A stretch of 40,541 nucleotides of DNA from Sterolibacterium sp. (GTDB taxonomy: Bacteria > Pseudomonadota > Gammaproteobacteria > Burkholderiales > Rhodocyclaceae): the NCBI GenBank assembly GCA_023258955.1, contig JAHFRE010000012.1, positions 1-40,541 of the forward strand, in the 5' to 3' direction. Of this stretch, positions 1 to 40,541 are shown piece after piece. A program made the position numbers and the translations under genes. The notes under the pieces are model-generated. The model was given only the letters and a program-made list of their open reading frames with translations. It was not told where the DNA came from and searched no databases. The stretch's first letter is position 1. Every line of letters starts with the position of its first letter.

Positions 1-496
1 GGGTCTTCTGGATCAGCCAGTAGAGGCCGCCGGCGATCAGCAGGCAGGCACCCGACATGGCCAGGCGATAGACCGGGTAGGAGAGGTTGTCGGTGAGCGG
101 CAGCGAGGCCGACAGCAGTTCGGGGACGGCGACGCCGTGCACGTCGTCGCCCCAGATCAGGGAGCGCAATTCCTCGAACACCAGGATCAGGCCGTAGGTC
201 ATCAGCACCTGGTAGAGGTGGTCGCGCGCGTAGAGATGGCGATAGAGCAGCCATTCGAGCGCCATGCCGAAACCGACGGCGAGGACGATGCCGATCGGCA
301 GCGCCAGGAACAGGCTGCCGGTGTCGGCCACCAGCGCGAAGGCCAGATAGGCGCCGACCATGTAGAAGCTGCCGTGGGCCAGGTTGATGATGCCCATGAT
401 GCCGAACACCAGGGTCAGGCCGCTGGCGACCAGAAACAGCAACAGGCCATACTGCAGGCCGTTCAATACTTGGATCAGGAAGGAATAGAAATCCAT
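1..496 (-). CDS. livH: LivH-type branched-chain/aromatic-acid ABC transporter permease (partial, C-terminus outside window)
   Basis: The reading frame starts at ATG 496-494 and runs off the left edge, so only about the first 165 residues are present. It is very hydrophobic. The N-terminus reads MDFYSFLIQVLNGLQYGLLL, followed by GIMGIINLAHGSFYMVGAYL, which is characteristic of the LivH family of inner-membrane permeases; several membrane helices are visible. Its upstream neighbour on the same strand is a type 1 periplasmic binding protein, and the next gene is a benzoate-CoA ligase. The likely substrate is therefore benzoate or a related aromatic acid rather than leucine; this is inferred from context. 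LivM, LivG and LivF-type genes would be expected to the left of the window. A strong stem-loop lies between this gene and the binding-protein gene. Confidence 0.88.
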   Translation of the reverse strand, partial: MDFYSFLIQVLNGLQYGLLLFLVASGLTLVFGIMGIINLAHGSFYMVGAYLAFALVADTGSLFLALPIGIVLAVGFGMALEWLLYRHLYARDHLYQVLMTYGLILVFEELRSLIWGDDVHGVAVPELLSASLPLTDNLSYPVYRLAMSGACLLIAGGLYWLIQKT

Positions 497-516
497 GGCA
501 GCGAGGCGAAAATGAC

Positions 517-543
517 GAGCGGCAGGGAGGGCCCCTGCCGCTC
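517..543 (-). terminator. Intergenic 11-bp stem-loop between binding-protein and permease genes
   Basis: Arms 517-527 (GAGCGGCAGGG) and 533-543 (CCCTGCCGCTC) are perfectly complementary, with a 5-nt loop. In the minus-strand transcript the stem is followed by GTCATTTTCG, a weak U-tract. It lies in the 64-bp gap after the binding-protein stop and before the permease start. It could be a leaky terminator or an mRNA-stabilising element that keeps the binding protein more abundant than the permease; that role is inferred. Confidence 0.55.
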
Positions 544-560
544 ATTGGGCCGGCGCCGGA

Positions 561-1745
561 TCAGACCATCTTGCAGCCGCGCGCCGGATCGGCGAGCGCC
601 TTGTGGGCGACGCTGATCACCTTGTTCTCCTTGCCGACGACCTTGCGCAGATAGATGTCCTGGATCGGATTGTGCGCCTTGGACATGGTCCACACGCCGC
701 GCGGGCTGTCGATCTTGGCCCCCTCCATGGCCTTGATGACCCCGGCCTTGTTGGCGACATCGCCCTTCACCGCGGTCAAACCGACGTTGAGCAGGAGACC
801 GGCGTCGTAGCCCTGCACCGCATACACGTCGGGTTGCAGCTTGAAGGTCTTGGCGTAGGCCAGACGGAAATCCTTGTTGCGCTTGGTGTCGATGCCATCA
901 CCGTAGTGCAGCGTGGTCTCGATGCCCTCGGCGGCATCGCCGACCGCGTCGAGAATGCCGTCGGTGAGGAAGCCGGCGCCGAACAGCGGGATCTTGCCCT
1001 TGAGTCCGGCCGCGGCGTAGTCCTTGATGAACTTGGCGGCGCCGCCGCCGGCGAAGAAGCAGACCACGGCGTCGGGCTTGAGGGAGGCGATCTCGGTCAG
1101 CAGCGCCTGGAATTCGACGTTGGGGAAGGGCAGGAACATCTCCTTGAGGATCTTGCCGCCCGCCTTGGTGTAGCCCTCCTTGAAACCGCCCAGCGACTCT
1201 TCGCCGGCACCGTATTTCCAGGTGATGAAGACGGCGGTCTTGAGCCCACGGTACATCAGGATGTTGCCCAGGGGATAGGGCGGCTGCCAGTTGGTGAAAG
1301 AGGTGCGGAAGATGTTGGGCGCGCACATCGGGCCCGTGGCGGCGTCGGCACCGGCGTTGGGAATGATGTGCAGCACGCCTGTCTCGCGGGCGATCTTGAC
1401 CATGCCCATTTGCACGCCCGAATGCACGGTGCCGACCAACACATCGACCTTGTCGCGCTGGATCAGCTTGTTGGCGTTCTCCGGCGCTTTGGCCGGGTCG
1501 GACTCGTCATCGACCTTGAAGAATTCGATCTCGCGGCCACCGAACTTGCCACCCGCTTCGGCCAGCGCCAGGCGGAAGCCGTTCTCGATCGCCACCCCCA
1601 ACTGGGCGTAGGTGCCGGTGTAGGGCAGCATCAGGCCGACCTTGACCTTGGCGCCCTGCGCCTCGGCCAGGCTGGGCAAGAGGGTCCCGGTGGCGGCGAT
1701 GGCGGCGCCACCTTTGATGAATTCGCGGCGGTTGTAGCGGCTCAT
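561..1745 (-). CDS. ABC transporter substrate-binding protein, type 1 periplasmic-binding fold, Tat-type signal
   Basis: 394 residues. The N-terminus MSRYNRREFIKGGAAIAATG carries a twin-arginine-like motif (RREFIK) followed by a hydrophobic stretch and a probable cleavage after ...SLAEAQG, indicating Tat export to the periplasm. The mature part, starting AKVKVGLMLPYTGTYAQLG, is typical of Peripla_BP_6 (LivJ/LivK-like) binding proteins. A good Shine-Dalgarno (GAGGAG, complement of 1752-1757) lies 6 nt before the ATG. It lies between the benzoate-CoA ligase gene upstream and the permease gene downstream on the same strand. Related binding proteins accompany benzoate clusters in Azoarcus/Thauera-type bacteria, so benzoate or another aromatic acid is the likely ligand; this comes from context only. 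Confidence 0.9.
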   Translation of the reverse strand: MSRYNRREFIKGGAAIAATGTLLPSLAEAQGAKVKVGLMLPYTGTYAQLGVAIENGFRLALAEAGGKFGGREIEFFKVDDESDPAKAPENANKLIQRDKVDVLVGTVHSGVQMGMVKIARETGVLHIIPNAGADAATGPMCAPNIFRTSFTNWQPPYPLGNILMYRGLKTAVFITWKYGAGEESLGGFKEGYTKAGGKILKEMFLPFPNVEFQALLTEIASLKPDAVVCFFAGGGAAKFIKDYAAAGLKGKIPLFGAGFLTDGILDAVGDAAEGIETTLHYGDGIDTKRNKDFRLAYAKTFKLQPDVYAVQGYDAGLLLNVGLTAVKGDVANKAGVIKAMEGAKIDSPRGVWTMSKAHNPIQDIYLRKVVGKENKVISVAHKALADPARGCKMV

Positions 1746-1806
1746 GCTTCACTCCTCACGTTGTTGGTCTATCGTCCCATGATAACCCCTGAGGGGCTTC
1801 CTGGGC

Positions 1807-3384
<1,578 letters not shown>

Positions 3385-3556
3385 GACTGTCTCCGCTGTG
3401 GTTGATCGTCAAGACTTGCCGAAGTTTAGCGCAGCCGTCTTGCCTCGAATGCTCATTCCGACGTACGCTGCTTCTGCTGGCGTATCGCACATTATATTGC
3501 TGGCAATGCGAATATCAAGCGCTATAATGCAGGCACCCATACCTTTCGAGTGCATC
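3385..3556. promoter_or_regulatory. bclA/boxR divergent intergenic region with sigma70-like promoter and palindrome
   Basis: On the plus strand a perfect TATAAT sits at 3523-3528, about 30 nt before the boxR ATG, with a -35 candidate TGGCAA at 3501-3506 (16-bp spacer). The palindrome ATTGC-TG-GCAAT at 3496-3507 overlaps that -35. TGCA motifs occur at 3528-3531 (immediately after the -10) and 3551-3554. BoxR/BzdR-type repressors are reported to recognise TGCA-containing operators, so autoregulation is plausible. The operator assignment is inference. Confidence 0.5.
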
Positions 3557-4408
3557 ATGGCGGACGACAGCTACCTGCAGCAACTCGGCGCGCGGATCCG
3601 CGACACCCGAGCCCGCCTCAATATGAGCCGCAAGGCGCTGGCGGCGGCCTCGGGCGTGTCCGAACGCTATCTGGCGCAGCTCGAGGGCGGTCGCGGCAAC
3701 ATCTCCATCCTGCTGCTGCGCCAGGTGGCGCAGGCGCTGTCGCTGGCCCTGCCCGACCTGCTGCGCGAGGAACGGGAGCACCGGGTCGAACTGACCCTGC
3801 TCACCCACTACCTCGAGCGCCTTTCGCCCAAGCGCCTGCTGCAGGCACGCAGCATCCTGGTCTCCGCCTTCGGCGAACTCGATCCGCAACAGCGCCACAA
3901 CCGCATCGCGCTGATCGGCCTGCGCGGCGCCGGCAAGTCCACCCTCGGCCGGGAACTCGCCGAACGCTTGAAGATTCCCTTCGTCGAACTGGACAAGGAG
4001 ATCGAACGCGAAGCCGGCGTGCCGCTGGCAGAGATATTTTCCCTCTACGGGCAAGCGGCCTTCCGTCGCATGGAAAAGCGCTGCCTGGAGAACGTCATCG
4101 AACTACACGCGCGCGCCGTGATCGCCACCGGCGGCAGCCTGGTTAGCGAGCCCGACACCTACGAGACCCTGCGCGCCGCCTGTTTCACCGTCTGGCTGAA
4201 GGCCTCCTCCGAAGACCACATGGAGCGGGTGATCGCCCAGGGCGATCTGCGGCCGATGAACGGGCGCGAGGAGGCCATGGCCGACCTGCGCCACATCCTG
4301 ATCGAGCGCGATGCCCTCTACAGATTGGCCGACGCCGCCGTCGAGACCTCCGGCCGAAGCATCGAGGAGAGCGTGCGCCAGTTGCAAAATGTGTACAATA
4401 TTTCTTAA
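3557..4408 (+). CDS. boxR: BoxR, benzoyl-CoA-responsive transcriptional repressor (XRE HTH + shikimate-kinase-like domain)
   Basis: 283 residues from ATG 3557, chosen because the homologous N-terminus starts MADDSYLQQLGARIRDTR; an earlier in-frame ATG at 3383 would translate the promoter region. Residues 9-70 form an XRE-type helix-turn-helix (NMSRKALAAASGVSERYLAQ). Residues 115-280 resemble shikimate kinase, with an intact Walker A GLRGAGKST at 121-129 and a FVELDKEIER segment. In the BzdR/BoxR family this kinase-like domain is known to bind benzoyl-CoA and release the DNA-binding domain. It precedes boxCBA on the same strand and is divergent from bclA, so it probably represses both directions when benzoyl-CoA is absent. 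Confidence 0.95.
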   Translation: MADDSYLQQLGARIRDTRARLNMSRKALAAASGVSERYLAQLEGGRGNISILLLRQVAQALSLALPDLLREEREHRVELTLLTHYLERLSPKRLLQARSILVSAFGELDPQQRHNRIALIGLRGAGKSTLGRELAERLKIPFVELDKEIEREAGVPLAEIFSLYGQAAFRRMEKRCLENVIELHARAVIATGGSLVSEPDTYETLRAACFTVWLKASSEDHMERVIAQGDLRPMNGREEAMADLRHILIERDALYRLADAAVETSGRSIEESVRQLQNVYNIS

Positions 4409-4450
4409 TTAAAATATTTTTTGTAATATAGTTCATACCTCTGCTATCAT
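4382..4450 (+). promoter_or_regulatory. Putative boxCBA promoter and AT-rich operator region
   Basis: A sigma70-like promoter is visible: -35 TTGTAA at 4421-4426, an 18-bp spacer, and -10 TATCAT at 4445-4450 with an extended TGC at 4442-4444. Just upstream is an AT-rich inverted repeat, AATATTT (4397-4403) and AAATATT (4412-4418), spanning the boxR stop codon. A TTGCAA palindrome lies at 4382-4387. The position suits BoxR binding. The Shine-Dalgarno AAGGAG of boxC is at 4495-4500. Confidence 0.45.
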
Positions 4451-4505
4451 GCTTTGAGTCGCCCGCAAAGCGCGGCGCGCATCACAGTTCGCCCAAGGAG
4501 AGTTC

Positions 4506-6152
4506 ATGAACACGACCCTCGTCACCTACGACACCGACCCCACACGCTACGCCCACTGGAAGATCACCTTCGAGGGTGCCATCGCCACCTTGATCCTCGA
4601 CATCCAGGAGGACAAAGGCATCCGCCCCGGCTACAAGCTCAAGCTCAACTCCTACGATCTGGGGGTCGACATCGAGTTGCACGATGCCTTGCAGCGCATC
4701 CGCTTCGAACACCCCGAGGTGAAGACCGTGCTGCTCACCAGCGCCAAGCCGCGCATGTTCTGTTCCGGCGCCAACATCTACATGCTGGGTCTGTCCAGCC
4801 ACGGCTGGAAGGTCAACTTCTGCAAATTCACCAACGAGACCAGAAACGGCATTGAGGAATCGAGCCGTTCCTCCGGCCTCAAGTTCCTCGCCGCGGTCAA
4901 TGGCGCCTGCGCCGGCGGCGGCTACGAGGTGGCGCTGGCCTGCGACGAGATCGTCATGGTCGATGACCGCTCGACCACGGTATCCCTGCCCGAAGTGCCC
5001 CTGCTCGGCGTGCTGCCGGGCACCGGTGGCCTGACCCGGTTGGTGGATAAACGCCACGTGCGCCGCGACCTGGCCGACGTCTTTTCCACCACCTCCGAAG
5101 GCGTGCGCGCCGAGCGGGCCAAAGAGTGGCGCCTGATCGACGACTACGCCAAGCCGCAGCAGTTCGCCGAGATGGTTGCCGCCCACGCCGAAAAACTGGC
5201 GGCGCTGTCGGACCGGCCGGGCGGCCCCGGGGTCGCCCTGACACCGCTGAAGCGGCAGGTCGAAGACAACGCTTATCGCTACGAAATGGTGGAGGTGGAG
5301 CTCGATCGCGTCGCGCGGATCGCCACCATCGTCCTCAAGGCACCCGCGGCGGCACAGCCGACCGACGTCGCCGGCATCATGGCCCTGGGCGACCAGTGGG
5401 CGCCGCTCAAGTTCGCGCGCGAGTTGGACGATGCGATCCTGATGCTGCGCACCAACGATCTCGAGGTCGGCACCTGGGTGTTCAAGTCGCAAGGTTCGAT
5501 CGCCGCCGTGCGCGCCATGGACGAAACCCTGGTGGCGCAGAAAGACCATTGGCTGGTGCGCGAGACCACCAACTTCCTGCGCCGCGTGCTGCGCCGCATC
5601 GACGTCTCCTCGCGCTCCATCTTCACCCTGGTCGAGCCCGAGTCCTGCTTTGCCGGCACCCTGCTCGAGGTGGTGCTCGCCGCCGACCGCAGCTTCATGC
5701 TCGACAGCGCGGAGGACGCAGCGCCGCGCCTGGCGCTCACCGCGATGAACTTCGGACCGCTGACCATGAACAACGACCTGACCCGCTTGCAGACCCGCTT
5801 CTGCGAGGAAGCGGCGCCGCTGGAAGCGGCGCGCGCCGCGATCGGCGGCGAGCTTGACGCCGCTCGCGCGGCCGAACTCGGCCTGGTCACCTTCACCCCC
5901 GACGAACTCGACTGGGACGACGAGATCCGCATCGCCCTCGAGGAACGCGCCAGCCTCTCGCCCGACGCCCTGACCGGCATGGAGGCCAATCTGCGCTTCG
6001 CCGGCCGCGAGACCATGGACACCCGCGTCTTCGGCCGCCTCACGGCATGGCAGAACTGGATCTTCCAGCGCCCCAACGCCGTCGGCGAACGCGGCGCACT
6101 GAAGGTCTACGGCAGCGGCAACAAATCACAATTCAACTGGGAAAGGGTTTAA
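4506..6152 (+). CDS. boxC: BoxC, 2,3-epoxybenzoyl-CoA dihydrolase (benzoyl-CoA-dihydrodiol lyase)
   Basis: 548 residues, close to the size of known BoxC. It belongs to the crotonase/enoyl-CoA-hydratase superfamily: the N-terminal half contains the typical CSGANIYMLG and NGACAGGGYEVALACDEIVM oxyanion-hole segments at about residues 90-150. A second, more diverged half follows. The enzyme hydrolytically opens the ring of 2,3-epoxybenzoyl-CoA to 3,4-dehydroadipyl-CoA semialdehyde and formate. The start ATG 4506 has a strong Shine-Dalgarno (AAGGAG, 5 nt spacing). It is the first gene of boxC-boxB-boxA. The next enzyme, the semialdehyde dehydrogenase BoxD/BoxZ, is not in this window. Confidence 0.96.
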   Translation: MNTTLVTYDTDPTRYAHWKITFEGAIATLILDIQEDKGIRPGYKLKLNSYDLGVDIELHDALQRIRFEHPEVKTVLLTSAKPRMFCSGANIYMLGLSSHGWKVNFCKFTNETRNGIEESSRSSGLKFLAAVNGACAGGGYEVALACDEIVMVDDRSTTVSLPEVPLLGVLPGTGGLTRLVDKRHVRRDLADVFSTTSEGVRAERAKEWRLIDDYAKPQQFAEMVAAHAEKLAALSDRPGGPGVALTPLKRQVEDNAYRYEMVEVELDRVARIATIVLKAPAAAQPTDVAGIMALGDQWAPLKFARELDDAILMLRTNDLEVGTWVFKSQGSIAAVRAMDETLVAQKDHWLVRETTNFLRRVLRRIDVSSRSIFTLVEPESCFAGTLLEVVLAADRSFMLDSAEDAAPRLALTAMNFGPLTMNNDLTRLQTRFCEEAAPLEAARAAIGGELDAARAAELGLVTFTPDELDWDDEIRIALEERASLSPDALTGMEANLRFAGRETMDTRVFGRLTAWQNWIFQRPNAVGERGALKVYGSGNKSQFNWERV

Positions 6153-6160
6153 TTGGAACT

Positions 6161-6230
6161 GCCCCCACGCTCACTTCGTTCGCTGCCCCCCGTGGGGGCG
6201 CAGGCCTCCTTCGGGGCGGCCCTTCAGGAG
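6161..6230. repeat. REP-like palindromic element between boxC and boxB, supplying the boxB Shine-Dalgarno
   Basis: GCCCCCACG (6161-6169) pairs perfectly with CGTGGGGGC (6191-6199) around a 21-nt loop, and is followed by GCCTCCTTCGGGGCGGCC, which can form a second small hairpin. I recognise this from memory as an intergenic REP/BIME-like element common in Betaproteobacteria. Its 3' end continues directly into AGGAG (6226-6230), the ribosome-binding site of boxB. Confidence 0.6.
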
Positions 6231-6237
6231 TCCTAAC

Positions 6238-7662
<1,425 letters not shown>

Positions 7663-7679
7663 GCTCGCGGATCGAGGAC

Positions 7680-7790
7680 CGGGCCTCGTCGCCGGGCCGC
7701 CCCAAGGCGAGGAAGCGTTCAACATGGAGTCCCAAAGGGACGAACAGCCGTCACCCCCTTGCTCGGCAAGGGGGCCGGGGGGAATGCCAA
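7680..7790. repeat. Palindromic intergenic element between boxB and boxA
   Basis: The gap contains CCGGGCCGCCCCAAGGCGAGG, resembling the opposite orientation of the element before boxB. It also holds a perfect hairpin CCCCCTTGC (7754-7762) - TCG - GCAAGGGGG (7766-7774) directly before the boxA start. No U-tract follows, so it looks like an RNA-stability or repeat element rather than a terminator. Confidence 0.5.
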
Positions 7791-7791
7791 T

Positions 7792-9003
7792 ATGACCGAA
7801 CTCGTCCGCCAGCACCTGATCGACCCGGAAATCTGCATTCGCTGCAACACCTGCGAAGAGACCTGCCCGATCGACGCCATCAGCCACGATACGCGCAACT
7901 ACGTCGTCGACTTCGAGATCTGCAACTGGTGCAACGACTGCATCTCGCCCTGCCCGACCGGTGCCATCGACAACTATCGCAACGTCGCCAAGAGCAGCCC
8001 CTACAGCCTCGCCGCGCAACTCACCTGGGACGATCTGCCGCGTGAGGTGGAAGCCGGAGCGCCGAGCGAAGGCGAACTGCCCGAGGAGGTCGAGCGCCTC
8101 ACCGCCATCGCCCAGTCCGGTCAGGGCGGGCCAACCACGCCGCCCTGGTCTGCGGCCCACCCCTACGTCAACCTGTTCACACCGGCACGGCCCGTCACCG
8201 CCACCGTCATGGGCAACCACCGACTCACCGCGGACGGTGCCAGCGCCGACATCCGGCACATCGTGCTCGATTTCGGCGCCGTCGCCTTTCCCGTGCTGGA
8301 GGGCCAGTCGATCGGCATCATCCCGCCGGGGACCGACGCCGCCGGTCGCGCCTTGGGCATGCGCCTCTACTCGGTGGCCAGCCCGCGCAACGGCGAGCGA
8401 CCCGATTACAACAATTTGGCGCTGACGGTCAAGAGAGTGCTCGAAGATCACGAGGGCAAGCCGCAAAAGGGCCTGTGCTCGAACTACGTCTGCGATCTGG
8501 CCAAGGGCGACAAGGTCCAGGTCTGCGGTCCCTACGGCACCACCTTCCTGATGCCCAACCACCCGGGCTCGTCGATCCTGATGATCTGCACCGGCACCGG
8601 CAGCGCACCGATGCGCGCCATGACCGAGCGCAGGCGGCGGCGCATGGCGCTCGAGGAAGGCGGCGAACTGATGCTGTTTTTCGGCGCCCGCTCGGCCGAC
8701 GAACTACCCTACTTCGGACCCCTGACCAAGCTGCCCAAGCAGCTGATCGACGTCAATTTCGCCTTTTCCCGCGTTCCCGGCCAGCCCAAGCGCTACGTGC
8801 AGCAACTGCTGCGCCAGCGCCACGAGGACGTCATGCGCCTGCTCGCGGACGACAACTGCTACATCTACATCTGCGGCCTGAAGGGCATGGAGGCCGGTGT
8901 CGAAGAGGCGCTGCGCGACATCTGCCGCGATCACGGCGCCGATTGGCAGGAAATGCTGCCGCGGCTGCGGGCGCAGAGCCGCTACCACGTCGAGACCTAC
9001 TGA
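7792..9003 (+). CDS. boxA: BoxA, NADPH-dependent reductase component of benzoyl-CoA 2,3-epoxidase
   Basis: 403 residues from ATG 7792; an in-frame TTG at 7759 lies inside a hairpin and was not chosen. The N-terminus [18 protein letters not shown] leads into two ferredoxin-type 4Fe-4S motifs: C15-C18-C21-C25 ([12 protein letters not shown]) and C44-C47-C50-C54 ([12 protein letters not shown]). The C-terminal part is a ferredoxin-NADP reductase-like module with the FAD motif RLYSVASP and the nucleotide-binding segment [12 protein letters not shown]. It ends with [17 protein letters not shown], typical of FNR-like enzymes. It passes electrons from NADPH to the BoxB diiron site. Only a weak G-rich Shine-Dalgarno (GGGGGGAA) precedes it. 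Confidence 0.96.
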
Positions 9004-9136
9004 ACGCGGGCAGCAGCGATGGCACCGGCGCGTCGAGTCACCACTGGGCGTTGGCGATATCTGTTAAGATTTTTCCTCCTCGACCACGCTCGAATCCTCT
9101 TGGTCGCGCCCACGATTGTTTGCCGGAGCAATTCGC

Positions 9137-9607
9137 ATGACCCTAGTTTCCAGTAGCTGCACGCCGAGCCCAGGGCACGACAAACGCACCTACCAAGAAT
9201 GGTCAGAGCAATTGACGATCGGCGTGCCGTGGATCGACGGTCAGCACAAGCACTTCTTCGAGCTTGCCGCCAGCATTGGCCGGGAGCAGGATGAAGACAG
9301 CGTGATGAGCACCTTGCGTCGCTTGAGCGACTACGTCAACGAGCATTTTCGCGACGAAGAAGGACTGATGGCGCTCTACGAGTACCCGGGGATCGACGCG
9401 CACCGCAAGCTGCACCAGCAGTTTCGCCACAAGGTGGCCGACCTGCTGGAGACGGCGCAGGAATTGACGCTGGAGGAGATTGCCGAGGAGGTCAGGCGTC
9501 TGATCAACGGCTGGTTGAGCCGTCACATCATGACGGTCGATCAAGAGCTTGGGACGCATATCAAGACGGCTGAGACAGGCGAAACCATCGATGAATTGGC
9601 CAGGTAG
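9137..9607 (+). CDS. Bacteriohemerythrin
   Basis: 156 residues from ATG 9137, preceded by CGGAG 8 nt upstream; an earlier in-frame TTG at 9116 is less likely. All seven diiron ligands of hemerythrins are present: H37, H70-xxx-E74, H89-xxx-H93 and H130-xxxx-D135. It is a soluble single-domain O2- (or NO-) binding protein without a fused signalling domain. A role as local oxygen buffer or sensor next to the O2-dependent box pathway is possible, but this is inference from proximity. It is separated from boxA by 133 bp and is probably its own transcription unit. Confidence 0.92.
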   Translation: MTLVSSSCTPSPGHDKRTYQEWSEQLTIGVPWIDGQHKHFFELAASIGREQDEDSVMSTLRRLSDYVNEHFRDEEGLMALYEYPGIDAHRKLHQQFRHKVADLLETAQELTLEEIAEEVRRLINGWLSRHIMTVDQELGTHIKTAETGETIDELAR

Positions 9608-9758
9608 CCTGCCTTTGTTCTTTTCCCGCTAGGCGGGCGATCTGCCCGCAAGATCTCGGTGATCGAAGGTCGGCACCATCGAGTCTGATCAAGACGCCGG
9701 GCGGAAGACGTGTCCGAAAACGGCTACGCTGCACCCACGGCATGGGTAAGATGCCGCC
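9608..9758. other. Spacer between hemerythrin and alkA
   Basis: This 151-bp spacer holds two mutually exclusive small hairpins, CCCGC (9625-9629)/GCGGG (9633-9637) and GCGGGC (9633-9638)/GCCCGC (9644-9649), without a downstream T-run. It also has a 5-bp inverted repeat ACCCA/TGGGT at 9733-9747 just before the alkA start. No Ada box and no clear promoter is visible. Confidence 0.3.
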
Positions 9759-11249
9759 ATGAGCAACCCGACCACCGCGCTCGATTCGACCGCCTGCTAC
9801 CAGGCTTTGCTGTCGCGCGACGCGCGCTTTGACGGCCAATTCTTCACTGCGGTCAAGACCACCGGCATCTACTGCCGCCCCGTGTGCAAGGTGCGCGCGC
9901 CGCTGGCGAAGAACTGCCTGTTCTTTGCCAGCGCCGCCCGAGCCGAAGCGGCGGGCTTCCGCCCCTGCCTGCGCTGCCGGCCGGAATTGGCTCCTGCCCC
10001 TGTGCCGCGCTGGTCCACCCAAGACGCCAGCCAGATCCTCGCCTCGCAGGCCACGCAATTGCTCGACAGCGCGGAAAGCCTGACCGACGCACCGCTGCGC
10101 CTGACCGACCTGGCCGCGCGCCTGGGGGTGAGCGCGCGTCACCTGCGGCGCATTCTCGCGCAGCACCTCGGCGTGTCACCCTCGCAATACCGTCAGACTC
10201 GCCGCTTGTTGCTGGCCAAGCAATTGCTATGCGACACCGCCCTGCCGATCGTCCATGTCGCTCAGCTCAGCGGTTTTGCCAGCCAACGCCGTTTCAATGC
10301 CGTCTTTGCCGAGCACTACCGTCTGACGCCTTCGGCCTGCCGACGCGACGGTCGGGGCGCCAACGAGCTGCGCCTGATGCTGGCCTACCGTCCACCCTAC
10401 GCCGAGGCGGCAACGCTGCGATTTTTCGGCCAGCGCGCCGTGCCCGGCCTGGAGCGTGTCGACGTCGACGAAGAGGGCAACGGCGCCTTTGCGCGCGTCC
10501 TGCGCATAGCGAACGGGGAGCGCAACCACCTCGGTTGGCTGCGCCTGCAGTTCGAGGCGGCAGCGCATCGGGTGCAGCTGCAGTTGAGCGACGGCCTGCT
10601 GCCGGTGTTGCCCGCCGTGTTGCAGCAGGTTCGTTGGGCGCTGGATCTGGACGCCGATCCGCTGGCGATCGAAGCCGCATTGGCCGGCGATTTTGCCCAT
10701 TGCGCCGGATGGCGAGTACCCGGCGCCTGGGACGGATTCGAGATGGCGGTGCGCGCCGTCCTCGGCCAGCAGATCACGGTTGCAGCGGCACGCACGTTGA
10801 CCCAGCGCCTGGTGCAGACATTCGGCGACCCGCTCGCGACACCCTGGCCGCAGCTCACCCACGCGTTCCCGACGCCCGAGCGATTGTTGCGCGCCTCAGC
10901 CAACGAGCTTGGAAAACTGGGTATCGTTCGACAGCGCCAAATAGCCATTCGGGCGCTGGCGAATGCGGTGCTGCACGGCGGTCTCGACTTGAAGCCGGGC
11001 CCGCCCCTGCAGACCACGTTGCAGGCCTTGCTGGCCCTGCCCGGCATCGGCGAGTGGACCGCCCAATATATCGCCATGCGCGCCCTGCGCTGGCCCGACG
11101 CGTTCCCGGCCGGGGACATCGTGGTCCAGCAACGCCTCGGTGTGCGCAATCGCCCGCAACCGGAGCGAGCCGCCACCGCATTGGCGGCAGCCTGGCAACC
11201 CTGGCGCAGCTACGCCGTCATTCGACTTTGGCACGGAGGTTCCCCATGA
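9759..11249 (+). CDS. alkA: Ada N-terminal / AraC HTH / AlkA DNA-3-methyladenine glycosylase fusion
   Basis: 496 residues with three modules. Residues 10-80 are the Ada zinc domain, with C39, C43, C70 and C73 (YCRPVCK...CLRCR), where the first Cys accepts methyl groups from phosphotriesters. Residues 95-195 are an AraC-type helix-turn-helix (LAARLGVSARHLRRIL). Residues 205-496 are AlkA, with the helix-hairpin-helix LPGIGEWTAQYIAMRA at 427-442 and the catalytic Asp D453 in FPAGD. It should sense alkylation damage, activate its regulon and excise alkylated bases. The stop overlaps the start of ogt (ATGA), so translation is coupled. The O6-methyltransferase domain found in E. coli Ada is absent here and is provided by that neighbour. 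Confidence 0.93.
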   Translation: MSNPTTALDSTACYQALLSRDARFDGQFFTAVKTTGIYCRPVCKVRAPLAKNCLFFASAARAEAAGFRPCLRCRPELAPAPVPRWSTQDASQILASQATQLLDSAESLTDAPLRLTDLAARLGVSARHLRRILAQHLGVSPSQYRQTRRLLLAKQLLCDTALPIVHVAQLSGFASQRRFNAVFAEHYRLTPSACRRDGRGANELRLMLAYRPPYAEAATLRFFGQRAVPGLERVDVDEEGNGAFARVLRIANGERNHLGWLRLQFEAAAHRVQLQLSDGLLPVLPAVLQQVRWALDLDADPLAIEAALAGDFAHCAGWRVPGAWDGFEMAVRAVLGQQITVAAARTLTQRLVQTFGDPLATPWPQLTHAFPTPERLLRASANELGKLGIVRQRQIAIRALANAVLHGGLDLKPGPPLQTTLQALLALPGIGEWTAQYIAMRALRWPDAFPAGDIVVQQRLGVRNRPQPERAATALAAAWQPWRSYAVIRLWHGGSP

Positions 11250-11731
11250 AACTCGTTTGCAAGACCATGACCACTCCCCTGGGCCAGATGCTGCTTGCTG
11301 CCGACGAGGCCGGCCTGGTGGGCCTATGGTTCGAAGGGCAACGTCATCACCCGGACGTGGCGACATGGCGTCGGGTGAACTCGGACCCGTGGCTGGACCA
11401 GTGCGCTGAGGAAGTGAACGCGTATTTCCATGGACAGGGTCGTGACTTCAAGACACCCCGTTCGACGCTTTGGGGTACGCCGTTTCAGCGCAGCGTGTGG
11501 CAGGCGTTGGCGGCGATTCCCTGGGGAGCGACGTTGAGCTACGGTGCCCTGGCCGAACGCCTGCAGCAGCCGCGCGCGCTGCGCGCCGTCGGCGCCGCGG
11601 TGGGGCGCAATCCGTGGAGCATCGTTGTGCCCTGCCACCGGGTGCTGGGCGTCAACGGCGCCTTGACCGGATACGCCGGCGGTCTCGCGCGCAAGCGCGA
11701 GCTGCTGGGTCTGGAGGGTGTTCTGCTGTAG
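11246..11731 (+). CDS. ogt: Methylated-DNA-protein cysteine methyltransferase (O6-alkylguanine repair)
   Basis: 161 residues, normal for Ogt. The active-site motif PCHRV is intact with the acceptor cysteine at C130. The flanking GTPFQRSVWQALAAIPWG and SYGALAERL segments form the conserved DNA-binding domain. The protein removes alkyl groups from O6-guanine in a suicidal reaction. It overlaps the Ada-AlkA fusion gene by 4 bp and shares its operon. The Shine-Dalgarno GGAGG lies inside the alkA 3' end, 6 nt before the ATG. A likely bidirectional terminator follows at 11765-11787. Confidence 0.95.
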   Translation: MKLVCKTMTTPLGQMLLAADEAGLVGLWFEGQRHHPDVATWRRVNSDPWLDQCAEEVNAYFHGQGRDFKTPRSTLWGTPFQRSVWQALAAIPWGATLSYGALAERLQQPRALRAVGAAVGRNPWSIVVPCHRVLGVNGALTGYAGGLARKRELLGLEGVLL

Positions 11732-11764
11732 CCAGGACGTTGCGCCATTCGCTCAAGACGATCG

Positions 11765-11787
11765 CTTGCGGCCTGCGTGGCCGCAAG
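11765..11787. terminator. Perfect 9-bp stem-loop between convergent ogt and acyl-CoA synthetase genes
   Basis: CTTGCGGCC (11765-11773) pairs with GGCCGCAAG (11779-11787) around the loop TGCGT. It lies in the 73-bp gap between two converging genes, the expected place for a bidirectional terminator. No T-run follows on either side. Confidence 0.5.
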
Positions 11788-11804
11788 GCGCTGCCCGATC
11801 CGGC

Positions 11805-13382
<1,578 letters not shown>

Positions 13383-13401
13383 TCTAAGAAATTTCGGCCG
13401 G

Positions 13402-13421
13402 CGCTGGTGCTGACACCAGCG
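13402..13421. promoter_or_regulatory. Perfect inverted repeat (operator candidate) between divergent acyl-CoA synthetase and URO-D-like genes
   Basis: CGCTGGTG (13402-13409), spacer CTGA, CACCAGCG (13414-13421) form a perfect 8-bp-arm palindrome. On the plus strand a CATAAT -10 candidate follows at 13436-13441, so a bound dimeric regulator would overlap the -35 region. No regulator gene is adjacent. Confidence 0.5.
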
Positions 13422-13469
13422 GCGCCGGCAAAGGGCATAATAGCCGCAGAGGCAACGACGGAGGCGCAG

Positions 13470-13532
13470 ATGAAAGATCAGGACCCACGCTTGCAGCCAA
13501 GGCTGAGCGACATGAACGAGGCCGCGGCATGA
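13470..13532 (+). CDS. Possible 20-residue leader peptide overlapping the URO-D-like gene
   Basis: This small frame begins with ATG 13470 preceded by a strong GGAGG (13460-13464, 5 nt spacing). It encodes MKDQDPRLQPRLSDMNEAAA and ends in an ATGA overlap with the next gene. The best Shine-Dalgarno of the region belongs to this frame and not to the larger gene, which suggests translational coupling. There is no homology evidence. Confidence 0.4.
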   Translation: MKDQDPRLQPRLSDMNEAAA

Positions 13533-14776
13533 GCCAGACGCCAACCGCGGCCTACGATGCGCGCTGGACCCGCATCATGGATTGCGTCGCCTTGAAACAG
13601 CCGGACCGCATGCCGGTCGTGCTCTACGCCACCTTCTGGCTGGCCAAGTACGGTGGCGTCTCCTGCCGCGAGCTGATGTACGACTACGCCCAGACCCGAG
13701 CCATCGCCGAGCGGGCGGTGCTCGAGTTCGAACCCGACGCCTACAGCCCGATGGTCCTGGGCACCGCCGCCGGCCCCTCGCTCGAGGCGATCGGCTTCAA
13801 GCAGCTGCAGTGGCCCGGGCACGGGGTCGGCGACAACCAGCCCTTCCAGTATCTCGACCGTGAGTACATGAAGGCCGACGAGTACGACGACTTCATCTTC
13901 GATCCGACCGGCTACTACCTGCACACCTACCTGCCGCGCGTAGCCTCGGCCTTCGAGGGTTTCGAGCAGCTGCCGATCTTCCCCGGTCTGCACTATTTCC
14001 GTCTGGTCGGCGGTATGCGCCCCTTCGCCAAGCCGGAAGTTCGCCGGGCGCTTGAGCACGTGGTCCGCGCCGCCGAAGAGATCGACCGCTTCTCCCAGCA
14101 CCACATCGACTTCACCGCGCGCATGACCACGCTCGGCTTTCCCTGTAGCCACGGCAGCACCGCGATCGCCCCCTACGACTTCATCGCCGACTATTTCCGC
14201 GGCGCCACCGGGATGATGAAGGACCTCTACCGCAACCGCGACAAGCTGCTGGCGCTGCTCGACAAGGCCGCGGTGTTTCTGCTCAAGCAGGCGGTCGCCA
14301 CCGCCAGGGCGTCGGGCAATCCGGTGGTGTTCATCCCGATCCACTGGGCGCCCGACGCCTTCATGTCGGCCAAGCATTTCGAGACCTTCTGGTGGCCCTC
14401 CTTCCGCAAGCTGCTGATCGGTCTGATCGACGCCGAGTTGATCCCGATGCCGCTGTGGGAAGCCGATTGCACCAAGCGGCTGGAGATCATCCGCGACGTG
14501 CCGCCGGGCAAGTGCATCTATTGGTTCGAGCGCACCGACATGGTCAGGGCCTTCGAAGTCCTGGGCGACGTGGTCGCCCTGCGCGGCAATCTGTCGCCCT
14601 CGATGCTGACCACCGGCAAGCCGGAAGAGGTGGACGCCGCGGTGCGCCACCTGGCGGAGAACGTCTTCCACAAGGGCGGCAAGCTGATCCTCGACGCCGC
14701 CTTCGGCCTGCCCGACGAGACCCCGGTGGAAAACGTGCGCGCCATGTTCGACGCCGCGCGCAAATACGGCGCTTGA
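13529..14776 (+). CDS. URO-D/methyltransferase-superfamily protein (not haem-type UroD)
   Basis: 415 residues, longer than the roughly 355 of haem-pathway uroporphyrinogen decarboxylase. The sequence lacks the HemE N-terminal signature but shows the superfamily pattern: LKQPDRMPVVLYATFW near the N-terminus, HYFRLVGGMRPFAK, PLWEADCTKRLEIIRDVP and LRGNLSPSMLTTGKPEEVD. The superfamily also contains cobalamin-dependent methyltransferases (MtaA/MtbA type), where His/Cys residues bind zinc; the Cys in EADC could correspond to such a ligand. No corrinoid-protein gene is adjacent. The gene is divergent from an acyl-CoA synthetase, so it may act on an activated acid. The function is unknown. Confidence 0.8.
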   Translation: MSQTPTAAYDARWTRIMDCVALKQPDRMPVVLYATFWLAKYGGVSCRELMYDYAQTRAIAERAVLEFEPDAYSPMVLGTAAGPSLEAIGFKQLQWPGHGVGDNQPFQYLDREYMKADEYDDFIFDPTGYYLHTYLPRVASAFEGFEQLPIFPGLHYFRLVGGMRPFAKPEVRRALEHVVRAAEEIDRFSQHHIDFTARMTTLGFPCSHGSTAIAPYDFIADYFRGATGMMKDLYRNRDKLLALLDKAAVFLLKQAVATARASGNPVVFIPIHWAPDAFMSAKHFETFWWPSFRKLLIGLIDAELIPMPLWEADCTKRLEIIRDVPPGKCIYWFERTDMVRAFEVLGDVVALRGNLSPSMLTTGKPEEVDAAVRHLAENVFHKGGKLILDAAFGLPDETPVENVRAMFDAARKYGA

Positions 14777-14777
14777 G

Positions 14778-17700
14778 CTAAGACTGCAGTTCGACCAGGC
14801 ACCCCGCCTCGATGAAGTACACCGCCAGTCGGGTGGGTAGGCCCTCGTCGGCGTAGATCGCGGCGTAGCGCTCGAGCTGGGGGCGGTGACGCTCGGCTTC
14901 GGCGGCGCCGCCGCTCTCGTCGCCGAACCGCGCCAGCTTGTAGTCGATGATCCAGCGGCAGCCATCGTCGACGAAGCTGCGATCGACGACCCGCCGCACC
15001 ACCGCGCCGCCCTCGGCCAGGCTCCAGGCGCTCTCGACCTCCTGTTCGCGCCGCGCGGCCAAGAGCCAGCGTCCCAAGGTGCTCGCCAGCGTCGCCGCCA
15101 GCGCCTCTGCCAGCCGGCGCGCCCCGGCCTCGGCCTGGGCGGCAGGGTGGCCGCGGCGGGCGAGCCAGTCGGCCATCTGCGGGATCAGCGCGGTCAGCCG
15201 ATCGCCGCTCCAGCCCTCACCACCGACCCGCCCCATCATCTCCAGATAGCGATGCGCCAGGGTGCCGAGGCTGGCCTCCAGAGCGTCGCTGACGTCGGTC
15301 GCTGTCGCCGCGCGCGCAGCGCTGGCGGGGGCCGGCGCAAAGGGCGCGACCGGCGCGATGACTCGCCGCAGCGACGGCACGAAGTCCTGCTCGCGCGCCG
15401 ACGTCACACCTATCGCTGAGAGGCTCGCCGACGCGGCCGCCGTCGCCAGGGGCGTCCACAGCATCTCGGCGAAGGTGGACGCGGGCGGCCGCGCTTCGCC
15501 CGCCGCGTCCTGCTCCAGCACCGCCACCAGGTGCAGGCGGCGCCTCGCCCGCGTCGCGGCGACGTAGAGCACCCGTCGCTCCTCGTTGGCGGCGCGCTCC
15601 GCTTCGAGCAGGCGCAGGTAGTCGTAGGCGCTGGGCGCCAGGCCGCGCCGGCTGGCCGGAACCAGCGGCGCGACCACCAGGTGCAGCGCCAGGTCGGGAA
15701 AGATCACCTCCTCCCACAGCAGCAGCGGCGCCTCGTCGCTGCGTCCGCGCTTGTGCAGGCCGGGCAGGATGACGCAGTCGAACTCCAGGCCCTTGGCCTT
15801 GTGTATGGTCATGAACTGCAGCTTGCCGTCGGCGAGCGGATCGGGGGCGGCGTAGAGCTTGCCCACCTCCTCTTCCAGCCGCGCCAGCTCGAAGCGCCCG
15901 CCGGCCTCGAGACCATCGAGCAGCTCGAAATAGGCGCGCACGTCGCTCACCGCGTCGGCGCCCTCGAGACAAGCGGCGCCGCCCAGGGCCAGCCAGGTGC
16001 CCTCGATCCAGGGGCGCAGGCGCAACCTGCCCTGCTGCCGGTAGGCGCAATCGAGCACGGCGCGGACCCGCAGCAGGCGTTCCCGCCCATCGGCGGAGAG
16101 CCGCTGCAGGCGCTCCTCGTCGTGCATCAGCCGCTGCAGGGTCTGCTCCTGGTCGTCGGCAGCCAGCGCGTGCAGATCGGCCAGGGTCAGGCCGCACCAG
16201 GGCGCGCGCAGTACCCCCAGGGCGGCGACCCGGTCGGCGCGATGGGCGAGCGCCCGGGTCAGGGCGAGCAGGTCCTGCACCACCTGGCGCGCGGCCAGCG
16301 AGTCGATATCGAGCGCGGCGAAGCGCAGCTCGCCACGCTGGCGGCGGATCAGGTCGACCAGGGCGGCAAGGTGACGGCGCGAGCGCACCAGCACGGCGAT
16401 GCTTTGTCCGGGCCGGGCTGAGCGCTCCGCATCGATCAGCGCCAGCAGCGTCCTCGCTTCGAGCGCGTCGGCTGCCGCTGCCGGCGTACCCTGGGCGACG
16501 AGCAGCGGATGCAGTTCGACGCCGCTGCCCGGCGTCTCGCCGCCGCTGGCGACGAAGGGCCGATAGGCGATGGCGCCCTTGGCGGCGGCGTCGGACCGAG
16601 GAAATATCTGCGCAAAGTTGTCGTTCACCCAAGCCACCAGATTGGCCGTCGAGCGATTGTTGCGATACAGGCGCAGGGGCTCGAGCGCAACGCCGCCCAG
16701 GCCGCCGGCGGCGTTGAGGAAGAGTCCGACCTCGGCCTTGCGGAAGCGGTAGATCGACTGCATTGGATCGCCGACGAGGAACAGGGTGCGGCCGTCGCCG
16801 GGCGTCCAGCCGGCGCTCAGGCGCGACAAGAGCTGCACCTGGGTCGGGCTGGTGTCCTGGAATTCATCGACCAGCAGGTGGCCGATGCGGTAGTCGAGCT
16901 GCAGCGCCAGATCGCTCGGCTCGTCGTCGTCGCCCAGAGCGAGCAGCGAGCGCTGCGCCACTTCGACGAAGTCGACCTCGCCGGCGGCGCGAAACACCTG
17001 CCACAGCTCGGCCGCCGCCAAGGTCAACAAGCGCCGCAGCGTGTCGACGATGGTCCAGTCGCCGGCTCCGTAGCTCGCCTCGGGCAGCTCCCTGAGGCGC
17101 GCCAGCGCGTCTTGCGCTTCGGGCTGCACCGCCAGCGCCGCGATGCAGGCGGCCAGCGCCTTCTTGTGCGGTTCGGCTTCTTTGGCCGGGGGCAGGCCGA
17201 GGTTCTTGTTGAAGACCTTGCGCAGGCCGCCCTCCTTGGTCAGCAGCAGCACCAGCAGCGCGCGCCAACGGTCGAGGTCGGCGAGCTCTGCCGACAGCGG
17301 TTCCTGCCACTCGGCGAGGGCGGCGAGCTGTGCGTCAGCAGCGCTTTCCGGCTGATTGGCGGCAGCGAAGCGCGCCGCTGCCATGATGCTGCCCTGCAGC
17401 CGCGGGTCTAGGCACAGCGCTGCCGCCGTCAGATCGCGCGTGATCAGCTCGGCGAGCCCGGACTCCGCCAGCTCGCGCGGCGAGGCCGCCAGGCCCAGGC
17501 GCAGCCACTGGTCGCGCCGCGCCAGCATGCTGACTACCAGGCGCTGAAAGCTGTCGGCGTCGTTGTCGAGATAGCGCAGGGCGGAAACGAGCAGCGCCGC
17601 GATCTCTTCGTCGTCGCCATCGAGTCGGGCCAGCAGGCGCCGCGCCGCCTCCTCGTAGTGCAGCCGCGCGTCGTCGCGCACCGCGGGTTGGGCACCGAAG

Positions 17701-18119
17701 CGCGAAAGCAGAGGCATCTGTCGCGCCAGGCTGGCGGAGAGCGCGTCCATGGTCATGATGCGCAGGCGCAGCGGTTGCTCTTGCAAGCGCCAGCCGCGGT
17801 GGGCGCTGCGCGTGAGCGCCGCGCCCGCCAGCTCATAGGTGATGCGCTTGTGCGCGGCCTCGGGCATTCGCGCGGCGGCCGCGGCCGCGAGGGCGTCGCT
17901 GATGCGGTTCTTCATCTCCGCCGCCGCCTTGTTGGTGAAGGTCAGAGCGACGATCTCCTCGGGCTCCTCGACCACCGCGAGCAAGCGCAGGTAGCGCTGG
18001 GTCAGCAGTTCGGTCTTGCCCGCCCCGGCCGGTGCCTCGACGATGAAGGAGGCGAGCTCGAGGGCGCGGCGCCGGCTCGCTTCATCCTCGGCCAGCAGCC
18101 CGTCGTCGACCACGCTCAC
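14778..18119 (-). CDS. UvrD/RecB-family helicase-nuclease, AddA-like
   Basis: 1113 residues from GTG 18119, chosen because it overlaps the upstream stop (GTGA) and starts just ahead of the first helicase motif; the longer frame upstream is a GC-rich shadow of the preceding gene. Superfamily 1 helicase motifs appear in order: Walker A EAPAGAGKT (about 28-36), LLVDEFQDTSPTQ, GDPMQSIYRFRKAE, TIHKAKGLEFDCVILPG and YVAATRARRRLHLVA. The C-terminus has a RecB-type nuclease motif (VVDRSFVDDGCRWIIDYK). It should unwind and resect double-strand DNA ends, working with the product of the overlapping upstream gene. Its stop is 1 bp from that of the converging URO-D-like gene. Confidence 0.92.
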   Translation of the reverse strand: MSVVDDGLLAEDEASRRRALELASFIVEAPAGAGKTELLTQRYLRLLAVVEEPEEIVALTFTNKAAAEMKNRISDALAAAAAARMPEAAHKRITYELAGAALTRSAHRGWRLQEQPLRLRIMTMDALSASLARQMPLLSRFGAQPAVRDDARLHYEEAARRLLARLDGDDEEIAALLVSALRYLDNDADSFQRLVVSMLARRDQWLRLGLAASPRELAESGLAELITRDLTAAALCLDPRLQGSIMAAARFAAANQPESAADAQLAALAEWQEPLSAELADLDRWRALLVLLLTKEGGLRKVFNKNLGLPPAKEAEPHKKALAACIAALAVQPEAQDALARLRELPEASYGAGDWTIVDTLRRLLTLAAAELWQVFRAAGEVDFVEVAQRSLLALGDDDEPSDLALQLDYRIGHLLVDEFQDTSPTQVQLLSRLSAGWTPGDGRTLFLVGDPMQSIYRFRKAEVGLFLNAAGGLGGVALEPLRLYRNNRSTANLVAWVNDNFAQIFPRSDAAAKGAIAYRPFVASGGETPGSGVELHPLLVAQGTPAAAADALEARTLLALIDAERSARPGQSIAVLVRSRRHLAALVDLIRRQRGELRFAALDIDSLAARQVVQDLLALTRALAHRADRVAALGVLRAPWCGLTLADLHALAADDQEQTLQRLMHDEERLQRLSADGRERLLRVRAVLDCAYRQQGRLRLRPWIEGTWLALGGAACLEGADAVSDVRAYFELLDGLEAGGRFELARLEEEVGKLYAAPDPLADGKLQFMTIHKAKGLEFDCVILPGLHKRGRSDEAPLLLWEEVIFPDLALHLVVAPLVPASRRGLAPSAYDYLRLLEAERAANEERRVLYVAATRARRRLHLVAVLEQDAAGEARPPASTFAEMLWTPLATAAASASLSAIGVTSAREQDFVPSLRRVIAPVAPFAPAPASAARAATATDVSDALEASLGTLAHRYLEMMGRVGGEGWSGDRLTALIPQMADWLARRGHPAAQAEAGARRLAEALAATLASTLGRWLLAARREQEVESAWSLAEGGAVVRRVVDRSFVDDGCRWIIDYKLARFGDESGGAAEAERHRPQLERYAAIYADEGLPTRLAVYFIEAGCLVELQS

Positions 18120-20812
18120 GGCGAGGGCTCCCGCTCTTCGAGCTGGCGCCGCCGCTCGGCCAGGCGCAACAGGGGCAGCACTTCGCAATAGGCGAGCTCG
18201 GCCTCGGCGCGAAACGCCACCCGCGCCTCGCCCGCCACGAATTCGCGCGCCACGACGGCCAGGCGACGGCGCCAGTTGTCGAGCAAGCCCTGCCAATCGC
18301 CATCGCTGGGAAACAGCCGGCGCGCCGCGGCGTCGGCGATGCCGGCGACCTTGGGCAACAGGCCCGCTTGCGCCGCGATGCCGGAGAAGGCGCATTGGTC
18401 GAGCCTGACCCGAGCCAGCGCCACCGCCGCCGGCGGCGGCTGCTGCAGCACCGCGTAGATCGGCAGCTGCGGCTCCGCCATACGTTCGGCGCCCCAGCTG
18501 GCGGTGCGGCCGGCGCGGCCGGTCTTGTAGTCGATGATCAGTGAGCGACCATCGGCGAGTTGGTCGATGCGATCGACCACCACGCGCAGCTTCAGGCCTT
18601 CGAGCTCGACCTCGCTCGAACTCTCGCAGGCGATCACGCGAAAGGGCTGGGGTCGGGCGAGCTCGAACTCCACCCAGGCGGCGACCAGGGTACGCAGCCG
18701 CTCCTCCTCCAGTTCGAGAAAGCGCGGCGACAGCCCCTCTTCCCGCTCCGCGTTGAAGCGCTGCAAGCTCTCGCTCGCGGCGCGCGCGACCGCCTCGAGC
18801 CGGGCGCTGTGCCCCAGGGCCAGCAGCTCCTCGCTCGCGCGGCCGTTCCAGAAACGCTCCAGGGCGCGGTGCACCAGGGCGCCGCGTTCGCCGCCGGAGA
18901 GGCCCAGCACCGGCTGCGCCAGCTGCTTGGCGCCGAGCCGGTAGCGATAGTAGGCCCAGGCCGGGCACACCGCCTGGGCACCGAGCAACGCCGTGCCGCC
19001 ACGCATCTCCGGCGCCGACAGCGGCGGCCCCTGCGCATCGAGGATCGACTCCATGACAGCGCTCCCCGCCAGGGTTTCGATCAGCGTCGCGGCTGCGGCC
19101 AACTCAACCTCGGGCAGCGCCGCGATCAGGGGGCTGGGGCGCAGCTGTCGATCGCCCTCACCGCGCGCCCAGGAGAAGTGCAGCTCGCGCGCGCTGCAAA
19201 GGAGACGAGCGTGCACCGCCAGCGCGAATCGGCTCTGCACCTCGCCCGAGGCGCCGGGGCTCGCCGCCTGACGCTGCAACTCGGCCGGCAGCAGCGGATT
19301 GGGCGAGGCCGACGGCGGCCACAGCTGGGCGTTCATGCCCATCACCCAGAGCCCGTCGAGCGGCGCCGCCAGCGCCTCGAGCAGGCCCATCACCTCCAGC
19401 GCCGGCTCGGCCTCGGTCTCCGGCTGGAAGACGCGATCGCGACAGAGCTGCGCCAGGCGGCTTTGCGCTTCGACCATGCTGACGCGGCCGGCGACCCGAT
19501 CGAGCTCGGCGAGTCCGCTCAGGATTTCGAAGAAGGCCTGCTGCGCCTGGTACTCGTGGCTCGACAGGGCGCGCCCGCCCGGCCAGGCGGCGGCTTCCAG
19601 GAGTTGCGCCAAGCTCGTCGCCCAGGCCGAGGGAAGCTGGCGCGCCGGTTGCGCGCGCGCCAGCTCCTGCAAGCGGGTCAGATCGGCGACCAGCCGCTCG
19701 AGCGGCAGACCGCGCGCCGCTTCGCGCGCCGTCAGGCGCAGCGCTTGCGGCAGATTGGTGACGAGCGGCAACCGCTGGCGCAGCCGCGCGTCCAAGCGGG
19801 CGCGGGCGTCGGCTTCGTCGATCGAGGCCGACCAGTAGGGATCGCGCAGCAGCAGCGAAAACTCTTCCTGCATCAGGCGCCGCGGCGCAGCGGCCAGGGC
19901 GAGCAGGCGCAGCGCCGTGGCGACGATGCCGCGGCTGGCCAGCGGCGGCCCCAGGGAAAAGTTGTAGCGCCGCGCCGCTTCGCACAGCGACGGATCGAGG
20001 CAGGCGGGATCGAGCGCTTCGTCGAGCACGGCCTCGAGCGGCTCGCGCAGGCTGGACAGCTCGGGCACCACCAGGCCCAGCCGCGCCCGCGGATTCGCCG
20101 CCAGACGCTCGCGCGCCCAGGCCGCCGCGGCGCGGCACTCGGCCAGGCGATCGGGCATGGGATGAGCCACCGCCGCGGCAGGAGTCGCCGCGACCAGGCG
20201 CAGCTCGCAGACCTCGACGCCGCGCGCCTCCAGCACCGCGATCAGGCGCAGCTCCTGCGGGTTGTAGCGGTCGAAGCCGGCGACGGCGACGACCGGCGGC
20301 AGGCGCCCTGCGCCCGCGGCGAGCGCGTCGAGCTGCCGCTCGGCGAGACTGGCGGCGTCGCAGCCGTCGACCGCGGCGGCCAGACGGCGGAACTCCTTGC
20401 GCCAGCGCAGAAACGCCCGCGTCTCCTCGCCGCCCGCCGCCGGGGCCAGGCGCAAGCGCCAGCGCTCGACCAGGGCGTTGGCCTGGATCGCCGCACGCGC
20501 CAGGCCGTCGCGATCGAACAGCGCCTCGGCCGCCCCGCCCTGGACGATCGCCCGCTCCCACAGCAATCGCTCCTCGACCTCCGACAGGGGATGGGCGAGC
20601 GGCTCGATCTCACCGGCGAGTTGGGCCTCACCGAGGCACTGGGCGAGCCACAGCTCCGGCGTTTGGCTGTCGAGGGTGGGCCAGCGTTGGCGCCCGCGCG
20701 CCAGCTGCAGGGCGTCGTGGCGGCGGCGCAGAGCGAGCGCCAGGCGCAGGGTCGAGCACAGCACCAGCGCCGCCGGCGCCAGCTCCTCGATGCCTCTGCC
20801 GACGCGCTCCAC
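18116..20812 (-). CDS. AddB/RecB-like PD-(D/E)XK nuclease, DNA repair partner of the helicase
   Basis: 898 residues from GTG 20812, 8 nt after the rmuC stop. The N-terminal two thirds resemble an inactivated helicase (LWVMGMNAQLWPPSASPNPL is typical of AddB-like proteins), with no Walker A. The C-terminal nuclease carries CPAWAYYRYRLGA, VVVDRIDQLADGRSLIIDYK (DYK at about 761-763) and a final AELAYCEVLPLLRLAE. The full set of four AddB iron-sulfur cysteines is not evident. Betaproteobacteria carry such a protein beside a UvrD-like helicase; I recall the family name 'probable DNA repair protein' (TIGR03623). It overlaps the helicase gene by 4 bp, implying a stoichiometric complex for end processing. 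Confidence 0.88.
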   Translation of the reverse strand: MERVGRGIEELAPAALVLCSTLRLALALRRRHDALQLARGRQRWPTLDSQTPELWLAQCLGEAQLAGEIEPLAHPLSEVEERLLWERAIVQGGAAEALFDRDGLARAAIQANALVERWRLRLAPAAGGEETRAFLRWRKEFRRLAAAVDGCDAASLAERQLDALAAGAGRLPPVVAVAGFDRYNPQELRLIAVLEARGVEVCELRLVAATPAAAVAHPMPDRLAECRAAAAWARERLAANPRARLGLVVPELSSLREPLEAVLDEALDPACLDPSLCEAARRYNFSLGPPLASRGIVATALRLLALAAAPRRLMQEEFSLLLRDPYWSASIDEADARARLDARLRQRLPLVTNLPQALRLTAREAARGLPLERLVADLTRLQELARAQPARQLPSAWATSLAQLLEAAAWPGGRALSSHEYQAQQAFFEILSGLAELDRVAGRVSMVEAQSRLAQLCRDRVFQPETEAEPALEVMGLLEALAAPLDGLWVMGMNAQLWPPSASPNPLLPAELQRQAASPGASGEVQSRFALAVHARLLCSARELHFSWARGEGDRQLRPSPLIAALPEVELAAAATLIETLAGSAVMESILDAQGPPLSAPEMRGGTALLGAQAVCPAWAYYRYRLGAKQLAQPVLGLSGGERGALVHRALERFWNGRASEELLALGHSARLEAVARAASESLQRFNAEREEGLSPRFLELEEERLRTLVAAWVEFELARPQPFRVIACESSSEVELEGLKLRVVVDRIDQLADGRSLIIDYKTGRAGRTASWGAERMAEPQLPIYAVLQQPPPAAVALARVRLDQCAFSGIAAQAGLLPKVAGIADAAARRLFPSDGDWQGLLDNWRRRLAVVAREFVAGEARVAFRAEAELAYCEVLPLLRLAERRRQLEEREPSP

Positions 20813-20820
20813 GGGCGAAT

Positions 20821-22239
20821 CTACTCGCGCGGCAGCTGCTGCAGCTCGGGGGCCTGCACCAGGCGGGTGGTCGCTTCGACCGGAGCGAGCTCGCGGATCT
20901 CGCGGTCCTCGGGGGCGGCTTTGAGGTCACGGAACTTGCGCGCCGACACCAGCACCCGCGACTCCAGCGTCGCCACCGACTTGTTGTAGGCGCCGACGGC
21001 GTTACCCAGGTGTTTGCCGACGTCGCCCCAGTGGTCGGCCAGCACCGCCAGGCGTTCGTAGAGCTCGCGACCGAGGGCGCTGATCTCCAGCGCGTTCTCC
21101 GCCAGGGCCTCCTGCTTCCAGCCGAAGGCCACCGCGCGCAATAGCGCGATCAAGGTGGTCGGGGTGGCGAGGATCACCTTCTGCTCGACTCCCTGCTCGA
21201 TCAGGCTGGGATCGGCTTCGAGCGCCGCCGCGTAGAAGGTCTCGCCGGGCAGAAACAGCACCACGAAATCCGGCGAGGGCTGGAATTGGTCCTGATAGGA
21301 CTTGCGGCCGAGCTTGACCAGGTGGTCCCTGACGTGGCGCGCGTGGTCGGCCAGCTTGCGCCGGCGCGCCGCCTCGTCCTCGATCTCCAGCGCGTCCAGA
21401 TAGGCGGCCAGCGGCGCCTTGGCATCGACCACGATGTTCTTGCCGCCGGGCAGCTTGATGATCATGTCCGGGCGCAGGCGGCCCTCCTCGGTATCGGTGC
21501 TCTCCTGCTCGTAGAAGTCGCAGTGGTCGAGCATGCCGGCCATCTCCACGACCCGCTTCAACTGCAGCTCGCCCCAGCGACCGCGGGTCTGCGGCGCGCG
21601 CAGCGCCTTGACCAGGTTGGCCGTCTCCTGCTTCAACTGCCCCTGGCTCTCGGCCAGCGACTTGACCTGTTCGGTCAGCGTCGCGTAGGCGCTCTGGCGG
21701 CTCTTCTCGACCTCGCGCACCTGCTGTTCGAATTTTTCGAGGGTCGTCTTCACCGGTGCCACCAGCTCGACGATGGCCTGCTCGCGCTTGGCCAATTCGC
21801 CCTTCGCCCCCTCCTGGAACTTGCCCAGGGTGGCGTGCGCCAGTTCGAGGAAGGACTGGTTGTTGCGCGCCAGCGCCTCGACCGAGAGCAGCTTGAAGGC
21901 GTTGGCAAAGGACTCGCGGGTGGTCTCCAGCGTCGCCAGCTTTTCCTGGACCGCGAGCCGCTCCTGCTCCAGCGTCGCGGCGAGCTCCGCCTCGCGCGCC
22001 CGCAGCCGCCCACCCTCTTCGCGCAAGCCCTCGAGCAGGTTCGCCTGTTGCGCCATCTCGACACGCAGCCGCGCCAACTCCTCCTCGCGCCCCTTCAGGC
22101 GCTCAGCCACCGCCGCAAGTTCGGCAGCCACCTCGAGCGCCCCCTCGTTCCTAAGCCTGCGCATCGGACCGGCGAGCCCCCAGCGCATCAAAAAAGCGCC
22201 GACCAGCGCGCCGGCAAGCACAGCGATCAGGATTTCCAT
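20821..22239 (-). CDS. rmuC: DNA recombination protein RmuC
   Basis: 472 residues. There is one N-terminal membrane helix ([20 protein letters not shown]). A long coiled-coil region of about residues 40-200 is rich in Glu, Leu and Arg. The RmuC domain follows, containing [39 protein letters not shown] and [14 protein letters not shown]. RmuC proteins limit DNA inversions at short repeats and have a restriction-nuclease-like fold. It is the first gene of a compact minus-strand operon with the AddB-like and AddA-like genes, so all three products act on broken or recombining DNA. The start ATG 22239 is unambiguous. Confidence 0.94.
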
Positions 22240-22357
22240 CAGCGGATTCTAACCCGCCACTGGCTCAGGGCTTGATCCACATCACGGCGTCGCACCCCAA
22301 GACTCTCCAGAGTTTCCTCTGCGTCAAGGCTTGTTATTCCATTTGGATCAGGGCAGG

Positions 22358-22759
22358 ATGCACGAATGCAAATCCATCTGCAGGTTGGTTAGAGCTATGC
22401 ACCGAATCCGCCACCCCGAAGAACGGGAAACACTGGTTGACCATTTGATCGGTGCACTACTCGCAGCGATGGCGATGCTTCTCACGGTCGCCCTCCGGCC
22501 CGTCTTTGCATTTCTAAAGACGGGTGGCGTTGCCGATTTCTGGGCGATCTACCTGAGCTACGGGCCGGTGCCTATTTGGGGTGCATTGCTAGTTGGCGCA
22601 GCATTCACAATCGCCCTGGTCGTTGGTCCAGGGCGAATGGAAGAACTCTACGGCCACCTTTGGGGAACCGAGGAACCACAGCGCCCCGCTGTAACCTTCG
22701 GGTTGTGGCTTGGCGTTGCTATGGTAATAGCACTAGGCTTCGCCCTCAGCCAAATATGA
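22358..22759 (+). CDS. Small membrane protein, unknown
   Basis: 133 residues from ATG 22358, which follows CAGGGCAGG; a second in-frame ATG at 22397 is possible. Three hydrophobic helices are visible: LIGALLAAMAMLLTVAL, IWGALLVGAAFTIALVV and FGLWLGVAMVIALGFAL. No catalytic or binding motif was recognised. The stop overlaps the next start (ATGA), so two small membrane proteins are made together. It lies at the outer edge of the AT-richer accessory island, on the strand opposite to the large secreted-protein genes. Confidence 0.65.
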   Translation: MHECKSICRLVRAMHRIRHPEERETLVDHLIGALLAAMAMLLTVALRPVFAFLKTGGVADFWAIYLSYGPVPIWGALLVGAAFTIALVVGPGRMEELYGHLWGTEEPQRPAVTFGLWLGVAMVIALGFALSQI

Positions 22760-23160
22760 CCGGCCCTCAAAATCCGCCTCGGTCAATTGCAGAACCGGCC
22801 AGACATGCCGAGGCACCAAATGTTGGTGCCAACTGCAAACTACGCCCTGGTTCCACACTCATCCGTCAGTCCCGCCTTGGTCGGCCACGTCTGTGTTCTG
22901 CGTTCGTTGCGAGCGCCATTGCGACAGTTGTGTCCGCATTGTTGGGCGTCGGTTCGGGCATCCTCTTGGCTAATATCGCCGCAGGCGATAATTTCTCAAT
23001 GGCAGGTCTTGCCGTCGCACCATTGTGGCTGCTCCTCGAAATCGTCTTCGAATTGATCGTCGGCGTGTTCGGTTCCCATGCAAGGTTTGCACGTATCGCA
23101 GTCACTACTGCCTTGCTGATTGGTTTCTACAGTGGATGGTTCTTTGTGTGCCGCGCATGA
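22756..23160 (+). CDS. Small membrane protein, unknown, coupled to the preceding gene
   Basis: 134 residues from ATG 22756, overlapping the previous stop by 4 bp. The first 45 residues are polar and rich in Arg/Pro. Two or three hydrophobic helices follow (ASAIATVVSALLGVGSGILL, APLWLLLEIVFELIVGVF, ITTALLIGFYSGWFF-like). No family was recognised. The tandem arrangement suggests a two-subunit membrane complex or a pair of protective proteins; this is inferred from arrangement only. Confidence 0.6.
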   Translation: MTGPQNPPRSIAEPARHAEAPNVGANCKLRPGSTLIRQSRLGRPRLCSAFVASAIATVVSALLGVGSGILLANIAAGDNFSMAGLAVAPLWLLLEIVFELIVGVFGSHARFARIAVTTALLIGFYSGWFFVCRA

Positions 23161-23227
23161 CTAGACAACACAAAGCGAGTAACACATACGGCGAAATCGC
23201 GAATCAGAAGAGGCTAATGCCAGTTCG

Positions 23228-23521
23228 TTACCACTTGCCAAGGCTAAGAATTCCAATTGCTAATCCGTATGATACACCCATGAAGCTAAGATTGTCTTTC
23301 AGAGTTAGCATCCTTGACCATAGATATTTGTTCTCCAAATATTGGAGGCCGACACAAGGGAGTGTGACCGCAAAGAAGATAACGTAATACGTAAACGCGG
23401 AATATAGGGTTACAACATCGCCTGCTAGTGGGGCGCCAAGATAACGAGTTAGAGAATAGCCGATAAGCATCATCACTCCCGCCAATGGCAGATGCTTTCC
23501 GTTGATTATGTCGATGCCCAT
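23228..23521 (-). CDS. Small hydrophobic membrane protein, unknown
   Basis: 97 residues from ATG 23521 (MGIDIINGKHLPLAGVMMLI), with three hydrophobic helices. Base composition is AT-richer than the flanking housekeeping genes. It follows the 75-residue gene on the same strand after 18 bp, so the two probably form a short operon. The Shine-Dalgarno is weak (GAGAAA). No homology was recognised. Size and setting fit the small membrane-protein genes scattered through this island. Confidence 0.5.
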   Translation of the reverse strand: MGIDIINGKHLPLAGVMMLIGYSLTRYLGAPLAGDVVTLYSAFTYYVIFFAVTLPCVGLQYLENKYLWSRMLTLKDNLSFMGVSYGLAIGILSLGKW

Positions 23522-23539
23522 TTTCTCATTTGGTGTGAC

Positions 23540-23767
23540 CTACGTATTCAACTGCCAAAGACATACTATGATCACTATGGGAATGCTTATGATAAGTAAG
23601 AAAAAGCCAATTCCGGAGAATTTGCAAGCGCATTCTTCACAAAGCTGCTTCCCTCCAGGGTAAGCAAAAAGGAGGAGCAATATGGGAATTAGCCATTTCG
23701 GAATATATCCTCTCCGGCTTCTTGTTTTGCCACAATGTGAGCAGACAAAGCTAATTTCATCGGTCAT
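23540..23767 (-). CDS. Small zinc-ribbon membrane protein, unknown
   Basis: 75 residues. An N-terminal CxxC (CSHCGK) and a second CxxC (CEEC, residues about 43-46) could bind zinc. Hydrophobic helices WLIPILLLLFAY and IGFFLLIISIPIVIIVCLW place it in the membrane. The start ATG 23767 is 36 bp from the start of a divergent plus-strand gene that also combines a CxxC ribbon with membrane helices. No function is known. Confidence 0.55.
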   Translation of the reverse strand: MTDEISFVCSHCGKTRSRRGYIPKWLIPILLLLFAYPGGKQLCEECACKFSGIGFFLLIISIPIVIIVCLWQLNT

Positions 23768-23803
23768 GTCTGCGTGCCCAATCTGTCGCCGAGGTGGGAA
23801 TCC

Positions 23804-24178
23804 ATGTCGCTTAACTCAATATTAGAGCGCAAGGCGTCGAACGACGTGTCTCTGCTCGCGGCTCAGCGCTGGAAGCTGTGGCTCGCATTTGTGGCAGTCC
23901 TGACCGCGGGCGCGCTCATGTGGTTCGACGCCTGGTTTTCCAGCGCGCTGCGCGTGCAGCGATACGCACCAACGCTCATTGGTACTGGACTTGGGTTGTT
24001 GGCGTTGGTTGCGGCCTGCTGTGCAGTGCGATGCCCAAGGTGCGGCAAACGTCTCGTCTGGTATGCGCTGTCGAAGCCAGCGCACTCGTGGGTCGAGTGG
24101 TTGCTGGCCGAAACCACTTGCCCGAAGTGCGGCTACTCGAGCAGCAAGGCGGAGTCTCGCTCTAGCGCTCGCGAGTGA
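23804..24178 (+). CDS. Membrane protein with C-terminal zinc ribbon, unknown
   Basis: 124 residues from ATG 23804, chosen because GAGGTGGG (23791-23798) gives a good Shine-Dalgarno; a GTG at 23774 is the upstream alternative. Two membrane helices are visible (WLAFVAVLTAGALMWFDAW and LIGTGLGLLALVAACCAV), followed by a zinc-ribbon-like pair CPRCGK ... CPKCGY. It is divergent from another small CxxC membrane protein. A 113-bp spacer without recognisable signals follows. Confidence 0.6.
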   Translation: MSLNSILERKASNDVSLLAAQRWKLWLAFVAVLTAGALMWFDAWFSSALRVQRYAPTLIGTGLGLLALVAACCAVRCPRCGKRLVWYALSKPAHSWVEWLLAETTCPKCGYSSSKAESRSSARE

Positions 24179-24291
24179 AGGTGCCAGCCACTGCTTTGCT
24201 CTACACCTGCTAATCGAGGCCAACACGAATATTACCCGCCATATAGCAGCATAAGCGGCCAGTAACCGCACCTTGGTATTGAACCGCAATT

Positions 24292-24576
24292 TCACCCCTT
24301 GAATTCGATATAGACATGAAGTGCCAGCGCAACTAAGCTGTAAAGGGCTAGGCAGATCACGAGCATAATCCAAACAGACGGCGGACAATCAAAAAATAGA
24401 CAAAGCGTTTGCTCATAGGCGCGCGCTGGAACAATGAGATCTGCAATCAATACGATCCCAAAAGCAAGCTCACCGGCGAGAAGCCAAACGAATGCAGGAC
24501 GCCTATTCTGCAGCGCGATCATTCTGGCGCGTAATGGTGCGCCAAGTGTTTGCCTTAGGCCCAATGGTAATTTCAT
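24292..24576 (-). CDS. Small membrane protein, unknown (immunity-like position)
   Basis: 94 residues. The N-terminus is basic (MKLPLGLRQTLGAPLRARMI). Two hydrophobic helices follow (AFVWLLAGELAFGIVLIADLIV and VWIMLVICLALYSLVALALHVYI). It begins 23 bp downstream of a broken copy of the transglutaminase-like gene on the same strand. This is where an immunity gene would sit if that broken copy were a displaced toxin tail. That reading is inference; no family was recognised. Confidence 0.55.
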   Translation of the reverse strand: MKLPLGLRQTLGAPLRARMIALQNRRPAFVWLLAGELAFGIVLIADLIVPARAYEQTLCLFFDCPPSVWIMLVICLALYSLVALALHVYIEFKG

Positions 24577-24599
24577 TTATGTTTGTCTCCACCCATAGC

Positions 24600-24935
24600 T
24601 TAGCTCACACAGTGTGGCGTTGCAGTTTGATGTGCTTGGCTTTTCTGGACCAGGTATTGTGAGAAATTTCGGCGCCTAGGGCCTTGTGTGCTCCCGTGAA
24701 TCCCGCGCAAGCTGAGCGAAGCGGCTGGGCGAGGCCTTTCCGAGAGCCAGCTTAGAACCGCACCGTAAAGGAGATCCCCCGTGAGGCAATCCTTATCCCC
24801 ACCGGAATTGTAAAGATTGATCAAATACTGTATTTGCCCCATCTGTGGGCCCCGTTTTTCCGTTATCACCGTGCCATCCAAACGCAGTTGCGCCTTTTGC
24901 CGAAGCTTGAAGTGATAGTCTTGAGGAATCGTCAA
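24600..24935 (-). pseudogene. Broken partial copy of the transglutaminase-like gene
   Basis: The 111-residue frame contains AQLRLDGTVITEKRG and GDKDCLTGDLLYGAVLS. These match AELRLDGKLVATGG and GDKDDLTGDLLYSAVLS of the 1027-residue protein at 26039-29122. About 60 residues between the two blocks are missing, and one extra base (in the CCACCGGAATTG stretch) shifts the frame. The nucleotide block 24751-24820 is about 93% identical to 27063-27131. The tail after AVLSWLSE has no counterpart in the intact gene. It is a remnant of a duplicated or recombined copy and probably not a functional protein. Confidence 0.75.
24751..24820 (-). repeat. Repeat copy A of transglutaminase-like gene segment
   Basis: 70 bp matching 27063-27131 with four substitutions and one extra base. 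It lies inside the pseudogene. Confidence 0.85.
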
Positions 24936-24958
24936 ATCTCATCTAGGTGTGTATCAGC

Positions 24959-25447
24959 CTAATGCAACGCCTTGGCGGCGAAAGGCATGATCAACACCAA
25001 CAGGACATATCCATCCAATCGCAACAAATCATGTCGATCCTTCGGGGGATATTGTGGAAACATATTCTGAATATCCGCGTCTCTCAACGGGATCAACTCG
25101 GGAATCACTCTTAGTAGCTCTCTGCCCCGAAAAATAAAAAATATGATCAATGCCAACACGAGGCTTCTTAGCGGTAAATCAGGCATGGCAAACAAATGAT
25201 AAATAGTTGGCAGCGCCATGGACAAGACTCCAAATAGGCAAATGCGAAACAAAGAAACGGGTTTTCTATTGACCATCTCCACAAATTTGACATGGTAGGC
25301 AAATGAAAACAGTGCGCCGAAGGCTACTGCGGTTAGGATTAACGCCATGGCTAGCGTGCTTATGAGTAAGGAATCTTGATCAGTAATTACAAGATATCTT
25401 GTGAATACCGCCATGTATCCAACAATTAGCGCGAGGAGTGATTTCAT
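24959..25447 (-). CDS. Four-helix membrane protein, unknown
   Basis: 162 residues from ATG 25447, which shares one base with the preceding stop (TAATG). Four hydrophobic helices are visible, including MKSLLALIVGYMAVFTRYLV, LLISTLAMALILTAVAFGAL and LRSLVLALIIFFIF. The C-terminal stretch ending in YVLLVLIMPFAAKALH is hydrophobic too. No motif was recognised. It is coupled to the 66-residue gene, which in turn is coupled to a remnant of the giant gene, so the three form one displaced cassette. A role as immunity protein is conceivable but unproven. Confidence 0.6.
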   Translation of the reverse strand: MKSLLALIVGYMAVFTRYLVITDQDSLLISTLAMALILTAVAFGALFSFAYHVKFVEMVNRKPVSLFRICLFGVLSMALPTIYHLFAMPDLPLRSLVLALIIFFIFRGRELLRVIPELIPLRDADIQNMFPQYPPKDRHDLLRLDGYVLLVLIMPFAAKALH

Positions 25448-25647
25448 TATGCAAGCAGGCCAGTGACGACAAAGCAAAATAGTATTCCAAACCACCGAAC
25501 CAATTCGGGCAGCATACCTCCGCCTAGTTGGGTCAACCCTAATAGATCGCCAGCTGCTTGGGCAGCGTTGGCTCGATTAAACTCATCGTCGTCGTTGGCA
25601 GCCTTCATTCCTTTATCCCCACGGTATATGTTTATGCGTTCCCACAT
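25447..25647 (-). CDS. Small protein with C-terminal membrane helix, unknown
   Basis: 66 residues from ATG 25647, which overlaps by one base the stop of the giant-gene remnant (TAATG). Its own stop overlaps the next ATG in the same way. The N-terminal half is polar (ANDDDEFNRANAAQ). The C-terminus (LVRWFGILFCFVVTGLLA) is a membrane helix. It could be a small effector, a linker remnant or a partner of the 162-residue membrane protein. No homology was recognised. Confidence 0.5.
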   Translation of the reverse strand: MWERINIYRGDKGMKAANDDDEFNRANAAQAAGDLLGLTQLGGGMLPELVRWFGILFCFVVTGLLA

Positions 25648-25763
25648 TAGTAGCGCAGGCGGCCTTCGCGCAGCAGTTGCTGTTTGACGTCGAGTTTGAC
25701 CGGGGGCCCGGGGACGGTGAAGCTATCGGAACCGATGACTTCCTTATGATGCCCATGGAGCAT
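25647..25763 (-). pseudogene. C-terminal remnant of a second giant CARDB-type gene with a different tail
   Basis: A 38-codon open frame ends GSDSFTVPGPPVKLDVKQQL-LREGRLRY-stop. It matches residues about 1428-1453 of the intact giant protein (GSDSFTVTGPPVKLDVKQQL-LREGRLL). Identity stops exactly at REGRL: the intact gene continues for about 440 residues, whereas this copy ends after two more residues. The block 25655-25733 matches 30524-30602 at 76 of 79 positions. It shows that another allele or paralogue with a very short tail existed here. Confidence 0.75.
25655..25733 (-). repeat. Repeat copy A of giant-gene segment
   Basis: 79 bp identical to 30524-30602 except at three positions. The homology ends sharply at codons for REGRL. 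Confidence 0.9.
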
Positions 25764-26049
25764 AATGAACAAGGTAACCGACTGATACTCCCATAGTGAC
25801 AGGAAATATTGTTGAAAAGCCGTCTTGCTCCATAAGACGCCATATCACCCGCTTTTCAATAACGAAGAATATGAACATCAGCGGTAGCGTCAGTATCGCC
25901 TGAACTGGCAACATGCTGAGTAGGTCTGATTGATGCTTTACCCAGGACGAGAACGCATCCGTGGCAACAAATGCCACCAGTGCCGAAACAAGAAACACGA
26001 CAACATAGACAATCTTTACAAAAAAAGACTCCTGCTGTTTATGCCGCAT
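25744..26049 (-). CDS. Small membrane protein overlapping the transglutaminase-like gene (candidate immunity protein)
   Basis: 101 residues from ATG 26049. It overlaps the 3' end of the large upstream gene by 11 bp on the same strand, so the two are translationally coupled. Hydrophobic helices are visible: IVYVVVFLVSALVAFVATDAF, MLPVQAILTLPLMFIFFVI and a weaker one near VTMGVSVGYLVHY. A small membrane protein directly behind a secreted protein with a hydrophobic C-terminal tip is the arrangement of immunity to pore-forming toxins. This is inference from position and topology. The gene ends 10 bp before the giant-gene repeat block. Confidence 0.65.
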   Translation of the reverse strand: MRHKQQESFFVKIVYVVVFLVSALVAFVATDAFSSWVKHQSDLLSMLPVQAILTLPLMFIFFVIEKRVIWRLMEQDGFSTIFPVTMGVSVGYLVHYAPWAS

Positions 26050-29000
26050 AGAGACCGCCGTATCTGAGTCGCCTAAATAACGCTATCGTGCCCACCATCC
26101 AATTAACTAACAGATCAATCAATATGGATGCCAGCACAACCAGAATCATTGCTGCGATAACAGCAACCGCAGGAGAGGCAAAGAATGGCCCTACAGACGC
26201 CCCGATTATGAGGCCAGCAACTGCTGATGCTGCTGCGCCAACGATTTTGGCGATCTTTTGTGGGGCATTCATGCTACTGTCGGAAACTGTCTTTTCAATA
26301 TCAATAATGAGCAACGCCACTGCCAATGTCGCGGCAGCCATTCGTCCAAACTCCGCAAATGTCTTCTCAAAATACGATCCAAACATCGAACCAGGATCTC
26401 GGTAATGTGCTAGTAAGGCATCTAACATTGCGCCGAACGCTGCACCAATCGTATTCCACGGCAGGCCAGCTCCATTGAAGCCCCCCGCAATCTTATACGC
26501 CCCTGATCCTGTTGCCGGGTCGCTAATGATGTAGCAACTGCCCGTCCAGCCACTTTGGGTGATGGGGGCTTGATGTACGGTCACCTCATTGCCTACAGCC
26601 AAGGCGTTCTGGATTTCTTCCATGGCCTGTGGATCAATAGTGATCTGCGCCAGCAACGCCTGATGCTGTGCCTGGTTCGCCTGGTTAAGTGTGTAAATCT
26701 TCTGCCCCTGCCCTGCCGCCAGTGCCAGCGCTTTCACTGCCGAGATGCCCTGCGTGCGATTAGAGTCTGCAGGGCTGGTAAAGAGTTGCTCAGGAATTAT
26801 GTGTTCATTCGCCGAGTAAGTCATTCCGACTTGTTTGTTATAGGCGATGACAGTGGTCGGGCTGTTGTCCTTGGCTACGTTTATAGAGGCGTAGCGTTGG
26901 ATGTCCATCACCAAGCCGCGGAAGGCAACGCTATGGGGAATGCCGAACCAATACAAGGGTTGCGCATCCGCAAAGAAGTTACCAAAGGATGGCTTGCGGT
27001 ATTCGACAACACCTGCAGCTCTTGAAGAAATATTAGAGGTTATGAAATTGGCAGCGAAATAACTTAGAACAGCACTGTAAAGGAGATCCCCCGTGAGGTC
27101 ATCCTTATCCCCACGGAATTGTAAAGATTGAAGGCTGGTTTGGGTTTGCGTCATCTTTGTCTGTATTGACACCAACTGACTCGGGCTTACTCCCTGCAAG
27201 TCGACATGGGTAGCAATGTATTCACCTGCGGTCGGGTGGGTGTCTTCTGCATAGTCCCAACCAGCAGCGGGGTCAAACAGGCCCTCGCTGCTGGTGAGTT
27301 CTTCTCCCATGGTGAAGGTGCCACCCGTGGCAACAAGCTTACCATCCAGCCTGAGTTCAGCAGTTAGGTGGATGAGGTAGCCCGGCAAGCTAGTTGGAAA
27401 TTCATTCGGCGAAATAGGTGTTCCATCCGCGTGCGGCAAAGGCAAGTAACTATTAAGAACCGACATGTCCGCGGGTGAAGCCGGAGCGAATGAGAGGGTG
27501 ATTTTTTTGCCGGCCAAGCTTGGAAGGCTTTGTCTGAGGCTGACCACCGGTGTGCCCATGGCGCGATCTAGGGCGCTGGCATACAGATTGTAATCAAACT
27601 GGTGTCGTACCTGATCCGGCAGTGCGGTGAACTTGCTACCTGTTGCAATGGTGGTGTACGGCAAGGTGCCCAAGAGGAGGCTGTAGTTCTGCGGTATGAT
27701 GGTTTTGCTCCCAATCACGTCACCGACGGTGACATTGGTTCTTTGGGAGTTTATGTAGGTCTGGACTTGGGTTTGGTAGCTGGCGAGTGCGGATTGGATG
27801 GCTGCGCCGTTCATGTTCTGTACCCAGCCGGAGGCGTCAAGGGTAGCACCACTTTGGGCTTGGGTGACGAGTGCTTGGGCGTCAAGCGGCACAGCGGATC
27901 TGACGTCCACTCCTTGTGTATAGATGTACTGCTTGAAGCTCGCATCCATCGGCACCCAGGTATTTGGGGTCTTGTTGACCGCACCTCGGCTAGGCGTGTA
28001 ATCGACGTAGGCCTGCACCCAGACGTGCTCCATGCGGATGGTCTTGATGATGCCGCCTGATGTGATCCCGCTGTTCGGTATGCCGCCTTGGCCGAGCAGG
28101 CTTTGCGCCGCTTCCGCTTTGGTGACACCGCCCACCCAGTTCATCACTTTGTCGGCCGGGACGTCGATCGTGCCGTACACGTACCTGGCCGGAATGCCTG
28201 CCGCTCGATAGAGGGCAATCAGCAGGGACGCCGTGTCAAACGCGTTGCCGCGTTTGTTTTGCAGCGTCATGTCGCTGCCCTGGATGCTGCCATAGCTGGG
28301 GATGAAGGCGATGTTGTTCCTCACCCAGTTATAGATTTGGACCGGGTTGTTGTTCAGTTTTGCGGCCTGATCCTTGATGGCCTGGGTGATCTGCACGTCT
28401 TCGGTCGCGGCCAGGTCGTCCGCAGTCGGCAATGCGGGCAAGGTGGCGGTGGCGGGCATGGTGAATCCGTTGGGGATCGCACCAGCGAGTCGCACAGGCT
28501 CTTGCCTGAACAGGCTGGTTTTGAATCCTTGCGCGGTCTCGATCGGCGCTCTCACCTTGCTGGTCGGTGTGCCGAAGGGGAGCTTGTTGGGATTGGTCTT
28601 GTTGTGGGGCTTGCCTTTCTGGTTTTGCTCGAGCCATGCGGCGAGATTGTTGATGCCGGCGGCACGACCGACTTCGTCGTCCTTGTTGTCGGCGTCTTCC
28701 AGGACTTTGAGTTGTTGCTTGAACTCTGCTTGCTTGGCCTTGTAGGCTTGTACCGCGGCGCGGTGGCGGGCGAGGATCTCGGCGGGGAGGTTTTTGGCGA
28801 TCAGGTCGGCTTCGGTGGCGGCAAAGGCGTCGTCCACCTTGGCTTCCAAGGCGATAAGCTGGGCCTTCTGGGAGCGCAGGGTCTTGCTGTCGTCGCGGGT
28901 GCTTTGCTGCTTGGCGGCCTTGTCGGCGCCGCGTTTGGCGGTCTCCTTCATGGCGTCGAGCAGTTTGGCGTAGAGCTCGTCGTTGCCCCCGGCGGTCGGT

Positions 29001-29122
29001 TGTGTCGCCTGGACTTCGGCGAGTTTTGCCTGGGCCACCGCCTGCAACGGTTGCAAGGTGAGGCTGGTGAAGGTGATGAGCACGAGGATGCTGACCCGGC
29101 GCATGAAGGACGTGGTTTGCAT
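26039..29122 (-). CDS. Secreted transglutaminase-fold protein lacking the catalytic Cys, with hydrophobic C-terminal tip
   Basis: 1027 residues from ATG 29122, chosen because MQTTSFMRRVSILVLITFTS...AVAQA is a clean Sec signal; ATGs at 29146 and 29200 are alternatives, the last only 3 bp after the giant gene's stop. Residues about 35-170 are Lys/Ala-rich and helical. Residues 260-395 have the transglutaminase core pattern (VQIYNWVRNNIAFIPSYG, LLIALYRAAGIPARYVYGT, EHVWVQAYV, WVPMDAS). The His (H366) and Asp (D393) are kept, but the Cys position is Ala (A294 in RGNAFDTA). After GSGAYKIAGG (872-881) comes a tip of about 146 residues with several hydrophobic helices. Tip plus overlapping small membrane gene suggest a toxin/immunity arrangement. 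Function is unproven. Confidence 0.85.
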   Translation of the reverse strand: MQTTSFMRRVSILVLITFTSLTLQPLQAVAQAKLAEVQATQPTAGGNDELYAKLLDAMKETAKRGADKAAKQQSTRDDSKTLRSQKAQLIALEAKVDDAFAATEADLIAKNLPAEILARHRAAVQAYKAKQAEFKQQLKVLEDADNKDDEVGRAAGINNLAAWLEQNQKGKPHNKTNPNKLPFGTPTSKVRAPIETAQGFKTSLFRQEPVRLAGAIPNGFTMPATATLPALPTADDLAATEDVQITQAIKDQAAKLNNNPVQIYNWVRNNIAFIPSYGSIQGSDMTLQNKRGNAFDTASLLIALYRAAGIPARYVYGTIDVPADKVMNWVGGVTKAEAAQSLLGQGGIPNSGITSGGIIKTIRMEHVWVQAYVDYTPSRGAVNKTPNTWVPMDASFKQYIYTQGVDVRSAVPLDAQALVTQAQSGATLDASGWVQNMNGAAIQSALASYQTQVQTYINSQRTNVTVGDVIGSKTIIPQNYSLLLGTLPYTTIATGSKFTALPDQVRHQFDYNLYASALDRAMGTPVVSLRQSLPSLAGKKITLSFAPASPADMSVLNSYLPLPHADGTPISPNEFPTSLPGYLIHLTAELRLDGKLVATGGTFTMGEELTSSEGLFDPAAGWDYAEDTHPTAGEYIATHVDLQGVSPSQLVSIQTKMTQTQTSLQSLQFRGDKDDLTGDLLYSAVLSYFAANFITSNISSRAAGVVEYRKPSFGNFFADAQPLYWFGIPHSVAFRGLVMDIQRYASINVAKDNSPTTVIAYNKQVGMTYSANEHIIPEQLFTSPADSNRTQGISAVKALALAAGQGQKIYTLNQANQAQHQALLAQITIDPQAMEEIQNALAVGNEVTVHQAPITQSGWTGSCYIISDPATGSGAYKIAGGFNGAGLPWNTIGAAFGAMLDALLAHYRDPGSMFGSYFEKTFAEFGRMAAATLAVALLIIDIEKTVSDSSMNAPQKIAKIVGAAASAVAGLIIGASVGPFFASPAVAVIAAMILVVLASILIDLLVNWMVGTIALFRRLRYGGLYAA
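27063..27131 (-). repeat. Repeat copy B, inside the intact transglutaminase-like gene
   Basis: 69 bp encoding FRGDKDDLTGDLLYSAVLS, matching 24751-24820. Confidence 0.85.
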
Positions 29123-29203
29123 GGTGTGGTCCCCGGTCTTGTCCATGTCGTTCCCGGCGCCGTCCGCCGGGCAATGTCTAAGCAAGTGTTTGGCTGCCAT
29201 AGC

Positions 29204-32200
29204 TCAATGCTTGCCGCTCGGTGGCGCGTATAGCCATTCCAGTTCCAGCTCCTGCATCCAACGGTCGATCGCGAGGCGATAGACGCCCACGTCCTTGCCG
29301 GTTATGTCCCTCAGTTTGTCGATGGCGTCGAGGAGGCTTGCGAGCGCGTCTTCATATTGCCCCTGGGCAGTCTTGCTGATGGCGTCCTGCAAGTTCTTGA
29401 CGGCTTGGTCGCGCCCATTGCGGTCGGGGCTGCTGGACAATGGCAGCGCGTTGAGGTCGGCGATGAGCAAGTTGGTGACGACAAGGTCCGCGGCGGCGGC
29501 GACCTTGATCGTCAGTGGGTAGCTGCCGTAGAGTTTGCTCTGGCCGTTGCTGATGCTGTTCACCACGGTGGTGAGCGTGTAGTTGGCGCTCGTCTCGGGT
29601 ACGCGCAGCGCCGCTGTAAGGTCGATGCTTTGGCCGACGGCGAGGTTGGGCGTCCACTCGGCCTGACTGCTCGTGGGATTCACGCTGGCCTGGGGCGTGG
29701 TGGAGACCACGAAGGCGCCGAGCGGCGGGAGGTCGGTGACATCCAGCGCGACCGCCTGGCCCTGGTTGGTGAGTGTTGTTCGCGCGACAGCATAGGCGCC
29801 GGCGGTGAAGGCGTCGGGCGTCTGGGGCGTGAGGTAGCTGAACGTCGTGTGCAGGATGTCCTGCCAAACGGCGGGAATGGGCTGGGTTTGCATCAGAATG
29901 TCGAGGAGGTCGAAGGCCATGACCATGCCGCGTCCATTGCCGTAGGTGTTGCTGACGATGGCGGCGCTGGTTCCGTTCCTGCAGCCGTGGCATTTGACGT
30001 AGGTGGCTTGTTGCGTGCCGCCGTCCAAAGCGAGTACGAGCGGTCGGGCACCGGTGGGGGCGATCAAGCCGGGAACAAAGAGCGCTCCGGTGAAGGTGAT
30101 GGGCAGGTTGCTGGTTGCGAGGTTGCCGCGATAGAGGACGCCTGGCACCTCATCGAGGAGCCCGTTGCGTTCGTCGTGGATGCCGTCGAGCAGCAGGCTG
30201 TCGCCGCGATTGACGGCTTCGCGCAGTTCCCGTGTCAGGTCGTTGTCGAGCTTCAAGGCGCCGCCGGAGAGCCAGTAGCTGTTGTACTTGCCGCTGCGGA
30301 AGGCGAGTTTGAAGTCGGCGAGTGTAGCGCTGATCCAGTGGTCGATGCCGAACGCGCTCAGGGTGCGGTCGAGGAATTGGGCGCGGCTGTTGATGCAGTT
30401 CTTGTCGTCATCGCTATCGCTTTGCCAGTTGCCATTCGCGCTGGTGGTTTGGGCGCTGGCGCCACCGGACTGCGTATTGTTCTGGCCGTTGCCTTCACCG
30501 TTCTTGCAGCTCAACAGCACCAGCAGACGGCCTTCGCGCAGCAGCTGCTGTTTGACGTCGAGTTTGACCGGGGGCCCGGTGACGGTGAAGCTATCGGAAC
30601 CTAAGGTCAGCGTCTTGCCGCCGATCTGAGCGGTCAGCACCGCCATGTATGTGGTATTCACCTTGCCGCTACCGGACATCCAGGTCTGCACACTCTGGTA
30701 GGTGGCACCCTTGGCCAGGCTAACGGTGGCGGGCCAGCTCGTCACGACCGCCTGGGTGGCCGGGTCGATCACGCTTAGTGTTATTGGCAGACCCGTGGTC
30801 GCTGCATTGCCGAGGTTGTTCACGGTACTGGCGATGAGCAGCGGGTCGCCCTGGGAAACCTGCTTGGTAGCGGCGCTGACGCTACCGGTGAGCCCACTGC
30901 CGCTGTCGGCGCTAGACTGGACAGTGAAAGCGGTCTCGCTCTGAGCAAGTACGGTTCCGCCAGCGTCTTTGACAGAGAGCACGGCCCGGTAACTGCCGGC
31001 AGCCGCCATGGCGAGGGCCACGCCGTTGCTCAGATCCTTGAAACCAGCGGGCGGCAGTTGCGTCAGGGTGGTCGTTTGCGTCCACAGCACGCTGCCATTC
31101 GGACTGTAGACCTGGGTGACGACGCTGAGACCATTGAACGTCTGGTTGAGGCTGAGGTTGCTGATCCGGTCGAGAAGCTTGACAGTGTCGCTGGGCGGAT
31201 AGCTTTGTTTGTCGGTGGTGATCTTGGCGCCGACCAAGGCCGAAGCGATTGGGCCGACGATATTGAACGAAGCCCGCGCTTCCCCGACCTTTCGGCTTTG
31301 CACGTCGAACATCGTGCCCACCACCGTGTAGGTGCCCACAGCGTAGCTGCCGGTGTTCCAGGTAGCGCTCAGGGATCGCTGGGTAGCGGGGGCAAGCGCC
31401 GTGAAGCTTTGCGGCCCCAGGTCCTGGACGAGGATTCCGTCAGCCGCGTAGATCGCCAGATCGACCGCACCGGAGCTTGCCGCGGCGCCCGTATTGGTCA
31501 CGAGAGCGTTGAGATTGACAGACGCGTTGGCACCGTATTGCGGCTTGTCTGAAGACAGCTTGAGGTCCAGGTAGGGTGATGCCGTCACCGTGGGGATTTC
31601 GATGGACAGGTTGACGTCTTGCTTCCCCGGATCCACCACGTGGCAGCTCTTCGTATCGTTATAGAACAGCTGCCCGACAGGACACTTGAATATCTGGCCA
31701 ACGTACATGATCTGCGTGCAGTTGGAAACAACGGTGTAGGTGCTTTCCGTTACGCTGACCAGCGTTTCCGGATTGTGGCAGACGCCAGTGCAGGTGGGAC
31801 CGGTCACCAGGTTGTTTGCCGCGACGCTTGCGATGGCGACGCTAAGCGGTGTATCCCCAGAAACTGCCGGAATCAAACATTGTGGTAGCGGGCCGCCCGC
31901 AGCGCTTGTTGGTACGTAATAGTTGTGGCCGCTCGTGAAGGCGTTATTGAATGTCAGGTGCGCGTCGGTCGCCAGGCTACGGACTTCGTTCGGTAGCAGG
32001 TTCAGCACGGTCAAATCAAAGCTGATTTCCTGTCCAGCGCCAAGAACTGCGGCGAGGTGCCAGACGGCCGTGGTCGTGCCATCGGCATTCCGGGTCGAAT
32101 TGCTTGGTACCAAATTCGGGTTGGCCATGGTGACGTTGGCCGGGAAGGTCACGCTCAAGTCGGTAGCGATGCCGCCCAAGCGATCCTGACCCGTGACCTT

Positions 32201-34882
32201 GACGGTGCCGCGCACTGTTTGCGTCCCCGTCGGCACCACCGGGCGGTCCACGCTGTAGGTCGCACTGGCGGCATCTCCGACGTACAACGTGCCCTCGATC
32301 TTGCCCAGCGTCGTGTCCGTGCCAGCCAATTGCAGGTTGAAGTTCCCTGCCTGGACGGGCGTCCAGTCCGGGATTGTCAAGGTTTTGACGTCATTGACCA
32401 GCAACTTGGCAACGGCGACATTCTGAGTTAGCACGATGCTGCCATCTTTGCTGTTCAAGATCTTCAATGTGAGCGTCTGCGCCGCCAGATCCAAATTGCC
32501 ATCGTTGTGAATCAAGGCGTGCAATTTGACGGGCGTATTGGTCCCGGCCGGCAAGGCGGACGGATTGGCGGTGATCGTGCCGGTGAAGTGGGACTGCGAA
32601 CTGACCGTGACCGAACTTGCGCGCTCGGCCAAGACGTTTCCTTGCGACAACGTTTGGGTCATGCTGTTCGGCTCGACCAGGCGAACGGTCAACGAATACA
32701 CACCCGGGAGGAACTGCGCAGAGTTCCACACCAGCTTGACACCCAAGTGCTGGCCCGGTGCGATCACCGGTATGCCAAGCAGAATGCCATTGGCGTCGTA
32801 GGCAATTCCGCTGCTGATCACGTTGCGATTGCTATCGGAGACCAGCAACTCAACGATCGCGGTACTGGCACCCAATCCCGTGTTGCTGATCGTGGTCGCC
32901 ACCGTGACGTTGGCGCTGCTGCCGACGCTGCCCGGCGTGACGACCAAGTCCGCGAGCGACAGGGAACCGCCATTTTGCGGGGTCAAGGCAAAGTTCTGCA
33001 CCAGCCGAGATGGCGCGGGGATTTGCAGGTTGATGGTTTGAGAGTTGAAGCCGGTCGCACTGGCACGCAACGATATCGAGCTATCGGCGATGTTATCGAT
33101 GGTGTAGCTGCCATCGAAGGAGGTCGCGACGTAGGGGAGCCCGATCACCTGCACCCACGCCCCGGCGATGCCACGACCGGAGGCATCGACGACGCGGCCA
33201 CTGATGCTGGTACTGGTCAAAATCGGCGACAGGAATACGTTGCCGACGTTGAGCGTCGTGCCCGCTGCCACCACAAACGTTTGGCTCACGCTGCCATAAC
33301 CCGTCAACGAGAAGCTTGCGCTATAGCTGCCCGGGCTCAGGGTCACGTCGAACTGGCCGTTGGCGGTGGTCACCGCGGCAGCGTTGCTTGTCCCTGCGAT
33401 GTGGACTGCGACGCCCGCCAGGGGAAGGGCTTGCCCTGCGGAAACCACCGTCCCCACGTAGTGGGCCGTGGTCGGCGCCGTCTGTCCATTGGCGTATAGG
33501 GTTGGGGAAAAGACCTGGGTTTGCCCAGCGGTGACGGTGCCGCTGCCCGATAAGGTTTGATATCCGGTCACACTGGCGGCGATCACCATCGCACCCGGGT
33601 TGACGCCACTGAATTCATAACGACCGTTCGCATCCGTGGTCGTGCTTGCCGTCATTGCTCCCGTCACCGATATCGTCACCCCTGGCAAGGGCGTGTTGCC
33701 GGTCGCCGACGTCACTTGGCCGCGGATGATCCCCGCGGTGGCCGTCTGCGTCAGGCTGATGGTGCCGGCGTCCGTTGTTTGCCCGGCAGTGATCGTATAG
33801 TTTGCGCTTGCCGTGCTGTACCCATTGCGTGTGTAACCGGCTGAGTAGCTTCCGGCGGTCAGGCCGGCGATGGTGAAGCTTCCTGCAGGGTCCGTCACCG
33901 CTGCCTGATTACCTTGCCCAGACAAGGCGACGCTGACGTTGGATAACGGCGCATTGGTCACAGCGTCTTTCACTTGGCCTTTCAGGATGCCGGTCGTCGC
34001 TGGTGGAGCGGACTGGGTGGACAAGGCGCGCAGTGCCAACGCAGTCAAAAAGGGGTCCTCATTCCAACTGCCGTCAGCGAGCTGGCGCGAAAGCAGGAAG
34101 GCTCGTGCGTTGCTGAGCACGGTTGCGTCACCCGTCATCGGGGCAATGGCGGAGAGTACGAACGCCGTCGTGTACGCCCCGCTCTCCCAGCTGCCGTTCG
34201 CCCCTTGCAGTTGCAACAACCACGCGCTCAGGTTTTTGACGATGTTTGCGTTCGCCAGATCGGGCTGGCTCGTCTGCAAGGCGAGCAAGGCCAGGGCGCT
34301 GACCTCGATCCGTTCGGACTCGCTCGACCCGTCCACGCCACCATCGGCGAGGATGGCGCTGGCAAGGTAGGACCGCATACCCAGCGCAGGACCGGTGTCG
34401 CCTTGGCCGCTCAGCACCAGAGCAAACAATACCCAAGCCGTATCGAGCGGATTGCTGGCGCTTCCCGCATCGCCGCCGAAACCGCCGTCGGCATTCTGGC
34501 GAGCCAGGAGCGCGACCACGCCGCCGTCGATCGTTTGTCCGGCTAGGCTTGAAGAGATCAGTTGGCGCGCCAGATATTCGCTGTTGTCGTCGGTGTTCGC
34601 CGCAATGGAACCGGCGAGAGTGGTCGGGATGGTGCCCAGCAGTTTGAATGTTGTCAGCGCTTCGGCTCGGGCTTGCAGCGGCGTGGCGATGGACGCTGAC
34701 TCGCCGGCCAGGCCGCCATCCGCCCGCACCTGGGCTTGCAGCCAGTCCATGCCCTTCTGCAGTTCCGGGGAAAGCGCGGCCCTGGCTGGCGCGCTGGTAC
34801 ACAGAAGAAGCATGAGGCATAATCCCAATACTTCCCGCCATGCGCCACGCAAGCACTTCACAGCTTTCGGATTCGAGCGCAT
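29204..34882 (-). CDS. Giant secreted mosaic protein: alpha/alpha-toroid, carboxypeptidase-regulatory-like and CARDB-like repeats, GATase-like tail
   Basis: 1892 residues. A Sec signal is cleaved near ARA35. Residues 38-290 resemble the prenyltransferase/squalene-cyclase alpha/alpha-toroid (repeated GGxxG...W: NADGGFGG, GANGSWESG, LADGSWNED). Residues about 298-634 hold four carboxypeptidase-regulatory-like repeats (GxVxDAxxxxPLxxVxVxxxG...GxYxxxxLxxG). From 640 come CARDB-like beta repeats, with a Cys-rich insert at 1031-1080. Residues 1454-1690 look like a class I glutamine-amidotransferase-type fold (LLVLLSCKNG; YWLSGGALKL; LLLDGIHDERNGLLDEV) with CHGC at 1631-1634. A helical end closes it. 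The Shine-Dalgarno AGGAGGGG lies 8 nt before ATG. It is the first gene before the transglutaminase-like gene. The domain calls are from pattern; the role, probably cell-surface or secreted, is unknown. Confidence 0.88.
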   Translation of the reverse strand: MRSNPKAVKCLRGAWREVLGLCLMLLLCTSAPARAALSPELQKGMDWLQAQVRADGGLAGESASIATPLQARAEALTTFKLLGTIPTTLAGSIAANTDDNSEYLARQLISSSLAGQTIDGGVVALLARQNADGGFGGDAGSASNPLDTAWVLFALVLSGQGDTGPALGMRSYLASAILADGGVDGSSESERIEVSALALLALQTSQPDLANANIVKNLSAWLLQLQGANGSWESGAYTTAFVLSAIAPMTGDATVLSNARAFLLSRQLADGSWNEDPFLTALALRALSTQSAPPATTGILKGQVKDAVTNAPLSNVSVALSGQGNQAAVTDPAGSFTIAGLTAGSYSAGYTRNGYSTASANYTITAGQTTDAGTISLTQTATAGIIRGQVTSATGNTPLPGVTISVTGAMTASTTTDANGRYEFSGVNPGAMVIAASVTGYQTLSGSGTVTAGQTQVFSPTLYANGQTAPTTAHYVGTVVSAGQALPLAGVAVHIAGTSNAAAVTTANGQFDVTLSPGSYSASFSLTGYGSVSQTFVVAAGTTLNVGNVFLSPILTSTSISGRVVDASGRGIAGAWVQVIGLPYVATSFDGSYTIDNIADSSISLRASATGFNSQTINLQIPAPSRLVQNFALTPQNGGSLSLADLVVTPGSVGSSANVTVATTISNTGLGASTAIVELLVSDSNRNVISSGIAYDANGILLGIPVIAPGQHLGVKLVWNSAQFLPGVYSLTVRLVEPNSMTQTLSQGNVLAERASSVTVSSQSHFTGTITANPSALPAGTNTPVKLHALIHNDGNLDLAAQTLTLKILNSKDGSIVLTQNVAVAKLLVNDVKTLTIPDWTPVQAGNFNLQLAGTDTTLGKIEGTLYVGDAASATYSVDRPVVPTGTQTVRGTVKVTGQDRLGGIATDLSVTFPANVTMANPNLVPSNSTRNADGTTTAVWHLAAVLGAGQEISFDLTVLNLLPNEVRSLATDAHLTFNNAFTSGHNYYVPTSAAGGPLPQCLIPAVSGDTPLSVAIASVAANNLVTGPTCTGVCHNPETLVSVTESTYTVVSNCTQIMYVGQIFKCPVGQLFYNDTKSCHVVDPGKQDVNLSIEIPTVTASPYLDLKLSSDKPQYGANASVNLNALVTNTGAAASSGAVDLAIYAADGILVQDLGPQSFTALAPATQRSLSATWNTGSYAVGTYTVVGTMFDVQSRKVGEARASFNIVGPIASALVGAKITTDKQSYPPSDTVKLLDRISNLSLNQTFNGLSVVTQVYSPNGSVLWTQTTTLTQLPPAGFKDLSNGVALAMAAAGSYRAVLSVKDAGGTVLAQSETAFTVQSSADSGSGLTGSVSAATKQVSQGDPLLIASTVNNLGNAATTGLPITLSVIDPATQAVVTSWPATVSLAKGATYQSVQTWMSGSGKVNTTYMAVLTAQIGGKTLTLGSDSFTVTGPPVKLDVKQQLLREGRLLVLLSCKNGEGNGQNNTQSGGASAQTTSANGNWQSDSDDDKNCINSRAQFLDRTLSAFGIDHWISATLADFKLAFRSGKYNSYWLSGGALKLDNDLTRELREAVNRGDSLLLDGIHDERNGLLDEVPGVLYRGNLATSNLPITFTGALFVPGLIAPTGARPLVLALDGGTQQATYVKCHGCRNGTSAAIVSNTYGNGRGMVMAFDLLDILMQTQPIPAVWQDILHTTFSYLTPQTPDAFTAGAYAVARTTLTNQGQAVALDVTDLPPLGAFVVSTTPQASVNPTSSQAEWTPNLAVGQSIDLTAALRVPETSANYTLTTVVNSISNGQSKLYGSYPLTIKVAAAADLVVTNLLIADLNALPLSSSPDRNGRDQAVKNLQDAISKTAQGQYEDALASLLDAIDKLRDITGKDVGVYRLAIDRWMQELELEWLYAPPSGKH
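30524..30602 (-). repeat. Repeat copy B, inside the intact giant gene
   Basis: 79 bp matching 25655-25733 at 76 positions. It marks the point (REGRL, about residue 1453) after which tails differ. Confidence 0.9.
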
Positions 34883-34930
34883 CGCCTTTGCCCCTCCTGA
34901 GTCATTCGTTTTTCACTATACGCGCCTGGC

Positions 34931-34959
34931 ATTACATGCATATGGCATACAATTGTCAA
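34931..34959 (-). promoter_or_regulatory. Sigma70-type promoter of the giant secreted-protein gene
   Basis: On the minus strand a perfect -35 TTGACA (34959-34954), a 17-bp spacer and -10 TGTAAT (34936-34931) lie about 50 bp before the ATG at 34882. The gene's Shine-Dalgarno is at 34898-34891. This is the best consensus promoter in the window and suggests substantial expression. Confidence 0.65.
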
Positions 34960-34995
34960 GCACTATTTTGTTCGCGCCCGCGAATCGCTCGCGGC

Positions 34996-35009
34996 TTGAC
35001 CCAGGTCAT
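34996..35009. promoter_or_regulatory. FNR/DNR/NnrR-like box upstream of ygbA
   Basis: TTGAC-CCAG-GTCAT at 34996-35009 fits the Crp/Fnr-family consensus TTGAY-N4-RTCAA with one mismatch. A TATGTT -10 candidate at 35032-35037 gives the spacing of a class II site (centre near -41.5). Control by low oxygen or NO is consistent with the gene downstream. Confidence 0.55.
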
Positions 35010-35032
35010 GGCACAGGGGCGGCGCTCCGACT

Positions 35033-35419
35033 ATGTTCACCGACACCATGGACAGCCCCAGCACCCGCTCAACCAGCGTCACCGGAACCGCCCGGCGCAG
35101 CCGCGAGTTGGCGACCATTGTGGCGATGCTGCAGTTGTACTGCCGCGCCCACCACGGCCGTGGCGACGCCGCTCTGTGCGGCGAGTGCAAGACGCTGGCC
35201 GCTTACGCGCAGCGCCGTCTCGAACGCTGCGTCTTTGGCGAAGCCAAGCCCACCTGCGTCAAATGCAGCGTGCATTGCTACAGCGCCGCCATGCGCGAGC
35301 GGGTCAGGCAGGTGATGCGTTGGGCGGGACCGCGGATGCTGCTCCACCATCCGCTGCTGGCGCTGCGTCATCTGATCGACGAACGGCGACCGGCGCCGGC
35401 GCTCGGTGGCGAACGCTGA
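35033..35419 (+). CDS. ygbA: YgbA-family protein (nitrous oxide-stimulated promoter family, nitrosative stress)
   Basis: 128 residues from ATG 35033, or 123 from ATG 35048 if the -10 at 35032-35037 is real. The family core is clear: RRSRELATIVAMLQLYCRAHH, then LCGECKTLAAYAQRRLERC, FGEAKPTCVKCSVHCY, MRERVRQVMRWAGPRMLLHH and a final LALRHLID. Conserved cysteines (LCGEC, TCVKCSVHC) and histidines suggest metal binding. E. coli and Salmonella YgbA is NsrR-regulated and linked to recovery from nitric oxide. Here an FNR/NnrR-like box precedes it. The 3' end carries one copy of a 13-bp direct repeat that flanks the following toxin-antitoxin genes. Confidence 0.9.
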   Translation: MFTDTMDSPSTRSTSVTGTARRSRELATIVAMLQLYCRAHHGRGDAALCGECKTLAAYAQRRLERCVFGEAKPTCVKCSVHCYSAAMRERVRQVMRWAGPRMLLHHPLLALRHLIDERRPAPALGGER

Positions 35420-35421
35420 GC
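35409..35421 (+). repeat. 13-bp direct repeat, left copy flanking the toxin-antitoxin module
   Basis: GCGAACGCTGAGC spans the ygbA stop codon and is repeated exactly at 36130-36142. Confidence 0.7.
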
Positions 35422-35435
35422 TTTTGCGATAGCAT

Positions 35436-35455
35436 ATTGGTGTTAAAACACCAAT
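35436..35455. promoter_or_regulatory. Operator palindrome of the toxin-antitoxin operon
   Basis: ATTGGTGTT and AACACCAAT form 9-bp arms around AA, 16 bp upstream of the antitoxin start. Ribbon-helix-helix antitoxins commonly bind such a palindrome to repress their own operon. Confidence 0.65.
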
Positions 35456-35471
35456 GCGAGACCGAGCCACC

Positions 35472-35711
35472 ATGAGCCGCCTGACCATCACCTTGTCGGA
35501 AGCGCGCTACCGGGCGCTCAAGGAAGCGTCCGCCCAGCGCGACAAGACCATCGGCCAACTGATCGACGAGAGCCTGGACTTCTACGGCATCAAGTCGCGG
35601 CAAGACGCGCGCGATCTGGTGCGCCGCGCCCGAGCGCACAGCAAGCTCGGTGAGGAACAAGCGCTCGCCGTCGCTCAAACGGAGACCAAGGCGGTGCGCC
35701 GCAAGACGTGA
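35472..35711 (+). CDS. Ribbon-helix-helix antitoxin
   Basis: 79 residues from ATG 35472; the upstream ATG 35454 lies inside the operator palindrome and was rejected. The N-terminus MSRLTITLSEARYRALKEAS with GQLIDESLDFYGI is a ribbon-helix-helix DNA-binding domain (Arc/CopG type). The remaining 40 residues, rich in Arg and Ala, would bind and neutralise the toxin. Its stop overlaps the toxin start (GTGA), the usual coupling that makes antitoxin first. Autoregulation through the palindrome at 35436-35455 is likely. Confidence 0.88.
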   Translation: MSRLTITLSEARYRALKEASAQRDKTIGQLIDESLDFYGIKSRQDARDLVRRARAHSKLGEEQALAVAQTETKAVRRKT

Positions 35712-36130
35712 GTCGCACCGTCGTCATCGTCGACACCAACGTCGTCGTGGCTGGACTGCTGACCGCGAACGAGCAATCGCCTGTCGCGCGCATCCTGGAT
35801 GGCATGCTCGGCGCAGCCTTCCCTTTTGTTCTATCCGAGGCCCTGCTGGCGGAGTACCGTCGTGTGCTGGTCCGGCCGGGCGTGCGCAAGCTGCATCGGC
35901 TGACGGTCGCCGAGGTTGAGACCATTCTGACGGACCTCGCCCAGCACGCGATCGTGCTGGCACCAGCGACCGCGCCACCCGCGCCCGATCCAGGTGACCA
36001 GCTGTTATGGGAATTGCTCGCTGCGCGGGCGAACCTGGTCCTGGTTACGGGCGACAAACGTCTGCTCAGGGATACTGTCATGCAAGGACGCGTGAATTCG
36101 GCCCAGGCCTTTGTCAGCGGCGCTCGCTAG
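35708..36130 (+). CDS. PIN-domain ribonuclease toxin
   Basis: 140 residues from GTG 35708, overlapping the antitoxin stop by 4 bp. PIN-domain acidic residues are in place: VDTNVVVAGLL near the N-terminus, SEALLAEYRRVL (Glu) in the middle, and DPGDQLLWELLAAR...LVTGDKRLL near the C-terminus. The pattern matches the COG1569-type PIN toxins that cleave RNA and are held inactive by an RHH antitoxin. The right copy of the 13-bp repeat begins at the stop codon, and a converging symporter gene ends 13 bp beyond. Confidence 0.9.
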   Translation: MSRTVVIVDTNVVVAGLLTANEQSPVARILDGMLGAAFPFVLSEALLAEYRRVLVRPGVRKLHRLTVAEVETILTDLAQHAIVLAPATAPPAPDPGDQLLWELLAARANLVLVTGDKRLLRDTVMQGRVNSAQAFVSGAR

Positions 36131-36142
36131 CGAACGCTGAGC
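36130..36142 (+). repeat. 13-bp direct repeat, right copy flanking the toxin-antitoxin module
   Basis: GCGAACGCTGAGC, identical to 35409-35421. Confidence 0.7.
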
Positions 36143-36143
36143 C

Positions 36144-38180
36144 TCAGGGCGTCGCGGCGGGGAGCAGCGGATAGCGGATGCTGTCTACGAAATTCTGTTC
36201 GGCTTCGCTCGGCGGCTTGGTCAGCAGGCTGACCAGGACGATGCAGGCAAAGCCCACCGGCAGGCCGAAGATGCCGGCGGCGATCGGCTGGATTTCGAAC
36301 CAGGCGGCCGCCATCGAACCGCCGAAGAAGGGATGGGTGATCACGGAATAGTAGACCGTCACCGCCACCCCGCTGACCATGCCGGTCACCGCGCCCCAGC
36401 GGTTGGCGCGCTTCCAGAAGATGCCGCAGGCGAGCGCCGGGAAAAAGCCGGCGGCGGCGATCGAGAAAGCCTGGCCGACCAAAAACAGGATGTTGTCCGG
36501 ACGCAAGGACGCCACCCAGGTGGCGACCATCGCCGCCACCAGCAGCATCGCCTTGGACACGACCAGGCGGCGTTGGGTCGAGGCGTGCGGCGCCAGCAGC
36601 TTGTAGTAGAGATCGTGTCCGAGGGCGTTGGCCAGGGTGAGCAGCAGGCCGTCGGCGGTCGACAGCGCCGCCGCCAGGCCGCCCGCCGCCACCAGTCCCG
36701 AGACCACGTAGGGCAAGCCGGCGATCTCCGGTGTCGCCAGCACCACGACGTCGGAGTACAGCGTCAGCTCGGAGAGTTGCAGGATGCCGTCGCCGTTGAT
36801 GTCCTCGACCTTGACCAGACCCACCCTGCCCCAGGAGGCGATCCAACTGGGCAGGTGGTCGATCGCCACACCGACCACGTCGTTGTACACCGACCACTTG
36901 GCGAACACCGCGTAGGCCGGCGCGGTGATGTAGAGCAGGGCGATGAAGAACAGCGACCAGAACACCGAATCGCGGGCACCGCGCACCGAAGTGGTGGTGT
37001 AGTAGCGCATCAGGATGTGCGGCAGCGCCGCCGTGCCGATGGTCAGGCAGATCACCAGGGCGATGAAGTTGCGCCGCGACACCTCGGCGCTCACCCCCGC
37101 CCGATCGGCGAAGGCCTCGGCGTGGGCCAGCGGCCGCTGCGACTTCTCGGTCGCCTCGCGCCGCGCCAGCTCCCACTTGATACGCGCCTCGGCTTCGCTG
37201 TGCGGCAGATCCTTGAGCGCGTGCTCGGCGCTGAACAGTTCGCGCGCCGGCGTCGTCGCCTGCTCCCTGAGCGCCTCCACCTGGGCGCCGAGGCGCTTGC
37301 GCTCGGCGGCGAGCGAGGCCGGCAGCTGTTGCAGCTTGTCGCCGAGTTCGTCGGCGCGGGTCTGGTAGAGGGCCCGCACCGCCACCTCCTGCGGCGCGTC
37401 GAACAACTGCTGCTCCTTGGTCCCCAGCTTTTCCAGGACGATGCCGTAGGTCAGCTGCGGCAACGGCACGCCGGTCACCTTCTGCGCCAGCATCGCCACC
37501 GGCAGCATGTAGGCGATGATCAGGACCACGTATTGGGCGACCTGGGTCCAGGTGACGGCGCGCATGCCGCCGAGGAAGGAACAGACGATGATGCCGGCCA
37601 GACCGACGAAGACGCCGACCTCGAATTCGACCCCGACCAGGCGACTGGTGATCAGGCCGACGCCGTAGATCTGCGCCACCACGTAGACGAAGGAGGCGAG
37701 CACGGCGACCAGGGCGCCGACCAGGCGGGCGAAGTTGCCGCCGTAGCGAGCGCCGAGAAAATCGGGGATGGTGAACTGGCCGAATTGGCGCAGATAGGGA
37801 GCGAGCAACAGGGCCACCAGGCAGAAGCCGCCGGTCCAGCCGATGATGAAGGCCAGGCCCTGGTAGCCGTCGAGGTACAGCGTTCCGGCCAGGCCGATGA
37901 AGGAGGCCGCGCTCATCCAGTCGGCGGCCGTGGCCATGCCGTTGAACAGGGCCGGTACGCGGCGGCCGGCGACGTAGTACTCGACCATGTCGGCGGTGCG
38001 GCTCTTGACGCCGATGCTGGCGTAGAGGGCGATGGTCGCGAACATGAAGACGTAGCCGATGACGCGCGGCTTCATGCCGAGTTGTTCGGCCCCGGCCAGC
38101 AGCAGGATGAACAGGATGAAGAGGCCGGTGTAGCCGGCGTAAAGAATCTTCAGCCGGCGGGTGAAGTTGGGCTCGTCCAT
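36144..38180 (-). CDS. Large sodium:solute symporter (VC_2705-type, ActP-like) with coiled-coil insert and EF-hand loop
   Basis: 678 residues, longer than the roughly 550 of ActP acetate permease. Multiple membrane helices and the SSS signatures are present (GMATAADWMSAASFIGLAGT, GYQGLAFIIGWTGGF, MRAVTWTQVAQYVV, LVAAGGLAAALSTADGLLLT). A hydrophilic, probably coiled-coil insert lies at about 260-365. A perfect 12-residue EF-hand loop, DINGDGILQLSE, is at 460-471. The VC_2705 subfamily probably takes up acetate or a similar small carboxylate with Na+. The DUF4212 small subunit that often precedes such genes is not next to it. CBS-DUF294 and DnaQ-like genes, frequent neighbours of this subfamily, lie upstream. 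Confidence 0.9.
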   Translation of the reverse strand: MDEPNFTRRLKILYAGYTGLFILFILLLAGAEQLGMKPRVIGYVFMFATIALYASIGVKSRTADMVEYYVAGRRVPALFNGMATAADWMSAASFIGLAGTLYLDGYQGLAFIIGWTGGFCLVALLLAPYLRQFGQFTIPDFLGARYGGNFARLVGALVAVLASFVYVVAQIYGVGLITSRLVGVEFEVGVFVGLAGIIVCSFLGGMRAVTWTQVAQYVVLIIAYMLPVAMLAQKVTGVPLPQLTYGIVLEKLGTKEQQLFDAPQEVAVRALYQTRADELGDKLQQLPASLAAERKRLGAQVEALREQATTPARELFSAEHALKDLPHSEAEARIKWELARREATEKSQRPLAHAEAFADRAGVSAEVSRRNFIALVICLTIGTAALPHILMRYYTTTSVRGARDSVFWSLFFIALLYITAPAYAVFAKWSVYNDVVGVAIDHLPSWIASWGRVGLVKVEDINGDGILQLSELTLYSDVVVLATPEIAGLPYVVSGLVAAGGLAAALSTADGLLLTLANALGHDLYYKLLAPHASTQRRLVVSKAMLLVAAMVATWVASLRPDNILFLVGQAFSIAAAGFFPALACGIFWKRANRWGAVTGMVSGVAVTVYYSVITHPFFGGSMAAAWFEIQPIAAGIFGLPVGFACIVLVSLLTKPPSEAEQNFVDSIRYPLLPAATP

Positions 38181-38247
38181 GGCGTATTAGCGGCTATCAT
38201 ACTCGATCGATTCAGCAGCGCGGCCAACACCGCCCCAAGGAGAACAG

Positions 38248-38493
38248 ATGAAGAAGCTGAGCGTCCGCATCTACGCGGAATTGGAGGTTCCCGACGATTG
38301 GGAAATCATCGAGGTCGATGACGGGGTCCAGGTGTTGAAGATCGACGGGACCTACGTCGACTTCGACATCGCACCGCTGGCAAGCCAATCGACCGGTCCC
38401 GAGGCCACCTGGAGCGACGAGGACGAGGAACTGACCGCCGCCGTGCTCGACGCCGTGATCGGCCTGGAAACCGAGCTGACGATCGAGGCCTAG
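38248..38493 (+). CDS. Small acidic protein, unknown
   Basis: 81 residues, strongly acidic (SDEDEELTAAVLDAVIG...). A very good Shine-Dalgarno AAGGAG (38237-38242) lies 5 nt before the ATG, which supports translation. It has no membrane segment and no recognised domain. The gene is divergent from the symporter and converges with the next small gene, overlapping its end by 4 bp. Confidence 0.75.
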   Translation: MKKLSVRIYAELEVPDDWEIIEVDDGVQVLKIDGTYVDFDIAPLASQSTGPEATWSDEDEELTAAVLDAVIGLETELTIEA

Positions 38494-38765
38494 AACAGGC
38501 TCGCGACCACGTAGCGGTCGCGATTTTGCAGGCGAAGCAGACCCTTGATCACCGCACCGGAAGCGCCCAGGCGCGCCACGTGGCCCTGGAAGGTGGCCAG
38601 CGCCTTGGCCAGCGGATAGTCGGTCTCGTACCAGCGCTGGCGAAATTGGGCGAAGGAGATGCAGCGCGCCGACAGCTTGCCGTCTTTGAGCGGCACCAGC
38701 GTCACCTTGAAACCATCGTTGCGTATCACCATCGCCGTCGTTCTGTTCTCGTCGATGACCAGCAT
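38490..38765 (-). CDS. Small soluble protein, unknown
   Basis: 91 residues (MLVIDENRTTAMVIRNDGFK...). Its composition is mixed and soluble, with no membrane helix, signal or recognised motif. Its 3' end overlaps that of the converging acidic-protein gene by 4 bp. It lies between the CBS-DUF294 gene (53 bp upstream on the same strand) and the symporter. Confidence 0.65.
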   Translation of the reverse strand: MLVIDENRTTAMVIRNDGFKVTLVPLKDGKLSARCISFAQFRQRWYETDYPLAKALATFQGHVARLGASGAVIKGLLRLQNRDRYVVASLF

Positions 38766-38818
38766 GCGTCCACCCCAGCGTTAGCATCCTTCTGCGATAA
38801 CGGCAGGGGCTGAGAATT

Positions 38819-40258
38819 CTATAGCCGGTAGTCCAGTTGCAGCTTCTGCTGCAGCTTCCGCGCCTGGCGGAACGCGTGCTTGAGCGTCTGCCGCTCCAGA
38901 CCGTTCAAGCTGGCCGGGTCGAGGCGGTTGGCGCTCTTCGGCTCGAGCTTGGCCGCTTGCTGGCGGCGCAGGCGCAGCAGCTGGATGAAGTAGAAGGCAT
39001 CGATCAGCGCCGCCACGTCTTCCTCCTGGAATTGCAGCATCGCCGCGGCAGCGCGCAGCCGCTGCGCCGTGCCGGTGTCGGCGATGCCCTTGCCCAGGGC
39101 GAAGATGCGCGCCGCGTCGACGAAGGGACGGGTGCCGTACAGCTTCAGATCGATGGTGTGGGGAAACTCGGCCGAATCGAAGACGAAGGTGCGTATGAGG
39201 CCCAGCGGCGGCGAGCACTGCAGCGCGTTGACCGCCATCTGGCGCAGGAAGGCCGGATTGGCGCCGGTGATGGCGAGCAGGCTGTCGCGCAGCTGCTGGC
39301 TCAACTTTTCCTCGCCGTAGAGCGGGCGAAAATCGAAGAAGATGGTGGCGTTGAGCAGGGCTGTCGGCTGGGCTTCGTAGACCCAGCCGGAAAAGCGCCC
39401 GCGCCACTCTTGCAAGGACAGGCACCACTGCGGATTGCCGGCCATGATGTTGCCCCGGCACAGGGGAAAGCCGCAGGCGTCGAGCTTGCGATTCACCTCC
39501 TGCGCGAAGGGCAGCAGGGCGGCGCGCAGCGTCTCGGCGGGGCCGCCCTCGGGGCAGTCGAAGATGATGCCGTTGTCCTGGTCGGTGCTGAAGGTCTGCT
39601 CGAAGCGTCCCTCCGAACCGAGGGCGATCCAGCACCAATCGACCGGCGGCAGCGCAAAGTCGGGCAGGGTCAGCTCGATCACGCGCAGGGTTAGGATGTC
39701 GTTCAAGCTGGAGATGAACTGGGTCAGCAGCTCCGCGCCCGTGCCCTGGGCCAGCATCCGCCGCGCCAGGTGCGCAATGCCGGCGGCGGCGGTCTGCAGA
39801 CTAGCCAGATCGGAGGCGTCGCGAATCTGACCGCTGACCTCCTTGACGCCGGCGTGGCGCACTGCGTAGAGGTCATTTTGCGATACGACGCCGAGCAGCA
39901 TTCCGTCGCCATCGGTGACCAGGATGTGGCGCAGACGGTGCCTGGCCATGGCCAGGGCCGCCTGGTAGGCGCTGGCGTGCGCACCGAGGCTGACCAGGTT
40001 TTCGCGACTCATCACCGCCGCGATCGGCTGCTCCCGGTCCCAGGCGCCCAGCGCCACCCGGCTCAGCAGGTCGCGCAGGGTGAACACACCCAGCGGCTTG
40101 CCGCCCTCGCTGATGACCAGCGAGCCGACGCGCGCGTTCTCCATGACGCGCAGCGCCTCCAGCACCGAGATCTGCGGCGGCACGGTCACCGGCTCGCGCC
40201 TGATGATGTCGACCAGGGGGCTGTACATGGTCTGGTAGCGGGCGTCGGTTTCAGCCAT
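38819..40258 (-). CDS. CBS-pair / DUF294 putative nucleotidyltransferase
   Basis: 479 residues from ATG 40258, 2 bp after the exonuclease stop; a TTG at 40264 would overlap it. Two CBS domains fill residues about 10-130 (VLEALRVMENARVGSLVIS..., AALAMARHRLRHILVTDGDG...), likely binding an adenine nucleotide. The DUF294 catalytic segment follows with LGSEGRFEQTFSTDQDNGII (G-S-x-G-R-x-E and TDQDN). The C-terminal DUF294_C part ends in LKHAFRQARKLQQKLQLDYR. Related proteins resemble GlnD-type nucleotidyltransferases. Paired with a DnaQ-like exonuclease and near an SSS symporter, it may regulate transport or signalling; the target is unknown. Confidence 0.9.
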   Translation of the reverse strand: MAETDARYQTMYSPLVDIIRREPVTVPPQISVLEALRVMENARVGSLVISEGGKPLGVFTLRDLLSRVALGAWDREQPIAAVMSRENLVSLGAHASAYQAALAMARHRLRHILVTDGDGMLLGVVSQNDLYAVRHAGVKEVSGQIRDASDLASLQTAAAGIAHLARRMLAQGTGAELLTQFISSLNDILTLRVIELTLPDFALPPVDWCWIALGSEGRFEQTFSTDQDNGIIFDCPEGGPAETLRAALLPFAQEVNRKLDACGFPLCRGNIMAGNPQWCLSLQEWRGRFSGWVYEAQPTALLNATIFFDFRPLYGEEKLSQQLRDSLLAITGANPAFLRQMAVNALQCSPPLGLIRTFVFDSAEFPHTIDLKLYGTRPFVDAARIFALGKGIADTGTAQRLRAAAAMLQFQEEDVAALIDAFYFIQLLRLRRQQAAKLEPKSANRLDPASLNGLERQTLKHAFRQARKLQQKLQLDYRL

Positions 40259-40260
40259 GG

Positions 40261-40541
40261 TCAATAGCGCAGACGCGCGTAGTAGGTCTCTTGCGCCGCG
40301 GCCAGCGCCTGCTTCAGCGTATTGATGCCCATGGCCTGGAGCAGGGGCAACATCTTCAGGAACACCTCACCGGTGACGATGGCATCGCCCAGCGCCGTAT
40401 GGCGGCCGAGCAGGTCCACCCCGAGCCGCTCGGCGATGGCTTCCAGCCGGTGGCTCTGGTGATGGGGATGGATGATGGCCGACAGCAGCAGGGTGTCGAG
40501 CACCGGCTGGACAAAGCGAACGCCGGTCGCCTCCTCCTTCA
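40261..40541 (-). CDS. DnaQ-like 3'-5' exonuclease (partial, N-terminus outside window)
   Basis: The last 93 residues or so of a gene that enters from the right edge. The visible part has [15 protein letters not shown], then [20 protein letters not shown], where H and D match the third exonuclease motif (HxAxxDA) of the DNA polymerase III epsilon family. It ends [10 protein letters not shown]. Its stop lies 2 bp before the CBS-DUF294 start, so the two are cotranscribed. It is probably a stand-alone exonuclease rather than the replicative proofreading subunit, judged by this pairing. Confidence 0.85.

What the first reader, a model, noticed from the sequence alone, without database searches (positions are those of the whole stretch)
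24600..24935. Frameshifted, internally deleted copy of the transglutaminase-like gene
Two blocks (AQLRLDG... and GDKDCLTGDLLYGAVLS) match the intact gene but lack about 60 intervening residues. A single-base insertion sits in the repeat. The tail beyond AVLS is unrelated to the intact gene. Together with the giant-gene remnant it shows that this locus has been rebuilt more than once.
Basis: seen in the sequence. Interest (0 to 1): 0.5.

Follow-up and report, generated by a model that had tools for sequence, protein, structure and literature searches.

The report
Scar in a bacterial toxin-immunity array
The broken gene copy is a leftover of an older toxin gene in a locus where bacteria appear to swap the business end of a secreted antibacterial toxin and keep a row of small membrane genes, probably antidotes, behind it; the scar is ordinary decay, but the toxin family is a little-described variant.

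Summary
The fragment is real. A 70-bp block (24751-24820) is 93% identical to the intact gene (65/70, one gap), a second short block (24825-24911) matches the same protein family, about 55-60 residues are missing between them, and the tail is unrelated. Two corrections: block 1 resembles another branch of the family (Undibacterium hunanense) best, so the piece looks mosaic; and both blocks share one open frame. The "transglutaminase-like gene" looks like a polymorphic toxin: in 32 family sequences the C-terminus after a conserved motif is no more alike than shuffled letters (15.1% against 14.9%; the region before it 35.2%), some tips match toxin-type domains, and the transglutaminase cysteine is missing in 59 of 59 rows. 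Downstream lies a second scar, beside the end of another toxin tip (Z 14.5). Same-strand pieces of their own operon lie downstream in 7 of 33 related loci (short scars in 4, long second copies in 3), opposite-strand pieces in 0 of 33. Best reading: a decayed, displaced toxin module in an immunity array of an RHS-less transglutaminase polymorphic-toxin island. Toxicity and immunity are inferred, not tested.

The parts
29204..34882 (-). giant partner gene, 1892 aa (carboxypeptidase-regulatory-like repeats, CARDB; below-cutoff TED and squalene-cyclase-like matches in the N-part)
   Evidence: Pfam, NCBIfam; matches in 26 of the 44 loci, many of which have cut flanks
26039..29200 (-). intact polymorphic-toxin-like gene, 1053 aa: transglutaminase core (272-420) without its cysteine, conserved pre-tip domain to about 906, variable tip about 911-1053 with 4 hydrophobic segments
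   Evidence: Pfam PF01841; tip boundary; Cys; model confident to about 906, then low
25744..26049 (-). candidate immunity gene 1 (101 aa, 2 TM by hydropathy), overlaps the toxin ORF by 11 bases
   Evidence: function inferred from position and type
25655..25733 (-). scar 1: 79-bp piece of the giant gene (residues about 1427-1453), 76 of 79 identical
25447..25647 (-). remnant (C-terminal end) of a different toxin tip
   Evidence: matches the tip of C-terminal-only module L014/L018 (tblastn 1e-7; Z 14.5, 0 of 1000 shuffles)
24959..25447 (-). candidate immunity gene 2 (162 aa from ATG, 4 TM by hydropathy); ATG overlaps the stop of the tip remnant by one base
   Evidence: no homologue outside the own genome in 300 genomes; similarity to the L014 neighbour not significant (Z 0.9)
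24825..24911 (-). the finding, block 1: piece of the pre-tip region of a divergent allele
24751..24820 (-). the finding, block 2 (scar 2): 70-bp piece of the toxin gene (residues about 690-712), 93% identical, one single-base gap
24600..24750 (-). the finding, unrelated tail of the 111-codon frame; origin unknown
   Evidence: one distant DNA match L022; no plasmid match; no Rfam match
24292..24576 (-). candidate immunity gene 3 (94 aa, 2 TM by hydropathy) behind the scar
   Evidence: one weak match outside the own genome in 300 genomes
23540..23767 (-). small ORF, 75 aa, two CxxC plus a hydrophobic segment; possible immunity-type gene
23228..23521 (-). small ORF, 97 aa, one hydrophobic segment; possible immunity-type gene
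23774..24178 (+). opposite-strand ORF, 134 aa, two CxxC plus 2 hydrophobic segments
22324..22372 (-). 49-bp stretch resembling the end of an insertion sequence, at the island's left end

Best explanation
24600-24935 is a decayed scar of a displaced toxin module. The intact neighbour is an RHS-less polymorphic toxin: N-terminal export region, transglutaminase domain without its catalytic cysteine, conserved pre-tip domain, exchangeable C-terminal tip, then a small immunity-type gene. When a new tip (or a longer stretch of the operon) recombines in, the older copy is pushed downstream. Its toxic part is then pruned by deletions while the small membrane gene behind it, probably its antidote, stays. 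The window shows two such pruned copies: giant-gene scar + tip end + 24959-25447, and the mosaic toxin-gene scar (this finding) + 24292-24576. Shown here: homology of the blocks, the tip remnant, tip replacement in the family, toxin-type domains in some relatives' tips, absence of the catalytic Cys, same-strand operon pieces in relatives, a short or empty interval at this site in two same-genus genomes. Inferred: that the tip is toxic to other bacteria (probably membrane-acting), that the small membrane ORFs are immunity proteins, and the order of recombination and deletion.
For: Blocks. Tip replacement: over the same 32 sequences, mean pair identity is 35.2% before the boundary and 15.1% after it, against 14.9% for shuffled tips; the two copies in U. 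flavidum (L033) are 70% alike before and 25% after. Tips are alike between distant hosts in a few cases. Toxin-type domains among 42 tips: NLPC_P60 in 2; NucA/NucB, GIY-YIG and DUF6310 in 1 each. No Cys at the site in 59 of 59 rows, His 53 of 53, Asp 52 of 52. C-terminal-only or 5'-truncated modules with other tips: L014/L018, L032, L033. Operon pieces downstream on the same strand in 7 of 33 loci, opposite strand 0 of 33; of the seven, L032, L033, L038 and L069 hold short scars, L044, L048 and L054 long second copies. L033 repeats the window's layout. The ORF after tips with 2 or more TM has at least 1 TM in 21 of 30. GC 47-54% from 23 to 28 kb against 60-76% in the other 1-kb blocks. Matches to symporter and rmuC are about 50 bp apart in G119 and about 680 bp in G006, against 13.9 kb between the genes here.
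Against: No toxin domain is recognised in the window's own tip and none of the window's small ORFs scanned matches a known immunity family. The cognate link for 24959-25447 is not supported by sequence (Z 0.9). The fragment's tail has no known source. 29 of 33 related loci show no short scar downstream and 26 of 33 no piece at all, though several have short flanks. Membrane-type next ORFs also follow tips with 0-1 TM (5 of 6), so a match of tip type and neighbour type is not shown. TM counts rest on a simple hydropathy rule, and 'next ORF' was the longest candidate near the tip's end.
Confidence: 0.78

Rival explanations
1. Plain duplication and decay: a piece of the gene was copied and broke down, with no toxin-exchange system behind it.
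For: The piece itself is only two short blocks, and 26 of 33 related loci show no downstream piece.
Against: Scars come from both genes of one operon, on the same strand, beside a remnant of a different tip, and similar ones occur in other hosts. The family has replaced C-termini, some with toxin-type domains.
Confidence: 0.1
2. Silent recombination handle: the short near-identical block is kept because it lets stored modules recombine back into the active gene.
For: Both blocks are short (70 and 79 bp) and 93-96% identical while their surroundings differ; orphan cdiA-CT and mafB-CT cassettes keep shared sequence (passages of PMC4927057 and PMC4287609).
Against: No intact tip follows the scar, so recombining there would give no toxin; scar positions in the parent genes differ from locus to locus.
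Confidence: 0.08
3. A real 111-residue protein is made and used.
For: The frame is open for 111 codons.
Against: No conserved full-length counterpart in 300 genomes, own included; the model places three strands and a helix in the stretch that the fragment lacks; TTG start; mosaic tail.
Confidence: 0.02
4. Assembly artefact that joins unrelated pieces.
For: The genome is in 389 contigs.
Against: The copies differ from the intact genes by 4-7%, unlike a collapsed repeat, and comparable scars exist in a named isolate, Undibacterium flavidum LX15W.
Confidence: 0.02

Closest known systems
Polymorphic toxins with inactive transglutaminase domains (Zhang et al. 2012, PMC3482391; that section read in full)
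   Same: Transglutaminase domain that has lost a catalytic residue, in front of variable C-terminal toxin domains.
   Different: The paper says these domains are always followed by RHS repeats; the window gene has no RHS match and carries a conserved pre-tip domain and a short hydrophobic tip. An RHS protein that starts with the same pre-tip region lies next to one relative (L037 second copy).
Orphan cdiA-CT/cdiI and rhs-CT modules (PMC4927057, passages; PMC3967940, search listing only)
   Same: Displaced 3' ends of the toxin gene with immunity genes lie downstream in the same orientation, described as a possible fossil record.
   Different: No CdiA or RHS scaffold in the window gene; the window's displaced copies are pruned to scars.
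MafB/MafI islands with mafB-CT cassettes (PMC4287609, passages)
   Same: Toxin with alternative C-terminal cassettes, some without start codons, each followed by small immunity ORFs, almost half without known domains.
   Different: A sequence link to MafB was not tested; the described N-terminal domain (DUF1020) was not found in the window gene by Pfam.
Polyimmunity loci (PMC3482391, passages)
   Same: Rows of small immunity-type genes.
   Different: The paper says such loci are never interrupted by toxin genes or cassettes; here scars of toxin genes lie between the small ORFs.

Membership tests
Polymorphic toxin system | Same body, wholly different C-terminal domains | tested here: met
   (32 sequences: 35.2% before, 15.1% after the boundary, 14.9% for shuffled tips)
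Polymorphic toxin system | C-terminal domains of toxin type | tested here: met
   Met for a few relatives only (NLPC_P60 in 2 of 42; NucA/NucB, GIY-YIG, DUF6310 in 1 each); the window's own tip has no match
Polymorphic toxin system | Cognate immunity gene right after the tip | tested here: inconclusive
   Small ORF adjacent and often membrane-type, no known immunity family among the window ORFs scanned, no functional test
Polymorphic toxin system | Standalone or displaced C-terminal cassettes downstream | tested here: met
   L014/L018, L032, L033; in the window only remnants
Polymorphic toxin system | Export signal and delivery to other cells | not testable with these tools
   Hydrophobic N-terminus seen in the sequence; no secretion test
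Inactive-transglutaminase polymorphic toxins (Zhang 2012) | Catalytic triad residue lost | tested here: met
   No Cys in 59 of 59 rows with a letter at the site; the site was assigned from the recalled G-x-C-x-D motif
Inactive-transglutaminase polymorphic toxins (Zhang 2012) | Followed by RHS repeats | tested here: not met
   No RHS match in the window gene; so a relative or variant, not a member as defined
Inactive-transglutaminase polymorphic toxins (Zhang 2012) | Transglutaminase domain directly after the signal peptide or TM helix | tested here: not met
   The core starts at residue 272; about 200 residues, modelled mostly as helices, lie in front
Complete orphan toxin/immunity module | Shared segment + intact tip + immunity gene | tested here: not met
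   24600-24935 keeps shared segments only; no tip was recognised behind it

The most novel reading that the evidence does not exclude
An RHS-less branch of transglutaminase polymorphic toxins keeps a readable archive of its past: each replaced operon copy is pruned to a short tag of the toxin or giant gene plus its membrane immunity gene, so selection removes the toxin but keeps the antidote, and the row of small genes lists the toxins the lineage once carried.
Probability: 0.4. Interest if true: 0.6.

Novelty: new variant of a known kind. Interest (0 to 1): 0.45.

Why it matters
The scar is a marker. It shows that a gene that looks like a housekeeping transglutaminase is probably an exchangeable antibacterial toxin, and it turns a string of otherwise unmatched small membrane ORFs into candidate immunity genes. 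A like layout in Undibacterium flavidum, and related genes in betaproteobacteria, Nitrospirae and others, suggest a widespread family that Pfam and NCBIfam did not name in the window gene beyond the transglutaminase core. Seven searches of the open library gave one paper that describes transglutaminase domains at the N-terminus of polymorphic toxins, and the section read names only RHS-linked forms. Passages on transglutaminases or polymorphic toxins in four other listed papers describe other things; the remaining listed papers were not opened.

Tried and rejected
Tail of the fragment: searched in 199 family genomes as part of a 3.8-kb query and alone in 300 order genomes, own included. The four hits outside the own genome are matches of 25-40 bp in GC-rich stretches of three different kinds and were set aside as coincidence. 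L022 (76% over 83 columns) stays unexplained. Rfam gave nothing, plasmids nothing.

Immunity kinship: 24959-25450 against the neighbour of the L014 tip, not significant (Z 0.9). Homologues of 24292-24576: one weak match outside the own genome; of 24959-25450: none (300 genomes each, own included). Tip remnant 25450-25647: none outside the own genome in 290 genomes (whether that draw held the genome of L014/L018 is not known). Within the fetched loci it matched L014/L018 at 1e-7; two weaker matches (L045 at 0.004, L055 at 0.02) were not pursued.

Plasmid-borne relatives: none. Viral contigs: two loci, not followed. Fold search against the PDB: no match better than E 0.0014; of 235 matches the 50 shown are mostly transglutaminases, and nothing stood out there for the pre-tip domain or tip. 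Promoter and terminator scan: no more than shuffles. A first motif-based tip finder found 14 tips and was replaced by an alignment-based one (43 rows from 36 loci).

Rows dropped: L056 and L059 carry the same gene as L003 and L002 and were left out and of the counts (site rows); L002 and L003 were left out instead. L014 overlaps L018; both L014 tips were left out and the L014 rows out of the count; L014 and L018 were left out. L041 was left out for a flank under 500 bp. L046 had no next ORF and is not in the 21 of 30. Tips over 400 aa (RHS forms) were left out of the neighbour count and, and cut to the last 220 aa. One search uses 32 of the 35 sequences.

Full report
What is there. The 111-codon frame at 24600-24935 (-) is open and starts with TTG. 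Two of its parts match the protein family of the intact gene 26039-29200 (-). The second part is clear at DNA level: 24751-24820 against 27063-27131, 65 of 70 identical with one single-base gap; in the own genome nothing else matches. The first part is recognised at protein level: a profile of 34 relative sequences plus the window protein finds both parts in order, and the best single match among the fetched loci is the Undibacterium hunanense protein in L037 (score 73, shuffle mean 33, 0 of 300 shuffles reach it). About 55-60 residues between them are gone. The resident gene is the close source of block 2 but not of block 1, so the fragment looks like a mosaic (inference). Beyond block 2 there is no DNA match to the intact gene.

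What the intact gene is. Pfam sees only a transglutaminase core. The canonical cysteine is absent in 59 of 59 aligned rows that have a letter there, while His (53 of 53) and Asp (52 of 52) stay (the cysteine site was assigned from the recalled motif). Relatives came from 297 family genomes (17 with a match, own included) and from one scan of a collection of 84,980 species genomes (44 loci). After the motif GAYKI.GG.NG the sequence changes completely (seen). Over the same 32 sequences the mean pair identity is 35.2% before this boundary and 15.1% after it; shuffled tips give 14.9%. The two copies in one strain, U. flavidum, are 70% alike before and 25% after. The AlphaFold2 model is confident up to about residue 906 and has block means of 29-59 in the tip. 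A few tips carry toxin-type domains: NlpC/P60 in two of 42, NucA/NucB, GIY-YIG and DUF6310 in one each. Many are short and hydrophobic, as in the window. Some tips are alike between distant hosts, for example U. hunanense and Steroidobacter gossypii (47% over about 170 residues) or U. flavidum and an Archangium MAG (31%). The next ORF has at least one hydrophobic segment after 21 of 30 tips with two or more such segments and after 5 of 6 tips with fewer, so membrane-type neighbours are common but not specific to membrane-type tips. Matches to the large partner gene 29204-34882 occur in 26 of the 44 loci. RHS-bearing homologues also occur, such as the second copy in L037.

The array. Downstream of the toxin and its overlapping 101-aa neighbour lie, on the same strand: a 79-bp piece of the giant gene (76 of 79 identical), the end of a different toxin tip (25447-25647) whose stop overlaps the ATG of a 162-aa ORF with four hydrophobic segments, the finding, and a 94-aa ORF with two. 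The tip remnant matches the tip of a C-terminal-only module in an unnamed same-family genome (Z 14.5, 0 of 1000 shuffles). At E <= 1e-6 the two pairs scar/parent gene are the only self-similar pairs in the whole window. GC is 47-54% in the 1-kb blocks from 23 to 28 kb (array, tip and second part of the toxin gene) and 60-76% in the others.

Relatives. In 33 loci with at least 500 bp downstream (154,377 bp in all), 7 carry pieces of the upstream operon on the same strand and none on the opposite strand. Four of the seven (L032, L033, L038, L069) hold short, scar-like pieces; three (L044, L048, L054) hold long second copies. So 29 of 33 show no short scar. U. flavidum (L033) has the intact toxin with its neighbour, a 5'-truncated module with another tip and its neighbour, a 341-bp toxin-gene scar at 96%, a run of small membrane ORFs and a 466-bp giant-gene scar at 90%. 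A Thiobacillus MAG (L032) has a 90-bp tag at 97% directly before a diverged C-terminal module; L038 has a 74-bp giant-gene tag at 92%; L069 a 324-bp toxin-gene tag at 98%. Tag positions in the parent genes differ, which speaks against a fixed recombination site (inference). In L038 and L069 no row of small membrane ORFs follows the tag, so they support the scars but not the immunity array.

Island. In two of four same-genus genomes the matches to the flanking symporter and rmuC lie about 50 bp (G119) and about 680 bp (G006) apart; here 13.9 kb lie between the genes. The other two give no information on the site. Neither the toxin nor the array was found in these four. A 49-bp stretch at 22324-22372 has matches of 74-88% in six same-family genomes, in L026 just before an ORF that looks like a transposase, so an insertion-sequence remnant may mark the left end; the transposase reading is recalled, not scanned.

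Explanation. The known precedents are orphan cdiA-CT/cdiI modules, described as displaced 3' ends and a possible fossil record (passages of PMC4927057), and mafB-CT cassettes (passages of PMC4287609). The window fits a more decayed stage: old copies reduced to a tag, sometimes a tip end, and a small membrane gene. The fragment is such a tag. Toxicity, immunity and the order of events are inferred.

Comparison and novelty. Zhang et al. [quoted passage not shown] The window gene meets the loss of a catalytic residue and fails the other two features, so it is filed as a variant, not a member as defined. Seven searches of the open library gave no paper seen to describe an RHS-less form; of the other listed papers, passages in four were read and the rest were not opened, and subscription journals and preprints are not covered. 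The finding itself is an ordinary scar; the system around it gives the interest.

Noticed in passing
window 22324-22372: Stretch with matches of 74-88% in six same-family genomes; in L026 it lies just upstream of an ORF that looks like a transposase (1566-2189). Possible insertion-sequence end at the island's left border.
   Followed up: partly
window 24627-24708; L022 1501-1582: The fragment's tail matches, at 76%, a stretch between two ORFs that look like helix-turn-helix proteins (recalled, not scanned) in another same-family genome; includes an exact run of 19 bases. Nature unknown.
   Followed up: partly
window 23540-23767 (-), 23774-24178 (+); L032 9912-10367; L059 9926-10297: Small ORFs that combine CxxC pairs (zinc-ribbon-like) with hydrophobic segments occur near these toxin genes; possibly an immunity type.
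   Followed up: no
window 35708-36130 (+): 140-aa ORF at the other end of the island that looks like a PIN-domain protein (recalled, not scanned); possible toxin-antitoxin remnant.
   Followed up: no
L083 4001-6484: An IMG/VR viral contig carries a near-full relative of the toxin (40% identity, residues 81-910).
   Followed up: no
L037 11112-17204: Undibacterium hunanense has next to the RHS-less toxin an RHS-repeat protein that starts with the same pre-tip region (residues 699-910), a possible link between the two forms.
   Followed up: partly
window 29204-34882: The giant partner has below-cutoff matches to a complement-type TED domain and squalene cyclases at its N-terminus; role in export or display unknown.
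   Followed up: no
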